Source of the DNA: Pleurocapsa minor GSE-CHR-MK 17-07R
GTDB lineage: Bacteria > Chloroflexota > Anaerolineae > Aggregatilineales > Phototrophicaceae
Assembly: GCA_019359125.1 (NCBI GenBank)
Contig: JAHHHY010000002.1
Location: 558,001-622,000, forward strand
DNA length: 64,000 nt
Reading direction: 5' to 3'
The notes beneath the pieces were generated by a model. The model had not been told where the DNA came from. It did no database searches and saw only the letters and a program-made list of their open reading frames with translations. Below, piece after piece: positions 1-64,000 of this stretch (the first letter of the stretch is position 1; each line of letters opens with the position of its first letter). The position numbers and the translations under genes are program-made.

Positions 1-1
1 C

Positions 2-436
2 GAAACCGAAGCGCAGTTTATGGGCACGCACGACCTGCTGGCCGAGCTGAAGCTGGACAAGGTGCATCTGGCGCGCTACAGCCCGCGCCCGAATACCGTC
101 AGCGAGCGCCGCATGGTCGATGATGTGCCGGAAGAAGAGAAGGAACGCCGCTTCCACGTCATCAACGACTTGCAGGGCCAGATTCAGGCCGAGAAAAATG
201 CCGTCTATCTGGGCCAGCAGGTGGAAGTGCTGGTGGAAGACCGCCAGCATGGGCGCTGGCGCGGGCGCACGCCGCAGAACAAGCTGGTCTTCTTCGATGA
301 TGAATCGACCGACTGGCGCGGCAAGCTGGCCAACGTTGAGGTCACCTGGACCGGCCCGTGGAGCATGGTCGCGCGCCTGCCCGGTGCCGAGATGCCCAGT
401 ATGGCCAGCGAGCCGATCCCGGTTTTCGTGGGTTAA
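2..436 (+). CDS. miaB: tRNA-2-methylthio-N6-dimethylallyladenosine synthase, C-terminal part
   Basis: This is the 3' end of a methylthiotransferase that adds a methylthio group to i6A37 of tRNAs. The reading frame is already open at base 2, and the gene begins before the window. The visible part starts with an ETEAQF stretch typical of the last part of the radical-SAM barrel. It continues through a YSPRPNT motif conserved in MiaB and then a C-terminal TRAM-like RNA-binding domain (roughly the last 65 residues, from GQQVEVLVE to the terminal VFVG). The radical-SAM and N-terminal cysteines are outside the window. A MiaB-like paralogue such as MtaB is possible, but the YSPRPNT context fits MiaB best. 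Confidence 0.88.
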   Translation, partial: ETEAQFMGTHDLLAELKLDKVHLARYSPRPNTVSERRMVDDVPEEEKERRFHVINDLQGQIQAEKNAVYLGQQVEVLVEDRQHGRWRGRTPQNKLVFFDDESTDWRGKLANVEVTWTGPWSMVARLPGAEMPSMASEPIPVFVG

Positions 437-448
437 GGTGAGTTGTAT

Positions 449-476
449 GGGCGGAGTGAATCCGCCCTTTTTGTTT
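449..476 (+). terminator. Rho-independent terminator of miaB
   Basis: A 7-bp perfect stem (449-455 with 461-467, GGGCGGA/TCCGCCC) with a 5-nt loop is followed by a T-rich tract. It begins 13 nt after the miaB stop codon. The minus-strand side lacks a T run, so it works for miaB rather than for the converging AraC gene. Confidence 0.85.
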
Positions 477-507
477 TCTTAGGCCTGTTGCAACCGTATC
501 CGGTTCC

Positions 508-1305
508 TCAGCGGTACGCCGACCGAAAGGCCCCCGGTGGCTGGCCGCAGATGCGCGTGAATGCCTCGTAAAAGCGACTTTGTGAGCCGAACCCGACATC
601 CAGCGCGATGCTGGCGACGCTGGCGTCTGTCAGCACGAGCAGGCGCTGGGCATGCGCCACCCGGTGCTGCGTCAGGTAATCGAGCATGGTGGCCTGATAG
701 GCGCGGCGAAAGACCTGCATGGCGTAATTCGGGTGCAGGCTGGCTGCCCGCGCGATATCGGCCACGGTGATCGGCTCGGCATAGTTTGCGGCGATGTACT
801 GTGCCATCTTTTCGGCCGCGTCGGCCACACTTGCGCTGAAAACAGTGCGCGGATAGGCCGTCAGCGCGGCCCGGCGAAACCAGGCTTCCAGCTCCAGCAG
901 GATGATGCTCTGGAAACGATCCGGTGCCGCGCCCATGTCCTCGGCCCAGCGCCGAAACAGCAGCGTGTCCAGCGCCGACGGCTCGGCTGAAATGATCGGA
1001 TGCCCCTCCATCATGCGGCGCGTGAACGCCGTCGGCAGATTCCAGCGCAGAAACCAGGCCAGCGGCAGCGTGATGCAGGTGAAGCGCGTCTGGGGTGCCA
1101 CGTCGATGAGCTGGTGCGGCATCGCGCCCCAGAAGGCGGCCCGTGCGCCAGCCCCGATGCTGATGTGCGAACCGCCGAACGAATAAGTCAGCCCGCCAGT
1201 CTCCACCAGATTGAGCTCAATTTCGCTGTGGCGGTGGGCGACCTGCATGATTTCGGGGGAGCGCGCCTCGATCGTCAGGCCAAAGGTGCTATGGACAGGC
1301 TGCAT
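508..1305 (-). CDS. AraC-family transcriptional regulator
   Basis: A 265-residue regulator. The N-terminal cupin-like sensing domain contains an HRHSEIELN segment near residue 25. The C-terminal part holds two helix-turn-helix units: a first around IARAASLHPNY and a second with the family signature ASIALDVGFGSQSRFYEAF. I chose the ATG at 1305 because a good promoter (-10 TATAAT at 1343-1348) lies just upstream of it; the longer in-frame start at 1398 would lie upstream of that promoter. The gene is divergent from the PhyH dioxygenase at 1413, so it probably controls that gene and itself. The ligand cannot be read from the sequence. Confidence 0.88.
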   Translation of the reverse strand: MQPVHSTFGLTIEARSPEIMQVAHRHSEIELNLVETGGLTYSFGGSHISIGAGARAAFWGAMPHQLIDVAPQTRFTCITLPLAWFLRWNLPTAFTRRMMEGHPIISAEPSALDTLLFRRWAEDMGAAPDRFQSIILLELEAWFRRAALTAYPRTVFSASVADAAEKMAQYIAANYAEPITVADIARAASLHPNYAMQVFRRAYQATMLDYLTQHRVAHAQRLLVLTDASVASIALDVGFGSQSRFYEAFTRICGQPPGAFRSAYR

Positions 1306-1342
1306 CTTAGGATCTCGGAATAAAATGCAAGGATTCAGGAAG

Positions 1343-1371
1343 ATTATACGCGAAAGTAGTGTTACTTTTAA
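1343..1371 (-). promoter_or_regulatory. Sigma-70-type promoter of the AraC regulator gene
   Basis: On the minus strand, TTAAAA (1366-1371) and TATAAT (1343-1348) are separated by 17 bp. The expected start point is near 1336, leaving a leader of about 30 nt before the ATG at 1305. The element sits in the 107-bp space shared with the divergent dioxygenase gene. Confidence 0.65.
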
Positions 1372-1412
1372 GGCGTTGCCCGGATCATAGCTCAGCACAG
1401 GATCGCCGCACG

Positions 1413-2303
1413 ATGTCCTACCACCTCACGCCAGAACAGCTCGCTTTTTATGATAAGAACGGCTATCTCGTCCTGCGCAACTGGATTCCCCAGGACCTGC
1501 TGGAGCGCCTGCAGTATGCCGGCCGCGAATGGATCGCCGAGGGACAGCAGGCCGGGCCAGATCATCCGGACTATCAGGACTATAACTTCGCCGAACGCGG
1601 TGGCAGCCGCCGTATGTGGCGCGTGAACTACGTGCACAACAAGCGCCAGCCCGCCTCGCTGGAGCTGCTGGGCAGCCCGCAGGTGCTGGAAGTGGCTGAA
1701 AGCATGTGCGGCCCCAACTTCGTGCCTACGTATGAATCGATGGTGTTCAAGGAAGAAGGCGACGGCGCGGCTATCACCTGGCATCAGGACGCGGTGCATC
1801 CGCGCAAATATCGCATCTTCAACTATGACTTGTATCTGGATCACTCGCGTTCCGGCCAGGGCGCGCTGTGGGTGGTGCCCGGCTCGCAGGTGGGCAAGCA
1901 TGATGTGTGCGCGATTGCTGACACTTATGGCTGGGCGGTGCCCGGCGCGATCGAAGTGGAAATGGCCCCTGGCGATGTACTGCTGCACGATGTGATGGTC
2001 GTCCACGGCTCGCCGCACACCGAGGGCAACGCCCTGCGTCGCACGATTTACTATGAGTTCCGCGCTGCCGAGGAAATTATCGAGGATGGCCCGTGGGACA
2101 GCGCGTGGATCGACCAGCGCCTGCGTCTGGTGCCGCTGGGCCTGCGTCGCTATGCCGAGGCCAACCCGGAAAAGTCGCAGTTTCAGTGGAATGTCAGCCG
2201 GTCGTTCCGCCCGCTCATGACTGAAGACGAGGAAACAGAGCTGCGCGTGGCCCATACCGTGCATATGTCCGGGTCGTGGTGCAGCGCGGGTAATGCCGGC
2301 TAG
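1413..2303 (+). CDS. Phytanoyl-CoA dioxygenase (PhyH) family protein
   Basis: A 296-residue Fe(II)/2-oxoglutarate-dependent oxygenase of the PhyH family. The iron facial triad is visible: H and D in TWHQDAVHP (about residue 126) and the distal H in VVHGSPH (about 197). An Arg follows in LRRTIYY that would bind 2-oxoglutarate. The family hydroxylates small metabolites or lipid side chains, and the substrate here is unknown. The ATG at 1413 gives the usual PhyH N-terminus (LTPEQLAFYDKNGYLVLRNW); an upstream start at 1359 would add 18 unlikely residues. It is divergent from an AraC-type gene, which is its probable regulator. A terminator follows at 2330. Confidence 0.85.
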   Translation: MSYHLTPEQLAFYDKNGYLVLRNWIPQDLLERLQYAGREWIAEGQQAGPDHPDYQDYNFAERGGSRRMWRVNYVHNKRQPASLELLGSPQVLEVAESMCGPNFVPTYESMVFKEEGDGAAITWHQDAVHPRKYRIFNYDLYLDHSRSGQGALWVVPGSQVGKHDVCAIADTYGWAVPGAIEVEMAPGDVLLHDVMVVHGSPHTEGNALRRTIYYEFRAAEEIIEDGPWDSAWIDQRLRLVPLGLRRYAEANPEKSQFQWNVSRSFRPLMTEDEETELRVAHTVHMSGSWCSAGNAG

Positions 2304-2329
2304 GTCGCGGTGACCAGTTCAGCCTCAAC

Positions 2330-2362
2330 AGGGTCCTGTGCGCAATGCCAGGGCCCTTTTTG
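2330..2362 (+). terminator. Rho-independent terminator of the PhyH gene
   Basis: A 9-bp stem (2330-2338 with 2349-2357, one G-T pair) with a 10-nt loop runs into a T5 tract. It lies 27 nt after the PhyH stop. Confidence 0.82.
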
Positions 2363-2419
2363 TTATGGTTGGGTGCAGATGTCCGATTTGCCCCGATGCC
2401 AGCGAGACTGATGCAATCG

Positions 2420-2428
2420 TGCTTTAAT
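2420..2428 (+). promoter_or_regulatory. Possible extended -10 promoter of the DUF3891 gene
   Basis: TGC followed by TTTAAT (2423-2428) resembles the extended -10 elements (TGCTATAAT) seen before mreB and mreC in this window. No clear -35 is present. It would give a leader of about 95 nt before the ATG at 2529. Confidence 0.35.
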
Positions 2429-2528
2429 AGCAGTTATGAGGTTATGCGGTCAGCGCTTATGCACAGCGGAACTGTCATGCAGGTTCCATGCGTTCAGCAG
2501 TGACCTCGGCAGCCGAGAGGAGAATGAC

Positions 2529-3365
2529 ATGATCATTCAGTCCGTGCCCGCTGATCACCCGGAAAACGATCCCCGTCTGGCGATTACCCAGATTGACCAT
2601 GCGCGCTCGTGCGGGCCAATTTTCAGGGCCTTTGGCGATCACGGCTTCGTCAAGCCCGATCCCATGGGTCTGGTGCCGTTTGTGATCGAGCATCATGATG
2701 AGGGCTGGCGCTTGCTGGACGAGGCGGTTTTTATCGACCCGCGTACCCTGCTGCCATATCACCTGACGGAAACGCCGCTGCATCTGGTCCTGCAAACGTC
2801 TGGCGGTTCCCCCGATTTCAATGAAAACAAACATTCTTTCTGCGGCCTGATCAGCAGTATGCACACCTATGGCCTGTTCACCGGGCGCTACGGCCTGAGC
2901 GACTTTGCCCTCATCGACAGCGTACCTGAGTCTATGAAAGCCGAAGTCGATGCTGTGCTGGCGCGCGAGCTGGCCCGCCAGAAGCGACTCCGTGATGCCC
3001 TGGCTGCCCAACCAGACACGGCCTATATGGCCTCCGACCTGTTCGTCATGTATGTCTACAAGCTGCTGCAATTCTGCGACACGCTGGCGCTGTATTTCCA
3101 GCTGAACAGCGAGCCGCTGCGGGCCACCCATGTCTTTCCGCACGTCCCGCAGGATGCCTACACCGACTGCGAGCTGCTGCTGACCCCGCTGGGCGAACGG
3201 CGCTATCACCTGTCTCCGTTTCCCTTCGAAGGTGATGAGTTCGAGTTTGTCTTTTATGGACGCATGATTCAGCCGGTAAAGGGCTTTGTCATGACGGCCG
3301 GGCAGCATCTGGCGTCGTCCACACTGCGCCGCGAAAGCGTGAAACTGGTGCGCAGCGCAGGCTGA
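2529..3365 (+). CDS. DUF3891 family protein
   Basis: A 278-residue soluble protein with no signal peptide or membrane segment. Its layout fits the DUF3891 family. It has an early acidic HHDEGW segment near residue 55, a central HSFCGLISSMHTYGLFTGRYG segment resembling a metal-dependent phosphohydrolase (HD-like) fold, a helical middle, and a C-terminal beta-rich part. The His/Asp/His pattern suggests a metal site, but that is inference. The ATG at 2529 is preceded by a strong GAGAGGAG ribosome-binding site; an upstream start at 2436 has none. The substrate is unknown. Confidence 0.65.
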   Translation: MIIQSVPADHPENDPRLAITQIDHARSCGPIFRAFGDHGFVKPDPMGLVPFVIEHHDEGWRLLDEAVFIDPRTLLPYHLTETPLHLVLQTSGGSPDFNENKHSFCGLISSMHTYGLFTGRYGLSDFALIDSVPESMKAEVDAVLARELARQKRLRDALAAQPDTAYMASDLFVMYVYKLLQFCDTLALYFQLNSEPLRATHVFPHVPQDAYTDCELLLTPLGERRYHLSPFPFEGDEFEFVFYGRMIQPVKGFVMTAGQHLASSTLRRESVKLVRSAG

Positions 3366-3440
3366 AAATCTGCCTTGTCCGCCTGTGCTTCGGCGGCTAT
3401 GCTGACAGCCTGGTTATTCATGCAGGGAGCCTAGCCCCAT

Positions 3441-4421
3441 ATGCCCGTCCGCGTGCTGTTACACATGATGTCTGTCCCCGGCGATGCGCCCTATGACCGC
3501 GCCAGCCTGCGCCTGTTTTATCCCGCCCGCGATACCGTCGATCAGCAGGTGCGCGACAGCGGCCTGTATCACCCGCGCCGCGAGCGCGCCCCGCTGCCCG
3601 TGCTCATCTTCCTGCCCGGCGTGAATATCCCGCAGCACAGCTATCACTGGCTGATGGAACAGTTTGTGGCCTATGGCTTTGTCGTCGCGCTGCCCGAATG
3701 GATCGCGCAGAATGTGCCCGGCCGCGTCAGCCTGACGCCGGGCATCGACATCGAGGCGCTCAAACAGGATGTGTTTGGCACGCGCCCCACAGCATCCGCG
3801 TTGGCGCCTATTCTGGACGCGCTGGCCCAGATGAATGCATCGGCCACGCTGAACGGCCTGCTGGACCTGAACAGCATTGTGCTGGGCGGGCATGGCGCGG
3901 GCGGCACACTGGCGCTGCAAAATGCCCGTCCGGACTGGTGCGCGGGGGTGCGCGCTGCTTTTGCCTACGCGCCCAATCCGCTGGCGGTGCTGGCGCTGGG
4001 TGGCTGGCGCAACGGTGTGCTGCCGCCGCTGCCCGAAGTGCCGGTCATGCTGGTGGGCGCGACCGAAGATGGCCTCGGCGACCAGCACAACACGCAGTAT
4101 GGGCGGCCGGGCAGCGCAGGCTGGGAGACTGTCGTCGCGGCGTTTGATGAATGCTATGACGGCGGCCGCGAGGACCAGTATGTGGCGGTGCTGGAGGGCG
4201 CCAACCATCATTCGATTTGCAGCCCGCTGGACGACAGCATCGGCCGCGTATTTCTGGATAAGCCGGAGACTCAGCCGGGCGACGACCTGCGAAGATTGAT
4301 TCGAGCCTGTTTTGCCGGCTTCCTGAAGGCGCATATGCACGGGGATGCGGCAGCGCAGGGCGCGCTGGCCGGCTGGCTGCGCGGGAGCGACAGCGCCTTG
4401 CGTTACGGGGCGGTCAAGTAG
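3441..4421 (+). CDS. Alpha/beta-hydrolase fold protein lacking the nucleophile serine
   Basis: A 326-residue protein with the fold of chlorophyllase or PET-hydrolase-like esterases. It has an oxyanion-type VLIFLPGVN strand near residue 55, YGFVVALPEW at 78-87, a nucleophile-elbow region at 146-156, and a late GANHHSI segment that would carry the catalytic His. The elbow reads GGHGAGG, so the position that should be the GxSxG serine is Gly152 (codon GGC, 3894-3896). No frameshift or stop is present. It may be a non-catalytic binding protein or a recently inactivated enzyme; another nucleophile is possible but not apparent. It has no signal peptide. Confidence 0.72.
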   Translation: MPVRVLLHMMSVPGDAPYDRASLRLFYPARDTVDQQVRDSGLYHPRRERAPLPVLIFLPGVNIPQHSYHWLMEQFVAYGFVVALPEWIAQNVPGRVSLTPGIDIEALKQDVFGTRPTASALAPILDALAQMNASATLNGLLDLNSIVLGGHGAGGTLALQNARPDWCAGVRAAFAYAPNPLAVLALGGWRNGVLPPLPEVPVMLVGATEDGLGDQHNTQYGRPGSAGWETVVAAFDECYDGGREDQYVAVLEGANHHSICSPLDDSIGRVFLDKPETQPGDDLRRLIRACFAGFLKAHMHGDAAAQGALAGWLRGSDSALRYGAVK

Positions 4422-4437
4422 CCGCTGCGAGAAAAGT

Positions 4438-4938
4438 TCAGGTGGGCGAATAGCCTGTCAGCGTATCCAGTTCATCAAGCGATGCATCGTTAAGGGGCCC
4501 GAACGCCCGCCAGGCGATTGCGCCATTCGGGTCGATCAGCAGCGTCTGGGGCAGGCCAATCACCTGATAGGCCACGAGTACATCGTTTGGCGGGGCGGTG
4601 AGCACCGTCAGCTGTTCCAACCGATTGCCCGACAGAAATGCCCTGATATCTGCCGGGCTTTCGCGCATGTTTACGGCTAGCAGCGGGATATCCCGCGCAA
4701 CGGCATAATCCAGAAGCAGGGGCAGTTCTTCGACGCAGGGCACGCACCATGTTGCCCAAAAGTTCACAATCGCCCATTGTCCCGCATACTGATTCAATGA
4801 GACCGGTGACCCGTCCAGCGCTGTCATGCTGAAAGAGGGCGTAAGCACATCGTCCGTCGGCGTGGACTGCTGGTTGCTGCATGAAGCTGTTAGGAGAGCC
4901 AGAATTATCAGGCCACATACGAGACCACGCTTCATCAT
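4438..4938 (-). CDS. TlpA-like thioredoxin-fold lipoprotein
   Basis: A 166-residue exported thiol-disulfide protein. A lipoprotein signal (MMKRG, hydrophobic stretch, lipobox LTASC) anchors it outside the membrane. The active site is the WCVPC motif in NFWATWCVPC, and a cis-Pro loop is present in GLPQTLLID. TlpA/ResA proteins reduce or isomerise Cys pairs during metalloprotein or cytochrome c maturation. The start overlaps the stop of the FtsX-like permease gene by 4 bp (ATGA), so it is translationally coupled as the last gene of the 7589-4438 operon. Its likely partner is the CPFC-containing lipoprotein encoded first in the operon (inference). Confidence 0.85.
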   Translation of the reverse strand: MMKRGLVCGLIILALLTASCSNQQSTPTDDVLTPSFSMTALDGSPVSLNQYAGQWAIVNFWATWCVPCVEELPLLLDYAVARDIPLLAVNMRESPADIRAFLSGNRLEQLTVLTAPPNDVLVAYQVIGLPQTLLIDPNGAIAWRAFGPLNDASLDELDTLTGYSPT

Positions 4939-6191
4939 GTGAACAGTTTTTCGCTCACGCTGACGCGATAGGCCATGGCTGCGGGGATCAGCCCTGCTGC
5001 CAGCCCCACGCCCAGTGGAAGGATCCATAGTAGTGGCTCCAGCGCCGGCAGAAATCGTATCGGGATGGCGATTGCAGACTGGTCGGAAATCAGCCCGGCA
5101 AGAGCACCTGCTGTCGCATAGCCCAGCACGCGCCCCAGCAGGGCGCCCAGCAGGGTCAGCATCAGCGTCTCGGCGAGGATCATGATAAAGATCGTGGGTT
5201 GGCTGCTGCCCAGCCCGCGCATGATAGCGATGGCCTGTTCACGCGCTGCCATGGCGCTGTACATGCTCAGAAAGACGGTGAGCGCCGCAATGCCCAGCAC
5301 CAGCCAGCCAACGGCTGTGAGCACGCGCTCTGCCTGACCCAGCAGGTCGAACAAGCCGCCCAATTCCTGGCCGGGGAAGGCTGCCTGTGCTTCGGTGCCG
5401 CTGTAAAACTCCTGCCACAGTTGGTTGGCCTGTGCGAAGCCGGTCGGACGCACCAGCACTGCCGTGAGCTGCTGTGGGTCTGCGTCTTCGGCTGCGATGA
5501 TCAGCGACTGTGCCCCGCGCTCATCTTCTTCCGCCTCATGCGCCGCCCAGATGCTTTGGTAGCTGACAAACACGGCCGTGTCGTACACGCTCTGCGACGG
5601 CGCAAAAATCCCCACAACAGTATACGCCTCGTCGTGGAGATCCTCTTCAAGCCCCAGCTCCACGCCGTGCGCCGCCTGAAAGCGATCGCCGATGGACAGG
5701 CCAAGCGCCCGCGCAGCACTCGCGCCTAGCACGGCTTCAAAATGTGCCTGAAAGTAGCGTCCACTGGCGATCTGGAAATAGGGCGGCTGATTCTGCGCGG
5801 TCCGCAGCTCCAGCAGCGTGGCATCCGTACCGATGATACGCGCGCCTCCCAGGTTATCGCCAAAGGCCAGCGGCACCGCCAGTGCTACTTTATCCGTATT
5901 GGCCTGCAGAGATTCATAGACTGAAAACGGAAAGTTTCCCACCGGCAGGCCCTGTAGCAGCAGCGTGTTGAGCACGAGCTGCTGGCTGCTGCCTTTCGCA
6001 CCGATGACCAGCACGCCAAAAGGATCGCTGGCGGCGATGATGCCCTGGCGCACGCCATCACCGAGCGCGGCCACTGCAATCGACAAGGCGACCGAAAGCC
6101 CAATGACCAGCGCTGGAATCAGTGTGTGCAGCGGACGGCTCCACAGATTGCGCCATGCCAGCCACAGGTTAAAGGGCAGGAAGGATGTCAT
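4935..6191 (-). CDS. FtsX/MacB-like ABC transporter permease
   Basis: A 418-residue permease with four predicted membrane segments: one near the N-terminus (residues about 22-45) and three in the C-terminal third. A large extracytoplasmic domain of roughly 220 residues lies between. This is the type VII (LolC/MacB/FtsX) topology used for mechanotransmission or lipoprotein extraction rather than classical import. It overlaps both neighbours by 4 bp (ATGA), downstream of its ATPase and upstream of the TlpA-like lipoprotein. The operon content suggests a role in extracytoplasmic metal or redox handling; the exact substrate cannot be read. Confidence 0.82.
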   Translation of the reverse strand: MTSFLPFNLWLAWRNLWSRPLHTLIPALVIGLSVALSIAVAALGDGVRQGIIAASDPFGVLVIGAKGSSQQLVLNTLLLQGLPVGNFPFSVYESLQANTDKVALAVPLAFGDNLGGARIIGTDATLLELRTAQNQPPYFQIASGRYFQAHFEAVLGASAARALGLSIGDRFQAAHGVELGLEEDLHDEAYTVVGIFAPSQSVYDTAVFVSYQSIWAAHEAEEDERGAQSLIIAAEDADPQQLTAVLVRPTGFAQANQLWQEFYSGTEAQAAFPGQELGGLFDLLGQAERVLTAVGWLVLGIAALTVFLSMYSAMAAREQAIAIMRGLGSSQPTIFIMILAETLMLTLLGALLGRVLGYATAGALAGLISDQSAIAIPIRFLPALEPLLWILPLGVGLAAGLIPAAMAYRVSVSEKLFT

Positions 6192-6919
6192 GCCTGAGAC
6201 CTTTCTGGCGCAGGCATCACGGACTGTGTGCCTGGTCGCGGACTCGTGTCGGACAGGCGGCCAGCCTGTAAGGTGAGCATGCGGGTGAAGCGGGACTCCA
6301 GCGCAGGATCATGGCTAGACAGGATCAGTGTTGCGCCTGATGCGCTGCACAGCGACTGAATCAGATTGAGTACGTGCGCGCTGCTTTCGGCATCCAGCGC
6401 CGCAGTGGGTTCATCGGCCAGCAGCAGCGCGGGCGAATTCACGAGGGCGCGGGCGACCGCCACACGCAGACGCTGGCCCGTGCTCATCTTTGCTGGTCGG
6501 TAACGCGCAAAATCTGCCAGGCCCACAGCATCCAGCATGGACATGCCCAGCTTGCGCCAGTCTGATTTGGGCGCGCGGCCGTCGAACCCAAGCGGCAGTA
6601 TGACATTTTCCAATGCTGTCAGGTGGGCCAGCAGGTAATGCTGCTGAAAAACATAGCCGATGGCGCGGGCACGCAGCCGGTCGCGCAGCGGCTCTGCCAG
6701 GGCATACAAATCGCGCTTATCAAACGTGATCGTGCCCTGGGTGGGTTTCAGCAGCCCGGCCATGATATTCAGCAGCGTGGTCTTGCCGCTGCCGCTGACG
6801 CCGCGCAGCAGCACCTGCTCGCCTGACTCGAGCGTCCACGCTGCGATATCCAGCACGCGATGCGCTTCGCCCGATGGCGTGGTGAAGGTGTGTTGAAGTC
6901 CCGAAATCTGAATATGCAT
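6188..6919 (-). CDS. ABC transporter ATP-binding protein (LolD/MacB type)
   Basis: A 243-residue ATPase that powers the FtsX-like permease encoded next. The Walker A motif is RGVSGSGKTTLL (about residue 40), the Q-loop is in YVFQQHYLL, and Walker B is LLLADEPTAALD with the H-loop in LSSHDP. The signature segment reads MSTGQRLRVAVARAL, i.e. STGQ in place of LSGGQ, a conservative deviation. The ATG at 6919 lies 4 nt past the stop of the preceding lipoprotein gene. A longer frame reaching 7156 would run through that gene and is rejected. Confidence 0.87.
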   Translation of the reverse strand: MHIQISGLQHTFTTPSGEAHRVLDIAAWTLESGEQVLLRGVSGSGKTTLLNIMAGLLKPTQGTITFDKRDLYALAEPLRDRLRARAIGYVFQQHYLLAHLTALENVILPLGFDGRAPKSDWRKLGMSMLDAVGLADFARYRPAKMSTGQRLRVAVARALVNSPALLLADEPTAALDAESSAHVLNLIQSLCSASGATLILSSHDPALESRFTRMLTLQAGRLSDTSPRPGTQSVMPAPERSQA

Positions 6920-6923
6920 AAGT

Positions 6924-7589
6924 CTACTGAAGCGTCTCCAGGCTGTCTGCATAAATACGTACCAGGCTGACCATGCCCGTTTCGGCATCGACGGATGCGC
7001 CGATTTCGATCCTGCCGGTGACGCGGATGGCCGCGGTCGTGGCGGTCGTGGTGCCATCCGCCAGGTACACCAGCGCGATATCATTCGGCCAGTCGCCCGT
7101 GCTGCTGCAAAACGGGCAGAAGGCCAGCCGGACGCGGGTGAGCACAAAGTAGTCAAGCTCTGGCTTCAGAGGCGGCGCCATGTAGCCTTCCATGACGACT
7201 TCCTGTCCATCGAGCGAGACGAGCATATCGCTCAGCAGCAGGCCGGTCCGCATGTTGTAGCCGTCATAAAACTGGTCGAAGGTGATCGGCACTGGAAATT
7301 CGTTGAAGCTGACTTCGCTGCGCGGTGTAGGTTGAAACGCGGTGTCCGTGGCGAGCGCCATTGCTGCCGCCTGCCCGGCCATCAGGTTGTTGGCTAGCGG
7401 CGTGGCCGTGGCTGCGAGAGGGGATTGAGCCTGCGTTTGCGCAGGTTCGAGCGTCACAGGAAGTGTGGTGCGCGTTGGTGGCGTCTGGCCGGTTGGCAGC
7501 GCAGTCACCTGCACAAGCTGCGCATTGTCCGGGGAGCAGGCGGCCAGCAGGAATACTGCAAGTGCGATAATCAGGGTAATAAAACGCAT
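6924..7589 (-). CDS. DUF3299-like lipoprotein
   Basis: A 221-residue lipoprotein (signal with lipobox LLAAC near residue 18) followed by a Thr/Pro/Ala-rich linker to about residue 100. The C-terminal domain contains VVMEGYMAPP and AFCPFCS, resembling DUF3299 proteins that occur beside ABC exporters. The CPFC pair could bind metal or be a substrate of the TlpA-like thioredoxin encoded in the same operon. The ATG at 7589 starts the signal peptide; a longer frame to 7676 would run through a terminator hairpin. First gene of the lipoprotein-ATPase-permease-TlpA operon. Confidence 0.68.
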   Translation of the reverse strand: MRFITLIIALAVFLLAACSPDNAQLVQVTALPTGQTPPTRTTLPVTLEPAQTQAQSPLAATATPLANNLMAGQAAAMALATDTAFQPTPRSEVSFNEFPVPITFDQFYDGYNMRTGLLLSDMLVSLDGQEVVMEGYMAPPLKPELDYFVLTRVRLAFCPFCSSTGDWPNDIALVYLADGTTTATTAAIRVTGRIEIGASVDAETGMVSLVRIYADSLETLQ

Positions 7590-7624
7590 AGGGGTGGATT
7601 CCACTGCTTTACGGGATGGGAGAT

Positions 7625-7666
7625 AAACAAAACCCCTCTCCCCGGAATCGTACCAGAGGAGAGGGG
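7625..7666 (-). terminator. Rho-independent terminator of the alkaline phosphatase gene
   Basis: On the minus strand a 9-bp perfect stem (7658-7666 with 7633-7641) is followed by TTTTGTTT. It begins 12 nt after the phosphatase stop and separates that gene from the lipoprotein operon. Confidence 0.85.
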
Positions 7667-7677
7667 CCTGCTTCAAT

Positions 7678-9771
7678 TTATTCGGCTGCGGCGGGGTTCA
7701 GTCCCAGAGCTTCGGCCATGCCGAAGAAGATTTCGCTCTGGTGATACACGCCCATGAAGGCATCTGCACCCGGTCCAAAGGCGAACACCGGGACGTCCTG
7801 CAGCGTGTGCACGCCAGTCGACGCATTGGGCGCCAGCGAGCCCGTGATCAGGATGCCGTTCGGGTCATCGTCCGGGTTGTCCACATACACGCCGTCCTGG
7901 TTGATGGCGGGCACGCGCGGCACCGGGCTGACCTGGAAGTCTTCGGTGTGTTCGGGGCCGTTGTTCACCGTGCCGGCGAACACCACATCAGCGTTCCAGT
8001 CGGGGAAGCCGTCGCCATCCGGGTCGGTATAGGTGGGGAAGCCAGCATCGGCATACACCTGGATGCCTTCACGGCGTTCCAGATCGGTCGTGCCCGCGTT
8101 GAAGGTCGCCACGTCGACGGTACCGTACACTTCGTAGCCGTGGCCATGGTCGGCCGTGACGACGATCAGTGTGTCCGGGGCATTTTCCTGCGCCCAGGCG
8201 ATTGCGGCGCCCAGGGCCTGGTCAAATTCGATCAGGTCGCTCAGTGCGCGTTCCTGGTCCAGCGGGTGAATCTGCTTGTCCACGCTGGCGGATTCAACCG
8301 TCAGGTAGAAACCATTTTCGTTCTGGGCCAGCACTTCAATGGCCGCCATGGTCATGTCCACCAGGCCAGGCTGGTCGGTGAAATCGCCCAGGTTATCGGT
8401 GTACACATTGCGGTCCAGCCACACGCTCAGGTCGCGCGGGTGGAAAATACCCAGCAGGCGCTCGGGCAGGGCGTCGCCAGTCAGGGCGCTTTCCAGCTCG
8501 GTGGCGCTGGTGGCGATGCTGTAGCCAGCGGTTTCAAACTCGGTAAACAGGTCGCGGTCGTCGGTGCGTGCAGAGCCATCGACGCCGGCGGGGATAAGAT
8601 ACTGGCCGCCACCACCCAGCAGCACTTCCGGCTGGAAGTCAAATGCCTGGATGGCGAAGTTGGCGCGAGTGGCCGAGGCGCGGTCACGGCCATGCGCCCA
8701 GCCAGCGGCCGGGGTAGCATCGGTGAAGTCGCTGGTGGTCACGAAGCCGATCGACATGCCATAAGCGCGGCGCAGCATGCTGGCCAATGTTTCGACACGC
8801 GGATCATCGAGGCGGCTGGGTGAAGTATCGCTGTACGAGCCGGTGGCGTTCACGCGGCCGATGTGGCCGGTATTCAGCGCGCTGGCGGTGTTGGCGCTGT
8901 CAGACATGATGGTGTCAAGGCTGTTGGTGTGCGCCAGGCCAATTGCTTCGGCGCTGTCCATGGCAAACTGGCCTTCGATGCGGCCTGCGGTGATGCCCTG
9001 CGAGGCGATACGGGCAGCCGTGATCATTGGCACGGTCATGCCGTCTGCCACAAACAGGATGACATTGCGGGCAGCGCGTTCGGTCGACGGTTCACGCACG
9101 ACCCAGGTCACCGCCTGCGTCGTGGCGCCAGCCGTCACTTCGACGGTGTATTCGCCGGCAGCAGGGGCTTCCATGCTGCGCCAGATCACCGACGACGACT
9201 GCGTCGGCAGGCTGGACAGGCGGCCGAAAGCGGCGTCGCCGATGGTGTAGCCGGTGACAGCGCCATTGGCGTTCAGGCCGAAGGTCAGGGTTGCACCGTC
9301 AGCAGGTCCGCCAACCACAGTATAGACGAGTACATTGTCGGTGGCTTCCAGTGTGGCAGTCTCGCCATCGGCGGCCCACGTCAGCGCGCCGTCAGCAGCA
9401 GCAATGGTCGCTACCGGGTTGTCACGCAGGTAGTACTCACCCGCCAGCGACGCAACGTCAAAGTCGGCCGCAGGCACGCCATCGGCGTTAAAACGGACGA
9501 CGCTGCCGCCAAATTCCCAGTCTTCGTTCACAGGATCTGCGCCGAAGAATTCTGCCGCAGGCGTGCCATTCACGGTCACGGCGAAATTCTCAGGCAGGTT
9601 GCGCGTATGCACTTCCACGCGGAAATCGAATTCCGCGCCGGGCAGGAACTGCGCCTGATTGACCGGCAGAATCAATACCGGAAATGCTTCTTCCTGTGCC
9701 GTCACTGTGGTGAATGCCAGTGTTGCGGCCAGGCCCAACCCAAACAAAACTGCCAAACGATTGTGCTTCAT
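7678..9771 (-). CDS. Secreted alkaline phosphatase with extra N-terminal beta domain
   Basis: A 697-residue exported phosphomonoesterase. A Sec signal peptide covers residues 1-25 (AxA-like cleavage at TVTAQ). Residues about 28-230 form a beta-rich, Ig-like region not needed for catalysis. The catalytic domain follows: metal-ligand Asp243 in FVADGMTVP, nucleophile Ser292 in SDSANTAS, DKQIHP (Asp/His ligands), TADHGHG, and a late TGVHT histidine. The longer-than-usual length comes from the N-terminal domain. The ATG at 9771 has an AGGAG site 6 nt upstream; ATG-like starts further up are unsupported. It stands alone between two terminators, with its own promoter near 9954-9982, probably repressor-controlled. 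Confidence 0.9.
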   Translation of the reverse strand: MKHNRLAVLFGLGLAATLAFTTVTAQEEAFPVLILPVNQAQFLPGAEFDFRVEVHTRNLPENFAVTVNGTPAAEFFGADPVNEDWEFGGSVVRFNADGVPAADFDVASLAGEYYLRDNPVATIAAADGALTWAADGETATLEATDNVLVYTVVGGPADGATLTFGLNANGAVTGYTIGDAAFGRLSSLPTQSSSVIWRSMEAPAAGEYTVEVTAGATTQAVTWVVREPSTERAARNVILFVADGMTVPMITAARIASQGITAGRIEGQFAMDSAEAIGLAHTNSLDTIMSDSANTASALNTGHIGRVNATGSYSDTSPSRLDDPRVETLASMLRRAYGMSIGFVTTSDFTDATPAAGWAHGRDRASATRANFAIQAFDFQPEVLLGGGGQYLIPAGVDGSARTDDRDLFTEFETAGYSIATSATELESALTGDALPERLLGIFHPRDLSVWLDRNVYTDNLGDFTDQPGLVDMTMAAIEVLAQNENGFYLTVESASVDKQIHPLDQERALSDLIEFDQALGAAIAWAQENAPDTLIVVTADHGHGYEVYGTVDVATFNAGTTDLERREGIQVYADAGFPTYTDPDGDGFPDWNADVVFAGTVNNGPEHTEDFQVSPVPRVPAINQDGVYVDNPDDDPNGILITGSLAPNASTGVHTLQDVPVFAFGPGADAFMGVYHQSEIFFGMAEALGLNPAAAE

Positions 9772-9953
9772 ACTTCTCCTCAAGAAAGACCCTGCTGATG
9801 GTGGTGTGGGGATGCGGAGCGGATTTCGATGTGAAGAACTTCAGGCCTGCGCGGTTGCAGGTGCTGCGGAGTGTCGTTCTTCCCGACGGAAAATGACATT
9901 ACCGCGCCGCTGATTAAGGCACATGTCCCTGTATTCAAGTATTGTTTAACGAA

Positions 9954-9990
9954 TATATAAGCTCTTAATCATGATGATACAAAGTATCAT
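9954..9990 (-). promoter_or_regulatory. Alkaline phosphatase promoter with palindromic operator
   Basis: On the minus strand TTGTAT (9977-9982) and TATATA (9954-9959) are separated by exactly 17 bp. The -35 lies inside a 17-bp palindrome, ATGATAC-AAA-GTATCAT (9974-9990), which looks like a repressor operator. The expected start near 9947 leaves a leader of about 175 nt before the ATG at 9771. No conserved riboswitch could be recognised in that leader. Confidence 0.6.
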
Positions 9991-10016
9991 TGCGGGCCCG
10001 GTTTTGTGCTGACAAC

Positions 10017-10044
10017 TAAAAAGACCGGCACGCCGGTCTTTTTC
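10017..10044 (-). terminator. Rho-independent terminator of the pot operon
   Basis: An 8-bp GC-rich stem (AGACCGGC/GCCGGTCT) with a 2-nt core is flanked by A and T runs on both sides. It starts 18 nt after the potC stop on the minus strand. The hairpin is symmetric and could also stop plus-strand readthrough. Confidence 0.85.
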
Positions 10045-10061
10045 TAATCATGCAGATGCAC

Positions 10062-10871
10062 TTACGTTTCGCTGACGCGGTTGGTGAAGCGGTAGGCCAG
10101 CAGGATGGGGATAAAGGTGATGGCGATCACGATGACCGCGGCCACATTCGTCACGGGCCGGTCACGCGGGCGCGGAAGCTGGTTGAAGATCCAGATCGGC
10201 AGCGTCTGCTGCTGGCCTGCCGTGAACGTGGTGACGATGATTTCGTCGAACGACAGCGCGAATGCCAACAAGCCGCCGGCCAGCAGCGCCGTGGCGATAT
10301 TCGGGAAGATGACGTAGCGGAAGGTCTGAAACGCCGATGCGCCGAGGTCCATGCTGGCCTCAATCTGCGAATGCTGCGTCCGCCTCAGGCGCGCGATCAC
10401 GTTGTTGTACACGGTGACGATGCAGAACGTCGCGTGGCCGATCATGATCGTCCAGATGCTGAATTCGACGCCGAAAATGACGATCGATGAACGCAGCGCG
10501 ATGCCTGTCACGATGCCGGGCAGGGCGATCGGCAGCACGACCAGCAGCGAGATCACATCTTTGCCGAAGAAGCTGCGCCGATGCACGGCAAACGCGATCA
10601 GCGACCCCAGAATCATCGCCACGGTGGTGGCGGCAATGGCCACTTGCAGCGACAGGCCCAGCGCACGCCAGAAATCCGGGCGTTCGGCCAGCAGCTTGCC
10701 GTACCACTCGAATGTCAGGCCGGGCGGCGGAAAGGTGAACGCGCTGGTCTCGGTGGTGAAGGTGTACAGGATGATCACCACCACGGGAAAGTTCAGAAAC
10801 AGCAGGCCGGCGCCCGTGGCGATTTTCAGCCCCCAGCCAGCGCGCGGTTCCAGGGCAGTATCAGAGCGCAT
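10062..10871 (-). CDS. potC: Polyamine-type ABC transporter permease (PotC-like)
   Basis: A 269-residue inner-membrane permease with about six transmembrane segments. It carries the EAA loop (EASMDLGASAFQTFRYVIFPNI, about residues 170-190) that docks on the PotA ATPase. It pairs with PotB to form the channel for spermidine, putrescine or a similar cation. The ATG at 10871 overlaps the potB stop by 11 bp, indicating coupling; an upstream TTG at 10910 is less likely. Last gene of potD-aldH-potABC, followed directly by a terminator. Confidence 0.87.
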   Translation of the reverse strand: MRSDTALEPRAGWGLKIATGAGLLFLNFPVVVIILYTFTTETSAFTFPPPGLTFEWYGKLLAERPDFWRALGLSLQVAIAATTVAMILGSLIAFAVHRRSFFGKDVISLLVVLPIALPGIVTGIALRSSIVIFGVEFSIWTIMIGHATFCIVTVYNNVIARLRRTQHSQIEASMDLGASAFQTFRYVIFPNIATALLAGGLLAFALSFDEIIVTTFTAGQQQTLPIWIFNQLPRPRDRPVTNVAAVIVIAITFIPILLAYRFTNRVSET

Positions 10872-11826
10872 CGAAGGCCCCCAGTCTGCGGGCGACGAGC
10901 AGGTAGACAATCATGATGACGATCGGGATGGTGGTGAACGCGGCCGCCAGCGGGATATTGCCCGCCGTGCCATAGAACACGTACACCGCGCCGCCGATGA
11001 AGTAGCTGGAATTGCCGATAATCTGCGGGATGATGTAATCACCCAGCGTGAGCGAAAATGTGAAGATCGAGCCCGCGATCACGCCGGGGAAGGCCAGCGG
11101 CAGGATCACCTTCCAGAAAGTGGTCGATGGCCGCCCGCCCAGGTCGCCAGATGCTTCAATCAGCGATTTGGGCACGCGCTCCAGCGCCGCCGTCACCGGC
11201 AGGATCATGTACGGCAGCCAGATGTACACGAACACGATGAACATGCCCAGAAACGAAAATGACAGCGACGACCCGCCGATGACGGGTATCGATAGAATCG
11301 CGTCCAGCACGCCGCGCAGCCCCAGCGCAGTGAAGAACCACGAGATGATGCCCTCGTCCGCCAGGATCAGCTTCCACGCATACACGCGCACCAGATAGCT
11401 GGACCACAACGGCAGCATCACGCCCAGATAGAGCACGCTTTTCACGCGTTTGGGCGCATAGCGGGCGAAATAATACGACAGCGGGAAGGCGATCACCGCG
11501 CACATCAGCGTGACCAGGAAGGCCATCAGCACGGTGCGCCCGACGATGTCCATATTCGAGGGGTTGTTGAACAGCGACTGGTAGGTGGACAGCGTGAACT
11601 GGCGCACCACACGCCCGCTAAACGGGTCGAGCGAGTAAAAGCTCTGCACCAGCATGGCCGCGATCGAGCCGATGTAAATCACCAGCAGCCACAGCAGCGG
11701 CAGGCTGAGCAGCGCAAACAGCGTCACGTTCGGGCGTTTGTAAAAGAAGCTGGAAATGCGCCGGGCCAGCGAGGGGGGCGGCAGAGCCAGTCGGCTGGCG
11801 TCCTGGGAGATGGAATTTGCGGTCAT
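10861..11826 (-). CDS. potB: Polyamine-type ABC transporter permease (PotB-like)
   Basis: A 321-residue permease with an N-terminal cytoplasmic tail of about 35 residues and six predicted membrane helices. The EAA motif is EASGDLGGRPSTTFWKVILPLA. It matches the PotB/PotH family of the spermidine/putrescine importers. It lies 12 nt downstream of potA and overlaps potC by 11 bp. The substrate is inferred from the whole operon, chiefly the amino-aldehyde dehydrogenase next to it; glycine-betaine-like or other cationic substrates cannot be excluded. Confidence 0.87.
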   Translation of the reverse strand: MTANSISQDASRLALPPPSLARRISSFFYKRPNVTLFALLSLPLLWLLVIYIGSIAAMLVQSFYSLDPFSGRVVRQFTLSTYQSLFNNPSNMDIVGRTVLMAFLVTLMCAVIAFPLSYYFARYAPKRVKSVLYLGVMLPLWSSYLVRVYAWKLILADEGIISWFFTALGLRGVLDAILSIPVIGGSSLSFSFLGMFIVFVYIWLPYMILPVTAALERVPKSLIEASGDLGGRPSTTFWKVILPLAFPGVIAGSIFTFSLTLGDYIIPQIIGNSSYFIGGAVYVFYGTAGNIPLAAAFTTIPIVIMIVYLLVARRLGAFDAL

Positions 11827-11838
11827 GGGAGTATCCGC

Positions 11839-12888
11839 CTATTCCAGCACTACAGGGCGTTCAAAGTCAATCGGCCAGATCAGCCGGACGCGCTGGCCGC
11901 GGGTGCTGCTGTCGAACGACGCTGAATTGTCCAGGTTCTGCTGCATCACGATGACGGTATCGCCGCCATCCAGATCGACCAGAAAACGCGTGTTCATGCC
12001 CAGATAGATCACGTCTTTGATGACGCCATCGCCCACCCGCGCGCCAGACGGCGCGGCCTGATCGGTGCTGATGATGCGGATGCGCTCCGGCCGCACGGTG
12101 AAGGCGTGGTCATTTCCGCTGATGCGTTTGGCGCTTTCGCCAGTGAACAGGTTTGAGGTGCCCACGAAGCCGGCCACAAAGGCAGTCGCCGGGCGCTCAT
12201 ACACTTCCGTGGGCGAGCCGACCTGTTCCAGCCGACCATGATTGAAGATGGCGATGCGGTCGCTCATCGTCAGGGCTTCTTCCTGATCGTGCGTCACATA
12301 GATGAAGGTGATGCCCACCTGCTGCTGAATCGCTTTCAGCTCGATCTGCATGTCCTGGCGCAGCTTCAGGTCCAGCGCGCCCAGCGGCTCGTCCAGCAGC
12401 AGCACCGACGGCCGGTTAATCAGGGCGCGGGCCAGGGCCACGCGCTGCCGCTGGCCGCCGGAAAGCTGCGACGGCTTGCGGTCATGCATGCCGGGCAGGC
12501 GCACCAGCTCCAGCATTTCGCCCACCAGCCGCTTGCGCTCCGCCTTCGGCACCTTGCGGATCATCAGGCCATAGCCCACGTTATCGCCCACCGTCATGTG
12601 GGGAAACAGCGCGTAATCCTGAAATACCGTGTTCACATCGCGCTCGAACGGCGGCACCCCGGCGACTTCCCGGCCATGAAGCTGAATGCTGCCCGCGCTG
12701 GGCTGCTCGAAACCGGCGATCATGCGCAGGCAGGTCGTCTTGCCAGAGCCGGACGGCCCGAGCATGGAATAAAACTCGCCGTCATAAATTTCCATCGACA
12801 CATTGTCCACCGCCTTGACGGCCCCGAAATGACGGGACACGCCGCTAAAGCGAATGGCAACAGGGGAATCTTGCTGTGCTGTCGTCAT
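11839..12888 (-). CDS. potA: Polyamine-type ABC transporter ATPase (PotA-like)
   Basis: A 349-residue ATPase with Walker [10 protein letters not shown] (about residue 44), Q-loop [11 protein letters not shown], signature [10 protein letters not shown], Walker [12 protein letters not shown] and H-loop [11 protein letters not shown]-terminal TOBE-like domain (about 240-349) is typical of PotA and can have a regulatory role. The ATG at 12888 was preferred to an in-frame TTG four codons earlier. It lies 92 nt after the aldehyde dehydrogenase gene, a gap that holds a strong hairpin. Confidence 0.9.
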
Positions 12889-12927
12889 ACATACACTCAA
12901 ATCGGGACGCGCAGAATGAAGGGTGCG

Positions 12928-12965
12928 GGCAGCCTGCCGGGCGCGTTGGTCCCCGCCAGGCTGCC
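12928..12965 (-). other. Intra-operon hairpin between aldehyde dehydrogenase and potA
   Basis: A 9-bp perfect stem (GGCAGCCTG 12928-12936 with CAGGCTGCC 12957-12965) with a 20-nt loop. No T run follows on the minus strand, so it is not a standard terminator. It may stabilise or process the transcript between the enzyme and the transporter genes. Confidence 0.45.
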
Positions 12966-12980
12966 GGAAACTATTGGGTG

Positions 12981-14420
12981 CTACAGCTTGATCATCACGT
13001 GCTTGGTGATGCGGTAGTCGTTGACTGCCTCGGCCGACAAATCTTTGCCAAAGCCGGACTGCTTGAAGCCGCCGTGCGGCGTCTCGCTGGTCAGTGGGAT
13101 ATGGTCATTGATCCACACCGTGCCGAATTCCAGGTCACGGCTGATGCGCATGGCGCGGCCGATGTCGTTCGTCCACAGGCTGGCGGCCAGGCCATAGAGC
13201 ACATTGTTGCCCAGGCGCACCGCGTCGTCGTCGCTTTCAAACTCGCTGATGGTCAGGACAGGGCCAAATACCTCGCTCTGGATAATTTCGGCCTGCTGGT
13301 CCTGCTCCACCACCACGGTTGGCGCATAGAAATAGCCGCCGCCCATATCCAGCTTTTCGCCACCGATGAGCACTTTGCCGCCGGCTGCGCGGGCGCGATC
13401 GACGAAGCTGGACACGCGCTCTAGCTGCACACCGGAAATCAGCGGGCCCATCACCACATCATCTTCATACTGGCGGCCAACCTTGACGCCGCGCATGGCT
13501 TCCACCACGGCCTCGGTCACGTCTTTGGCCGCGCCCTTCTGCACATACAGGCGCGTGGCCGCGGTACAGTCCTGCCCGGTATTGAAGGTCGAGGTCAGCG
13601 AGGCAATCGCAGCCACCGACGCCACATCGGTGTCGTCAAAGACGATGAACGGCGCTTTGCCGCCCAGCTCCAGATGCACGCGCTTGAGCGTATCGGCTGC
13701 GGTGCGCATGATTTTCTTGCCGGTGGCGGTCGAGCCGGTCAGGCTGACCATACGCACATACGGGTGTTCGACCAGCGCCTGGCCGGCATCATTGCCGCCG
13801 GAGATGATATTGACCACCCCTTCAGGGATGCCCGCCTCGGCGATCAGCTCGCCCAGCATGAGCGTGGAAATCGGTGTGCCGGGTGCTGGCTTGAGCACGA
13901 TCGTGCAGCCGGCTGCCAGCGCCGGGCCGATCTTCCAGATGGCCATCATCAGCGGATAGTTCCACGGGGCGATCTGGCCAACCACGCCAACCGGCTCCTT
14001 GCGGAAAATCGACGTGTAGCCCGCCGCGTATTCGCCAGCGTTATTGCCGTGCGTATCGCGTGCAGCCGCCGAGAAGTAGCGCAGGTTATCGATGGCAAAG
14101 GGCATGTCTGCGCCCAGGCTGACGAAGGAATACGGCTTGCCGGTGTTGTCGCTTTCGGCGCGGGCGAATTCTTCCTTGTGGGCATCCAGCAGGTCGGCCA
14201 GCTTCCACAGCGCCAGCGAACGCTCCTTCGGCGTCAGGCGCGACCAGCGCCCGTCATAGAACGCGGTGTGCGCGGCCTGCACCGCGGCGTTCACATCCGC
14301 GCGGCCTGCGTCAATCACTTCCGCGATGATATTGCCGGTGGCCGGGTCCTCGATGCGCATGACTTTGCCATCGATCGGGTCTGCCCACGCGTTATTGATC
14401 CACAGTTTGAACTGCTTCAT
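12981..14420 (-). CDS. NAD(P)-dependent aldehyde dehydrogenase, probably amino-aldehyde type
   Basis: A 479-residue, full-length ALDH-superfamily enzyme. The catalytic Cys is in NTGQDCTAATR, the general-base Glu in HLELGGKAPF, the NAD-binding Gly-rich turn in SLTGSTATG, and the oxyanion Asn in APWNYPL. The overall pattern is closest to 4-aminobutyraldehyde/betaine-aldehyde dehydrogenases (PatD/PuuC-like). These oxidise the aldehydes formed when putrescine or related amines are deaminated. Its position between potD and potABC on the same strand supports that role. Substrate choice rests on context, not on residues I can score. It is preceded by a terminator-like hairpin after potD. Confidence 0.83.
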   Translation of the reverse strand: MKQFKLWINNAWADPIDGKVMRIEDPATGNIIAEVIDAGRADVNAAVQAAHTAFYDGRWSRLTPKERSLALWKLADLLDAHKEEFARAESDNTGKPYSFVSLGADMPFAIDNLRYFSAAARDTHGNNAGEYAAGYTSIFRKEPVGVVGQIAPWNYPLMMAIWKIGPALAAGCTIVLKPAPGTPISTLMLGELIAEAGIPEGVVNIISGGNDAGQALVEHPYVRMVSLTGSTATGKKIMRTAADTLKRVHLELGGKAPFIVFDDTDVASVAAIASLTSTFNTGQDCTAATRLYVQKGAAKDVTEAVVEAMRGVKVGRQYEDDVVMGPLISGVQLERVSSFVDRARAAGGKVLIGGEKLDMGGGYFYAPTVVVEQDQQAEIIQSEVFGPVLTISEFESDDDAVRLGNNVLYGLAASLWTNDIGRAMRISRDLEFGTVWINDHIPLTSETPHGGFKQSGFGKDLSAEAVNDYRITKHVMIKL

Positions 14421-14443
14421 GGTGTCCTCGTGTTGTGCGCTAT

Positions 14444-14480
14444 CAAAATGCGGGCACTGAGAATGCTCACAGTGCCCGCA
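14444..14480 (-). terminator. Terminator/attenuator between potD and the aldehyde dehydrogenase
   Basis: An 11-bp perfect stem (TGCGGGCACTG/CAGTGCCCGCA, 14449-14459 with 14470-14480) is followed on the minus strand by TTTTGAT. It lies 37 nt after the potD stop. Partial termination here would make more binding protein than transporter. Confidence 0.75.
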
Positions 14481-14517
14481 GGGTTACAGAATTACAGGAG
14501 AGCCGTACAGCGGGGGA

Positions 14518-15690
14518 TTAGCGTCCGCCGATCACACCGATGTACTGGGTCACCCATTCGTAGTAGGGCACGCAGACGTCACCGCGCTCGTCACCGCAGG
14601 CGGTGGTCGGCGTGCGCCAGAAAGCGATGCTCTCGAAATTGTTGAAGCCGTTGGTTTCGCAGCCGGTTTCGCCCAGCAGTTCGTTGCCGGTGCAGGCGGC
14701 GGGCACAGCGGGATTCGAGCCGAACCACGCGGCCAGGTCACCCTGAAGTTTCGGATTGAGCGAGTGTTCCAGCCACATATAGGCGCAGTTAGGGTTGCGC
14801 GAGTTGACGTGCATCATGGTGGTGTCGGCCCAGCCGGTGGCGCCCTCTACCGGGACGACGCTGGCGATCGGCGCGCCCGAAGCCTGGAGGATGTTCACCT
14901 GGAACGGCCACGTGCCGGAAGCAGCGACGCCTTCGTTGGTGAAGTCGTCAATCTGGATAAAGGCGTCGTGCCAGTAACGGCCGATCAGCGTGCGCTGCTG
15001 GCGCAGCAGGTCGAGCGCGGCCTGGAACTGCGTCTGATCCAGCGAGTACGGGTCGGTGATGCCCAGCTCAGGATTGTGATACATCAGGTACAGCGCGGCG
15101 TCGGCCACATAGATCGGGCCGTCGTAGGCCTGCACGCGGCCCACATTGGACTCGCCGTCGGGCAGTGTCTGTTCTTCAAAGACGACGCTCCAGCTGGTCG
15201 GCGGTTCGTCGCCAAATACTTGCGTGTTGTAGGCCAGCACGTTGGGGCCCCACTGGTAGGGCACGCCGTAGTGCTCGGCGGTGCCATCACCATCGGTGTC
15301 GACGGTGTGCCACGGTGCATTCTGCAGGCGCTCGTCGACGGTGTTCCAGCTTGGGATCAGCGCGGGGTCGATGGGCTGCACGCGCTCACCTGCGATCAGG
15401 CGCAGGCTGGCATCGCCGGAGGCCGTCACCAGGTCGAAATTGCCTTCGTTCATCAGGGCGACCATCTCGTCGGAGGTGGCGGCTGTCTTGACATCAACCA
15501 TACAGCCGGTCTCGGCTTCAAAGCTGGTGACCCAGTCGAAGGCCGGGTCGGTTTCACCGCGTTCGATATAGCCTGCCCACGCGATAATGTTGACGGCCCC
15601 TTCACCAGCACCGACTTCGGTCATCTGTGCAGAGGCGATCCCGAGGGGAAGTACAGCAGATGCTGCGGCCAATAGAAAGAACTTGCGCAT
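14518..15690 (-). CDS. potD: Polyamine-type ABC transporter substrate-binding protein (PotD-like)
   Basis: A 390-residue exported binding protein. The signal peptide covers residues 1-22 (MRKFF, hydrophobic core, GIASAQ cleavage) without a lipobox Cys. The mature protein shows PotD-type segments: VNIIAWAGYIERGE, ATSDEMVALMNEGNFDLVTASGD and VPYQWGPNVLAYN. Several Cys near the C-terminus (ACTGNE, ETGCET, TACGDE, DVCVP) suggest disulfides. The ATG at 15690 has an AGGAG site 8 nt upstream; the longer frame to 15786 is rejected. First gene of the potD-aldH-potABC operon. Confidence 0.87.
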   Translation of the reverse strand: MRKFFLLAAASAVLPLGIASAQMTEVGAGEGAVNIIAWAGYIERGETDPAFDWVTSFEAETGCMVDVKTAATSDEMVALMNEGNFDLVTASGDASLRLIAGERVQPIDPALIPSWNTVDERLQNAPWHTVDTDGDGTAEHYGVPYQWGPNVLAYNTQVFGDEPPTSWSVVFEEQTLPDGESNVGRVQAYDGPIYVADAALYLMYHNPELGITDPYSLDQTQFQAALDLLRQQRTLIGRYWHDAFIQIDDFTNEGVAASGTWPFQVNILQASGAPIASVVPVEGATGWADTTMMHVNSRNPNCAYMWLEHSLNPKLQGDLAAWFGSNPAVPAACTGNELLGETGCETNGFNNFESIAFWRTPTTACGDERGDVCVPYYEWVTQYIGVIGGR

Positions 15691-15728
15691 AAAATATCTC
15701 CTGACATGAAGTATTGTTGGACCCGTTG

Positions 15729-15784
15729 GGGGGAAGATAGTGCTGCTTCCCCCACAGATACCAAAAGTGTAACGCGAGTGTAAC
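15729..15784 (-). promoter_or_regulatory. potD upstream region: hairpin and tandem 8-bp direct repeat
   Basis: Two copies of AGTGTAAC (15766-15773, 15777-15784) are spaced 11 bp apart, about one helical turn, as expected for a dimeric activator or repressor. Next to them is an 8-bp stem (15729-15736 with 15746-15753) that would lie in the mRNA leader. The promoter itself was not located with confidence; TATAAA near 15803 on the minus strand is one candidate -10. Confidence 0.45.
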
Positions 15785-15834
15785 AAACACTCAACGTTGT
15801 GAATTTATATACAAGCAATAACAGTTTGTGTGAT

Positions 15835-16392
15835 TTATTGTTCGTTGTGCACGGCACGCGTCATGGATTTGCCGCCGCGCACGTAGCCCTTCTGCACGCT
15901 GCGGGCTTCCTCGATGAAGGTGAATGCCTCAGGGTTGATGCTGTTGACCGTATCGATCAGCACCGGCACTTCGCGGCGCGTGGTGATACAGTGCAGCAGG
16001 TCCACCGGCCCGCTGTGGCCTTCGCCAAAGGATTCCGTCACACCGAAATTCTGCGCGCGCAGGGCGACCGCGATTTCGTGGCCTTTTTCCTTGGCGAAGA
16101 TATTCACCCGCACATAGCTGATGATGAAGCGTGCCTCGATGGCCATGCCCACCCAGTTACCGGCCGCAAAGCCGATGCAGTACGCGCTCAGATTCAGCAG
16201 GTTGCCCAGGTCAGTGGCGACGCCGGCGATAGTCACGGCGAAGGTGAAGGCTTCCACCAGCGCCAGCGCGACCGTCAGCTTGCGCTGCTGGCGCGACATC
16301 ACGATCAGGCGGATGGTGCCGATCGCGTTGTTGAAAATGCGCAGCACCAGAATCAGCAGGGCAGTCAGCAGGGCTTCGGTTGTAATGACCAT
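15835..16392 (-). CDS. UPF0316/DUF2179-type membrane protein
   Basis: A 185-residue protein with an N-terminal membrane region of about three helices (residues 3-85, including TALLILVLRIFNNAIGTIRL). A C-terminal cytoplasmic alpha/beta domain holds the DUF2179-like segment GPVDLLHCITTRREVPVLIDTVN. Related domains occur in YitT-type proteins and may bind a small ligand; the function is not established. The ATG at 16392 has a GGAGA site. It lies upstream of potD on the same strand with no visible terminator between. Confidence 0.75.
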   Translation of the reverse strand: MVITTEALLTALLILVLRIFNNAIGTIRLIVMSRQQRKLTVALALVEAFTFAVTIAGVATDLGNLLNLSAYCIGFAAGNWVGMAIEARFIISYVRVNIFAKEKGHEIAVALRAQNFGVTESFGEGHSGPVDLLHCITTRREVPVLIDTVNSINPEAFTFIEEARSVQKGYVRGGKSMTRAVHNEQ

Positions 16393-16473
16393 TCACAGTC
16401 TCCATGAGTTGGGCATATCACGCATGGTAACAGCATAACAAACACGGCGCAGATTGAATAGCTTTACTGGCCC

Positions 16474-17634
16474 CTAGAGAACGTGACGATATACCGACTC
16501 CAGGCGTTCGCCAATCATGGCCCAGTCGTAGCTTTCGGCCAGCCTGCGCGCTTTGGCGGCCATTATCAGGCGCGCCGGGTCGTCCGTCAGCAGGTCTGTC
16601 AGTGCAGCCTGCAAAGCCGGAACGTCAGGCTCCACGCACACGGCCGCGCCTGCCTCGGCGGCTTCGGGAAAATGGCAGCCGGGCGAAATCAGCAGCGGCA
16701 GCGCCATCGCGGCGGCCTCCAGCAGGGCCATGCTGAAGCCCTCGCCGGTGGCAGGCAGCGCAAAGATATCCGCGGCATCCAGTGCGTCCAGCCGCTCCTG
16801 TCGTTCGATAAAGCCGATGATATGGACATTGGGCACGCCGTGCGCCAGCGGCTCCAGCGCGGCCAGTGCGCCTTCATCCGGCCCGGCGATGACCAGGCTG
16901 GCCTCGGGGATATTCGCCTGTATGAAAGCGCGCGTGAGGGGCTCGATGCCCTTGCGCGGGTGCATCCGCCCCATGAACAGGCACACTCGCGTGCTGCCCA
17001 GGCCAAATTTCTCGCGAAACGCCAGTCCGTTCGCGGGCTGGTCAAAGTCATGCAGCCAGATGCCGTTGGGCACGATGAACTGTTTAGGTGCGGCCAGGCC
17101 CAGGTCTGACCACAGCGCGGCTGCGTCAGCCTGTTCGTCGACTGTGAGCGCGATAATCCCGCTGATGCCTCGCCCGGCGCGGGCGCTGAACAGCGCATCC
17201 CAGGCGCGTTTCATGCTCCCCCGTCCGGTCGAGCGCGTCAGGGTGCCGTGTGGCGAGAGCAGCACCGGGACGCCATAGCGCGCCGCCAGCGGAATCGTGC
17301 GCAGCGCCTCGACCGTGCGGAATTCATGCAGATGCACGATGTCCGTCTCCGGCAGCAGGGCATGCAGCGCACGGGTGAGTCCTGCAGGCGTGGACAGATT
17401 GAGCCGACCGCGCAGGTGCAAGCTGCGGTTGGGCAGGCGCAGCACGCGCACGCCATCGCGCACTTCATCAGGCGGCGCGGGACTGCGCGACTGGCGCGTA
17501 TGGGCGTCGGTCGTGAGCACCGTCACGCGATGGCCGCTGGCTGCCACTGCCCGCGCCATGCCTTCCACTGCCCGCACGACGCCGCCGTAGCTGTAGGCGG
17601 GCGCATAATACGGCGTGACATGCAGGATGTTCAA
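16474..17634 (-). CDS. GT4-family glycosyltransferase
   Basis: A 386-residue GT-B glycosyltransferase. The N-terminal lobe begins with ILHVTPYYAPAYSYGGVVRAVE, typical of GT4 enzymes that accept membrane or cell-surface acceptors. The C-terminal lobe has the nucleotide-sugar site FMGRMHPRKGI and the E(x7)E motif around ALPATGEGFSMALLEAA. The start is a TTG at 17634 that overlaps the TGA of the methyltransferase gene (TTGA), a coupled start. It forms a two-gene unit with that methyltransferase; donor and acceptor sugars are unknown. Confidence 0.85.
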   Translation of the reverse strand: MNILHVTPYYAPAYSYGGVVRAVEGMARAVAASGHRVTVLTTDAHTRQSRSPAPPDEVRDGVRVLRLPNRSLHLRGRLNLSTPAGLTRALHALLPETDIVHLHEFRTVEALRTIPLAARYGVPVLLSPHGTLTRSTGRGSMKRAWDALFSARAGRGISGIIALTVDEQADAAALWSDLGLAAPKQFIVPNGIWLHDFDQPANGLAFREKFGLGSTRVCLFMGRMHPRKGIEPLTRAFIQANIPEASLVIAGPDEGALAALEPLAHGVPNVHIIGFIERQERLDALDAADIFALPATGEGFSMALLEAAAMALPLLISPGCHFPEAAEAGAAVCVEPDVPALQAALTDLLTDDPARLIMAAKARRLAESYDWAMIGERLESVYRHVL

Positions 17635-18446
17635 CGCGCACCCTGCGGCGGGTGATAGGCGCGCACGCGGAACGTTTGCTGGAAGGGCTGCGGCACTTCG
17701 GGATGCGTGTAATTGGCTGTGATGTAGGCGCGCACGGCATCAATGCCTTTCTGGAGATGTTCGTCGGTCATCGTCCAGGTCTGCGACCAGTGCCGGTGAA
17801 TCAGGCTGTCCAGAAAGGCCTTCGGCGCTTTGTCTTCGTGATAGGTATAGGTGTGCAGCGTGGGCAGCGGCTGCCAGCCTTCTTCCAGCAAAAAGGGCAC
17901 GTTGTCTTCGTGGCCGTACCAGTTGTCCGGGCGATTTTCTTCGCCGATAGCATGCTGCCACACGCCCATCAGGCGGCTGTCGAACATGCGCTGCCCCCAG
18001 CCGTGCATCAGCAGGCCCGATGGCTTCAGCACGCGCGCCACTTCTTTCAGCGCACGGCGGTAATCGCCCACCAGGTGAAAAATATGCACGCCAATCACGG
18101 CGTCAAAATAGTCGTCGGGGTAGGGCAGGTGCAGCGCATCGCCCAGCACCAGATGCAGGCGCGGGTTATTCACTTTCTGGCTGACGCGCCCCAGCATCCC
18201 CGATGAGATATCGATGCCGTGCATCTGGCCCTGAAAATGATGCATTAGCGGGGCAAGGATGCGGCCGGTGCCCGCGCCAATTTCCAGCGCCCGCTGATCC
18301 GGCTGAAGCTGGCCGTCGCGGGTAAACAGGCTGACTGCCGGCAGGTCGTGGCCGGGCGCAAAGCCGCGCGTCTGGTCATAAAACTCCGCGGCGCGGTCGA
18401 ATGAAACGGACTTGCCCTGGATACTGCCCTGGGGAGGTAATGTCAT
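17631..18446 (-). CDS. Class I SAM-dependent methyltransferase
   Basis: A 271-residue methyltransferase. The SAM motif I is ALEIGAGTGRILAPL (about residue 53), the acidic residue after strand 2 is in MHGIDISSGML, and motif IV is YFDAVIGVHIFHLVGD. The ubiE/methyltransf_11 pattern fits small-molecule or lipid methylation. The ATG at 18446 was chosen since upstream in-frame codons run across the divergent phosphatase gene. It overlaps the TTG start of the following GT4 gene, so the two probably act on the same product. Confidence 0.83.
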   Translation of the reverse strand: MTLPPQGSIQGKSVSFDRAAEFYDQTRGFAPGHDLPAVSLFTRDGQLQPDQRALEIGAGTGRILAPLMHHFQGQMHGIDISSGMLGRVSQKVNNPRLHLVLGDALHLPYPDDYFDAVIGVHIFHLVGDYRRALKEVARVLKPSGLLMHGWGQRMFDSRLMGVWQHAIGEENRPDNWYGHEDNVPFLLEEGWQPLPTLHTYTYHEDKAPKAFLDSLIHRHWSQTWTMTDEHLQKGIDAVRAYITANYTHPEVPQPFQQTFRVRAYHPPQGAR

Positions 18447-18519
18447 CGCGAAAACTCCGTATTCCACGGTATGATAGGCGGCCTGACCGTCAACCACACT
18501 CAGTTCAGGTAGGCCGCAC

Positions 18520-19269
18520 ATGGAATTGTATCTCATCAGACACGGACAAAGCGTCAATAATGCGCTGCCGGATGGCGAACCGCGCATCCAGGACTCGCCG
18601 CTGAACGAGCTGGGGCAGGCGCAGGCCGCCCGCGTCGCGGCGTATCTGGCGGACGGGCGCAACCGCGATCCGCGCTACAGCCCGGCGACTGGCTACAGCG
18701 AGCGTGAGACGATGTCTACGTTTGGCATCACCCACCTGTATACCAGCCCGATGCGCCGCGCCCTGCAAACGACGCTGCCCATCGCCCAGGCGCTTAATCT
18801 GCACCCCGAAGTGTGGATCGATATCCACGAGCACGGCGGCATTTATCAGGCGCGGCCGGATGGCATCACGGCCTTTCCGGGCCTGACCAGCACGCAGATC
18901 CGCGAACAGTTCGCCAATTATGTGCTGCCTGCTGGCGTGACCGAGGCCGGTTGGTGGGATGTGAACAAGGGCGCCGAGGAATACTATACGGCGCTGGGCC
19001 GCGCGGTCAAAGTGGCGGGAGAGCTGCGCCGCCGCGCCCGCGAACTGGCCGACACGCCAGACAGCCCGCCGGAACGCATCGCGCTGGTCTCGCATGGCAC
19101 GTTTATCGATGCGCTGATCAAGGCGCTGCTGAATCTGCTGCCCAACCGCCAGATGTATTTCCTGATGTACAACACGGGCATCACGCGCATCGACTTCGTC
19201 GATCATGATCGGCTGGTGCTGCGCTACGTCAACCGCACCATGCATCTGCCGCCCGACATGATTTCATAG
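18520..19269 (+). CDS. Histidine phosphatase (phosphoglycerate-mutase-like) family protein
   Basis: A 249-residue enzyme starting directly with LYLIRHGQSVNN, which contains the phospho-acceptor RHG. A second catalytic His is in ALVSHGTFID, and substrate Arg residues follow in SPMRRALQT. An insertion of roughly 60 residues (about 95-160) lies between the core strands, longer than in typical 200-residue family members. The family includes phosphoglycerate mutases, cobalamin and sugar phosphatases; the substrate is not evident. The ATG at 18520 is the natural start. It is divergent from the methyltransferase gene, and a weak TATGAT (18470-18475) could be its -10. Confidence 0.82.
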   Translation: MELYLIRHGQSVNNALPDGEPRIQDSPLNELGQAQAARVAAYLADGRNRDPRYSPATGYSERETMSTFGITHLYTSPMRRALQTTLPIAQALNLHPEVWIDIHEHGGIYQARPDGITAFPGLTSTQIREQFANYVLPAGVTEAGWWDVNKGAEEYYTALGRAVKVAGELRRRARELADTPDSPPERIALVSHGTFIDALIKALLNLLPNRQMYFLMYNTGITRIDFVDHDRLVLRYVNRTMHLPPDMIS

Positions 19270-19395
19270 GGTCCTGCACGATACATCCCGGAAAGCCAGT
19301 CGTTGCGGCGGCTGGTGATTCCGGGTATCGCCTGCTTGCTGCGCGTGTTGGTACGTCCCAACCTCCTTAACATTTGACATGAGTTTCTTGAAAAC

Positions 19396-19424
19396 TTGAC
19401 AACGGCTTAGCAGCGTCTTCACAT
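19396..19424 (+). promoter_or_regulatory. Probable promoter of the PHP-GT-mgsA operon
   Basis: A consensus TTGACA (19396-19401) is followed after 17 bp by TCACAT (19419-19424). A second TTGACA lies 22 bp earlier (19374-19379). The 203-bp intergenic region holds no other clear signal. Confidence 0.5.
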
Positions 19425-19472
19425 TTTCCGGGTAGAGTGCAGGTATCCGCACTCGGTACCGAAGGAAAAGCG

Positions 19473-20207
19473 ATGCGCCATGCGAGCTTTGCTGTCCCCT
19501 CCCAGCCCGTACTCACCGGAACCGCCGATCTTCATATGCACACGACTTACAGCGATGGCCTGGGCACCCCGAAAGAGGTGCTGGATTTCGTCGCGCGTTT
19601 TACCGACCTGGATGTGATCGCCATTACCGACCATGATGTGCTGGACGCCAGCCTGTGGGCGGTCGAACAGCAGGGGAATTATCCGTTTGAGATTGTGCCG
19701 GGCATGGAAGTGACCAGCCGCGATGGCCATGTGCTGGCGCTGTGGGTGACTCAGATTGTGCCCAAAGGTCTGTCGCTGGCCGAGACGTGTGCGGCGATTC
19801 ACGAGCAGGGCGGCATGGCGATTCTGGCCCATCCATTTGAGCCGTTGATCGCGCCAGTCGCCAGCCTGCGCTACTTCCGCCACCCGGAGGTGTTAAAACT
19901 TTCGGGCGTAGACGCCGTAGAGATAATGAATGCTGGCGCGGTGACCCCGGGCGGGTCGTGGCTGGCACGCAAAAAATTCGAATCTGGTGACCTTCCTGTA
20001 ACTGGCAGCAGTGACGCACACATGCCCGCATGTGTCGGTACTGGCATCACGCGTTTTGCCGGCTTTACAGCGCATGACCTGCGCCAGTCCCTGGCGGTGG
20101 GCACCACACAAGCGGAAGGACGACGATGGGCAATGACCGTTTACTTACAGCACTGGCTCAAATCTCGCCAGATGAGGCGGAACGCTTCTTTGGCAGCGAA
20201 TGTGTAG
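19473..20207 (+). CDS. PHP-domain metal-dependent phosphoesterase
   Basis: A 244-residue protein with the metal-binding motifs of the PHP fold: DLHMHTTYSDG (about residue 18), ITDHDVLD, an Asp/Glu cluster around PGMEVTS, ILAHPFEP and a final GSSDAHMP. These enzymes hydrolyse phosphoesters such as 3',5'-nucleotides or phosphosugars. The ATG at 19473 has GAAGGA upstream; a GTG 12 codons earlier is less likely. Its last 82 bp overlap, in another frame, the start of the glycosyltransferase gene. First gene of an apparent PHP-GT4-mgsA operon. Confidence 0.82.
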   Translation: MRHASFAVPSQPVLTGTADLHMHTTYSDGLGTPKEVLDFVARFTDLDVIAITDHDVLDASLWAVEQQGNYPFEIVPGMEVTSRDGHVLALWVTQIVPKGLSLAETCAAIHEQGGMAILAHPFEPLIAPVASLRYFRHPEVLKLSGVDAVEIMNAGAVTPGGSWLARKKFESGDLPVTGSSDAHMPACVGTGITRFAGFTAHDLRQSLAVGTTQAEGRRWAMTVYLQHWLKSRQMRRNASLAANV

Positions 20208-21460
20208 TCGAGCCGCCTGATCCGACGCGTGAACTGGCCCCAGTGAAGCGGGTCGCCATGTTCGCCGAGTCGTTTCTGCCCAAGGTGGATGGCGTCTCCA
20301 AGACTGCTTTCCTCACCCTGCGCTACATGCAGAATACCGGGCGTGAGGTGCTGGTCTTCGCGCCAGACACCGCCCCCAGCGCGATTGGCAATGCGCGCGT
20401 GATCCCGCTGCCCTCGCTGGGCATGGTGATGGCCCCGGAGACGCGGCTGGCGCTGCCGCATCCGATGATCGCGCAGCATCTGGATGAGTTCAAGCCGGAC
20501 ATGGTACATCTGTTCAGCCCGGCGCTGCTGTCGCTGGGCGGTATGAGCTATGCGCGCCAGAATCGCATTCCGGTGATCGCCAATTATCAGACTGATTTGC
20601 CCGCTTATGCCAATCACTACAACCTGCATTTATTCAGCCATGCCGTGCGCGATAGCCTGCGCTTTCTGCACAACCAGTGCCATCTCACGCTCGCGCCGTC
20701 GCACTTCACGATTAACCAGCTGCGGGGCGATGGCTACCGCCGCCTGAAAAAGTGGTCGCGCGGGGTGAATGCCAACCACTACACGCCAGCGCGCCGGTCT
20801 GAAGCGTGGCGCGCGCGCCTGCTGAATGGCCGCGACAAAGACAGCTTCCTGATTATTTTCGTCGGGCGCCTGGCCAATGAAAAGAAGGTCGATCTGCTGC
20901 TGGAGGCCGCCAAACAGCCCGGCGTCTCGCTGACGATCATCGGCGATGGCGCGCTGCGTCCGGAGCTGGAAGCACGTTTTGCCGGCACCGACACGCACTT
21001 CATGGGCTATTTGTATGGCGAAGACCTGGCCAATGCGTTCGCCAGCGCCGATGCCTTCTTCTTCACTGGTGTCAGCGAGACGTTCGGCCAGGTGGTGCAC
21101 GAGGCGATGGCGTCTGGCCTGCCGTGCGTGGTGCCTGCGCTGGGCGGCGTCACCGACCTGGTGCGCGATGGCGTCAATGGCTTTCTGGTGCAGCCAGAGC
21201 CGGGCGCGTATGCCGTCGCAGCCGCCCGCCTGCGCGATGACAAAGACCTGCGCCGCTTAATGGGCGAGGCCTCGCGCCGCGCTGCCGAGGCCGCACCGTG
21301 GCACATTATCATGGAGCAGCTAGAATCACACTATGCGTTGGCGCAGGCCATCTGCGCGCGATTCAATCGCCAGGTGCCGCCGCCCGCCAATGTGTTGGAG
21401 CAGATTGTCCAGTTGAGCAGCGCCACGCTGTTCAGAAAGCCGAGCCGCCGTGTCTCCTAG
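20126..21460 (+). CDS. GT4-family glycosyltransferase (SqdX/MgtA-like)
   Basis: A 444-residue GT-B enzyme. The first 40 residues are an unusual extension; the fold then begins with RVAMFAESFLPKVDGVSKT, a segment typical of glycolipid-forming glycosyltransferases such as SqdX and mannosyl/glucosyl lipid synthases. The C-terminal donor site is IIFVGRLANEKKVDLL, with the acidic motif in GVSETFGQVVHEAMA. The ATG at 20126 has an AAGGA site and lies inside the end of the PHP gene, an 82-bp overlap. Its stop overlaps the GTG start of mgsA. A lipid acceptor is inference. Confidence 0.82.
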   Translation: MGNDRLLTALAQISPDEAERFFGSECVVEPPDPTRELAPVKRVAMFAESFLPKVDGVSKTAFLTLRYMQNTGREVLVFAPDTAPSAIGNARVIPLPSLGMVMAPETRLALPHPMIAQHLDEFKPDMVHLFSPALLSLGGMSYARQNRIPVIANYQTDLPAYANHYNLHLFSHAVRDSLRFLHNQCHLTLAPSHFTINQLRGDGYRRLKKWSRGVNANHYTPARRSEAWRARLLNGRDKDSFLIIFVGRLANEKKVDLLLEAAKQPGVSLTIIGDGALRPELEARFAGTDTHFMGYLYGEDLANAFASADAFFFTGVSETFGQVVHEAMASGLPCVVPALGGVTDLVRDGVNGFLVQPEPGAYAVAAARLRDDKDLRRLMGEASRRAAEAAPWHIIMEQLESHYALAQAICARFNRQVPPPANVLEQIVQLSSATLFRKPSRRVS

Positions 21461-21842
21461 CGAGTCTGAGCTGAAGCCGACCGTTGCGCTGATCGCGCAT
21501 GATGGCAAGAAAGACGAAATGGTCGCGTTTGCGAAGGCGCACATCGACGTGCTGTCGCATTATCATCTGGTGGCGACAGGCACCACCGGACGGCTGATTC
21601 AGGAGAATACCGGGCTGGAGGTGCAGCGCATGCTCTCCGGCCCGATCGGCGGTGACGCGCAGATTGCCGCGATGGTGGCGGAAGGCCGGGTGGCGGCCGT
21701 GTTCTTCTTCATTGATCCGCTGGGCAAGCACCCGCATGATCCGGATATCAATTCGCTGCTGCGCATCTGCAACGTGCATGATGTCGCGCTGGCGACCAAT
21801 CCATCGACGGCGGCGTTCATCATTTCGCAGAAGACGCTGTAA
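21450..21842 (+). CDS. mgsA: Methylglyoxal synthase
   Basis: A 130-residue enzyme that converts dihydroxyacetone phosphate to methylglyoxal and phosphate. Family residues are visible: ALIAHDGKKDEM (H17, D18, K20-21), TGTTG phosphate loop, the catalytic Asp in IGGDAQI (D69), and the IDPLGKHPHDPDI segment with its conserved Asp and His. It starts with GTG at 21450, overlapping the glycosyltransferase stop by 11 bp. Its length and motif order are normal. Presence in an operon with a PHP phosphoesterase and a glycolipid-type transferase is unusual. Confidence 0.93.
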   Translation: MSPSESELKPTVALIAHDGKKDEMVAFAKAHIDVLSHYHLVATGTTGRLIQENTGLEVQRMLSGPIGGDAQIAAMVAEGRVAAVFFFIDPLGKHPHDPDINSLLRICNVHDVALATNPSTAAFIISQKTL

Positions 21843-21868
21843 GTTGCGCCTCTGGAAATCAGCATACA

Positions 21869-21896
21869 AAAAGGGCGGATCGTACGCCCTTTTTTG
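21869..21896. terminator. Bidirectional Rho-independent terminator
   Basis: A GGGCG/CGCCC stem extended by A:T pairs (21869-21878 with 21886-21895) with a 7-nt loop is flanked by A and T runs. It lies between the convergent mgsA and ABC-2-like membrane genes and can serve both. Confidence 0.83.
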
Positions 21897-21944
21897 ATTC
21901 CCGTAAACCACAAAGCGTATTCTGCCGGTTAGCCTGATCGCCCC

Positions 21945-22919
21945 TCAGCCTTTACGCTGGGCGCGGCGTATGGCCAGATTCAGCAGAACGTCTGCGCCCC
22001 ACGCCTGCACGAAGCAGAAGCCCACCAGCAGCAGGCCGATCAGCACGCTGTAGGGCACGGTCGTCCAGATTTCGCCCGCCCGCCCCAGATACAACTGTGT
22101 CAGGCCCCAGTCGCCCACGGCCGCCTGGCCGAAGACACCCAGCCACGCCACCGGCTCGCTGATATCGGTCCCGCCGCTCAGGTAGGCAGTCACCAGCAGC
22201 GAGAATCCGCCGATGATGCCGATGCGCAGGAAAATCAGCAGCAGTTGAATGATGGCGCTGTAGGTGCGCTGCTGCACGGTGGTGGCCACCAGCAGGCCGA
22301 CCGCCGCGTCAAAACCGACGCTGATGATCGGCAGCAGCACCGCGGCTGTCATCAGCAGCGCCACCAGCAGCACCGCCACCAGCACGCTCACTTCTGGCAC
22401 CACGCCATTAATCAGCAGGTCGATATAGCGCCCCTGAAACGAAGTCAGGTCGTAGAGCATGCAGGCCAGCAGCACGAAACGGCCGATCATCACCAGCGTG
22501 AGCATGAGCTGAAGCCGGCGAAAGACCGAGAACCAGCGCGTGCGCAGCAGGAGTTCGGCGCCGGCTGGGGTGGCGCGCAGATTATCCCAGTGCTGAAGCT
22601 GTTGCTCGCGCGAGATCGTGCCCACGGTGACCAGCAGGGCCGCCACAGAAAGCAGGATTTGCAGCAGCACCAGCGGCGTATACAGGATGTTGTTGATGGT
22701 CTCGACGGAATAGCTGCCCGCGTCACGCGTGCCCAGCGAGGTGGCCGACAGCACCCCCAGCCCCACCAGCGCCGCCACTGCAATGATGACCCCCAGCGCA
22801 CGCAGATAGCGGCTGCGCCTGCTCAGCGGGACGGGCGCGCCCATCTGATAACGCATGAGCGGATGCTCGGCGCTCGTCCAGACAGGCAGGGCAGGGAACA
22901 GCTTGCGAAGGAGGGTCAT
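21945..22919 (-). CDS. Polytopic membrane protein (ABC-2 permease-like)
   Basis: A 324-residue integral membrane protein with about six predicted helices (for example GVIIAVAALVGLGVL and VSVLVAVLLVALLMTAAVLL). A cytoplasmic loop after helix 2 contains REQQLQHWDNLRATP, similar to the conserved loop of ABC-2 type exporters. No ATPase gene is adjacent, so it may work with a distant ATPase. It lies 57 nt downstream of addA on the same strand and may be the last gene of that operon. No specific function can be assigned. Confidence 0.6.
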   Translation of the reverse strand: MTLLRKLFPALPVWTSAEHPLMRYQMGAPVPLSRRSRYLRALGVIIAVAALVGLGVLSATSLGTRDAGSYSVETINNILYTPLVLLQILLSVAALLVTVGTISREQQLQHWDNLRATPAGAELLLRTRWFSVFRRLQLMLTLVMIGRFVLLACMLYDLTSFQGRYIDLLINGVVPEVSVLVAVLLVALLMTAAVLLPIISVGFDAAVGLLVATTVQQRTYSAIIQLLLIFLRIGIIGGFSLLVTAYLSGGTDISEPVAWLGVFGQAAVGDWGLTQLYLGRAGEIWTTVPYSVLIGLLLVGFCFVQAWGADVLLNLAIRRAQRKG

Positions 22920-22976
22920 GGGCGATACCTGTCCGTGGGCTCGGTGGTTTGGCGATCATGCTGCAAGCGCAGCCGA

Positions 22977-25900
22977 TCAGTCGTCCAGCAGCTGGCCGAC
23001 ATAGCGTTCGATATTGGCGACGGCATCGCGCCAGGTGTCGCGCTGAATCTGAATACTTTTGCGATGACGAATGTAGTGAATATATACATCTATGGCCTGG
23101 CTATCAAGCTGTTCGCTGACTGCTGCCGCGTACACACCCACCTGCAGCAGGTAGCTGTGGGCATGTTCTGTTAGCGGCGTGGGCGGCTGCACCCAGGTCG
23201 TTTTGTAGTCGATGACCGCCCACTGTCCGTCGGCAAACTGGGCCAGCACATCGATCACGCCGTGGATCGTTCGTTTTTCGGTGCGGAACGTGAAGGGTAG
23301 CTCGCGGTAAACCTGGCGTGCGCCCAGGATGCGCCGGTAGAGGTCACTGTGCAGCACGCTGTCCAGCAGGTCGGCAGCGCGGGCCACGGCCCGTTCGCGT
23401 GTGCCGGCATCGACGATGCCTTTTTCCCACGCATAGCACTCCAGGCGTTCGCGCAGCGCCTCGGCAGACTGGCCGTCCGTGTGCCATTGCAGCGCCTGAT
23501 GCACGATTTCGCCGACGACTTCGCCGCTGATGCGCGGGACGGCCCGCACGCGTTCGACAAATGGCGGGGCTTCATGCAGCACCATCCGCCGCCAGCGCAG
23601 GCGATGAAACGGCCGGTCGGCGGGGTCGGCCAGCACCGCCCGGCTGAGGTCAGCGATATCGGTCACGCGCAGGGCGCGTACCTGCCGCCCCCGGTCGACC
23701 GGCACGGCGCGCAGTAAGGCGGGCATAACAGGCGTCACGGCGGCGTCATGGCTGTCAAATGGCGACTGGTCTTTGCCTCGTCTGGCGCGGGCTGGCGGCT
23801 GCGGATCCCAGGTGAGCTGGTCCCAGCGCGTGCTGCCCCATGTGCCGACGATTTCGCTGGAGGGCGCGCCGCTGTCCGGCACCAGGCCCAGCGCGCCCGT
23901 GAACTGGGCAAACCACGCCGGGTCTTTGGCGGTCGCATGGCTGGACAGCACCAGTACGTCCTGCGCACGGGTGGCGGCCACATAAAACAGGCGTTTCTGC
24001 TCGGCCAGATTGCGCTGCTGGCCCAGCGCACTGCTGAGCGTTTTGGCAAACAGCGGCAGTTCCTTGCGCGTTTCCGGGTCCATCAGCTTCGCGCTGCATA
24101 CCCACCCGATGACCGGGTCGTGCCACACCTGCGCCCGTGATGGCCCGCCGGAACCGCTGACGCGCCCGCAGTCGGCCAGCAGCACGATTGGAAATTCCAG
24201 CCCCTTGCTGGCATGCACGGTCATGATCTGCACCGCGCCCTCCACGTCCAGCGCGGCCTCGCTCTCGCGCACTTCCTGCGCTGCCATGTCATTCAGATAG
24301 CGCGTGAAGGCGGACACCGACACGCCGGCGGCCCGCCGCTTCATGGCGATTTCGAGCAGCTTCTCCACATTCAGCCGACGCCGTGCCCCATCGGGCAGCG
24401 CGCTGATGACGGCCAGATAGCCGGTCGCGTCCAGCGATGCACGCAGCAGGTCAGCGATGCTCACGCGGCCGTTCAGCCCGGCGAGATAGGCCAGGATCCC
24501 GGCGGCTGATGTCCACACCTGCTGATCGTCGGGATGCAGCCAGTCTGGCGGCCCGGCCTGCACGACATCCCACAACAGCGGGGCGGGCGCATCGGTCTGG
24601 GGAGACATGCGCAATGCCACCAGCAGATCATCGCTGAAAGCAAATAAGGGCGAGCGCAGGGCGGAGGCCAGCGCCAGCTCATCGGCGCGGTTGTGCAGCG
24701 CCATCAGCAGATGGATCAGGTCCCACACTTCTGTGCGCCCATAAAAGCCCGCCCCGCCCAGCGTAACGTAGGGGATGTCGCGTTCGCGCAGGGCCTCTTC
24801 ATACAGCGGGAAATTGCTGCGGATGGGCGACAGCAGCGCGATATCGCCCGGCTGGCACGGCCGCGTCTGGCGCGTCTTTTTGTCGTAAATCAGGCGGCCG
24901 GAGGCCAGTATTTCAGCGATATGATCGCCCAGCGCGCGCGCCTCCCACTCATCCAGCAGCTCGGCTTTGCTGCCATCCCTCGGCTTTTCGACCGGCTCGT
25001 CGTCCAGCGTGAGCACATGCAGCGGCGGGCGTGGGTCTGGCATGCTGTCTCGTGCCGCCCGCATGGCGTCGTATTTGCTCTGATAGCGGGCGACCGGGCT
25101 GGAGTCGTCGCGGGTCATGATGCGCCCGAAGGCCTGATTGAAGCAGCTCACCAGCGGCTGATGCGTGCGGAAAGACGTGTCCAGCGTGACGGCGATGCCG
25201 CCCGACGCGAGGATCTGCGCCTGGGCCGTCTCAAACACGGTCGGGTCTGCACCGCGGAAGGCATAGATGCTCTGCTTCGGGTCGCCCACGATGAACAGGC
25301 TGCCGGGGCGTTCCGGGCTGGCGATGCGCCGGGCGATGTCCCACTGCGCGGCGCTGGTGTCCTGGAATTCGTCCAGCATGACGTGCTGAAATTCCGCGCC
25401 GTCATAACGGGCGGCAACGGCGTTGTCGGTCAGCAGGGCGCGGGTCAGCCGCTCCAGGTCTTCAAAATCAAGCGCACCGGCGGCCCGCTTGAGCGCGCTG
25501 TACTGTTCGCTGGCAATGGCATAAACGCTGTGCCACGCACCCAGCAGGTGGGCGGCGATTTTGTCCGCGTCGCCGGGCTGATCGCCAATCTCGTCGATGG
25601 CCGTTTTGCACGCGGCTTTGACCGCTTTGGCGACGGCTTTCGCATTGTTCAGCACATCTTGATTGGGCCAGTTCTTGACCGAGCCAGCATTCACGTTCGT
25701 GCCATGAATCTCATTCAGCCGACGCATGATCTCGGCCAGGTCACCCGCTTTTCGCAGGGCGGTCAGACTGTGCTGCATCATGCGAATGCGATCGGCCAGC
25801 ATGTCGCCATTATCGGGCAGGCTGATGTCAAACAGGTCGCGTACGTCCCCAGACGCGAGGATGCGCCGGGCCGCCTGCATCAATGCGTCACGCCACAGAC

Positions 25901-26471
25901 TTTGCCAGTGTGAGAACAGGTCAGCGGGCAGCGGCTGATACGGGCTGGCCAGCATCGAGACCAGCGTGCTGGCGATCTGCTCGCCAGTGTAATAGCGAAA
26001 CAGGGTCGCGGGCGCGCCCGTGCTGTCCGCCAACGATCCCAGCGCCGCCTCGACCGCGCTGTAACGCAGCAGGATTGTCTCGGCCTCGTCCAGCACCGCA
26101 AATTCAGGATCGACCGCCGCTTCCGTCGCGTTGGCTTTGAGGATGTCCGCGCACAGGCTGTGGATGGTGGAAATGCGTGCGCTGTCCATTTCATTCAGCC
26201 GCTCGCGCCAGATCGGGTCCGCGCCCGGCACATCGGCGCGGGCCAGCAGCAGCTCGCGCACGCGGTCGCGCATTTCCGCGGCGGCCTTGCGCGTAAAGGT
26301 GACCGCGACGATCTGGTTCATGCGCCAGCCGGGGAAGGCCTCCAGCAGCGCGATGAAGCGGTTGGTCAGGATGAAAGTCTTGCCGCTGCCCGCGCCCGCG
26401 CTGACGGCGATGTTGCGCCGGTGCTCATAAATGGCGGTATGCTGGGCGGGCGTCAGCGTGAATTCGCTCAT
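22977..26471 (-). CDS. addA: AddA-like helicase-nuclease (UvrD superfamily + PD-(D/E)XK)
   Basis: A 1164-residue subunit of a double-strand-break resection complex. The SF1 helicase motifs are visible: Walker A AGAGSGKT at 25-32, motif Ia VTFTRKAAAEMRDR, motif II LDEFQDTSA, motif III GDPKQSIYAFRG, and motifs V/VI with VHASKGLEFP and YVAATRAQD. The C-terminal nuclease has VIDYKT followed by LLQVGVYAA, the RecB-type catalytic core. The ATG at 26471 overlaps the addB stop (ATGA), so the two are translated as a pair. The AddAB complex unwinds and trims DNA ends for RecA loading. Confidence 0.92.
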   Translation of the reverse strand: MSEFTLTPAQHTAIYEHRRNIAVSAGAGSGKTFILTNRFIALLEAFPGWRMNQIVAVTFTRKAAAEMRDRVRELLLARADVPGADPIWRERLNEMDSARISTIHSLCADILKANATEAAVDPEFAVLDEAETILLRYSAVEAALGSLADSTGAPATLFRYYTGEQIASTLVSMLASPYQPLPADLFSHWQSLWRDALMQAARRILASGDVRDLFDISLPDNGDMLADRIRMMQHSLTALRKAGDLAEIMRRLNEIHGTNVNAGSVKNWPNQDVLNNAKAVAKAVKAACKTAIDEIGDQPGDADKIAAHLLGAWHSVYAIASEQYSALKRAAGALDFEDLERLTRALLTDNAVAARYDGAEFQHVMLDEFQDTSAAQWDIARRIASPERPGSLFIVGDPKQSIYAFRGADPTVFETAQAQILASGGIAVTLDTSFRTHQPLVSCFNQAFGRIMTRDDSSPVARYQSKYDAMRAARDSMPDPRPPLHVLTLDDEPVEKPRDGSKAELLDEWEARALGDHIAEILASGRLIYDKKTRQTRPCQPGDIALLSPIRSNFPLYEEALRERDIPYVTLGGAGFYGRTEVWDLIHLLMALHNRADELALASALRSPLFAFSDDLLVALRMSPQTDAPAPLLWDVVQAGPPDWLHPDDQQVWTSAAGILAYLAGLNGRVSIADLLRASLDATGYLAVISALPDGARRRLNVEKLLEIAMKRRAAGVSVSAFTRYLNDMAAQEVRESEAALDVEGAVQIMTVHASKGLEFPIVLLADCGRVSGSGGPSRAQVWHDPVIGWVCSAKLMDPETRKELPLFAKTLSSALGQQRNLAEQKRLFYVAATRAQDVLVLSSHATAKDPAWFAQFTGALGLVPDSGAPSSEIVGTWGSTRWDQLTWDPQPPARARRGKDQSPFDSHDAAVTPVMPALLRAVPVDRGRQVRALRVTDIADLSRAVLADPADRPFHRLRWRRMVLHEAPPFVERVRAVPRISGEVVGEIVHQALQWHTDGQSAEALRERLECYAWEKGIVDAGTRERAVARAADLLDSVLHSDLYRRILGARQVYRELPFTFRTEKRTIHGVIDVLAQFADGQWAVIDYKTTWVQPPTPLTEHAHSYLLQVGVYAAAVSEQLDSQAIDVYIHYIRHRKSIQIQRDTWRDAVANIERYVGQLLDD

Positions 26472-29400
26472 GCGTCCCCCCTGCGCGCCATAATGGCGAT
26501 GCGGCACAGGCGGGCATAATCGCAGTGGGCCGCGCACTGGCCGCTTTCCATGCCGTTGGCTTCGCTGGCAAAGTCACCGTCACGCGCATGCCGGATATTG
26601 CGGGCGAGGATGGCCTTGCCGTGCTCCGCATCCAGCGCGCTGTGATGTTTATCGTCGGCAAAACGGGCGGGCACTTCGTTCAGCCACAGCAGGTCGCCGG
26701 TCGTCTTGCCCTCGACAATGCTGACAAACGTGCCCGCGATGGCATCTGTCTTGAACAGCGCCTGCCCAGCCAGCATGTACAGCATCATCTGGAAATTGCG
26801 CCCGCGTTCGTATTCACTCATGCTCGGCATCGTGCGCCATTTGTAGTCGATAATCAGCAGGCTGTCAGGGTCATCGTCAGCCCGGTCGATGCGGTCGATG
26901 ACGCCTTTCACCGGGATGGACAGGTCGTCATCCAGCGCGATGCTCAGCGGCCTGTCTGCCCCGCCAAAGCGGATTTCTTCGCCATCTGTCCGGCGCAGCC
27001 CGGCAAAGCGCCCCGGATTTGTCAGCCGTCCTTCAAAATCGGCCTCGACCACAGCCGTAACTGCTTCGGCGATGGCGCGGGCATCGGCGTCCCACAACGC
27101 GCTGCGCGTGAAGCCATAGCGTTCTGGCGCATGCTTCAGGATGTCTTCGGCCAATGCCTGAGTGATGCGGACGGCCTCGGCGCGGTTGCCGGACTGTATG
27201 GCCAGCGGCGGCTGCGCCTTGCGGAAGGTCGCGTAGGCGTTTTCAAGGATGCTGTGAGCGATGCTGCCGCGATCCACTGCCTGCATGCCAGCTTCCGGTT
27301 CTTCAAGTGGCAGCAGGCCGAGCATACGCCCGGCGAAAAAGCGGAATCCGCATGTGCCCAATGCTTCTAACTGGCTGGCGCTCCAGGCATACCCCTCATG
27401 CAGACGCTCCCGCACAGCCTCGCGGGACCAATCTTCATGCAGCACGCCGGTATGCGCGCCGCGCTGTCGGCGCACACGGGCGATATCGGCCCGCCAGCCG
27501 GACGCGATGCGCGCCGCCAGCGATGCGTGTGCGCCCATGAACCATGCGCGGGCCGGCGCGTCCATATCCGGCTGCGCCGCCAGCGTGACCGCGGCGTGGG
27601 CCGGGGTGTGGCAGTCTTCGGCGTCGGGCAGGCTGCCCGCCTTCAGGTGGGTGATTTCGAGGCCGGGAAACAGCCTGAGAATCGCGGTCCAGATGGGGCT
27701 GGGCATCCATGCAGACCCGTCGCGGGTGGTTGGGCGCGTCAGCATCAGGCTGATGCGCGTCTGGCCGAGGATTTCGTAAAACAGGCCGATGTCGTCGCTG
27801 CGTTCCGATTGCACGCTGACCGGGATGCCGCGCCCAATCAGCACGTCTCGTTCGCTGTCCAGCAGCAGCGGGTCGGCCGGGGCCGGGGCGGGAAACAGGC
27901 TTTCAGACAGGCCGGTCATGATGACGTGATCGTGTGGCAGTCCGCGTGCATCGTTCAGCGTGGTGGCGAGCACGCGGCCGTCCCGCCCGGGGGCATCCTG
28001 CGAATCAGCCGCCAGCGCAGCGCGCAGGTCGCGCACGAATGCTTCGCGCGTGAGCAGGTGCCCGCCAGACAGGCCGTCCGTGAGGGCATGCGCTTCAATC
28101 AGGCCACGCAGCATCAGTTTCAGCTGGCGCATGGCCAGCATATCGCGGCGGATAATGTCCGGGTTGGGCGTGGCGCGGGCGCGGGCCAGCACCCCCAGTC
28201 CCGGCATTTTCAGGGTGTCGTTTTCGGCCTCATCGTCATCTGGCTCAGCCGAGTGCGGATCATCCGGGTCGTCGCCAATCAGCGCTTCCAGCCAGTCGAC
28301 ATGCTCGGCGAACGTCGCCCGCGGCGATCCCTCCAGCAGCGTGAAAAATGATGCCAGCCCATCGCGCAGGGCGGTGTAGTCGACCTGCGGCTGTGGTGGA
28401 GCGTTTTCAGCATCTTCATCTTCGGCTGGGGGCAGGGCGTTGCGATGAATAAGCGCCTCCAGCGCGGTCAGCCACTGCTCGCGCCCGCCGAGGATGATGC
28501 GCGCCTGGCTGATGCTTTCCAGCGCACGTATCGCGTCGTCGTCCAGTCCCGGCGCGGTGATATACGGGGACCGCAGCGCGTCCAGCAGCTCGCGCCGACG
28601 ATAACCCTCGGCGGGCAGCTCGATAGCCTGCATCAGCGCGGCGATGGCGGGGTTCTCGGCCAATGGTTCGGCCCGGTGAAACGTGATCGGAATGCCAAAT
28701 TCACCCGCCTGGGCGCGCACCTGGGGCGCGTATTCCGTCCATGCGTGCAGCGCGATCAGGATGCTTTCCGGCGATTCGCCTTTCAGCAGCAGGTGCTTGA
28801 CGTGCGCCAGCGCCAGCCGGACTTCATCGGCCGCGGAAGGCGCCTCGCACAGCAGCAGGTGGTCACGCGCCATGCTCACGTGGGGCGGGCTGTCGGTGGG
28901 CTGGGCGCGCATCAGCTGTGCCGAGACATAGCGCAGCGGTGCCGGCCGGTCATCCATAAAGTCGGGCACGCGGGCTGTGTCCAGGGGCACGCCCGCCACA
29001 TCAAACGCGGCCTGCAGGTGCTTTCTGGCCTGCGTGAAGCGTTTGCCAATGGCGGCGCGGTCGTCTGGCTGGGTAAGGGTGATATGTGTCTCGCCCACAC
29101 GGGCCGCTATGCCCGCGATCAGCGCGGCCTGAAGCGTCTGAAACTGGTCGTAGCCGTCCACCACCAGCAGGTCGATGCCATACGGCGAGCCGGGTACAAA
29201 CAGGCGCGGCTGATCGGCCAGCGCATCCAGCGCGACCCAGCCTTCGCCGTCGCGGTCCACCAGCTTGTGATCCTGAAGCGTGCTGCTGTAGGCGCTGTAC
29301 AGCACGGCCAGATCGCGCTGCTTGGGCGAGTTGGTCGCGGCTGCCGTAAACGTATCCGGAGAAACCAGATTCTGTTTCAGTTCGACGAAAAAGCTGTCCA

Positions 29401-29758
29401 GAATGCGCGGCAGGCCGGCCGTGTCGGCAATCGGCGCGAAGACCGTTTCGGGATGCTGGCGCAGTGTGGAGCGCACCAGGGCGCGCCGGGCCGCCTCGCT
29501 CAGCGCACGCTGCGGCTTGCCGGCCGCCGCCAGCACCCGCTGGTAGAACGCATAAAAGTTGAAGAATTCGATGTTGAACAGGGTGGGCCGGGCAGCGCGC
29601 TCAATCAGGCCGGTGCGAAACGCGTGAATCTGGCGTTCGGTAGCCGTCAGCACCCACACACGGGCCAGCGGCTGGCGGGCTTTCAGCGACAGGATGTGCT
29701 GCTGCATCAGCGTGGTTTTGCCGCCGCTCACCGCCGCCGTGTACAGCTTCGCTGGCAT
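26468..29758 (-). CDS. addB: AddB-like nuclease with Fe-S cluster
   Basis: A 1096-residue partner of AddA. The N-terminus has an altered Walker A (AAVSGGKTTLM, residue 8 on), as in AddB proteins. The C-terminal PD-(D/E)XK nuclease shows LLIIDYKW with Asp and Lys. Four cysteines fit the AddB 4Fe-4S cluster: Cys803 in LGTCGFRFFAG and Cys1075, Cys1079 and Cys1085 in QCAAHCDYARLCRI. The cluster holds the nuclease domain together. The ATG at 29758 lies 6 nt after the NERD-like gene, and the 3' end overlaps addA by 4 bp. The middle part resembles an inactivated helicase. Confidence 0.9.
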   Translation of the reverse strand: MPAKLYTAAVSGGKTTLMQQHILSLKARQPLARVWVLTATERQIHAFRTGLIERAARPTLFNIEFFNFYAFYQRVLAAAGKPQRALSEAARRALVRSTLRQHPETVFAPIADTAGLPRILDSFFVELKQNLVSPDTFTAAATNSPKQRDLAVLYSAYSSTLQDHKLVDRDGEGWVALDALADQPRLFVPGSPYGIDLLVVDGYDQFQTLQAALIAGIAARVGETHITLTQPDDRAAIGKRFTQARKHLQAAFDVAGVPLDTARVPDFMDDRPAPLRYVSAQLMRAQPTDSPPHVSMARDHLLLCEAPSAADEVRLALAHVKHLLLKGESPESILIALHAWTEYAPQVRAQAGEFGIPITFHRAEPLAENPAIAALMQAIELPAEGYRRRELLDALRSPYITAPGLDDDAIRALESISQARIILGGREQWLTALEALIHRNALPPAEDEDAENAPPQPQVDYTALRDGLASFFTLLEGSPRATFAEHVDWLEALIGDDPDDPHSAEPDDDEAENDTLKMPGLGVLARARATPNPDIIRRDMLAMRQLKLMLRGLIEAHALTDGLSGGHLLTREAFVRDLRAALAADSQDAPGRDGRVLATTLNDARGLPHDHVIMTGLSESLFPAPAPADPLLLDSERDVLIGRGIPVSVQSERSDDIGLFYEILGQTRISLMLTRPTTRDGSAWMPSPIWTAILRLFPGLEITHLKAGSLPDAEDCHTPAHAAVTLAAQPDMDAPARAWFMGAHASLAARIASGWRADIARVRRQRGAHTGVLHEDWSREAVRERLHEGYAWSASQLEALGTCGFRFFAGRMLGLLPLEEPEAGMQAVDRGSIAHSILENAYATFRKAQPPLAIQSGNRAEAVRITQALAEDILKHAPERYGFTRSALWDADARAIAEAVTAVVEADFEGRLTNPGRFAGLRRTDGEEIRFGGADRPLSIALDDDLSIPVKGVIDRIDRADDDPDSLLIIDYKWRTMPSMSEYERGRNFQMMLYMLAGQALFKTDAIAGTFVSIVEGKTTGDLLWLNEVPARFADDKHHSALDAEHGKAILARNIRHARDGDFASEANGMESGQCAAHCDYARLCRIAIMARRGDA

Positions 29759-29764
29759 TCGGCC

Positions 29765-30505
29765 TTACTCGTAAAGCACGGTGACGATGGCGTTGACGAC
29801 GCTGATGTCCAGCTCCGGCAGCGCCAGATACGAGGCGGCCAGCGTCGGCATCAGCGTGACCAGATGGGTGACGGGCACCTGCGGATTATTGATCGTCAGG
29901 CCCACGCGCGAGGGGTCCTGCGTGAAGATAATCAGGCCGTACACGGGCACATCACCGAGGCTGGCTTTGGCCAGCGTCTCGCGCACTTTGCGCACATCGG
30001 CGATATCTTCCAGCGTGGGGCTGAAGCCAGCCGGCAGCCAGTCGCCACGGGCATTCTGGCGCAGCCAGTTGACGCCTTCATTGGCAAAAGCACCGGCATC
30101 GCCGACGATGCGCAGCACCAGCACGCCCGGCGGGCCCACCAGCGCGGCATCCACGTAGCCGATGTCGCGGCGGTTGATATTGCGGATGAAGGTGAACCGG
30201 TCGTCCAGCATAGGCTCCAGCACGCGGCCTGCCAGCAGCGCCAGGTCGTTGTCTTTGCGATAGGTCAGCGCGCGGATGGCCATGCCCACGGCGGACATGA
30301 CGATGATTGCGCCGATGCCCACGAACGCGCCGCGTACAAACACATAGGTGGGATAGGACGAATGCACGGGCTTGTCCAGTGGCACGATGATCATCAGCAC
30401 GCCGACAGCCGCCAGGAAAACGCCCAGCGCTCCCACCAGGAAGGCGATGGTGACGAGCTGATTGGTGCGGCGCGAAATAACGCGCGATGGGGCAACGTTA
30501 CGCAT
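29765..30505 (-). CDS. Membrane-anchored NERD-like domain protein
   Basis: A 246-residue protein with two predicted transmembrane helices (about residues 18-40 and 55-75). The cytoplasmic domain has the pattern RRDIGYVDAALVGPPGVLVLRIVGD, which resembles NERD (nuclease-related) domains, where I/VDHVVVGP-GVFVIE is usual. The usual catalytic Glu-x-Lys after the strand is not evident (LRIVGD), so nuclease activity is doubtful. It lies 23 nt after a receiver gene and 6 nt before addB, which suggests a link to DNA end processing or signalling. The NERD call is tentative. Confidence 0.6.
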   Translation of the reverse strand: MRNVAPSRVISRRTNQLVTIAFLVGALGVFLAAVGVLMIIVPLDKPVHSSYPTYVFVRGAFVGIGAIIVMSAVGMAIRALTYRKDNDLALLAGRVLEPMLDDRFTFIRNINRRDIGYVDAALVGPPGVLVLRIVGDAGAFANEGVNWLRQNARGDWLPAGFSPTLEDIADVRKVRETLAKASLGDVPVYGLIIFTQDPSRVGLTINNPQVPVTHLVTLMPTLAASYLALPELDISVVNAIVTVLYE

Positions 30506-30528
30506 GAGTCCTCAACTTTATGCTTGTA

Positions 30529-31269
30529 TCAGGCATCGCCATTGTGCGACGGCCCGGATTTGGTAATGTCATCGGATGCGGCGGTTTCCGGCGGCTCTGG
30601 CTGGGGCGGCGGCTTCATCTGCGACCTGGCTGTCAGCGTCAGCCGCTGTAGCAGCGTGCGCTTTGGCGGGGGCGGCTGCGGAGCGACCGGCGTGCTTCCG
30701 GTGGTGTCTCCGTTGGCCGGGCTTTCCGGCAGGGTGGTCGGTGGGGTCAGCTTGCGGCGGCGCAGGTCCAGCGACTGATGGGCCTCACTGGAGCGTATTT
30801 TCGGCAGTTCCGGAACATACATCGGCGTGGGCGGCCTGACGAAAGCCTGTTTCGGGCGGGCGCGGCGGCGATTGATGTGGTCTTCAAGCTGCTGGCGAAA
30901 TTCGTTGATGTGCGGCAGCGGCTTGGCGATGAACGCATCAGCGATGGCATAGTCCATCAGCTCACGTTTTTCATCGGGTGACAGCTTGAATGCGCTGACC
31001 AGCACGATGGTGATATCGTACAGCACCGGGCTTTCACGCAGGCGGCGCGCCACCATATGGCCCTGCGTCAGTCCTTCAGGGATATAAATATCGATGATGG
31101 CCAGCTCTGGTAAATCGCCCTTGAAACGACCGGCATCGACGCTGTCGATCCAGTTCACGGCCTGCTCGCCATTGGTGAAGGCTTCACCGTCGATGCCCCA
31201 GATTTCGAACATCTTCAGCAGCAGGTCGTAGAGCGCGGGTTCGTCCTCAACCGCCATCCACGTGCGCAA
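30529..31269 (-). CDS. Response regulator receiver protein with low-complexity tail
   Basis: A 246-residue protein. Residues 1-125 form a receiver: acidic pair in MAVEDEP, phospho-acceptor Asp in LAIIDIYIP, switch Ser in VLVSAFK and Lys in FIAKPLP. Residues about 135-246 are Pro/Thr/Arg-rich with no recognised output domain. The start is taken as TTG at 31269 because the ATG at 31257 would delete the first beta strand (RTWMAVEDE). It is divergent from another receiver gene that begins with a similar TTG-xxx-TGG. First gene of the minus-strand run into the NERD-like, addB and addA genes. Confidence 0.78.
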   Translation of the reverse strand: MRTWMAVEDEPALYDLLLKMFEIWGIDGEAFTNGEQAVNWIDSVDAGRFKGDLPELAIIDIYIPEGLTQGHMVARRLRESPVLYDITIVLVSAFKLSPDEKRELMDYAIADAFIAKPLPHINEFRQQLEDHINRRRARPKQAFVRPPTPMYVPELPKIRSSEAHQSLDLRRRKLTPPTTLPESPANGDTTGSTPVAPQPPPPKRTLLQRLTLTARSQMKPPPQPEPPETAASDDITKSGPSHNGDA

Positions 31270-31396
31270 CTGGTTCTATCCCCATTCGTTTCTATATGAA
31301 AGAACAAACTAGATATTAACATCATCTGCTCCCACTATGATAGTTTTTCGAAAGGTTTTCGCCAAACCTTGTTACAATTCATGAACCCATACACGT

Positions 31397-31402
31397 TATA
31401 CT
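31397..31402 (+). promoter_or_regulatory. -10 element of the receiver-kinase operon
   Basis: TATACT at 31397-31402 would place the transcript start near 31409, just past the ATG at 31404. This supports translation from the TTG at 31449, which has a GGGAGG site. A 13-bp palindrome CGAAAGGTTTTCG (31349-31361) in the same intergenic region could be an operator. No good -35 is visible. Confidence 0.45.
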
Positions 31403-31448
31403 GATGGCTAGCGCGTTTGTATGTCAGACTGTTCGGCGGGAGGCTGCG

Positions 31449-31883
31449 TTGATCTGGTTAGTCGCAGAAGATGAATTCGATATTCGCATGTTGGTCACCA
31501 CCATGATCCAGGTGTGGGGCCATGCACCTCTCGCTTTTGAAAACGGCCAGAAAATCTGGGACTGGGTGGAGCAGTACGAGTCAGGCAGCCTGACCGATGC
31601 ACACCCGCCGGAAATTGTGCTAATGGATATTCGTATGCCGGGCAAGAAGGGCAATGAAGTGGCCAGACGCATCCGCGCCTCGGAAACGCTCAAAAACACG
31701 CCCATCGCCCTGATGACCGCCTTCGCGCTGAGCGATGGCGAGCGCCGCGAAATGATGGATCAGGATGGCGTCGACCTGATTATCAGCAAGCCGCTGCCGG
31801 ATTTTGAAGTGCTGCGCAAGATGCTGCATGATCTGATAGAACAGAAACAGTCTTCGGCCAAAACGGGAGCCAGTGAAGCCTGA
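31449..31883 (+). CDS. Single-domain response regulator
   Basis: A 144-residue receiver-only protein. It has the acidic cluster WLVAEDEFD, phospho-acceptor Asp in IVLMDIRMPG, switch Thr in ALMTAFA and Lys in IISKPLPD. The TTG at 31449 follows a GGGAGG site and starts the fold correctly (IWLVAEDE); the ATG at 31404 precedes the likely transcript start. The stop overlaps the ATG of the histidine kinase by 1 bp (TGATG), so it is the probable partner of that kinase. With no output domain it must act by protein contact or phosphorelay. Confidence 0.85.
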   Translation: MIWLVAEDEFDIRMLVTTMIQVWGHAPLAFENGQKIWDWVEQYESGSLTDAHPPEIVLMDIRMPGKKGNEVARRIRASETLKNTPIALMTAFALSDGERREMMDQDGVDLIISKPLPDFEVLRKMLHDLIEQKQSSAKTGASEA

Positions 31884-33103
31884 TGAACAATAAACCGACC
31901 CAGCCTGGCCCTGATCCGATCGAGCTTGGTGGCGTGATTGACCGCGTGAATCAGCTTGGCGGCGCCTCGGAAACCTTCTTCCGCCGTCTGTATCGCGGGC
32001 TGACGCGCAAGAATTACGAGAAACGCACCATCGAGGAACAGAATCGCCTGTTCAGCCGGGCGCTGGAGCGGCGCGAGGAAGAAGTGCAGCGCCTGAACGC
32101 GGTGCTGTCCACGCTCGACCAGGGCGTGATTATGCAGGACGAAGAAGGCCGGCTTGTCATCATGAACGAGTCTGCTCGTGTCATGCTGGGCGGCGTTAAG
32201 TCATTCTGGGACAGCGACCTGGGCGCGCTGTTTGAGCGTTATCGCCACACTTCGACGCTGACCACCGAGATTACGCCGCTGAGTGACCCGCAGCGCGTTA
32301 CGGTCAACGGGCGCATCGTGGCGGCGCAGCTGGCTGCCGTCGCCGATGAGCGGGGCAACCGGCTGGGCACGCTGATCGTCGTGCGCGATGTGACCAACGA
32401 TGCGCTGACCGACCGCCTGCGCGAGAAATTCATCACCGCGATTTCGCATGAGCTGCGCACGCCGATGGCGATTATCAAGGGCGTGAGCGAGGTCATCCTG
32501 GAGCAGGGTGAATCGGGCAAGCCGAACAAGCGCCTGCTGGAGACGCTTAGCCGCAACGTGGATGTGCTCGACCGTATGATCGTCGAGCTGCTGGATATTT
32601 CCGAGCTGGATGCCTCCAACTTCGCTGTGCGTGCTGACAGCCTGGATCTGGAGCCGCTGCTGGATGCCGTCGTCAAGGGCATGGAGCCGGAAATCGTGCG
32701 TGCCGGCCTGAGCGTGTGCGCGCGCGTCGATGAGGATGTGCTGAAGATTCGCGGCGATGAACAGCGCCTGCGCTGGGCGCTGGGCCATCTGCTGCAGAAC
32801 AGCCTGTACTACACACAGGAAGGCGGCAAAGTTTACCTGATGGCGATGCGCGCCGAAGATACCGTCACCATTCAGGTGGTGGACGAGGGCGTGGGCATCA
32901 GCCAGAAAGATATGCCGCACATTTTCGAGCGTTTCTATCGCGGCGAGGCACGTGCCGCCAATGGCCGCCTGATGGACCCGCGCGGGCTGGGGCAAGGCCT
33001 GTTTATCGCCCAGAAAGTGATCGAGGCACACGGCGGTTATATCACCGCCCAGTCCGAGCCGGGCGAGGGCAGTCTGTTCACCGTGGTGCTGCCAGCCTCG
33101 TAA
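31883..33103 (+). CDS. Soluble PAS-domain sensor histidine kinase
   Basis: A 406-residue kinase without transmembrane segments. Residues about 35-75 look helical or coiled-coil (EEQNRLFSRALERREEEVQ), 75-170 form a PAS domain (LDQGVIMQDEEGRLVIMN), and 180-245 the dimerisation domain with phospho-His in AISHELRTPM. The ATPase domain follows, with N-box LLQNSLYY, G1 VVDEGVGIS and G2 RGLGQGLFI. It senses a cytosolic signal. It is coupled to the upstream single-domain receiver, and another receiver diverges upstream, so cross-talk between the two is possible. Confidence 0.9.
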   Translation: MNNKPTQPGPDPIELGGVIDRVNQLGGASETFFRRLYRGLTRKNYEKRTIEEQNRLFSRALERREEEVQRLNAVLSTLDQGVIMQDEEGRLVIMNESARVMLGGVKSFWDSDLGALFERYRHTSTLTTEITPLSDPQRVTVNGRIVAAQLAAVADERGNRLGTLIVVRDVTNDALTDRLREKFITAISHELRTPMAIIKGVSEVILEQGESGKPNKRLLETLSRNVDVLDRMIVELLDISELDASNFAVRADSLDLEPLLDAVVKGMEPEIVRAGLSVCARVDEDVLKIRGDEQRLRWALGHLLQNSLYYTQEGGKVYLMAMRAEDTVTIQVVDEGVGISQKDMPHIFERFYRGEARAANGRLMDPRGLGQGLFIAQKVIEAHGGYITAQSEPGEGSLFTVVLPAS

Positions 33104-33249
33104 TTTGGCTTTCGATTGGCTTCGACTTAGTTTCGGTTTTGGGGACTTTAACGATTCATGAGCGTTTAATCTAGCCAATGGTCTCGTCAGTCGTTACAAT
33201 CCCCGGCATCAATTCGTACCTTATGAGAATGGTTGGGGGCTAGCGATCC

Positions 33250-34950
33250 GTGTCTGCAATCGGCGCATTTACCTTCGTACTACACAGTCATTTGCCTTAC
33301 GCGCGTCTGGCTGGTCGTTGGCCGCATGGGGAAGAGTGGATCCATGAGGCTGCTCTGGAGACCTATATTCCTTTGCTGGAAACGCTGTATGCCCTGCGTG
33401 ACGAGGGCGTAAAATTCCGCATCACCATCGGCATCACCCCGATTCTGGCTGAACAGCTGGATGACGCCGACGTAAAAGATCATTTTGACCAGTATCTTGA
33501 TGACCGTATTGAATCAGCAAAGAAAGATCTTGAGCTTTTCAGTGCAGAAGAGCCGCAGGACGAGCAGATGATTGTCCTGGCGAAGTGGTATCAGGAAACC
33601 TTCGAACGTGTGAAGGAAACCTTTGACCACAAATTCAATCGTGACATTCTGGGCGCTTTCAAGGTGCTGCAGGATGAAGGCTATATCGAAATCACCACCT
33701 GCGCGGCCACCCACGGTTACCTGCCGCTGATGGGCAACGACAGCACGATCGAGGCGCAGCTGCGCACCGGGATTCGCAGCTACGAGCGCATGTTTGGCCG
33801 CAAGCCCACCGGCATCTGGCTGCCAGAGTGCGCCTATCGCCCGGCCTATGTGACCGAATCTGGCCGCCGCCGCCCCGGCATCGAGCATTTCCTGGCGGAA
33901 AATGGCATCAAGGTGTTCTTCAGCGAAACGCACACCGTCACCGGCGGCAAGCCGGTCGGCGTGGCGGGTGGCGACGTGATCGGGCCTTACGGCGAAATCA
34001 AGCGCCGCTATGTGATTCCCGCGTCGAAGGAGCTGAATGCGCCTGAAAGCGGCGCGACCACGATGCACCCGCATTACGTCTATGACACCACCAATCACCC
34101 GGCTGAACAGCATTCCGGCGTGTCGGTGATTGCGCGCAACAACCGCGTCGGCCAGCAGGTGTGGAGCGCGGACTGGGGTTATCCCGGCGACTTTGACTAT
34201 CGTGAATTCCACCGCAAGGCGGGCACCAGCGGCATCCAGTACTGGCGCATCACCGGCGTCGGCGTGGACCTGGGCCACAAGGACCTGTACCACCCGGACT
34301 GGGCTGCCTATAAGATCGATCAGCATGCCGAGCATTTCGCGCATCTGGTGGGCGATCAACTGCGCAAGTATTACCAGGAAACCGGCAAGTTCGGCCTGGT
34401 GGCTGCCAATTACGATACCGAGCTGTTTGGCCACTGGTGGTATGAAGGCGTGGAATGGCTGGGCAAGGTGCTGCGCCATCTGTCGCGTATGGACAGCGTG
34501 GAGCTGACCACCGCGTCGCGCCACGTGGCCAACTACCCGCCGGAAAACGTGCTCAATCTGCCTGAAAGCTCGTGGGGCGCAGGCGGCACGCATTTCGTCT
34601 GGGACAACAACGAGACACACTGGATGTGGGCGCCGATTCACGAAGCCGAATCGCGCATGGAAGCGCTGGCCAACAAGTACACCAGCCCCACGCCCGATGA
34701 AGCCATCGTGCTGGCGCAGACCGCCCGTGAAGCCCTGCTGCTGGAAAGTAGCGACTGGCCGTTCCTGGTGACGACCGGGCAGGCGCGCGAGTACTCGATC
34801 CAGCGCTTCAGCCAGCATCTGGAGCGGTTTAACCGCCTGGCTGCCAGCCTGGAAAAGGATGCCCCGGATGTGGCGCTGGCCGAGGAACTGTATGAGCTGG
34901 ACAAGGTGTTTGCGGATATCGACTATCGCGACTTCCGCACCGTGAACTAG
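33250..34950 (+). CDS. GH57 1,4-alpha-glucan branching enzyme
   Basis: A 566-residue glycoside hydrolase of family 57 that introduces alpha-1,6 branches into glycogen. The family start FTFVLHSHLPYAR is intact; the catalytic nucleophile is Glu193 in GIWLPECAYRP, and the acid/base is Asp389 in YDTELFGHWWYEG. The C-terminal third is helical, as in archaeal and Thermus GH57 branching enzymes. The start is GTG at 33250 with a GGGGG run about 12 nt upstream. It opens a glycogen region with glgA, glgC and glgP on the same strand, which supports branching over amylopullulanase activity. Confidence 0.88.
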   Translation: MSAIGAFTFVLHSHLPYARLAGRWPHGEEWIHEAALETYIPLLETLYALRDEGVKFRITIGITPILAEQLDDADVKDHFDQYLDDRIESAKKDLELFSAEEPQDEQMIVLAKWYQETFERVKETFDHKFNRDILGAFKVLQDEGYIEITTCAATHGYLPLMGNDSTIEAQLRTGIRSYERMFGRKPTGIWLPECAYRPAYVTESGRRRPGIEHFLAENGIKVFFSETHTVTGGKPVGVAGGDVIGPYGEIKRRYVIPASKELNAPESGATTMHPHYVYDTTNHPAEQHSGVSVIARNNRVGQQVWSADWGYPGDFDYREFHRKAGTSGIQYWRITGVGVDLGHKDLYHPDWAAYKIDQHAEHFAHLVGDQLRKYYQETGKFGLVAANYDTELFGHWWYEGVEWLGKVLRHLSRMDSVELTTASRHVANYPPENVLNLPESSWGAGGTHFVWDNNETHWMWAPIHEAESRMEALANKYTSPTPDEAIVLAQTAREALLLESSDWPFLVTTGQAREYSIQRFSQHLERFNRLAASLEKDAPDVALAEELYELDKVFADIDYRDFRTVN

Positions 34951-34982
34951 CCCGCGCGATTCGCGGCAAATAGTGCAGGCTG

Positions 34983-35030
34983 AGCGCGCTGGCGTATGAG
35001 GAATTCCGCATAGTCAGCGCGCTTTATTTC
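34983..35030 (+). terminator. Terminator between branching enzyme and glgA
   Basis: A 9-bp perfect stem (AGCGCGCTG 34983-34991 with CAGCGCGCT 35015-35023) is followed by TTATTTC and more T. It lies 32 nt after the GH57 stop, so glgA probably has a separate or partly separate transcript. Confidence 0.68.
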
Positions 35031-35056
35031 TTTTTGAACCACCGAAGGATGCTGTC

Positions 35057-36514
35057 ATGAATGTCTTGTTTGTAAGTGCCGAAGTCGATCCATTTGCGAA
35101 GGTGGGCGGCCTGGCGGATGTGGTCGGTTCGCTGCCGGCCGCGCTGCGGAAGGCTGGCGTGGATGCGCGGGTGCTGATGCCGCTTTACGGCACAATCAAT
35201 CTGGACAAATACGAGATTGAATACCAGTTCAGCTTTCAGATGCATCGCCGCAATGGCACGGCCGACTGTCATATTTTCCGAACGATTCATGACGGCGTGC
35301 CCGTCTACTTCCTCAAGTCGTGGCCGTTTTTTGGCGACGAAGCCAGCGTGTATACCGAATGGAGCTGGGACTCGCCGCGCTTTGTGTTTTTCGCGCAGGC
35401 CATCATCGCGACCTGCGACGCGCTGCGCGAGCATGAAAACTGGTCGGTCGAGATGGTGCATGCCAACGACTGGCATACCGGCCTGGTGCCGTTTCTCGTC
35501 AACGAGGAACGCTGGCGACAGGAATGGGCCCAGGTGGGCACGATGTTTACCATCCACAATATGGCCTATCAGGGCGATCACCTGGGCGGCTGGATGTTCG
35601 ATGCGGGTGTTCCCGGTCGCCATCACCCTGAGCTGGAATCGCGCGGCCTGACCGACAATGCCATGGCCATCGCGCTCGTCTACTCGGACATCATCACCAC
35701 CGTCAGCCCGCGCTATGCCACCGAGATTCAGTATCCGTACATGGGTTTTGGGCTGGATGGCCTGCTGCGCTGGCGGGTGTCTGACCTGCATGGCATCGTC
35801 AATGGCATCGACACCACCCAGTGGAATCCGGCGGTTGATCCGCTGGTGGTGGCCCATTTCGACGCCAACAGCTTTCCTGAGCATCGCCCGCGCAACAAAC
35901 GGGCCTTGCAGCAGGAAGTCGGCCTGGAAGAGCGTGACGAGGTCATGGTGATCGGCATGGTGAGCAGGCTGGTGTGGCAGAAGGGCTTCGACCTGGCCTT
36001 TCCCGCGCTGCGCGGCCTGCTGGCGGGCTATGATGTGCAGTTTGTCGGGCTTGGCTCTGGCGAGCCGGCGCTGAACGCGCAGCTCAGCCAGCTTGGAACG
36101 GACTTCCCCGACAAGGCGCGCGCGTTTGTGGGCTATAACGCTGCGGTGGCGCAGCACATTTATGCCGGTTGCGACCTGTTCCTGATGCCCAGCCGCTTTG
36201 AGCCGTGCGGTGTGGGCCAGCTGCTGGCGATGCGCTATGGCGCGCTGCCGCTGGTGCGCGAGACGGGCGGTCTGGCCGACACCGTGCAGAATTACGACAA
36301 CGCCGATGGCGTGGTGGGCACTGGCTTTGTCTTTAGCTGGGAGCAGAGCGAGGCGCTGTATGGCACGCTGACCTGGGCGCTGGACACGTTCCAGAATCGG
36401 CCGCATGCCTGGAAGCAGATGCAGCGCAATGCCATGCTGCATGATTCAAGCTGGACGAGCGGCGTGAAGCAGTACACGGCACTTTATGAGCAGGCGCTTG
36501 CGCGTCACCGATAA
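35057..36514 (+). CDS. glgA: Glycogen synthase (GT5)
   Basis: A 485-residue ADP-glucose (or UDP-glucose) dependent glycogen synthase. The N-terminal substrate loop is VDPFAKVGGLADVVGSLP (residues about 11-28), the central linker contains HANDWHTGLVP, and the donor-binding end has SRFEPCGVGQLLAMRYG and RETGGLADTV. Length is standard for bacterial GlgA. The ATG at 35057 has an AAGGA site. It is followed after 15 nt by a small membrane-protein gene and then glgC, which makes the ADP-glucose donor. Confidence 0.94.
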   Translation: MNVLFVSAEVDPFAKVGGLADVVGSLPAALRKAGVDARVLMPLYGTINLDKYEIEYQFSFQMHRRNGTADCHIFRTIHDGVPVYFLKSWPFFGDEASVYTEWSWDSPRFVFFAQAIIATCDALREHENWSVEMVHANDWHTGLVPFLVNEERWRQEWAQVGTMFTIHNMAYQGDHLGGWMFDAGVPGRHHPELESRGLTDNAMAIALVYSDIITTVSPRYATEIQYPYMGFGLDGLLRWRVSDLHGIVNGIDTTQWNPAVDPLVVAHFDANSFPEHRPRNKRALQQEVGLEERDEVMVIGMVSRLVWQKGFDLAFPALRGLLAGYDVQFVGLGSGEPALNAQLSQLGTDFPDKARAFVGYNAAVAQHIYAGCDLFLMPSRFEPCGVGQLLAMRYGALPLVRETGGLADTVQNYDNADGVVGTGFVFSWEQSEALYGTLTWALDTFQNRPHAWKQMQRNAMLHDSSWTSGVKQYTALYEQALARHR

Positions 36515-36529
36515 CCAAAGGGGCAGGCT

Positions 36530-36742
36530 ATGCCGAATATAACCGTCAGCGGCAGTCGTGGTTTACAGGAAGATCCAACCGGCTTCGCGCCCGACGATCA
36601 GCGCGTCGTGCTGCATATGGGCAACGGGGCCATTATCGTGCGCGTCAATGTCAGCGAGACGTTTGGCGTCTTCGTGCTTGGCTTAATCTGCATGGGGCTG
36701 CTGATCCTGCTGGCGCGCAAAAACCGGGGCAAAAAAGACTGA
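36530..36742 (+). CDS. Small single-pass membrane protein between glgA and glgC
   Basis: A 70-residue protein. Residues 1-43 are hydrophilic (start MPNITVSGSRG), one hydrophobic helix spans about 45-62 (FGVFVLGLICMGLLILLA), and the tail is basic (RKNRGKKD), which suggests the C-terminus is cytosolic. No domain was recognised. It begins 15 nt after the glgA stop with a GGGG-type site, so it is co-transcribed with the glycogen genes. It could tether a glycogen enzyme to the membrane, or simply be a conserved passenger. Confidence 0.62.
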   Translation: MPNITVSGSRGLQEDPTGFAPDDQRVVLHMGNGAIIVRVNVSETFGVFVLGLICMGLLILLARKNRGKKD

Positions 36743-36806
36743 GACAGTTTTCAGGGAACGCGGTACACTTCAGAGACGTTATGCGCGATGTGAAAGGACA
36801 CCATAG

Positions 36807-38069
36807 ATGAAGGTCAAAGCAGTCATTCTGGCGGGTGGGGAGGGCACACGACTGGCCACCCTGACGGCCAAGCGCGCCAAGCCGGCTGTGCCGTTTGCAG
36901 GAAAATATCGCATTATAGATTTTGCGCTAAGCAATTGTGTGAACTCGAATATTTTTGACGTGCTCATTCTGACCCAGTATCGCCCGCACAGCCTGAACGA
37001 CCACATCGAGCGCGGCCGCCCGTGGGACCTCGACCGTTCGTTTACCGGTGGCGTGCAGATTTTGCAGCCGTACAAGGGGCGTCTGGACACCGACTGGTAT
37101 GCAGGCACGGCCGATGCGGTGACGCAGAACCTGAACTTTGTGCGTCGTGGCCGCCCGGACTACGTGCTCATCCTGTCTGGCGACCATATCTACGAGATGG
37201 ATTATGACGTGCTGGTGCAGTATCACCGCGAGAAGGGCGCCGACGCCACCATCTGCGTGATCAGCGTGCCGATGGACGAAGCGCCGCGCTATGGCATCCT
37301 CGGCATCGACGATGATATGCGTGTGAATGCATTCGTCGAGAAGCCGAAGAATCCGCCCAGCAACCTGGCCAGCATGGGCGTGTATGTGTTCACCTACAGC
37401 GTGCTGGAGCAGCTCCTCGAAGAGGACCGCGCCAATAAGGAAAGCAGCAAGGACTTCGGCAAAGACATCATCCCGCGCATGGTGCGCGACCAGATGAACG
37501 TGTTTGCCTATTCATATGGCGGCTACTGGATCGATGTCGGGACGATTGACGCGTTCTGGGAAGCCCACATGGACCTGCTGGCGTCTCCCCCGTCGATCAA
37601 TCTGAATGACCGTACCTGGGTCATCCACACCAAGAGCGAGGAGCGTCCGCCGGTGCAGATTGCCGCTGGCGCCACGGTCAGCAACAGCATGATCACCCAT
37701 GGTTGCGTGATTGCCGAAGGGGCGATTGTCGAGCGTTCGGTGCTGTCACCCGGCGTGTATATCGGGCCGAATGCGGTGGTACGCGAGAGTATCATCCTGA
37801 ATGACGCCTATATCGAGGCGGGCGCCCGCGTGGAGCGCGCGATCATCGACAAGATGGCCGTGATCGGTCGCGACTCGCATGTGGGCCAGATTCCCGATGT
37901 GGGCGAGCTGGGCATCACCTGCGTGGGTAAGAATGCGCATGTGCCCGCCGGATTCACCATCGGCTATGGCGCTATCCTGGGCACCGACCTGCGCGCCGAA
38001 GCGTTCAATCAGTTCAAGGACAAGGTCGTGCCGGCCAACAGCATGGTGGGGTATTCGGGCAAGCGCTAG
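36807..38069 (+). CDS. glgC: Glucose-1-phosphate adenylyltransferase
   Basis: A 420-residue enzyme that makes ADP-glucose from glucose-1-phosphate and ATP, the committed step of glycogen synthesis. The nucleotidyltransferase start is [21 protein letters not shown]. The substrate and product sites include [19 protein letters not shown] and FVEKPKNPP. The C-terminal part (about 290-415) is a left-handed beta-helix with hexapeptide repeats, the allosteric domain. The ATG at 36807 is the natural start. A terminator follows at 38095. Confidence 0.94.
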
Positions 38070-38094
38070 TCCCCCGGCTGAGTATACAGGCATG

Positions 38095-38147
38095 AAAGGC
38101 ATCAGGGACACCGGCGATTCCGTCGGTGCCCCTGATGCCTTTGTTTT
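38095..38147 (+). terminator. Rho-independent terminator of glgC
   Basis: A long stem (AAAGGCATCAGGG 38095-38107 with CCCCTGATGCCTTT 38129-38142, plus inner pairs) is followed by TTTGTTTT. It lies between convergent glgC and the CBM48 gene. Confidence 0.82.
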
Positions 38148-38175
38148 CGCAGAAGCGCGATGCTGACTGTGGCGC

Positions 38176-38481
38176 CTAGACGCTGATGATGGAGTTTTCT
38201 TCCCCAAAGCCGTTCGGCTGATAGCGATCAGCCGCGTCGTCGTTGTGCCATTCGGTACCGTTCACCAGATAGCGGAATGCGTATTCACGACCCGTGTCCA
38301 GCTTGACGGTGACCTTGAAGCTGCCATCCTTCTGGCGCTTCATCGGATGGGTGCTTTCGCTCCACTCATTGAAATCCCCGGCCAGAATCACGCTTTCGCC
38401 CTGCCACTTCAGCGGCGCGATAAACGTGACCTCGCAGACGGGCTTGGTTTTCAGGTACTTTTTCTCGAGCATTGCAGTCAT
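38176..38481 (-). CDS. Free-standing CBM48 / isoamylase N-terminal domain protein
   Basis: A 101-residue protein that is essentially one CBM48 (E-set) glycogen-binding domain: VTFIAPLKWQGESVILAGDFNEWSE, then DGSFKVTVKLDTGREYAFRYLVNG and a terminal WHNDDAADRYQPNGFGEENS. The GDFNxW and FRYxV(N/D)G motifs are those of carbohydrate-binding AMPK-beta and branching-enzyme N-domains. No catalytic domain is attached. The ATG at 38481 has a GAGGAT site. Set between glgC and glgP, it may target an enzyme to glycogen; the GH57 branching enzyme here has no CBM48 of its own. Confidence 0.85.
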   Translation of the reverse strand: MTAMLEKKYLKTKPVCEVTFIAPLKWQGESVILAGDFNEWSESTHPMKRQKDGSFKVTVKLDTGREYAFRYLVNGTEWHNDDAADRYQPNGFGEENSIISV

Positions 38482-38642
38482 ATATCCTCATCGCTATACG
38501 GATGTTTCGCATCGTGATTTTATCATTTTTGTAATGTGATTGAAGTGTGTATTTTTTAAGCCCGGTTAACGTTCTGCCATATCCTCGTTTTGATTTCTTC
38601 GGATTATGCGCGCGTGGTATTATCATGCGGTAGAATCAATCT

Positions 38643-38661
38643 GACCCAGGTCACCTGGGTC
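38643..38661. promoter_or_regulatory. 19-bp perfect palindrome upstream of glgP
   Basis: GACCCAGGT-C-ACCTGGGTC is a perfect inverted repeat with 9-bp arms, 91 bp before the glgP ATG and in the 271-bp space shared with the divergent CBM48 gene. It follows a possible -10 (TAGAAT, 38631-38636), so a bound regulator would block glgP transcription. It looks like a dimeric repressor operator; the regulator is not known. Confidence 0.5.
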
Positions 38662-38752
38662 GCGTATCTGTTCTTATGCATAAAGATCGTGTGGCCGCCC
38701 AAAAAGTCCGCCGCGCGTGACCTTCTGATGACTATAGAGGAGTGTCCGATTC

Positions 38753-41317
38753 ATGGTGAAGCCTGTCGCCAAGGTAAGCGTTGTCCCTCGTTTGCCGGAG
38801 CCGCTTAAACGTTTTACAGAGCTTGCATACAATTTGCGCTGGTCGTGGGACGACGACAGCCGCGCCCTGTTCCGCCGTCTGGACCGCGAGCTGTGGGTGC
38901 AGACGACCCATAACCCGGTTACGTTTCTGGGCATGATCGATCAGCGCCGCCTGGAAGCTGCGGTGGAAGATCCGTCATTCATGGCGCATTATCGCCGCGT
39001 CATCGATGCGCTGGACCAGTATATGAACCCGGAAAAGACCTGGTACAGCGAGAAATATAAGGGCGAGAAGCAGCCGCTGATTGCCTACTTCTCGATGGAA
39101 TTCGGCCTGACGGAATGCCTGCAGAATTACTCTGGCGGCCTGGGCGTGCTCAGCGGTGACCACCTGAAAAGCGCCAGCGACCTGGGTGTGCCGCTGGTGG
39201 GCGTCGGCCTGCTGTATCAGGAAGGCTACTTCCGCCAGTATCTGAATGCCGACGGCTATCAGCAGGAGCTGTATCCGATCAACGACTACAGCCTGCAGCC
39301 TGTCACGCTGATGCGCGACAAAGATGGCGAGGCGCTGCTCGTCTCGGTGGAGCTGCCCGGCCGCCCCCTGTATGCGCAGATCTGGAAGGTGCAGGTGGGC
39401 CGTGTGCCGCTGTACCTGCTGGATACCAATATCGACAAGAACCCGCTGGAAGAAGACCGCAACCTGACCGACCGCCTGTATGGCGGCGACCGGCGCACGC
39501 GTATTCGCCAGGAAATCCTGATGGGCATCGGCGGCATCCGCGCGCTGGAGGCCCTCGGCCTGCGCCCGGACATCTGCCACATGAACGAAGGCCATTCGGC
39601 ATTTCTGGCGCTGGAGCGCATCCGCAATTTCATGCGCGAGCACAAAGTGGGCTTCTACGAGGCGATGACGATCACCGGCGCCTCGCAGGTGTTCACCACC
39701 CACACGCCTGTGCCGGCTGGCCTGGAGCGCTTTGGCTTCGACCTGATGGACGAGCATTTCACCAATTACGCCCGCGAACTGGGCCTGACGCGCGAACAGT
39801 TCCTCGATCTGGGCCGCGAGAACATGGGCACCTACGAGTTGTTCTCGATGCCGGTTATGGCGGTCAAGATGTCGGCGGCCAGCAATGGCGTGGCCAAGCT
39901 GCACGGCGATGTCAGCCGCCGCCTGTGGCAGTGGATGTCGCCGTCATTCCCGGTGAAGGACGTGCCGATTTCCAGCGTAACCAATGGGATCCACACGCAG
40001 ACGTGGGTCAGCCGCGATATCGCTGGCCTGCTTGATCGCTATCTCGATCCCGCCTGGCGCAGTGAAGACTGGCGCCCGGAAATCTGGGAAGAAATCGACC
40101 AGGTGCCAGACAGCGAACTGTGGCGCACGCACGAATTCCGCCGTGAACGCCTGGTGCTGTTCGCGCGCAAGCGGCTGGTGTCACAACTGACGCGCCGCGG
40201 CGCCTCGCAGGCTGAGATTGGCCATGCCAATGAAGTGCTGAATCCGCAGGCGCTGACGATTGGCTTCGCCCGTCGTTTCGCCACCTACAAGCGCGCGACC
40301 ATGCTGTTCCGCGACCAGGAGCGCCTGCTGCGCATCCTCACCAACCCGGAACGCCCGATGCAGTTTGTGTTCGCGGGCAAGGCGCATCCGCACGATGAGG
40401 CGGGCAAGGAATTCATCCGCCAGATTGCGCATCTGGCTCGCCAGCCGCAGTTCCGCGATCACCTGGTGTTCATCGAAGACTATGACATGCTGGTGGCGCG
40501 TTATATGGTGCAGGGCGTGGACGTGTGGCTGAATAACCCGCGTCGCCCGCAGGAAGCCAGCGGCACCAGCGGCATGAAGGTCATCTACAACGGCGGCCTG
40601 AACTGCTCGATTCTGGATGGCTGGTGGGCCGAGGGGCACTCGCCTGAAGTGGGCTGGGCCATCGGTAATGGCGAGGAATACCCGGATGAAGAAAGCGAAC
40701 GCCAGGATTATGTGGAGAGCGAAGCCCTCTACAACATTCTGGAGCACGATATCGCCCCGCTGTACTACGAGCGTATGGCCGATAACGTGCCGCGTGGCTG
40801 GATGAAGAAGATGAAGCAGAGCTTCAAGACGCTGGCCCCGTACTTCAATACCAGTCGTATGGTGCAGGAATATACCACTGACCTGTATATGCCGAACTAC
40901 CGTCGTCATATCAGCCTGGTGCAGCCTGACCTGAAAGCTGGCTCCGAGTTTGCGCAGTGGCGCACGCGCGTGCTGTCGGCCTGGAAAGATGTGCGCGTGG
41001 CCGATGTGACCGTGAACGAGCGCGAAGTAAGCGTCGGCAGCGAGCTGATTGTGACTGCGCAGATTGAGCTGGGCGCGCTGACAGCGGCTGATGTATTCGT
41101 GGAAGCCTACTACGGCACGCTGACCTCGCGCGGGGACATCAGCGATGATGCCACCGCCGTGCAGATGACGCCGGTTGGTGCCAGCGGCAATGTGCAGACA
41201 TTCACCGTCACGATTATCGCGGAAACCAGCGGCGACCGCGGCATCAGCGTTCGCGTGATGCCAAACAACAAGAGCCTCCAGTCGCCGTTTGCGCTTGGGG
41301 TCATGAGCTGGGCGTAA
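38753..41317 (+). CDS. glgP: Alpha-glucan (glycogen/maltodextrin) phosphorylase
   Basis: An 854-residue PLP enzyme that releases glucose-1-phosphate from alpha-1,4-glucan ends. The N-terminal part resembles the short Thermotoga-type phosphorylases (PEPLKRFTELAYNLRWSW) rather than the E. coli MalP type. Substrate loops include YFSMEFGLTECL and NYSGGLGVLSGDHLKSASDLG. The PLP lysine is Lys609 in EASGTSGMKVIYNGGLN. The C-terminus (about 745-854) adds a beta-rich segment typical of this group. The ATG at 38753 follows an AGGAG site. It completes the glycogen region as the degradative enzyme. Confidence 0.92.
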   Translation: MVKPVAKVSVVPRLPEPLKRFTELAYNLRWSWDDDSRALFRRLDRELWVQTTHNPVTFLGMIDQRRLEAAVEDPSFMAHYRRVIDALDQYMNPEKTWYSEKYKGEKQPLIAYFSMEFGLTECLQNYSGGLGVLSGDHLKSASDLGVPLVGVGLLYQEGYFRQYLNADGYQQELYPINDYSLQPVTLMRDKDGEALLVSVELPGRPLYAQIWKVQVGRVPLYLLDTNIDKNPLEEDRNLTDRLYGGDRRTRIRQEILMGIGGIRALEALGLRPDICHMNEGHSAFLALERIRNFMREHKVGFYEAMTITGASQVFTTHTPVPAGLERFGFDLMDEHFTNYARELGLTREQFLDLGRENMGTYELFSMPVMAVKMSAASNGVAKLHGDVSRRLWQWMSPSFPVKDVPISSVTNGIHTQTWVSRDIAGLLDRYLDPAWRSEDWRPEIWEEIDQVPDSELWRTHEFRRERLVLFARKRLVSQLTRRGASQAEIGHANEVLNPQALTIGFARRFATYKRATMLFRDQERLLRILTNPERPMQFVFAGKAHPHDEAGKEFIRQIAHLARQPQFRDHLVFIEDYDMLVARYMVQGVDVWLNNPRRPQEASGTSGMKVIYNGGLNCSILDGWWAEGHSPEVGWAIGNGEEYPDEESERQDYVESEALYNILEHDIAPLYYERMADNVPRGWMKKMKQSFKTLAPYFNTSRMVQEYTTDLYMPNYRRHISLVQPDLKAGSEFAQWRTRVLSAWKDVRVADVTVNEREVSVGSELIVTAQIELGALTAADVFVEAYYGTLTSRGDISDDATAVQMTPVGASGNVQTFTVTIIAETSGDRGISVRVMPNNKSLQSPFALGVMSWA

Positions 41318-41344
41318 TGCGCCCGGACAGCCTTCACATCTGAG

Positions 41345-41379
41345 ACACACGGGGCGACCATCACAGTCGCCCCGTGTGT
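41345..41379. terminator. Hairpin terminator between convergent glgP and flavoprotein genes
   Basis: A 14-bp perfect stem (41345-41358 with 41366-41379) and a 7-nt loop. T-runs are short on both sides, but it is the only structure between the two converging genes. Confidence 0.65.
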
Positions 41380-41382
41380 TAT

Positions 41383-41883
41383 CTAGCGGTCAAACACCCA
41401 GCGCGTGGGCGATTCAGGAAATTTCGCCAGCGCAAAAATCTTGCTGGCGATGACCTGCGAGGCTTCCGTCCAGCCGTCGCGCTGGCCGTACTTTTCTTCA
41501 TACTGATCGTCCATGCGCCGCAGTAAATCGGCGTCGCTGGTGGTCGTCACCTTGCCCTCGATGATGATCGCCTCAGCCAGGCCGCCCTCCATCGTGCCGG
41601 CCTGCACCGCCACCGTGACATATGGGTTCAGGGCCAGATTCTTCGCCTTGCGCGTCGTCTTGTCGGTGCCAAACAGCAGCGTGTTATCCACCCACGCCAT
41701 CCAGATCGGCATGGTGTGCGGTCGGCCCGCCGGATGCAGCGTCGTCAGCCAGTACACCTGGGCTTTGCGCAGGCGTTCATCTACCCACGACCACGGCAGT
41801 GTGCCTTCCAGCGCGGCTGGCACGCCATAGTCTTTGGGCATGATCGGACGACTGGCTGGTGGAATTTCAGTCATGGTCATCAT
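41383..41883 (-). CDS. Pyridoxamine 5'-phosphate oxidase-like (split-barrel FMN) protein
   Basis: A 166-residue protein with a split-barrel flavin fold. It shows VYWLTTLHPAGRPHTMPIWMAWVDNTLLFGTDKTTRKAKNLALNPYVTV in outline: the strand-turn-strand with conserved TxxxxGxPH and a later KxxNL. Such proteins bind FMN or F420 and reduce small substrates; the PNPOx-like F420-dependent group (TIGR03618-type) fits as well. A specific role cannot be read. The ATG at 41883 has an AGGA site. It is monocistronic between a terminator and the cytochrome terminator. Confidence 0.78.
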   Translation of the reverse strand: MMTMTEIPPASRPIMPKDYGVPAALEGTLPWSWVDERLRKAQVYWLTTLHPAGRPHTMPIWMAWVDNTLLFGTDKTTRKAKNLALNPYVTVAVQAGTMEGGLAEAIIIEGKVTTTSDADLLRRMDDQYEEKYGQRDGWTEASQVIASKIFALAKFPESPTRWVFDR

Positions 41884-41940
41884 TCCTCGTGATTGAAAGT
41901 TCGGTAACTAGTATATGCAGGTCAGCCGCAAAAGTGTGAA

Positions 41941-41984
41941 ACAAAAACAGCCCGCGGTGCGTACTGATGCACGACGGGCTGTTT
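41941..41984 (-). terminator. Rho-independent terminator of the cytochrome c gene
   Basis: A 10-bp outer stem (AAACAGCCCG 41945-41954 with CGGGCTGTTT 41975-41984) and an inner TGC pairing is followed on the minus strand by TTTTTGTTT. It begins 17 nt after the cytochrome stop. Confidence 0.8.
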
Positions 41985-42001
41985 GGTGGAGGGCAGTGCG
42001 T

Positions 42002-42667
42002 TTATTGCAGTGTGAGCAGGTAGGCGACGACGTCTTCGAGTTCCTGCGGCGTCAGCACATCGCCGAAGCCCATGGGCATATTCAGCGCCCAGGCCGGCTC
42101 GCCATCGCGCACCGGTGCGATGAAGTCCTGCGGCGCGACGATCGACGTGTGGAGATATTCGCTGGCGGTCTGGCCATCGACGCGGGTCTCGGCCTTCACG
42201 GGGATGTTCCACAGGCCGGGGCCGATCAGACGCAGCTCATCCGGGGTGATCGAATGGCACGATGCGCACGCCCAGGCAGAGCCATCGGGCAGCGTATGCT
42301 GTGCGTTAAAAACGACCTGGCCATTGGCGGGGTCACCCGCGCCAGCGGCGGCAACTTCCACCGGCGCGACCGTCGGCGGTGCGGCGACAGTCGGGGGCAG
42401 CGGGGTGGCCGTGGGCGGCAGCGGCGTCGCGGTCGGCGGAACAGGTGTCGCGGTCGGGGGAATCGGCGTTGGGGTGTTGGTGGGCGGCAGCGGCGTCGCG
42501 GTGGGCGCCTCGGCGGTGAGCTGGTCAGCCGTGGCGGCCAGCGCAATCTGGGTTTCCTGTACCTCAGCGGCCCACTCTGGCGTGGCGACTGAGCCGCAGC
42601 CCGAGACGACGGCCATCAGGGCAGCCGCCGATACGGTGAAAAGTCCTCTAACCAAAAGCGCGCGCAT
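42002..42667 (-). CDS. Cytochrome c lipoprotein with Pro/Thr-rich linker
   Basis: A 221-residue membrane-anchored cytochrome. A lipoprotein signal ends at VVSGC (about residue 22). Residues about 55-105 are a PTATPLPPT-type repeat linker that projects the haem domain from the membrane. The haem is bound by CASCH (about residue 134), and a distal axial Met is in LNMPMGFGD near 195. One haem, as in class I cytochromes c used for electron delivery to oxidases. The start at 42667 (MRALLVRG) gives a proper signal; the in-frame start at 42784 lies upstream of the promoter. The linker is encoded by 18-bp DNA repeats. Confidence 0.88.
   Translation of the reverse strand: MRALLVRGLFTVSAAALMAVVSGCGSVATPEWAAEVQETQIALAATADQLTAEAPTATPLPPTNTPTPIPPTATPVPPTATPLPPTATPLPPTVAAPPTVAPVEVAAAGAGDPANGQVVFNAQHTLPDGSAWACASCHSITPDELRLIGPGLWNIPVKAETRVDGQTASEYLHTSIVAPQDFIAPVRDGEPAWALNMPMGFGDVLTPQELEDVVAYLLTLQ
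42394..42501. repeat. Imperfect tandem repeats encoding the cytochrome linker
   Basis: About six imperfect copies of an 18-bp unit (GGCGGCAGCGGCGTCGCG-like on the plus strand) encode the PTATPLPPT linker of the cytochrome c lipoprotein. The unit keeps the reading frame, so copy-number change would alter linker length without a frameshift. Confidence 0.7.
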
Positions 42668-42720
42668 GCGGGGATTCTCCGAACTGACATAAGTGTTTGT
42701 GCAAAGGTGAACAATTGGGA

Positions 42721-42749
42721 AGTATAGTCTTACGCTGTCATCGTCGCAA
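42721..42749 (-). promoter_or_regulatory. Promoter of the cytochrome c gene
   Basis: On the minus strand TTGCGA (42744-42749) and TATACT (42721-42726) are separated by 17 bp. The expected start near 42714 gives a leader of about 47 nt to the ATG at 42667. Confidence 0.65.
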
Positions 42750-42836
42750 TAGTGCGCCTTTACTTTTTGGTTGTGAAAACCCACGTTTCACGATACCTTA
42801 AGGGAGCAAAATCACGCACAAGGAAATGGAATCTGC

Positions 42837-45101
42837 ATGGGTACTCTGAACCCTGATTTGCTGTCGAAAGACCTCGATAATGCCCTCAATGAGGCGGTGC
42901 TGCTGAAAGATCAGTTTCGCAAGCCGACGCTGATGCCGGAGATCATTCTGCTGGCGCTGCTGCGCACCAAAGACACGTCGGCTGCCCGCGTGCTGGAGAG
43001 TTTCCAGCAGGCCCGTGGCGTCGACCTGGCCAAGCTGGACCGGCAGACGGTGGTCGCCATCGAGACGCGCCGCGATACCGATGGCAACCTGGACTTTCCC
43101 GCGCGCGGCAATCGCATGGTGCCGCTGAGCAAGTCCGCCATCATCCTGATTGACGACGCGCTGACGCTGTCGAACTCGCGCGATGAAGTGCGCGTGGATA
43201 CCGACCATGTACTCAGCGTGCTGGCCGAAAGCACGCAAAGCACCAGCGGTATTCTGCGCCAGCAGGGCATCACGCCGAAGGCCATCAACGACCTGCTGGC
43301 TGATAATTCGCAGCTGATGCGTAAAGACACGACCACGACCGACATCGTGGCTGGCGCGAAAACCGGCCGCCTGCGCGCGGTCTATTTCCGCGAGAGCCTG
43401 CTGCGTGACATGATCAATATCCTCACGCAGTCGGTCAACCGGCATATCCTGCTGCTGGGGCCGGATGGCGTGGGCAAGCGCACGCTGGCCTACAGCCTCG
43501 CGCTGCTGATGAGCGAAGGTAAAGGCCCGAAAGGCCTGACCAGCCTGGTGACGATCGACGAGACGGCGTTGCTGGACAGCGACCAGAAGGCGGTGCGCGC
43601 TGGCATGAATCAGGCACGCGGCGGTGTGCTGTTCGTGCCGCATCTGCATCGCTTCTTTGGCGGGGCGCTGCGGGCGGAATTCTCCAAGGCGACACCGCTG
43701 CTTCAGAAAGCGTTCCTGGAGGATGACCCGGTCATCATCGGCACGACGACCGAGCAGGAATACAACCAGCGCCTCGCCAATGTGACCGCTGTGGCCGAGC
43801 ATGCCCAGATCCTGCGCGTGCCCGAGGCCACGCCTGAGGAATCGCTGGAAATCCTGAAGGTGCTGCGCCCGCATCTGGAGAGCGATTACGACCTGAAGAT
43901 CACCGACGAGGCGCTGACCGTGACCGCGCGCCTGGCCAAGCGTTACCTGGGCACGATGCCCCTGCCGCGCAGCGCCGAACACCTGATGCATCGTGCCGCT
44001 GCGATGGTCACCATGAGCCGCCAGAATCCGCACAGCTTCAGGACCGGCACGCCGCCCCCGCCGCCGGAGGATCCCGCAGACAAGGTGCTGGATGCCGAGG
44101 ATATCACGCTGGCCGCCAGTCAGATGACCGGCGTGCCGGTCAGCAAGCTGGGCGAAGATGAACGTGCCCGTTATGCCAGTATGGTGGAGTACCTGAAAGA
44201 GCGCCTGATCGGGCAGGATGCGGCGATGCTGGCCGTCAGCCGCGCCATCAAGACCGCGCGCGTGGGCCTGAAAGACCCACGCAGGCCGATTGGCGCGTTC
44301 CTGTTCCTGGGCCCGACGGGCGTCGGCAAGACCGAGCTGTCGCGCGCGCTGGCGGAATTTATGTTTGGCAGCGAAGACGCGATGCTGGCGCTCGATATGT
44401 CCGAATTTAAGGACGAGTCCAGCCTGAACCGTTTGATCGGCAGCCCCAGCGGCTACGTCGACAGCGAGGCCGGCGGCCAGCTCACCGAACGCGTCAAGCA
44501 GCAGCCGTATATCATCGTGCTGTTTGACGAGGTGGAGAAGGCGCATCCGCGCATCATGGACATCCTCTTGCAGGTGATCGAGGAAGGCCGCCTGACGGAC
44601 GGGCGCGGCAACACGACCAATTTCAGCGAGACGGTCATCATCCTGACCAGCAACCTGGGCTCCGAGAGCCTGGCCGTGCCGGTCATCACCGATGAGGTGC
44701 GCGAGGAAGCGATGGAGGAAGTGCGCACCTGGTTCCGCCCTGAATTCCTCAATCGTCTCGATGAAGTCATCATGTTTAACGCGCTGTCCAACGACGATCT
44801 GGGCGCGATTCTGCGCCTGCTGCTGAAGAAAGAGGTCAAGCTGGGGGCCGAGCGCGGCCTGAAGCTGGACTTCACCGATGCTGCCGTCACGTGGATGCTG
44901 GCGCAGAACGACGAGCCGGAATATGGGGCGCGCCCGCTGCGGCGCATCATCCGCCGGAATGTGCGCGAGCCGCTGGCGGATTTTCTGCTGCGCGCTAATC
45001 CGCCGGCGGGCACGGCTGTCAAAATCGATTCGCCCAATGGCACCCATCTGACGTTTTCGGCCATCATCGATGGCAAGGAAGTGAGCGTGGGCGCGGGCTG
45101 A
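42837..45101 (+). CDS. Clp/ClpB-family AAA+ ATPase with degenerate first nucleotide-binding domain
   Basis: A 754-residue two-domain Hsp100 protein. Residues 1-150 form a Clp N-domain. NBD1 (about 175-395) keeps a Walker A-like GPDGVGKR (208-215), but Walker B reads LFVPHLH (265-271) instead of hhhhDEIH, the arginine-finger region (AEHAQILRVPE) lacks Arg, and no aromatic pore loop is visible. NBD2 (about 455-670) is complete: GPTGVGKT 492-499, VLFDEVEKAH, TSNLGS and FRPEFLNRLDE. There is no coiled-coil middle domain as in ClpB and no ClpP-binding GF loop. It is probably an unfoldase driven by NBD2 alone. Divergent from the cytochrome gene. Confidence 0.88.
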   Translation: MGTLNPDLLSKDLDNALNEAVLLKDQFRKPTLMPEIILLALLRTKDTSAARVLESFQQARGVDLAKLDRQTVVAIETRRDTDGNLDFPARGNRMVPLSKSAIILIDDALTLSNSRDEVRVDTDHVLSVLAESTQSTSGILRQQGITPKAINDLLADNSQLMRKDTTTTDIVAGAKTGRLRAVYFRESLLRDMINILTQSVNRHILLLGPDGVGKRTLAYSLALLMSEGKGPKGLTSLVTIDETALLDSDQKAVRAGMNQARGGVLFVPHLHRFFGGALRAEFSKATPLLQKAFLEDDPVIIGTTTEQEYNQRLANVTAVAEHAQILRVPEATPEESLEILKVLRPHLESDYDLKITDEALTVTARLAKRYLGTMPLPRSAEHLMHRAAAMVTMSRQNPHSFRTGTPPPPPEDPADKVLDAEDITLAASQMTGVPVSKLGEDERARYASMVEYLKERLIGQDAAMLAVSRAIKTARVGLKDPRRPIGAFLFLGPTGVGKTELSRALAEFMFGSEDAMLALDMSEFKDESSLNRLIGSPSGYVDSEAGGQLTERVKQQPYIIVLFDEVEKAHPRIMDILLQVIEEGRLTDGRGNTTNFSETVIILTSNLGSESLAVPVITDEVREEAMEEVRTWFRPEFLNRLDEVIMFNALSNDDLGAILRLLLKKEVKLGAERGLKLDFTDAAVTWMLAQNDEPEYGARPLRRIIRRNVREPLADFLLRANPPAGTAVKIDSPNGTHLTFSAIIDGKEVSVGAG

Positions 45102-45128
45102 TCCTTCCCGTGCGCGCCAGATGCAGGG

Positions 45129-45157
45129 TTGACACCCGCCTGTGATGCCAACACAAT
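45129..45157 (+). promoter_or_regulatory. Promoter of the phosphohexomutase gene
   Basis: Consensus TTGACA (45129-45134) and CACAAT (45152-45157) are 17 bp apart, with the start expected near 45164 and the ATG at 45203. Confidence 0.58.
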
Positions 45158-45202
45158 CGCCCCATGCTGTCAGGCATTGGACCGACCAGAAACGAGGAAA
45201 CA

Positions 45203-46624
45203 ATGACCGAAGTCAATGCGACGATTTTCCGTAAATACGATATCCGCGGCACGGCCGTGGGCGATGACGCCCAGCTCACCCCGACACTGGCACTCCTCGT
45301 GGGCAAGGGACTGGGGACTTATTTGCCCACAGCGTTTGGCACCGAACGCGTGTTTGTGGGCCGCGACAACCGCCTGACGTCGCCCGCGCTGCATGCCGCC
45401 ATGATCGAAGGCCTGCTCTCCACCGGCATGGCCGTGACCGATATTGGCGAGTCCATCACGCCGACGGTGTATTACGCCGCAGCCAGCTATGGCAGCAAGG
45501 GCGCCGGCGTACAGATCACCGGCAGCCACCTGACCACAAAATACAACGGCATCAAGATGAGCTATGGCTCACTGGCGCTGTTTGACCAGCAGATTCAGGA
45601 CGTGCTGAAGCTCATCCAGACGGATGCATTTACCGTGGGGCAGGGCGTGCTGTCGCAGGATTTCGACCTGGTCAACCGGCACATGGCGCGTATCCAGGGC
45701 ATGGTGACGCTGGCCAAGCCGATGAAGGTCGTGCTGGATGCCGGCAATGGCCTGATCGGCGGCATCTTCCCGCAGGTGCTGCGCAACCTGGGCTGTGAGG
45801 TCGTTGAGCTGTATACCGAGAGCGACGGCACCTATCCCAATCACCTGCCGAACCCGGAAGACCCGGAGATGACCAAAGACCTGGAGGCCAAAGTCATCGA
45901 GACGGGCGCGGACATCGGCCTGGCGTTTGACGGCGACAGTGACCGCTGCGGCTTCATCGATGAGCACGGGCACCATATCGCGGCCGACCGCCTGCTGGCG
46001 ATTCTGGCGCGTGATGTGCTGACGCGCATCCCCGGCGCGACGATTGTATATGACGTGAAATGTTCGCAGGCCCTGCCGGACATCATCCGCCAGCATGGCG
46101 GCGTGCCCGTCATGTGGAAGACCGGGCACAGCCTGATGAAGCAGAAAATTGCCGAGCTGGGTAGCCCACTGGGCGGCGAGGTGAGCGGGCATCTGTTCAC
46201 GGGTGAGAATTACTATGGCTTTGACGACGCGCCGCTGGTAGCGCTGCGCGCCTTGCAGGTGTTCTCGCAGACCGACAAGACGGTGAGCGAGATTTTTGCC
46301 GAGCTGCCGCAGTTAGAGGCGACGCCGGAGATTATCCTGCCCGCGCCGGACCACCTGAAATTCCAGATTATCGAGGACATCACGAAGGCGCTGGACGAGA
46401 CCTACGAGGTGTTCACGCTGGACGGCGCGAGGGCGCAGTTTGAAAACGGCTGGGGGGTGGTGCGCGCCAGCAATACCCAGCCCGCCGTGACGCTGCGCTT
46501 TGAAGCGTATACCGCGCCCGACCTGGTGAAGTATATGAACCTGTTCAAGGCGCAGCTGGACAAGTATCCCGAAGTGGATACCACGATCTTGCAGGGGCAC
46601 ATCCGTAATTTCAGCGCGAAGGGA
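45203..46624 (+). CDS. Phosphomannomutase/phosphoglucomutase family protein
   Basis: A 474-residue alpha-D-phosphohexomutase. The phosphoserine loop reads QITGSHLTTKYNG (Ser108; TGSH in place of the commoner TASH). The metal loop is DGDSDR (243-248; one G to S change from DGDGDR), the sugar loop is GGEVSGH, and the phosphate-binding end is RASNTQPAVTLRFEA. This is the ManB/AlgC architecture interconverting hexose-6- and 1-phosphates, which would feed glgC and glycosyltransferases. The ATG at 45203 has a GAGGA site. The specificity for glucose or mannose cannot be settled. Confidence 0.9.
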
Positions 46625-46653
46625 TAGCCTTCAGCTCCATGCAGCAAATGAAG

Positions 46654-46686
46654 CGGGGCGCACCAACATGATGCGCCCCGGTTTTA
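46654..46686 (+). terminator. Rho-independent terminator of the phosphohexomutase gene
   Basis: A 9-bp perfect stem (CGGGGCGCA 46654-46662 with TGCGCCCCG 46672-46680) is followed by GTTTTATGTTTTA. It lies between the mutase gene and the convergent Uma2 gene. Confidence 0.82.
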
Positions 46687-46690
46687 TGTT

Positions 46691-47254
46691 TTATTCCTCG
46701 AACAGCGAGGCCACATTCACGCTGAAGCCGGGCAGGGTGTCGCCAGCGTCCAGCGTGTCTTCGGCTGTCAGGATATCGGCGCTGCCATCCGCACGATAGA
46801 CCTCGACCAGACGTTTACGCGGTAGGGCGATCCACACGAGCTGTACCCCGTGTGCAATCAGCCATGCTGCTTTTTCGCGCATGCGCGGCAGGCTGTCATC
46901 CGGCGACTGCACCTCGACAGCGATGTCGGGCAGTTGGGTGGCCGCGCCACGGGTGACTATGGGTTGCAGGCGTTCGGCACGGGTAAAGGCTACGTCGGGT
47001 TGGCGAACGTTGTGCAGGTCATTGACAGACCGATACCAGACATACAGCACGGTGCGCCCAAGTTTCTCCGGCGAAGCAAAACTGCTCAACGCGGTGCCGA
47101 TTGTGCAGGCAATCACGCTCATTTCTTCGGTATTCTCCCGGGACACCACATTCCCGTTCACAAGTTCAAAGAACCTATCCTGGTTTTCGGGGCGCGACAC
47201 GAACGCTTCGAAGTCGTCAATAGTCATCGGCTCCGTGATGGGCGTGACCATCAT
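46691..47254 (-). CDS. Uma2-family (DUF820) PD-(D/E)XK protein
   Basis: A 188-residue protein of the Uma2/DUF820 family, which is expanded in cyanobacteria and Chloroflexota. The restriction-fold active site is visible: Asp in VRQPDVAF, Glu in IAVEVQSPDDS and Lys in MREKAAWLIAHG, with the usual VQLVWI strand after it. The N-terminus has the typical MTIDDFEAF and FELVNG segments. The biological function of the family is not established. The ATG at 47254 has a GGAGA site, and a second ATG follows directly. It lies 34 nt downstream of the GT4 gene on the same strand. Confidence 0.85.
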   Translation of the reverse strand: MMVTPITEPMTIDDFEAFVSRPENQDRFFELVNGNVVSRENTEEMSVIACTIGTALSSFASPEKLGRTVLYVWYRSVNDLHNVRQPDVAFTRAERLQPIVTRGAATQLPDIAVEVQSPDDSLPRMREKAAWLIAHGVQLVWIALPRKRLVEVYRADGSADILTAEDTLDAGDTLPGFSVNVASLFEE

Positions 47255-47288
47255 GATTCTCCAGACATCCAACGCTTATAAGTATACG

Positions 47289-48392
47289 TTATTTCGCGGT
47301 CAGGTCGGCATACAACGCCAGCAGCCGGGCCGTCGATGCGTCCAGAGAATAGTTTGACCGCACATGCTGTACAAGCGCGGCTTCGTCGTGAGGCGCATCG
47401 TGCAGCGTTGCGATCGCATCGGCCAGTGCGAGTGCACTTCCCGCAGGGACACTCAGCCCCAGCATGGGATCATCGGGCAGGATGCCGACGGCTGTCCCGG
47501 CGCTGCGCAGACCGCGTGACGCCGCTTCCAGCAGCGCGACCGGCATGCCCTCGTGCAACGAGGCATAGACGTGCAGCGCGGCGCTGTCGAAATGTGCAAA
47601 TACCTGCTCGCGGCTGACCTTGCCGTGGAATGTCACCCGATCATCCACGCCCAGCCGCTGTGCAATATACTGTAACCGTTGCAGCAGCGGACCCGTCCCC
47701 AGCATATCAAGCGTGTAGCCCACCGGCAGCAGGCGAAGTGCCTCCAGCAGCGTCTGCTGCGCCTTCACCGGCACCAGCGAACCGACATGGACCAGCCTGT
47801 AAGGGGTGCGGCTTTTCGGTCGTTCGTCGCCATCGTCTATCGGAATGCCCAGCGGGAGGACCAAGACACGTTCATCTGGCACGGCGGGCATCTGTCGGCG
47901 CAGATACGCGCTCATAACCACCAGATGCGTCGCCGAAAGTGCCTGTCGTGCAGTCCAGCGGCCCAGCGGCGAGCGCGCATTGCCGTAATCGATGTCGTCC
48001 AGCGCGACCAGCTCCCCGCCGACCACAGAGACCAGCGACGGAATCCCCAGCCAGCGCCCCGCCCACGAAGCCAGCGCACCGGTCTCATCGGCCCAGGTGG
48101 CGTGAATCAGGTCAAACGGACTATCGTGATGCAGATGCCTGAGCGTTTGCAATGCGCGCAGCCACAGCGTGAAGCGCCTGATGCCGCGCACCTGTCCCGC
48201 ACCCAGCGGTGTGACTGGCACATTATGCCAGCGATAGGGAGTCGTTGTGCCCGGATAGCGCAGCGCAATCACGTGCAGGTCGACATGCGCTGACAGCGCC
48301 CGCACCAGGTCATCCTGCGCGGGAATGGCGCGGTCGGCCTCGTGCGCGCTGTAGCCGGGTAACACATAGGCGATATGCAGGCGACGGCTCAT
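47289..48392 (-). CDS. GT4-family glycosyltransferase
   Basis: A 367-residue GT-B glycosyltransferase. The acceptor lobe starts with HIAYVLPGYSAHEADRAIP, and the donor lobe holds RLVHVGSLVPVKAQQTLLEAL and the acidic motif YASLHEGMPVALLEAAS. The last of four genes transcribed from 51832, with a 4-bp ATGA overlap with the flippase gene. The operon context (radical SAM, methyltransferase, flippase) suggests it builds a membrane-bound glycan or lipid. Donor sugar unknown. Confidence 0.86.
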   Translation of the reverse strand: MSRRLHIAYVLPGYSAHEADRAIPAQDDLVRALSAHVDLHVIALRYPGTTTPYRWHNVPVTPLGAGQVRGIRRFTLWLRALQTLRHLHHDSPFDLIHATWADETGALASWAGRWLGIPSLVSVVGGELVALDDIDYGNARSPLGRWTARQALSATHLVVMSAYLRRQMPAVPDERVLVLPLGIPIDDGDERPKSRTPYRLVHVGSLVPVKAQQTLLEALRLLPVGYTLDMLGTGPLLQRLQYIAQRLGVDDRVTFHGKVSREQVFAHFDSAALHVYASLHEGMPVALLEAASRGLRSAGTAVGILPDDPMLGLSVPAGSALALADAIATLHDAPHDEAALVQHVRSNYSLDASTARLLALYADLTAK

Positions 48393-49618
48393 GCGCTGTG
48401 CCTTCTTGACCAGGCCAGGCTGGCCAGCGCGATAGACTCAGCAGCCAGCACGGACCACGCGGCTCCGAGTGCGCCCAGGCCAGGAATCAGCAGCAGGCCA
48501 AGTACAATTTGCATCGTGAGGCTGAGCAGGTTGACGCCATTGACCATGCGTTCGCGCCGCACCGCAAACGCATACAGCGTATACGCGCCGCGCAGCGTCC
48601 CGATGGCCAGCGCCAGCACAAGCACGAACAGGACCGGAAAGCCGTCAGCGAAGGTCCCGCCATACACGAAGCTGATCGCCCACTCGCCCAGCGCCAGACT
48701 GCCGAGGATGCAGGCCGCGCCAAAGGCCAATAGTCCTGCCAGGATGCGGTTGAAGGTGCGTTCGCGGGCGTCGCGCTCTCGGCTGATCGAAGCCAGCACG
48801 GGCATCATCGCGCCGAACAGGGCGTTCGGGGCCAGTCGTGCCGCATCGGTGAAGCGCGTCATGGCCGCGAACAGCCCGACCGCCGCCAGCGAGGACAGGC
48901 TTTCGAGCGCGATGACCGCGGCGCGCATCTGCAGCGCCGAGAGCGCCGCGCTGGCCGCAAAGGGAAACGATGAACGCAGCATCGCCTGCATGTCGTGTGC
49001 CGACGGCCAGCGGGCTAGCGGTGCACGGCCGATATAGCGCTTCTCGATCAGCACAGCGGCCAGTAATTGTCCCAGCGAGGTCAGCACGTTCAGCACAGTC
49101 ACATCCATGATCGTCCCGCCGCCCGCAATAGCTGCCGCCGTCAGGGCAAGCTGGATCGCCAGCATGCCGATATTCAGCGCGAGCACCCAGCCAATCGCGT
49201 CGACGGCCTTGAATATGGCCGAAAGGGTGCTGAACATCGGCAGGATGACCACCATCGGCGCGGACAGCCGCAGCCCCATGATGACCAGCGGTTCATCGCT
49301 GAGCAGCGGGGCGAAACCCAGAATGCCCAGCAGGATGCCGCCGCCGATGACGACGCGCCAGAGCAGCGCGGTGAAGGCCATCTGATTGGCCAGCGCGGGC
49401 GACTCGCCCAGGTCACGCGTCATCAGCGTGGAGATGCCCATATCGGCCAGGATAGCCAGCGGGTAAATCCAGGCGCTGACGGCCGCATAGATGCCGAAGC
49501 TGGTCTCGCCCAGGCTGCGCGCGATCAGCGCGGCCAGCAGAAAAGACAGGAAGGCCCCGCCGATATTGCTGGCCAGCAGGATGACGGCTCCGCGTTTCAG
49601 CCTGGCCGCCGCGCTCAT
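48389..49618 (-). CDS. Oligosaccharide flippase-like membrane protein (MOP superfamily)
   Basis: A 409-residue protein with about twelve predicted transmembrane helices. The N-terminal GAVILLASNIGGAFLSFLLAALIARSLGETSFGIYA is typical of Wzx-type polysaccharide exporters. It would flip a lipid-linked glycan across the membrane. It overlaps the methyltransferase gene upstream and the GT4 gene downstream by 4 bp each (ATGA), so the genes are tightly coupled. It is slightly shorter than the usual 420-500 residues. Confidence 0.83.
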   Translation of the reverse strand: MSAAARLKRGAVILLASNIGGAFLSFLLAALIARSLGETSFGIYAAVSAWIYPLAILADMGISTLMTRDLGESPALANQMAFTALLWRVVIGGGILLGILGFAPLLSDEPLVIMGLRLSAPMVVILPMFSTLSAIFKAVDAIGWVLALNIGMLAIQLALTAAAIAGGGTIMDVTVLNVLTSLGQLLAAVLIEKRYIGRAPLARWPSAHDMQAMLRSSFPFAASAALSALQMRAAVIALESLSSLAAVGLFAAMTRFTDAARLAPNALFGAMMPVLASISRERDARERTFNRILAGLLAFGAACILGSLALGEWAISFVYGGTFADGFPVLFVLVLALAIGTLRGAYTLYAFAVRRERMVNGVNLLSLTMQIVLGLLLIPGLGALGAAWSVLAAESIALASLAWSRRHSA

Positions 49619-50424
49619 GCAGGGGTGTCCGTGCGCGTTAGTTCGATCCAGTAATGGTCAGAAAAGTTGGCCAGCGCGGGCCAGTCGCGGGTCGCGTTAT
49701 CGAGGCGCATCAGCCGGGACAGCAGGCGTGGGCGGCGCTCCAGCACGGGATACATGTCGCTGGGGGGCAGGAAGAAGCCGACCGGCAGCACGCGTGCCCG
49801 CCGGAAATACGGGGCAAACGCGCGCGTCACGCGGGCGACCGAGGGATAGCGGATGGCGATGTCGCCGGTGTCGGTGTGAAAGACGATGCTTGTGCGCCAG
49901 CGGCGAAAGGCGGTGCCCAGGTTGCCGTGCGCGCCATGCCACGCCATCTCCCACAGGCAGCGCGGCGCCATGATGCACAGCGCGACCGTGCCGCCGGCAT
50001 TGACCTGCCCAGCGAGCCAGCGCGCCGTCAATGGTAGATCGTGGACGCAGTTGAAGACGCCAAAATTGGAGAATGCGAGCTGATAATTCCCGCTGAGCGG
50101 CGTATTGCCGAGCGCGTTCAGGTCGAGGGGCAGCACCCGCGCCCCCGCGAAACCAGCCAGCCGCGCCGAGGCAATCTCGCGCATGGCCGGACTGACATCG
50201 GTGGCGGTGACGACGCGCTGGTGCGTCGCCAGAAAGTGGGCATCCTCGCCAGTGCCACAGCCCAGTTCGAGGACAGCAGCACCCGCCGGAGCCAGTGCCA
50301 GCAGGCGCTGCTGGATGCGGTCCCGTAATGCCCGCGCTATGGGCGAGCGGGTGAAGTCGGCATCATAGCTGGGCGCCAGCGCGTCAAATGGCGCCGCCTC
50401 ACTGTGCGGCGGGCTGGATGACAC
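49615..50424 (-). CDS. Class I SAM-dependent methyltransferase
   Basis: A 269-residue methyltransferase with motif I VLELGCGTGEDAHFLA (about residue 50), the acidic residue in TATDVSPAM, and a later SNFGVFNCVHDL segment. The remainder (about 150-269) is a lid or substrate domain. The start is GTG at 50424, which lies within the end of the radical-SAM gene (26-bp overlap). The product overlaps with the flippase gene by 4 bp. In this operon it probably acts on the lipid or glycan made or modified by the radical-SAM enzyme (inference). Confidence 0.82.
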   Translation of the reverse strand: MSSSPPHSEAAPFDALAPSYDADFTRSPIARALRDRIQQRLLALAPAGAAVLELGCGTGEDAHFLATHQRVVTATDVSPAMREIASARLAGFAGARVLPLDLNALGNTPLSGNYQLAFSNFGVFNCVHDLPLTARWLAGQVNAGGTVALCIMAPRCLWEMAWHGAHGNLGTAFRRWRTSIVFHTDTGDIAIRYPSVARVTRAFAPYFRRARVLPVGFFLPPSDMYPVLERRPRLLSRLMRLDNATRDWPALANFSDHYWIELTRTDTPA

Positions 50425-51832
50425 GATAGATTCCGTTGGGCTGAATGCGCTCGCCCTGCGTGAGCATCATGCCTACACGGCCGATTTTCGCGTTCAGCGC
50501 CAGCTTCACGCGGCGTTTCAGGCTGGCCGTGCCGCGGGTGGTCTCACGGTGCAGCGCGACCTCGCTCACCATCCAGCGTGTGGCAAAACGATAGAAGCGT
50601 TTGCTGCGGCTGCCGGCCACGACCAGAGTGCGGTCACTGCGCGCTTCCCAGGGCAGGTCACTCATCACGCGGCTTTCCACCTGCGAATAATACGGCGTGC
50701 CCTTGATCGGATAGGCGACCGTCGTCAGGAAGATATCCGGATTGGCCTTCTTGAGATGCTCCAGCGTCTCGTTCAGGTCGTCCATCGTCTCGCCTTCGTA
50801 ACCGAGCATGATGAACATGCCGGTTTCGATGCCGTATTTTTGCAGCAGATGCGTCTTGTCGCGCACGTCGGCGGCATTGACCTTGCGCTGCATGGCATCG
50901 AGGATGCGCTGGCTGCCGCTTTCGCTGCCATTCCACAGGCGGAAACAGCCCATCTCGGCCAATGTCGACACGACCTCGTCGTTCAGCCTGTCGGCGCGTG
51001 AAATGCACTCGAACGGGATGCGCACGCCGCGTGTTTTCAGCGCCGCGTGATAGTCAAACAGCCAGCGCCGGTTGATGGCGAACACGTCATCGGCATACCA
51101 GATCAGGTCGGGGTTGTAGCGTTCTTTGATCCACAGCAACTCGTTGGCGGCATCTTCGGGCGTGCGCCGGCGGTGGGTGTTGCCATACACTGAGTGGCTG
51201 CACCAGGTGCAGGTATACGGGCAGCCGCGCGCATGAATGACCGACACGCTGCTGCGCCCGTGATGGGTCTTCCAGGTGTTCATATAGCGCTCAAGGTCGA
51301 TGGCCTCGCGGTCCGGCCACGGATGCGCGCTCAGGTCGCCCATGAACGGGCGCGGCGCGGTCTCGTGAACCGTCCCGTCGTCGCGCAGGTACAGGATGCC
51401 CTCGATGGCTTCCAGCCCGCTCATGCCGTGGCGCGCCAGATGCGGCAGCAGGGCTTCCAGTGCCGTCTCGCCCTCGCCCCGTACGATGACATCCGCGCCG
51501 CGCGCCAGGTAATCGGCCGCATAATAGGGCGGTTCCGGCCCGCCCAGCACCACCTTGGCGCCGGCCTGTTTGCATAGTGCCATCATCTTCAGCACATTGA
51601 ACTTGGTCATCAGGTTGACGTAGATTCCGACGACTGAAGGTCGCTGTTCTGCCAGCAGGCTTTCGAACGCGGGCAGGTCTGAAAAGGTGCTGTCGAAAAT
51701 ACCGACGTCGAAGCCGGCTTTTTTGAGGTATGACGACAGGTACAGGATGCCCAGCGGAGGATAGGGCTTCATGACCTTGCGTTCGTGTTCGTCCTCGTGC
51801 AGGAAGTAACCGTGGGCCAGCAGGATATCCAT
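50399..51832 (-). CDS. B12-binding-domain radical SAM protein
   Basis: A 477-residue enzyme. Residues 1-130 form a cobalamin-binding Rossmann fold (PYPPLGILYLSSYLKKAGFDV, then VVGIYVNL and LGGPEPPYYA). The radical-SAM core carries the 4Fe-4S motif GCPYTCTWCSH (CxxxCxxC), and residues to about 400 form the barrel. The group includes HpnJ/HpnR/BchE-like enzymes that methylate or rearrange hopanoids, carbons of tetrapyrroles and others; this one cannot be placed more exactly. It is the first gene of the operon with methyltransferase, flippase and GT4, which suggests a modified lipid or glycan. Confidence 0.87.
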   Translation of the reverse strand: MDILLAHGYFLHEDEHERKVMKPYPPLGILYLSSYLKKAGFDVGIFDSTFSDLPAFESLLAEQRPSVVGIYVNLMTKFNVLKMMALCKQAGAKVVLGGPEPPYYAADYLARGADVIVRGEGETALEALLPHLARHGMSGLEAIEGILYLRDDGTVHETAPRPFMGDLSAHPWPDREAIDLERYMNTWKTHHGRSSVSVIHARGCPYTCTWCSHSVYGNTHRRRTPEDAANELLWIKERYNPDLIWYADDVFAINRRWLFDYHAALKTRGVRIPFECISRADRLNDEVVSTLAEMGCFRLWNGSESGSQRILDAMQRKVNAADVRDKTHLLQKYGIETGMFIMLGYEGETMDDLNETLEHLKKANPDIFLTTVAYPIKGTPYYSQVESRVMSDLPWEARSDRTLVVAGSRSKRFYRFATRWMVSEVALHRETTRGTASLKRRVKLALNAKIGRVGMMLTQGERIQPNGIYRVIQPAAQ

Positions 51833-51885
51833 GCGAGCAGTTCCGTTAAATGCTGTGCGGTCGGGAGTCAGGCGGTGCTGCGGGT

Positions 51886-52107
51886 TTATACATCCATGCC
51901 GGTGACACTGCGAATGTAGTTCAGTGCTGCATCATAGGCCGCCGGATCAATGCTTTTGATGATCTGGAACTTGTCCTGCTGAATCTCAAAGCTGATGCCC
52001 GATTCGCTGCCTTTGGAGGTGAGGCGGAAGTAATGCGCCTGGTCCAGATTATAGATTTCCTGCGTGTGTTCGCCCACGCGATACTTTACCCAGTTGATGG
52101 AAGCCAT
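51886..52107 (-). CDS. Small conserved-type hypothetical protein
   Basis: A 73-residue soluble protein, starting MASINWVKYRVGEHTQEIYNL. It is beta-rich at first (strands around residues 4-40) and helical near the end (DPAAYDAALNYIRSV). No signal peptide and no domain I recognise. The ATG at 52107 has a GAGG site about 9 nt upstream; the frame extends to 52122 without support. It sits just after the terminator of the secreted PPC gene, with the radical-SAM operon starting 53 nt downstream on the same strand. Confidence 0.55.
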   Translation of the reverse strand: MASINWVKYRVGEHTQEIYNLDQAHYFRLTSKGSESGISFEIQQDKFQIIKSIDPAAYDAALNYIRSVTGMDV

Positions 52108-52130
52108 GGCAGATAACCTCATACGGCTAA

Positions 52131-52170
52131 ACGAAAACGCGGATAAGGCCAGGTGCTGACCTTATCCGCG
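52131..52170 (-). terminator. Rho-independent terminator of the PPC-protein gene
   Basis: An 11-bp perfect stem (CGCGGATAAGG 52138-52148 with CCTTATCCGCG 52160-52170) is followed on the minus strand by TTTTCGTTT. It lies 22 nt after the stop of the secreted protein. Confidence 0.85.
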
Positions 52171-52191
52171 CATAGTGTATCGTGAACTTGC

Positions 52192-53991
52192 CTAACTGCC
52201 GATGAGTACCAGGCTAAAGTTTCCACCCTGGCCGGGCGCAGACAGGTTCGCCACCGCGATGGTGTAGGTGCCGGCGGCGGGGATGGCAAAGTTGGCGATG
52301 GTGACGGTGGGCACCCCGGCCGTGCCGCGCTGCGTGACCAGCGGCTGCTGGCTCGCGTTCAGGATGGCGACGACAGGCGTGTAATTGCTGGTGGCCGTCA
52401 GCGCGACCGTGACCGTGTTTCCGGCGGCCGCGTTGAAGGTGTAGAGCGTCACCCCGGCGGTCGTGTCGATGCTGCCGATAACTGCGTCACCGAAGTTCAG
52501 CACATTGCTGCCGCCGCTGGTGGTCGTCGTGGTAGTGTTGATGCTGGTATTGGCAGGTGCAGTGGTGGGCACGGGTGCGGCGGTGTTCCCGTTGGAGTTG
52601 GTGTTACCCTGGTTGGTGGTTGTCGTGGTGGTCGTCGTCGTGCTTGCGGTGGTGCCACCGCCGCCGCGATTCTCCAGGCTGATGGTGAAGTTGCTGCCCA
52701 CCGGTGTGTTGTTATTGAAGGCGGTCAGGACAATCGCATATGTGCCCGATGACGGCACGCGGAAATTTGAGATGCGCGGATTGGTGCCTTCACCGCTGTC
52801 GTCGTCGCGCGCCACTTCGGTGCCGTCTGGCCCATAGACCAGCAGCAGGCCGTCAAATTGTGAAGACGCCGCGTTGATCGTGATGACATCCCCAGTGGTG
52901 CCCTGGAAGCCAAACAGCGCGCCGGTGTCTGCGCCGATGGTGCCCTGGAGCGAATCGCCATAGGCCAGCACCGCGTCGAAGCTGCCGCTTGAAGTTGTGT
53001 TTGAACTGGACGAGGTGGTGTTGCTGCTCGTGCTATTGCTGCTGCTGGTCGTGTTGCTACTGTTGCTACTGTTGGTGGTATTGGTGCTGTTATTCGTGTT
53101 CGTCTGGCTGGTGGCAGCGCTGACATCACCGATGCCAATGTGGAAGATCATCGTGTACGGGCCAGTGCTGGCGTTGTTATAACTGCCCACGGTGTAGTTC
53201 AGGAACGCCTGGTCCTGGGGCACGGTCGGGTCGAAAGCGGTGGTATCCAGGATGAGCGCGGCGTCGTACTGTCCGCCAGGGATGCCGTTGCTGCCACGGC
53301 CGATGACTGCGCCTTCCAGCGAGCCTTCAGGAACCTCGGCCAGACCGAAGCAGAACGCATCATTGCCCGCGTCATCGCACGAGACTTCCTCGCCGCCATC
53401 GGTAACAATCGGATTGTTGTCGGCATCCGTCAGCGTGATCTTCGGGTCCAGCGTGGAGGTATTGGCGATAGCGTACACGGCCACCGGAATCCCGCTCAGG
53501 ATGACCGGGGCATCCACGCCGATAGCGAACGGGTCGCCCGCGCCGTCTGCGGTGGTGTACTGCATGCCTTCAAACACGAGCAGGAATTCGCCGGTCGAGC
53601 CGCCCAGCCCGCCGACATAGAACTCGACGTTCATGAAGCTGCTCGTGTTGTTGCTGAAGGTGATGCGCGAATTGAAGTTGTTCGGCGCCACTTCGCCGGT
53701 CGTGGGCAGTGTGGCGAAATAAGTCGCTGCGGTCGCGTCGTCATCGTTGCAGATGGCTTCCTGCGAATCGGGCGCCCATACGGCCAGCACTGGGTCGAAG
53801 CCGTTGATGCCCATCGCCGTCACGGTGTACGAGCCAGGGCGGATGTTGGTGCTCAGAACGACCGTATTGGTGAACTCGGTGCCGTCAGAGCAGGTGAAGG
53901 TGTATTGGGCAAAGGCCCCGGCTGTGGGCAGGCTGACTGATGCGATCAGCACGGCCAGCAGGACCAGCATAAACAAGCGTCTGCGCTTCAT
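52192..53991 (-). CDS. Secreted protein with PPC domains and Ser/Thr/Asn-rich linkers
   Basis: A 599-residue exported protein. The signal peptide is residues 1-29 (MKRRRLF, hydrophobic core, AGAFAQ). Three beta-rich modules lie at about 30-290, 335-445 and 500-599; the second and third have the pre-peptidase C-terminal (PPC) pattern, for example GTTGDVITINA then DGTEVARDDDSG and GTYAIVLTAF. They are joined by linkers of almost pure Ser/Thr/Asn (about 296-335 and 450-495). Free PPC-type proteins are common at the Chloroflexota cell surface. No catalytic domain is visible, so it may bind or cover surfaces. The ATG has an AAGGGGA site. Confidence 0.82.
   Translation of the reverse strand: MKRRRLFMLVLLAVLIASVSLPTAGAFAQYTFTCSDGTEFTNTVVLSTNIRPGSYTVTAMGINGFDPVLAVWAPDSQEAICNDDDATAATYFATLPTTGEVAPNNFNSRITFSNNTSSFMNVEFYVGGLGGSTGEFLLVFEGMQYTTADGAGDPFAIGVDAPVILSGIPVAVYAIANTSTLDPKITLTDADNNPIVTDGGEEVSCDDAGNDAFCFGLAEVPEGSLEGAVIGRGSNGIPGGQYDAALILDTTAFDPTVPQDQAFLNYTVGSYNNASTGPYTMIFHIGIGDVSAATSQTNTNNSTNTTNSSNSSNTTSSSNSTSSNTTSSSSNTTSSGSFDAVLAYGDSLQGTIGADTGALFGFQGTTGDVITINAASSQFDGLLLVYGPDGTEVARDDDSGEGTNPRISNFRVPSSGTYAIVLTAFNNNTPVGSNFTISLENRGGGGTTASTTTTTTTTTNQGNTNSNGNTAAPVPTTAPANTSINTTTTTTSGGSNVLNFGDAVIGSIDTTAGVTLYTFNAAAGNTVTVALTATSNYTPVVAILNASQQPLVTQRGTAGVPTVTIANFAIPAAGTYTIAVANLSAPGQGGNFSLVLIGS
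52980..53105. repeat. Low-complexity DNA encoding the Ser/Thr/Asn linker
   Basis: AGC/ACC/AAC-type codons dominate for about 125 bp in the minus-strand frame (seen on plus as GCTGCTGTTGGT-like triplets). The tract keeps the frame and codes the spacer between modules of the secreted PPC protein. A second such tract lies near 52505-52660. Confidence 0.65.
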
Positions 53992-54040
53992 GATGTCCCC
54001 TTCAAAGGTTCAAGAACAAACGGTGACTCTTTTGAGACTG

Positions 54041-54049
54041 ATTAAATCA
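54041..54049 (-). promoter_or_regulatory. Possible extended -10 promoter of the PPC-protein gene
   Basis: On the minus strand TGA-TTTAAT (54041-54049) is an extended -10 pattern, 50 nt before the ATG at 53991. No -35 is visible. Confidence 0.35.
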
Positions 54050-54081
54050 CGGTTTGCGCAGTTGCGCCTGTAAAGAATCTG

Positions 54082-55842
54082 CTAATTCGGTAATTCTCCC
54101 GAATCGTAGCTGCCGGCAGGCAGGGATGGGTCCAGCGTGATGGCCAGTCGCCCCGTGGCTGGCCGTGCGCCAAACAGGATGTCGCAGGCGGCGGGCACGG
54201 CGGGTCGTGCCGGGCTGTAGGTGGTCAGATAGGCGGCCACGTTCGGATACCGCTGCCAGTCATAAGGCGAGAAAATGGCGACAGCGATCGTCTTTTCCTG
54301 GGGCAGGGCATTCACCAGGTCGGCCTGTTCGCGGTTACGGATGGCATCCTGCGTGAACACGATGGCCGTATCTGCATTGCGCGCCGCCGCCACGGCCCAG
54401 CTTATTTCGTCGGGTGACGGGTTATCGCTTATGCCCACCCACTGTGTGAGCAGCGGATCGGTGTAAGGCAGACAGGCGTCGCGGATCTGGTAACGCGTGG
54501 CCAGGAAGATGATCGCCACGCGCCGCCCGTCGGAGGTGTCCAGCGGCACCAGGTTCGCACGGTCATAGGCCACCGTGACGCCCGCCTGGAACAGCGTCGT
54601 GATCAGGGCCTCGTGTTCGGCCGCCCGCACACGCTGAGTCGCTCCCTCGACCGACAGTGGCTGCCAGTCCAGCACGCCGAAGCGCGCTTTCGCCAGCAGA
54701 ATGCGCCGGGCGCTGGCGCTGATGTCATCGGCGCTCAGCCGGCCCGACCGGACGGCCTCCAGCACGGCATTGATCGCATTGGCCGAGACATCCGTGCCGG
54801 TGCTGGGGCCCAGCGCCAGCATGTCCACGCCTGCTTCCAGCGCCTGCACGACCGCCTCGTAAAAATTGACGTTCATATCGACGGCATTCATGTCCATCGC
54901 GTCGGTGACGATGATGCCGTCATAGCCCATCTGCCCGCGCAGCAGGTCGCGCACCACCAGTGGCGACAGCGACGCCGGGCGCTGCACCGGATCGAGCGCG
55001 GGATACCACAGGTGCCCAACCATCACCGCTGCCGTGCCCGCCGCAATCGCGTGTTCAAAGGGCACCAGCTCGGTCGACAGCACGCGTTCGCGGTCCAGAT
55101 CGATGCGCGGCAGCTCGGCATGGCTGTCCACGCTGGTCTCGCCGTGGCCGGGGAAATGCTTGGCGGTGGCCAGCACATTCATGAGCTGCATGCCGCGGGT
55201 GTATCCGGCCAGCGCCTCACCGGCCAGCGTCGGGTCGCTGCCAAACGCGCGCCGGAAAATGATCGGGTTGTCGCGATTGGTCTCCAGGTCGGCCACCGGC
55301 GCCAGGTTCATGTTGATGCCCACCGCGGCCAGTTCTTCCGCCACCGCGATGCCCATCTGCTGCGACATGGAGGCGCCAGCCGCGCCCATGAGAACCGGGG
55401 CCGGGAACTGCGTGAAGCCGGCCTGCGCGGTCATGCGCGCCACCAGCCCGCCTTCCTGGTCGACGGCGATCAGCAGGGGCGCGGCGCCCGCATCCAGCAT
55501 GGTCGACTGGAAATTATTGGTCAGCATCGTCACGCCTTCAGGTGAGGTCACGTTATCGGTGAACAGGCTGACCGCGCCCGGCTGATACGCGCGCAGGAAG
55601 GCGGCTCCGTCCTGCGTCATGACCTCACCGTGCAGCGTGACCATGAAGAGCTGGCCGACGCGCTGCTCCAGCGTCATGTCCGCCAGCAGCGCGTCCACAC
55701 GTTCTTCGGTGGATTGTCTGAAGACATTCTGGGCATCCACGGGGCGCGTAGCCAGCGCCAGCAGCAGGGCCAGAATGCAAAACAGGGGCGCCATGCTGCG
55801 CGCCCCGTGACGATGTTGTTTGGTTGTGGGTGAATACGCCAT
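54082..55842 (-). CDS. GH3 beta-N-acetylhexosaminidase (NagZ-like), exported
   Basis: A 586-residue enzyme. A signal sequence or signal anchor lies at about residues 16-37. The NagZ-type catalytic loop is intact in KHFPGHGETSVDSHAELP, whose Asp/His dyad protonates the substrate. The nucleophile Asp is in GIIVTDAMDMNAV. DQEGGLVAR near the start of the barrel is also typical. The C-terminal part (about 400-586) forms the extra GH3 alpha/beta domain. NagZ enzymes remove N-acetylglucosamine from peptidoglycan fragments; an exported form would act on the cell wall. It is preceded by an OmpR-type regulator gene, 17 nt upstream. Confidence 0.88.
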   Translation of the reverse strand: MAYSPTTKQHRHGARSMAPLFCILALLLALATRPVDAQNVFRQSTEERVDALLADMTLEQRVGQLFMVTLHGEVMTQDGAAFLRAYQPGAVSLFTDNVTSPEGVTMLTNNFQSTMLDAGAAPLLIAVDQEGGLVARMTAQAGFTQFPAPVLMGAAGASMSQQMGIAVAEELAAVGINMNLAPVADLETNRDNPIIFRRAFGSDPTLAGEALAGYTRGMQLMNVLATAKHFPGHGETSVDSHAELPRIDLDRERVLSTELVPFEHAIAAGTAAVMVGHLWYPALDPVQRPASLSPLVVRDLLRGQMGYDGIIVTDAMDMNAVDMNVNFYEAVVQALEAGVDMLALGPSTGTDVSANAINAVLEAVRSGRLSADDISASARRILLAKARFGVLDWQPLSVEGATQRVRAAEHEALITTLFQAGVTVAYDRANLVPLDTSDGRRVAIIFLATRYQIRDACLPYTDPLLTQWVGISDNPSPDEISWAVAAARNADTAIVFTQDAIRNREQADLVNALPQEKTIAVAIFSPYDWQRYPNVAAYLTTYSPARPAVPAACDILFGARPATGRLAITLDPSLPAGSYDSGELPN

Positions 55843-55859
55843 CAGGTGTGGTTGTACCG

Positions 55860-56762
55860 TTAATCGGGCTGTTCGTTTAACCGGTAGCCGATGCCGCGCA
55901 CATTCACGATCAGGTCTTCATCCAGGCCCATCTGCTTCAGCTTGCGGCGCAGATTGCTCACATGCGGCCGGATGACCTCCCGCGCTTCGGCTTCATCGAC
56001 GCCGTAGCCGCGCACTTCGCGCACCAGTTCATGGCAGGATACCACGCGCCCACGGTGCGCCGCCAGATAAAGCAGCAGGTCAAACTCGGTAGGCGTCAGA
56101 TCGACCGGATGATCGTCCACGGCAATCTGGTAGCGGCCGGGGTAAATCGTCAGTGGGCCCAGCTGCATGACCGTGCCCAGCGGCGTGTCGGTCATGGGCA
56201 AATCCGGGTTGATCGCGGTGCGGACTTCGGCGAATTCTTCGTGTACCAGCCCGCCAAACGCGCTGGAGCCGACTGATGCCGCTGCCGGCGCAAATACCAT
56301 TTCTTCAGACGCGCGGCTGAGCTCATGCACATTGCTGCGGATAGCGTCCAGCAGCGCACGGCGACGCTTCAGCGCGCGCGCGCGCTCAATGCCCTGGGCC
56401 ACGCTGCTGCGAATGTCCTGGCTGGAGCTGGGCTTGATCAGATAATCGTGTGCGCCCAGACGCAGCGCCTCCACGGCCGTGGTCAGGCTGGGATAGGCGG
56501 TCATCAGGATGACGACCGTATCCGGATCATTGTCCTTGATGCGGCGCACCAGCTCGACCCCGTCGATGCCGGGCGGCATGCGGATGTCCGTCAGGATCAC
56601 ATCAAAGGTATGCGACTCCATCAGTTCCAGCGCGTCATCCCCGCTGCCAGCCTCACGTACATTGTAGCCCACGCGTTGAAGGGTCTTGCTGACCGAATAA
56701 CGGATCGCGGCTTCATCATCAACGACGAGCACCGCGACAGAATCAAATGAATCCGTGCTCAT
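55860..56762 (-). CDS. OmpR/PhoB-type response regulator
   Basis: A 300-residue DNA-binding regulator. The receiver (about 8-125) has VVDDEA, phospho-acceptor Asp in VILTDIRMPPG, Thr in ILMTAYP and Lys in YLIKPSSS. A long linker (about 130-205, Ala/Ser-rich) leads to a C-terminal winged-helix domain (about 205-300) with PTEFDLLLYLAAHRGRVVSCHELV and VRGIGYRL. The linker is longer than in typical OmpR proteins of about 230 residues. No cognate kinase gene is adjacent. It lies 17 nt upstream of the GH3 gene and may control it. Confidence 0.88.
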   Translation of the reverse strand: MSTDSFDSVAVLVVDDEAAIRYSVSKTLQRVGYNVREAGSGDDALELMESHTFDVILTDIRMPPGIDGVELVRRIKDNDPDTVVILMTAYPSLTTAVEALRLGAHDYLIKPSSSQDIRSSVAQGIERARALKRRRALLDAIRSNVHELSRASEEMVFAPAAASVGSSAFGGLVHEEFAEVRTAINPDLPMTDTPLGTVMQLGPLTIYPGRYQIAVDDHPVDLTPTEFDLLLYLAAHRGRVVSCHELVREVRGYGVDEAEAREVIRPHVSNLRRKLKQMGLDEDLIVNVRGIGYRLNEQPD

Positions 56763-56884
56763 TAGAACCTCGATAATTGAATTGATATGCAGGTGTTTCC
56801 AGACTTCAATAATGTGTTAATGAGTGCAATTCATGGATATTGTACAATGCTTTCACAACACTTTGGAATTTGTTGGCAAATAAT

Positions 56885-57916
56885 TCATATTTGGGTCGAT
56901 TCTCCCGTAAAGATGATGTTTTCGCGCTCCAGCGCCACGCGCACCCCGCCGGGCAGTTCCACCCGTGACCCTGTCTCAGAGGCCATCAGGATTTCGTCGG
57001 CGGCCACGACCTGTTCAAAGCCGGCTTGCTTGTCTGATCGTAAAGTGAGCATGCGACTAACATGAAGAATTAAGCGCAGTCGCAATGATTGGTGCAGGCT
57101 TCTATAGCGCGCCCGCCCAATGCTCACGCGCCCGTTTGCCTGGTTCACATGGGCCAGCACCTGTGAGGCCAGCGCCTGCGCAAAAAAGTCGCGGTCAATG
57201 CCTGCCAGCTCCCCAAGCTGCACCAGATGGCGGGTCGTGCCGGGAAAGTCCGCTTCAAGTGCGGGCAGCGTGCGCAGGCGGATGGCATTGCGTGTGAGCG
57301 TCATATCGTCGTTGCTGGCGTCGACACGGGGTGTCAGACTGTGCGCCGCGCAGTAGGCATCGACCATCGCCCGCGTGGCGAACAGCATCGGCCGCACCAG
57401 CGTGAACTGCTCGGTATAAGGCAGCGGCGCGCGCGTCCCCATGCCGGCCAGCCCTTCCAGCCCGGCCCCGCGCAGAAGCCGCATCAGGATCGTCTCGGCC
57501 TGGTCATCGGCATGATGGCCGGTCGTCACGATGCAGCTTTCCGGCCCGCCGTGGTCGCGCGCCACCTGCGCCAGAAAGCGATAACGGGCATAGCGTGCGG
57601 CCTCTTCAATGCCCGCGCCGCGTGCCTGTGCCAGCGCCGCCACATCCGCGCTGCCCGTTTCACACGGGATGCTCATCCGGGCGGAGGCCTCAGCGACGAA
57701 ACGGGCATCCAGCGCGCCTGCCGCGCCCCTCAATTGATGGTCAAACGTGGCCGCGACCAGGCGCGCCGCAAGCGTTTTCTCGCTGACGAGTGTATACAGG
57801 GCATGCAGCAGGGCCAGTGAGTCACTGCCACCGGAAACGGCGACGATAACGGTCATTCCGGGTGGGAACAGCCGGTGGCGTTTATGGGCGCGGCGAATCG
57901 CTTCCTGAAGGTCCAT
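56885..57916 (-). CDS. tilS: tRNA(Ile)-lysidine synthase
   Basis: A 343-residue enzyme that converts the wobble C34 of tRNA-Ile(CAU) to lysidine, using ATP and lysine. The PP-loop is VAVSGGSDSLALLH (about residue 27), and TTGHHADDQAETILMRLLRGAGLEGLAGM matches the conserved TilS segment. PLLxxxR-like residues follow in VRPMLFATRAMVDAYC. The C-terminal part (about 240-343) is shorter than in E. coli TilS (432), as in the short TilS class. The ATG at 57916 is natural. It lies divergent from mreB with the mreB promoter in the gap. Confidence 0.9.
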   Translation of the reverse strand: MDLQEAIRRAHKRHRLFPPGMTVIVAVSGGSDSLALLHALYTLVSEKTLAARLVAATFDHQLRGAAGALDARFVAEASARMSIPCETGSADVAALAQARGAGIEEAARYARYRFLAQVARDHGGPESCIVTTGHHADDQAETILMRLLRGAGLEGLAGMGTRAPLPYTEQFTLVRPMLFATRAMVDAYCAAHSLTPRVDASNDDMTLTRNAIRLRTLPALEADFPGTTRHLVQLGELAGIDRDFFAQALASQVLAHVNQANGRVSIGRARYRSLHQSLRLRLILHVSRMLTLRSDKQAGFEQVVAADEILMASETGSRVELPGGVRVALERENIIFTGESTQI

Positions 57917-57972
57917 AGGCGGGTGCGTCCTCCCGTAGGTGGGTGGTCATCGTTTTCTTTCGGTGGGCTGCA

Positions 57973-57981
57973 TGCTATAAT
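57973..57981 (+). promoter_or_regulatory. Extended -10 promoter of mreB
   Basis: TGC-TATAAT (TATAAT at 57976-57981) is an extended consensus -10. The transcript start near 57988 lies upstream of the GTG at 58015 and downstream of the in-frame ATG at 57943, which excludes that ATG. The -35 is weak. Confidence 0.65.
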
Positions 57982-58014
57982 GCTCCCCTGATATCGTCCG
58001 TTGAGGAACTGTGT

Positions 58015-59076
58015 GTGCTCAGTCCACTTGACTACTTCTTTGGGCTATTCTCCCTCGACATTGGCATAGATCTCGGCACCGCCAACACGCTCGTCAGCGT
58101 ACGCGGCAAGGGGATCGTGATCAACGAGCCTTCGTTTGTCGCGCTGGAAAAAAAGACGCGCAAACCGATTGAAGTGGGTGCTCGCGCCAAAGAAATGTGG
58201 AGCAAAAACCCGAAAGACATCCTGATTGTACGCCCGCTGCGGGACGGTGTAATCAGCGAATTTGAAGTCACCGAAGCGATGCTGACGCATCTGATCCACA
58301 AGGCGCACGAGCAAAGCTGGGTCCCGATTCCGCGCCCGCGCGTGGTGGTGGGCATCCCCAGTGGTGTGACCGAAGTGGAGAAGCGCGCTGTCTATGACGC
58401 CGCGCTCAGCGCCGGTGCGCGTGAAGTCTATCTGATCGAAGAGCCGGTTGCCGCGGCGATTGGCGCCGGTCTGCCGGTGCAGGAAACGCGCGGCAGCATG
58501 ATCATCGATATCGGCGGCGGCACCACCGAAGTGGCGATTTTCTCGCTGGGTGGCATCGTCATCAGCCGGTCGATCCGCGTGGCTGGCGATGAGCTGGACG
58601 AAGACATCGTGCAGTACATGCGCAGCAAGCATAATCTGCTGATCGGTGAGCCTACGGCTGAACGCATCAAGATCGAGATTGGCTCTGCCTTCCCGCTGCC
58701 GCAGGAACGCGTGATGCAGGTGAAGGGGCGCAACCTGGTGACCGGCCTGCCGTCGATGGTCGAGGTCAGCTCGATTGAAATCCGCGAGGCCATCAGCGGC
58801 TCGGTGAGCATCATTATTGATACCGTGAAAGATGCGCTGGACAGCACGCCGCCGGAGCTGGTGGGCGACCTGATGGAAAGCGGTATCTGCCTGGCGGGCG
58901 GCGGTGGCCAGCTGCGCGGGCTGGATGAGCGCATTCAGGAAGAGGTGCACATCCGCTCGTGGGTGGCCGACGACGCCATGACCTGCGTGGCGCGCGGTGC
59001 TGGCCGTGTGCTGGAAGACTACAACAACCTGCGCCGCCTGCTGGTGGGCCTGGAACGCGGAAGTACACATCACTGA
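58015..59076 (+). CDS. mreB: Rod-shape-determining protein MreB
   Basis: A 353-residue bacterial actin. The phosphate 1 segment is IGIDLGTANTLV, and the nucleotide-binding strands include DIGGGTTEVAI and LAGGGGQLRGLD. MreB polymerises under the membrane and directs lateral wall synthesis with MreC, MreD and PBP2, all encoded downstream. The start is GTG at 58015, with a GAGGAA site 7 nt before it; the N-terminal LSPLDYFFGLFS segment could serve as a membrane-binding amphipathic helix. Length is standard. Confidence 0.95.
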   Translation: MLSPLDYFFGLFSLDIGIDLGTANTLVSVRGKGIVINEPSFVALEKKTRKPIEVGARAKEMWSKNPKDILIVRPLRDGVISEFEVTEAMLTHLIHKAHEQSWVPIPRPRVVVGIPSGVTEVEKRAVYDAALSAGAREVYLIEEPVAAAIGAGLPVQETRGSMIIDIGGGTTEVAIFSLGGIVISRSIRVAGDELDEDIVQYMRSKHNLLIGEPTAERIKIEIGSAFPLPQERVMQVKGRNLVTGLPSMVEVSSIEIREAISGSVSIIIDTVKDALDSTPPELVGDLMESGICLAGGGGQLRGLDERIQEEVHIRSWVADDAMTCVARGAGRVLEDYNNLRRLLVGLERGSTHH

Positions 59077-59123
59077 GTCGCCAGAGCGTTGGGAAATCGC
59101 CCTCAACCCCCTGGGGGCCGATT

Positions 59124-59132
59124 TGCTATAAT
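59124..59132 (+). promoter_or_regulatory. Extended -10 promoter of mreC
   Basis: TGC-TATAAT (TATAAT at 59127-59132) is identical to the element before mreB. It lies 18 nt before the mreC ATG, with a GGAGGA site in between, so the transcript leader would be very short (about 10 nt). Confidence 0.6.
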
Positions 59133-59149
59133 AAGCGCCGGAGGACCGC

Positions 59150-60004
59150 ATGACTCAGCTGTCTCGGCGTGGCACACGTGCCAATAAAGCCGTCTACTTC
59201 ACCACACTGATTATCATTTCCCTGAGCCTGATCGCTGGCAGCCAGAGCGGGCTGCTCGCGCCCATTGAAGGCGTGCTGGCTGTGCCGCTGAACGCGGTCA
59301 CAGGCGTGCTGACCACGGCTGCCCTGCGCCTGAGCGGTCAGGTGGCCGACCTGGCCGAAGTCAGCTCGCTGCAGGAGCGTAATGCCCAGCTTGAAGAGGC
59401 TCTCGTGCGCCTGCAAAGCGAAGTGACCGAACTGCGCGAGCTGTCCAGCGATTACCAGCGGCTGGCCGGGCTGGTCGACTATACCAGCACGGCACGGGGG
59501 CAGGAATTTCTGGCTGCCGATGTCATCGCCGCGGAACAGGCCCCCCTGCGCACCATCATCGTCAATCGCGGCACCCGTGACGGCATCCAGGTAGAGATGC
59601 CGGTTGTGACGGCGCAGGGCCTGGTGGGGCGCGTCATCGAAGTGCAGTCCAATGCCTCGCGCGTGCAGCTGGTGACAGACCCGTCCAGCGCGATCAGCGC
59701 CCGCCTGCTGACCACCCGCGCCGAAGGCACGGTCATGGGGCAGGTATCCGGCAACCTGGAGATGACGTTCATCCCGCTGGGGGCGCGCATCGAACCCGGT
59801 GACCTCGTCTATACCTCCGGCCTGGGCGGAAATCTGCCGCCGGATATCCTGATCGGGCAGGTGACCAGCAGCCGCGAGGGCCTCGACCTGTATCAGGTGG
59901 CGCAGGTGCGCAGCCTGGTCGATTTCCCGGTGCTGGAAATCGTGCTGATCGTGACCAACTTCCAGCCCGTCGATGTCACTGCCTTCGGCCAGGTGGGGAA
60001 CTAG
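59150..60004 (+). CDS. mreC: Rod-shape-determining protein MreC
   Basis: A 284-residue bitopic protein. One transmembrane segment lies at about 16-36, followed by a coiled coil (about 60-110, SLQERNAQLEEALVRLQSEVTELREL). The extracytoplasmic beta-barrels hold the MreC motifs: IIVNRGTRDGIQVEMPVV, GLVGRVIEVQSNASRVQLVTD and DLVYTSGLGGNLPPDI. MreC connects MreB to PBP2. It has its own promoter 73 nt after mreB, and is followed 3 nt later by mreD. Confidence 0.93.
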   Translation: MTQLSRRGTRANKAVYFTTLIIISLSLIAGSQSGLLAPIEGVLAVPLNAVTGVLTTAALRLSGQVADLAEVSSLQERNAQLEEALVRLQSEVTELRELSSDYQRLAGLVDYTSTARGQEFLAADVIAAEQAPLRTIIVNRGTRDGIQVEMPVVTAQGLVGRVIEVQSNASRVQLVTDPSSAISARLLTTRAEGTVMGQVSGNLEMTFIPLGARIEPGDLVYTSGLGGNLPPDILIGQVTSSREGLDLYQVAQVRSLVDFPVLEIVLIVTNFQPVDVTAFGQVGN

Positions 60005-60007
60005 CCG

Positions 60008-60502
60008 TTGGGTAATTATCTGGGTGTGCCGCTGCTGCTGCTTGCCGCGATGCTGCAAGTGTCTATCGTGCCACAGCTTCCGCGTGTGCTGGGCGGCGAG
60101 CCGAACCTGGTGTTCCTGCTGGTGCTGGCATATGCAGCACGTGCCACCATCGAGGAAGGTGCGGCGTGGGCGTTTCTCGGCGGCATCGTTCACGACCTGG
60201 TCACCAGCGTGCCCACCGGCAGCACGACCTTCGGCCTGCTGCTGCTCGTCATCACCATCGACCGTTTACGTGCCCAATTGTTTAATGTCGGCTTCCTGAC
60301 CGTGATCGTCCTCGGCGTGGCAGGGTCTCTGCTGCTGTCCATCATCGGGGTCGCGTTCACTATCCTGAGCGGTTTCAATGTGCGCATTTTCGACCTGATC
60401 ACGTATCAGGTGCTGCCATCTGCCGCTTACAATCTCGTCCTGATCGGGCCAGTGTATCTGTTGATGCGGCGCTTCTGTCCGCCGCCTGCGCTGGCCGCCT
60501 AG
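60008..60502 (+). CDS. mreD: Rod-shape-determining protein MreD
   Basis: A 164-residue membrane protein with about five predicted helices. Its short loops and the position between mreC and mrdA fit MreD, a family that is poorly conserved in sequence. The start is a TTG at 60008, three nt after the mreC stop, with GGGGAAC upstream; an ATG start would be at least 14 residues later and delete part of the first helix. It completes the elongasome set. Confidence 0.82.
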   Translation: MGNYLGVPLLLLAAMLQVSIVPQLPRVLGGEPNLVFLLVLAYAARATIEEGAAWAFLGGIVHDLVTSVPTGSTTFGLLLLVITIDRLRAQLFNVGFLTVIVLGVAGSLLLSIIGVAFTILSGFNVRIFDLITYQVLPSAAYNLVLIGPVYLLMRRFCPPPALAA

Positions 60503-60557
60503 GCATCATCGACCCCGATGTGCCGGGTTAAAGTGAGTTGCGGAGAGGAAAAATCTC

Positions 60558-62927
60558 ATGCAGCGTTGGTATCCATTTCAGGGGTGGCGCCTGACAACCT
60601 TTCAGGCACTCGTTTTGGTCATCTTCATCGGTTTTGGCCTGCGCATGGTGCAGCTTCAGGTGACTGAATATGACCTGTATCAGGCGGCGGCCAATGAAAA
60701 CCGTCTGAGCCAGCTGCCACTGGCCGCCCCGCGCGGGGTGATGTTTGACCGCTATAACCTGCCGATTGCTATCAATGTGCCGGCCTTCAATGTGACGATC
60801 GTGCCCGCCCAGCTTCCTGACACGCAGGAAGAAACGCTGAGTATTTACAATCGCCTGTCGGCGCTCACGGAAGTGCCGCCCACGCGCACGGTCGCGGATG
60901 CCAGCGGCCAGCGCGTGCGCAGCATCGAGGAGCTGGTGGAGGAGGGGCGCGGTCTGGCCCCGTATCGCGCGGTCATTATCGCGCAGGACGTGCCGCAGGC
61001 CGCCGCCATGCAGATTATGGAAGAACGCATCACGCTGCCCGGCGTGGATGTGCAGGTCGCCTCGGTGCGCCAGTATCCCACCGGCGCGCTCACCAGCGCG
61101 ATCGTCGGCTACATGGGGCCGATTCCGCCGGAACAGCAGCTTGAACTGCTGGAACTGGGCTATAACCCCGCCTACGACCGCATCGGTTATGCCGGCATGG
61201 AGCTGTACCTGGAGCCGCTGCTGTCTGGCCAGCGCGGGCGCGTCGTCAGCGAGGTGGACGTGGCCGGCCGGGTGCTGCAGGAAATCGAGCGCGTGAATCC
61301 GCAGCCGGGCATCAACGTGCAGCTCACCATCGACAGCCAGCTTCAGCAGGCCGCCGAAGAAGCCCTGGCTAATCGCATTGACCAGCTGAATGCCGAAAAT
61401 GGCCGCATCGTCAGCGAGACTGGTGTGGTGGTGGCGATGGACCCGAGGACGGGTGAAATCCTGGCGATGGTCAGCTATCCCAGCTACGACAACTCGCGTT
61501 TCGCGCGCAGTATCGATGTGGACTATTACCTGGACGTGGCGGCAGACCCACTCACGCCGCTGGTAAATCATGCCACGCAGTCTTTGTATCCGCCCGGCTC
61601 GATCTGGAAAGTGCTGACGGCTGTGGGCGTGCTGCAGGAAAATGTCATCGATCAGTATTCGTTACTGAATGATCCGGGTGACCTGATTCTGCCCAATCAG
61701 TATGCGCCGAATGACACCACCCGTGGCCAGCGTTTTGTGTGCTGGCTGGACCAGGGCCATGGCAACCTGGATATGCGCGGCGCACTCGCGCAGAGCTGCG
61801 ACGTGTATTTCTATCAGGTGGGCGGAGGCAACCCGGAAGTATCGTCACAGGTGCTGGCCCGCAATGGCCTGGGCATCAATGGCCTGTTCCGCTATTCCAC
61901 CATGTTCGGTATCGGCTCGCTGCAAGGCGTAGAGCTGCCCTTTGAGAACGCCGGCCGTATGCCGGATGCCGACTGGAAGCGCCGTCTGTTGGGGGAGAAC
62001 TGGTCTACCGGCGATACCTACAATGCGGCCTTCGGCCAGGGCTATGTCAACGTGACGCCGATTCAGCTCATTAATTCAATCGCCGCGGTAGCTAACGGCG
62101 GCACGTTATATCAGCCGACCATTATCCGTGAGCTGACCGACGCCGATGGTAATGTCGTACGTCCGTTTGAGCCGCAGGTGCTGCGCACCATCAACCTGGA
62201 TGAAATTCGCGCTGGCGCGCCTGTCCGCCTGCTGATGCTGGAAGACATGATCATGAATGGGTCCAGCAGTCTGGCCTGCACCTGCGAGCGTACCAGTGAG
62301 TGGTATAACCCGGCCCGCTGCAATCCTGAAACGTATACCAATCAGGTGAACATCAACCCGGATGCGTTTGGCGTGCCCGAAATGGTGTCGTATACCGTGC
62401 ACGTGCCCTTCCAGTACAACTTCACCGATAACTTCTGCAACGAGATTCGCTTCGACGAAACCTATCGTCCGCCGTTTGTGGAGACTGAGAATATCTTTGC
62501 CGCACAGGAGGGCATGCGCCTGACGGTGACGCTGGGCACTGGCCAGGCCGCCAATCTGAGTTATGTCCCCGTGGCGGGCAAGACCGGCACAGCCGAATAC
62601 TGCGACGAAATCGCGCGGCCGCTGGGCCTGTGTCGACCGGGCAACTGGCCGGCCCATGCCTGGTTCACGGCCTATGCGCCATATGGCGACAATCCGGAGA
62701 TTCTGGTGCAGGCCTTCGTATATAATGGTGGCGAAGGTTCGGCGGTCGCGCTGCCCGTGGTCGTGCAGACGATGGAGGCGTATTTCCGCCTGCAGAACGA
62801 ACGCGCAGCAGCGGCGGGGGCTCCGCAGGAGCTGAGTGTGCCGCCGTCATCTTCAACCACACCCGCCACACTGGCGCCTGCTGCGCCTGTGGACGATGTG
62901 GCACCTGTGCCTGTTACCGGGGGATAG
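60558..62927 (+). CDS. mrdA: Penicillin-binding protein 2 with Cys-containing insertion
   Basis: A 789-residue transpeptidase of the elongasome. One N-terminal transmembrane helix (about 13-32) is followed by the pedestal domain and the transpeptidase domain. Catalytic motifs are complete: SxxK in PPGSIWK (Ser348), SxN as SCD (413-415) and KTG (675-677). Between the SCD and KTG motifs, residues about 569-652 form an insertion with Cys574, Cys576, Cys588 and Cys627, and two more cysteines follow KTG (682, 692). These could form disulfides in the exported domain. The C-terminal 45 residues are Pro/Ala/Thr-rich. An ATG with GGAGAGGA site starts it. Confidence 0.92.
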   Translation: MQRWYPFQGWRLTTFQALVLVIFIGFGLRMVQLQVTEYDLYQAAANENRLSQLPLAAPRGVMFDRYNLPIAINVPAFNVTIVPAQLPDTQEETLSIYNRLSALTEVPPTRTVADASGQRVRSIEELVEEGRGLAPYRAVIIAQDVPQAAAMQIMEERITLPGVDVQVASVRQYPTGALTSAIVGYMGPIPPEQQLELLELGYNPAYDRIGYAGMELYLEPLLSGQRGRVVSEVDVAGRVLQEIERVNPQPGINVQLTIDSQLQQAAEEALANRIDQLNAENGRIVSETGVVVAMDPRTGEILAMVSYPSYDNSRFARSIDVDYYLDVAADPLTPLVNHATQSLYPPGSIWKVLTAVGVLQENVIDQYSLLNDPGDLILPNQYAPNDTTRGQRFVCWLDQGHGNLDMRGALAQSCDVYFYQVGGGNPEVSSQVLARNGLGINGLFRYSTMFGIGSLQGVELPFENAGRMPDADWKRRLLGENWSTGDTYNAAFGQGYVNVTPIQLINSIAAVANGGTLYQPTIIRELTDADGNVVRPFEPQVLRTINLDEIRAGAPVRLLMLEDMIMNGSSSLACTCERTSEWYNPARCNPETYTNQVNINPDAFGVPEMVSYTVHVPFQYNFTDNFCNEIRFDETYRPPFVETENIFAAQEGMRLTVTLGTGQAANLSYVPVAGKTGTAEYCDEIARPLGLCRPGNWPAHAWFTAYAPYGDNPEILVQAFVYNGGEGSAVALPVVVQTMEAYFRLQNERAAAAGAPQELSVPPSSSTTPATLAPAAPVDDVAPVPVTGG

Positions 62928-62939
62928 TCCAACGCGCAA

Positions 62940-64000
62940 ATGGCCATTTATTCGCCGCAGCAGAGCGCGCGTGCGCGTGTTCAGTACTGGGTGCCGTCGA
63001 TTGCGGCTGGCGCCGTCTCGTGGATTACCTTTCTGGTGTTGGGCGAAACGCCGCTTATTCGGGCCAGCGGCCTGGCATTGATCGTGGTTGGCATGGCGCT
63101 GGCGCTGCGGCACATGGGCGCCGTGCTGTCTGTAGTCGGGGCGCTGGCGCTGGCTTTTTGTCCGGCCTTCTGGGCGCAGACCGGCGGCGCGGAGATGCTT
63201 CAGCCGCTGGAAGTGATCGCTGCGCTGGCCGCGTCGCTGGTGGGCGGGGTGCTGGTGGTCACGCTGAGCAAACAGCGATTTGCCGCGCTGGCCGTCGGGG
63301 TGATCGTGTTTGGCGGGCTGTTCCTGATTGCGGTGGGGACGCCGCGCAGCCTGCGCATGACGACGCTGTTAAGCGCGTGGATGCTGTATCTGCTGATCGA
63401 TGGCCTGTTTGCTGCCAACCCGCGCCCCGACTCGCCGCCAACCGGCCAGCTGGGGCATCAGCACACCTATGGCACGCTGCTGCTGCTGGCCTTTGGCGTG
63501 CTGAATGACCCGCTGTTTGTGATGTTTGCGCCGGCGCTGCTGCTGGCGCTGTTTTTGTCGGGCAAGCGCATGCCACTGCCCTACTGGCTGGTGCTGCTGG
63601 CTGCCGTCATGTGGGGTGCCCGCGGCCTGATCCTGCTGTATGTGGATGCCGATTGGTGGCTGTTTTCGGTCGATATGGCCAAGTCACAGGGGCTGACGGT
63701 GCCCTTCCTGCTGGCCGAGGGCTGGCGCGAGCCGTCGCGCTGGCTGGACATGATCACGCTGGTCAACAATCAGTTCACACCGATTGGCCTGCTGCTGGGT
63801 CTGATCGGGCTGTCGCGCCTGTCGCGCTGGTATCCGCCGGTGGGCGTGGTGCTGATGCTGGCCTTTGCCACCTTTGGGCTGTTCGGCCTGCTGTATTTCG
63901 GCGCAGATGCCTCGGTGCTGCTGCTGCCGCTGCTGATGCTGCTGATCGTGTGGATGACATACGCGGTCTATGCTTTCAGCCACTGGATCCGCCGGGCTGT
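62940..64000 (+). CDS. Polytopic membrane protein, 3' end outside the window
   Basis: An open frame from the ATG at 62940, 12 nt after the mrdA stop, to the end of the window (353 full codons). It begins MAIYSPQQSARARVQYW, followed by eight or more hydrophobic segments, for example GLALIVVGMALAL, FAALAVGVIVFGGLFLIAVG and ASVLLLPLLMLLIVWMTYAVYAF. The topology resembles glycosyltransferase/DUF2723-type (GT117-like) membrane enzymes, but no diagnostic motif was recognised. The close spacing to mrdA suggests co-transcription with the cell-shape genes. Confidence 0.65.
   Translation, partial: MAIYSPQQSARARVQYWVPSIAAGAVSWITFLVLGETPLIRASGLALIVVGMALALRHMGAVLSVVGALALAFCPAFWAQTGGAEMLQPLEVIAALAASLVGGVLVVTLSKQRFAALAVGVIVFGGLFLIAVGTPRSLRMTTLLSAWMLYLLIDGLFAANPRPDSPPTGQLGHQHTYGTLLLLAFGVLNDPLFVMFAPALLLALFLSGKRMPLPYWLVLLAAVMWGARGLILLYVDADWWLFSVDMAKSQGLTVPFLLAEGWREPSRWLDMITLVNNQFTPIGLLLGLIGLSRLSRWYPPVGVVLMLAFATFGLFGLLYFGADASVLLLPLLMLLIVWMTYAVYAFSHWIRRA

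Follow-up and report, generated by a model that had tools for sequence, protein, structure and literature searches.

The window, by which we mean the whole 64,000-nucleotide stretch analysed here (contig JAHHHY010000002.1 of assembly GCA_019359125.1, positions 558,001 to 622,000), carries a gene of the Hsp100/Clp family encoding a protein with two ATPase domains, NBD1 and NBD2, arranged as follows.

42837 to 45101, + strand: Hsp100/Clp family gene, 754 aa, ATG start, encoding an N-domain, a dead NBD1, a short linker and an active-looking NBD2
42837 to 43316, + strand: N-domain, residues 1–160, helical, a divergent Clp_N (PF02861, two stretches)
43329 to 44018, + strand: NBD1, residues 165–394, confidently predicted AAA+ fold lacking the catalytic motifs
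44019 to 44141, + strand: linker between NBD1 and NBD2, residues 395–435, short and Pro-rich, in the place of the M-domain
44142 to 45041, + strand: NBD2, residues 436–735, AAA+ motifs intact

Clp_N, AAA_lid_9, AAA_2 and ClpB_D2-small all pass their Pfam cut-offs (PF02861, PF17871, PF07724 and PF10431, respectively). Combined with PDB matches to both NBDs and the predicted fold, these domains indicate the class I (two-NBD) Hsp100 layout of an N-domain, two Hsp100-type AAA+ domains and a C-terminal ClpB_D2-small, from which the protein departs in one class I feature, the presence of Walker A and Walker B in both NBDs, as in all 110 members aligned NBD1 lacks the Walker B acids and the Walker A Ser/Thr. 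Residues 136–394 align to NBD1 of E. coli ClpB and residues 415–731 to its NBD2 (phmmer, chain u107661). Among solved structures, chains of ClpB, ClpC, Hsp104 and ClpA match best, NBD2 with high scores and NBD1 more weakly; the top PDB chain, a ClpB/ClpA hybrid, scores 308 bits against NBD2 and 69 bits against NBD1.

Similarity to residues 1–438 recovered 113 distinct members of the family besides the window copy, and after four fragments were dropped the alignment comprised 110 rows, the window and 109 others. As these were picked by likeness to this NBD1, relatives with an intact NBD1 are under-sampled, and the presence of frames exceeding 700 aa in all 110 rows is partly a matter of choice, four shorter ones having been left out. 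The aligned start codon is ATG in 94 of the 110 members and GTG in five. An AlphaFold2 prediction based on 68 members (monomer, ligand-free) gave a mean pLDDT of 91.7 and a pTM of 0.72, with NBD1 blocks mostly at 92–97. Residues 165–746 of this model match ClpC, ClpB and ClpA chains (Foldseek, VIA-align), including 4ciu (E. coli ClpB; Z 35.0, rmsd 4.5, 548 aligned) and 7uix_B (ClpA; Z 32.5, rmsd 6.0, 551 aligned). The model thus predicts that NBD1 is a folded Hsp100 D1 module rather than an unrelated insert.

The second ATPase domain, the linker and the ClpP-docking segment

The motifs of NBD2, together with the counterpart of the ClpP-docking loop, lie at the following positions.

44310 to 44333, + strand: NBD2 Walker A, Lys498 in 110/110 members, next residue T in 100 and S in 10
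44451 to 44462, + strand: NBD2 pore loop GYVD, Tyr540 in 110/110
44520 to 44546, + strand: NBD2 Walker B LFDEVEKAH, Asp564 and Glu565 in 110/110
44646 to 44738, + strand: counterpart of the ClpP-docking-loop segment of ClpC/ClpA, short (31 residues), without a GF/GL tripeptide
44736 to 44765, + strand: NBD2 arginine-finger region RPEFLNRLDE, Arg640 in 110/110
44925 to 44945, + strand: NBD2 sensor 2 GARPLRR, Arg699 and Arg703 in 110/110

An earlier sequence-only reading of this gene had credited NBD2 with every motif and had seen neither an M-domain nor a ClpP loop, and the member alignment bears out all of this. Walker A, Walker B, the pore tyrosine, both sensors (sensor 1 being evident in the alignment of members) and the arginine finger are present in NBD2. 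The linker between the two NBDs spans 20–46 residues across the 110 members and is therefore too short to hold an M-domain; the corresponding lengths in paralogues of the same genome are 143 residues in ClpB (L007), 77 in both a ClpC-like protein (L005) and L004, and 25 in L002. No ClpP tripeptide of the form [ILVMF]G[FLY], that is of GF/GL type, occurs in the segment equivalent to the ClpC loop in any of the 110 members.

The absence of the loop is not for want of a ClpP, since the host genome encodes one in addition to its ClpB, the ClpC-like protein and the Hsp100s L002 and L004. L007 passes the ClpB model TIGR03346 with a score of 1343, while L005 passes none of the NCBIfam cut-offs listed and is called ClpC-like on a reading of its linker and GF loop. 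The nearest paralogue within the genome is L002, which is 39% identical; its linker is short, but its NBD1 is intact and it retains the GF loop. The missing M-domain does not by itself distinguish the family described here, as several other Hsp100s of the class likewise combine a short linker with an intact NBD1 and a GF loop.

Loss and conservation in the first ATPase domain

The altered and retained motifs of NBD1 are given below.

43458 to 43484, + strand: NBD1 Walker A GPDGVGKRT, residues 208–216, Arg215 in the Ser/Thr place
43560 to 43604, + strand: pore-loop-1 deletion site, residues 242–256
43629 to 43664, + strand: NBD1 Walker B position, LFVPHLHRFFGG, residues 265–276
43737 to 43763, + strand: NBD1 sensor-1 region IGTTTEQEY, residues 301–309, largely retained
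43785 to 43811, + strand: NBD1 arginine-finger segment TAVAEHAQI, residues 317–325, tandem Arg pair absent

From the letters alone, Walker B had been read as LFVPHLH without a DE pair, and the arginine-finger segment as devoid of Arg; both claims stand on alignment to ClpB and across the 110 members. HMMER places the Walker B segment VLFVPHLHRFFGG beneath ILFIDELHTMVGA of ClpB, so that VLFVPHLH, aligned with the ClpB strand ILFIDELH, occupies the true, unshifted Walker B position, with neither Asp nor Glu (LFVPHLH versus LFIDELH). Likewise TAVAEHAQIL lies against AALERRFQKV of ClpB with EH beneath RR, both finger arginines being lost. In AAA-1 of E. coli ClpB the Walker B residue is E279 and the fingers are R331/R332 (PMC5319980, in excerpt), and alignment against these positions indicates that the Walker B acids and the arginine pair are truly gone. 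A shifted but intact Walker B or arginine finger in NBD1 was considered and rejected, as MAFFT and HMMER give the same register; R327 lies six residues downstream and is Arg in 85 of 110 members, but it falls within a predicted strand (323–327) and was therefore not accepted as a finger.

Two further losses go beyond those listed in the sequence-only reading: the Ser/Thr of Walker A is replaced by Arg, and nine residues including pore loop 1 are deleted, the segment being 15 residues long in 110/110 members versus 24 in the four same-genome paralogues. The residue after the Walker A lysine is R in 108 members, K in one and Q in one. At the position of the Walker B Asp, P is found in 104, A in five and S in one, and at that of the Glu, H in 63, N in 16, L in 14, D in seven and a few others in the remainder, never E; the two acids are thus never D and E in the 110 aligned members. 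Arg272 and Phe273, which follow Walker B, are each invariant (110/110). The first position of the arginine pair is never R and the second is R in 8/110; a single Arg near the lost pair is a minority state, seen at position 320 in eight members, 324 in one and 325 in 17. What persists is the P-loop, with the three glycines counted kept in all 110 members and Lys214 in 99 (Arg in the other 11), along with most of the sensor-1 region. The losses are not sporadic among relatives, being fixed in 110/110 members and recurring in three further ones, L127 and L175 (another class) and L188, which show the same NBD1 state.

Mean pairwise identity is lower in NBD1 (55.6%) than in NBD2 (68.7%; 1500 sampled pairs). 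NBD1 is under purifying selection, with dN/dS values of 0.018–0.205 in 11 of 12 pairs, the twelfth being saturated. His203, Arg215, Glu242, Arg272, Phe273, Tyr351 and Arg386 are among the residues specific to the family, each present in at least 105 of 110 members and absent from all four paralogues. L127, from a second class, shares Arg215, Phe273 and Arg386 and is without His203, Glu242, Arg272 and Tyr351, having P and Q at the Glu242 and Arg272 positions. Judged from these patterns, NBD1 looks like a rebuilt domain, not a rotting one.

Relatives, distribution and genomic setting

None of the seven Hsp100 NCBIfam models among the best 25 of 67 families, which include no ClpL model, reaches its cut-off with this protein: ClpB (TIGR03346) scores 488.9 against 1232.1, ClpA (TIGR02639) 386.7 against 993.15 in one stretch over residues 10–731, ClpV/TssH 350.3 against 884.95, ClpG 359 against 1900 and ClpK 335.5 against 1900. 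Trees were built from 37 family rows (L175, L188 and 35 rows drawn from the 68 of alignment A1) and 25 other Hsp100 rows of the class, and were rooted at the midpoint only. The family forms one side of a single branch in both the NBD2 tree (support 100/98) and the NBD1 tree (100/100, with a long-branch warning), and none of the 25 other rows falls inside it in the NBD2 tree. The earlier proposal of a distinct Hsp100 subtype is supported by these trees and by the failure of all seven cut-offs, and the gene product may be regarded as a member of an unnamed Hsp100 subfamily. A sister relation to the M-domain-less L002 group was set aside as too weak (88/81 in the NBD2 tree) and is missing from the NBD1 tree.

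A member was found in 91 of 101 related genomes (best E 4.3e-96 or lower), the best matches in the other ten (1.6e-17 to 1.3e-22) being at the level of ordinary Hsp100s. Eight of these ten are all eight genomes of one family (f2), and the other two have a completeness of 75% (G042) and 86% (G071). In a class-wide sample 134 of 396 genomes match at E ≤ 1e-30, not every match having been read, and a phylum-wide draw gave matches in seven of 400 genomes; six belong to the same class and G665 to a different one, in which two of 41 genomes match. Named close relatives are mostly Anaerolineae or Chloroflexi MAGs, the nearest being Chloroflexi bacterium OLB15 (82%). A search that reaches close relatives only returned 59 loci, 57 with Chloroflexota-type titles; L055 is titled Bacteroidetes yet is 75% identical, a doubtfully named record, and L097, an Erysipelotrichaceae record matching at 46% over a fragment of NBD2, was rejected as a member. 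In this close-relative search the family has so far been seen only in Chloroflexota, the one doubtfully named record apart.

Upstream of the gene lies one candidate regulatory feature.

42771 to 42799, + strand: possible own sigma-70-type promoter, TTGTGA - 17 bp - TACCTT, a weak match to consensus

A stricter promoter scan did not pick up this site. Among 50 close members, 41 carry the arrangement TTGNNN - 16–18 bp - TANNNT within the 110 bp upstream of the start (shuffled sequences: mean 3.25, maximum 9), which points to a possible promoter belonging to the gene itself; among 60 other members only 14 do (mean 3.22, maximum 9). No CIRCE element, the mark of HrcA heat-shock control, was found in the window at up to three mismatches.

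Neighbouring ORFs were clustered for 83 loci that measured 6000 bases or more, a set that does not include the window, L143 and shorter loci. A phosphomannomutase-like gene, so named for its likeness to a window gene that is PGM_PMM, is found in 39 loci, mainly of the closest lineages, at a distance of one to four ORFs on the downstream side. A gene that we take to be glycoside-hydrolase-3-like is present in 32 loci, again mainly of the closest lineages, and lies upstream in most of them; cluster 19 (five loci) presumably consists of glycosyltransferase-like genes, of which one also encodes an FHA domain. The surrounding genes, metabolic or of mixed kinds, change for the most part from one lineage to the next. 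No functional gene partner was found in the loci clustered, as the neighbours of distant loci mostly failed to cluster.

Proposed mode of action and alternatives

The protein resembles ClpB/Hsp104 in its N-domain, its two AAA+ domains, its NBD2 motifs and the lack of a ClpP loop, and the C-terminal domain of ClpB (4fcv_A) superposes on NBD2 with Z 35.3 and rmsd 2.4 over 307 aligned residues; unlike ClpB/Hsp104 it has no M-domain, and its NBD1 is without the Walker B acids, the arginine-finger pair and pore loop 1. With ClpA/ClpC it shares the two-AAA+ Hsp100 plan, the ClpA profile covering nearly the whole protein, but it has no ClpP loop and its NBD1 is dead. Human CLPB/SKD3 also has one active AAA+ ring (7us2_A against this NBD2: Z 32.1, rmsd 3.0, 322 aligned); in the available part of PMC9934407 an ankyrin domain precedes its single C-terminal NBD, whereas here a dead NBD1 is kept and folded. 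The plant SMXL/D53 proteins are likewise atypical Hsp100-like proteins without an IGF/L motif, but an M domain, an EAR motif and Walker A and B in both domains are described for them (PMC9133912, in part), and the sequence link is distant (PDB 9kkx, E 8.5e-07, best stretch in NBD2).

The closest likeness in working is to Pex1/Pex6, in which excerpts of PMC10518020 and PMC6862443 describe a degenerate, non-hydrolysing first ring over an active second one. Loss of the D1 hydrolysis motifs with an intact D2 is also the pattern seen here, a likeness of working and not membership of the Pex group: Pex1/Pex6 belongs to another AAA+ clade and is a heterohexamer with D1 reported ATP-bound, whereas the domain here is of Hsp100 type and has also lost the Walker A Ser/Thr.

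We consider it probable, on weighing these comparisons, that the protein threads and unfolds its substrates independently of ClpP, with NBD2 as the sole motor and NBD1 as a dead scaffold ring. This draws on what is reported for AAA-1 and AAA-2 of ClpB and on the Pex1/Pex6 rings. As far as the consulted portions of these papers go, the D1 ring of Pex1/Pex6 is catalytically dead and ATP-bound while D2 threads (PMC10518020), ClpB with D1 Walker B or arginine-finger mutations retains some disaggregase activity (PMC6862443), AAA-2 is the suggested major threading motor of ClpB (PMC5319980), and human CLPB/SKD3, with its single C-terminal NBD, is a disaggregase (PMC9934407). The protein would assemble as a double-ring hexamer whose N-domains recruit substrate or an adaptor. 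The NBD1 ring would neither hydrolyse ATP nor grip substrate and would serve as a collar that holds protomers and positions N-domains, the NBD2 ring alone burning ATP and pulling polypeptide through its Tyr pore loops. Substrate would then be released for refolding instead of being passed into ClpP, and dependence on DnaK in the manner of ClpB would not be expected, because there is no M-domain. That NBD1 is only a scaffold, as the sequence-only reading had it, is what we infer here too. One observation against this explanation is that no gene partner common to distant loci points to a substrate.

How a ring with a dead NBD1 is held together is a further difficulty for this explanation. In excerpts of PMC5319980, AAA-1 Walker A mutants of E. 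coli ClpB show oligomerisation defects, and AAA-1 arginine-finger mutants show them too, with disaggregation wholly lost; since AAA-1 mutants fail to oligomerise properly, the family would have had to solve assembly in another way. The severity reported there for arginine-finger mutations conflicts with the milder effect given in the part of PMC6862443 available. Arg215, Arg272-Phe273 and perhaps Glu242 may replace nucleotide as a structural core or subunit contact. L127, which differs at both positions, makes such a part less likely for Glu242 and Arg272. In the fullest form of this idea, to which we give slightly less than an even chance, the NBD1 ring gave up nucleotide altogether, with Arg215 and Arg272-Phe273 filling the site and taking over the assembly role of ATP; the ring would then form without nucleotide in NBD1, and all force would come from NBD2.

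NBD1 might, however, still bind nucleotide, given that Lys214 and the P-loop glycines persist. It could be dead for hydrolysis and permanently bound to ATP as a structural cofactor, so that the ring would need ATP and otherwise work as in the scaffold explanation, a reading that shares its dead-scaffold core, so that the probabilities of the two overlap. Against it, the Walker A Ser/Thr, which coordinates Mg in P-loop NTPases, is Arg in 108 of 110 members, both Walker B acids and the arginine-finger pair being gone as well and the lysine itself being Arg in 11. In its favour are the glycines, invariant in 110/110, the lysine kept in 99 and the mostly kept sensor-1 region, as well as the D1 ring of Pex1/Pex6, reported in the text available of PMC10518020 as ATP-bound and inactive. 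We regard this as possible, if on the doubtful side.

It is unlikely, in our estimate, that the protein is instead a regulatory subunit in mixed hexamers with an L002-type or ClpC-like Hsp100, tuning that partner or uncoupling it from ClpP. Such pairing would follow the way of Pex1 with Pex6, and partners are at hand: the genome has four other two-NBD Hsp100 genes, among them the short-linkered L002, 39% identical, and all 91 member-bearing genomes have at least two NBD1 matches (the four matches in G033 include two fragments of the family member). An NBD2 intact in 110/110 members, arginine finger and Tyr pore loop included, fits a self-sufficient motor better, the NBD1 finger segment is unlike those of the four own paralogues, and the neighbouring genes read showed no Hsp100 that might be a co-located partner.

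Decay or sequencing error, which would make this a pseudogene-like Hsp100 losing its first domain and might be suspected from the many motif losses in one domain and its lower conservation than NBD2, has practically no probability and is refuted by conservation across the listed genomes, with identical losses in 110/110 members, a replacement motif with invariant R272-F273 and low NBD1 dN/dS.

Dead first rings are already known in eukaryotic AAA+ machines, and what appears to be new is an Hsp100 subfamily built in this way: among the matches listed, the open-licence literature gave no description of a Chloroflexota Hsp100 with a dead NBD1, nor of a dead first ring in bacterial Hsp100s. The curated profiles used leave the family unnamed, and we expect that automatic annotation may call its members ClpB or ClpC. 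The role of each Hsp100 ring has been studied through NBD1 mutants of ClpB, some of which fail to assemble (PMC5319980, in excerpt); here evolution has made an NBD1 mutant of its own and kept it under selection, the domain apparently rebuilt. The family is thus a natural setting in which to test whether threading by NBD2 alone is feasible and what purpose the first motor ring serves. It also lets one ask how the protomers of an Hsp100 stay together once NBD1 is unable to use ATP, and what leads some bacteria to maintain this protein alongside the usual ClpB and ClpC-like proteins.

Upstream region and flanking genes

A sigma-70-like arrangement (TTGNNN, 16–18 bp, TANNNT) precedes the Hsp100 gene in 41 of 50 close relatives, as judged from the upstream regions of these orthologues, some of which carry TTTC...TAACTT around the second box. 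The same pattern occurs in the window, where no CIRCE element was found within the 64 kb. Features noted in this part of the window are:

42771–42799, upstream of the Hsp100 gene: sigma-70-like arrangement
42002–42784, minus strand: gene for a cytochrome c-like protein (Pfam Cytochrom_C match)
42798–45203, minus strand: 801-aa open frame, antisense, spanning the entire Hsp100 gene
46691–47272, minus strand: Uma2-family gene (putative restriction endonuclease), adjoining the sugar-phosphate mutase gene

The cytochrome c-like protein, encoded divergently from the Hsp100 gene, has a lipoprotein-like start and a Thr-Pro-rich spacer, and the true start of its gene probably lies near 42670 rather than at 42784. 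We take the antisense frame to be a probable by-product of codon usage.

Other Hsp100 proteins of the host and its class

The window protein's nearest paralogue in the host's own genome (39% identical) is L002 (G000 C15:302742–305204), which has an intact NBD1, an LGF loop and a short linker, and which scores below the NCBIfam cut-offs for both ClpA (670.3) and ClpB (772.5; both figures are the scores of L002). A further divergent Hsp100 group, comprising L183 (G102) and L185 (G106), was observed in genomes of the class. These proteins combine a short linker and a GF loop with the pore loop GAS.VGEFE.R, carry LP[AS]EFL[SA]R where RPEF.NR otherwise stands, and form a long (1.57) and well-supported (100/100) branch in the NBD2 tree.

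A family member recorded under Bacteroidetes

One locus, L055 (JAPUDW010000009.1), is titled Bacteroidetes and encodes a 75% identical member among gene neighbours resembling those at Chloroflexota loci. The record is thus probably a genome bin under the wrong name.
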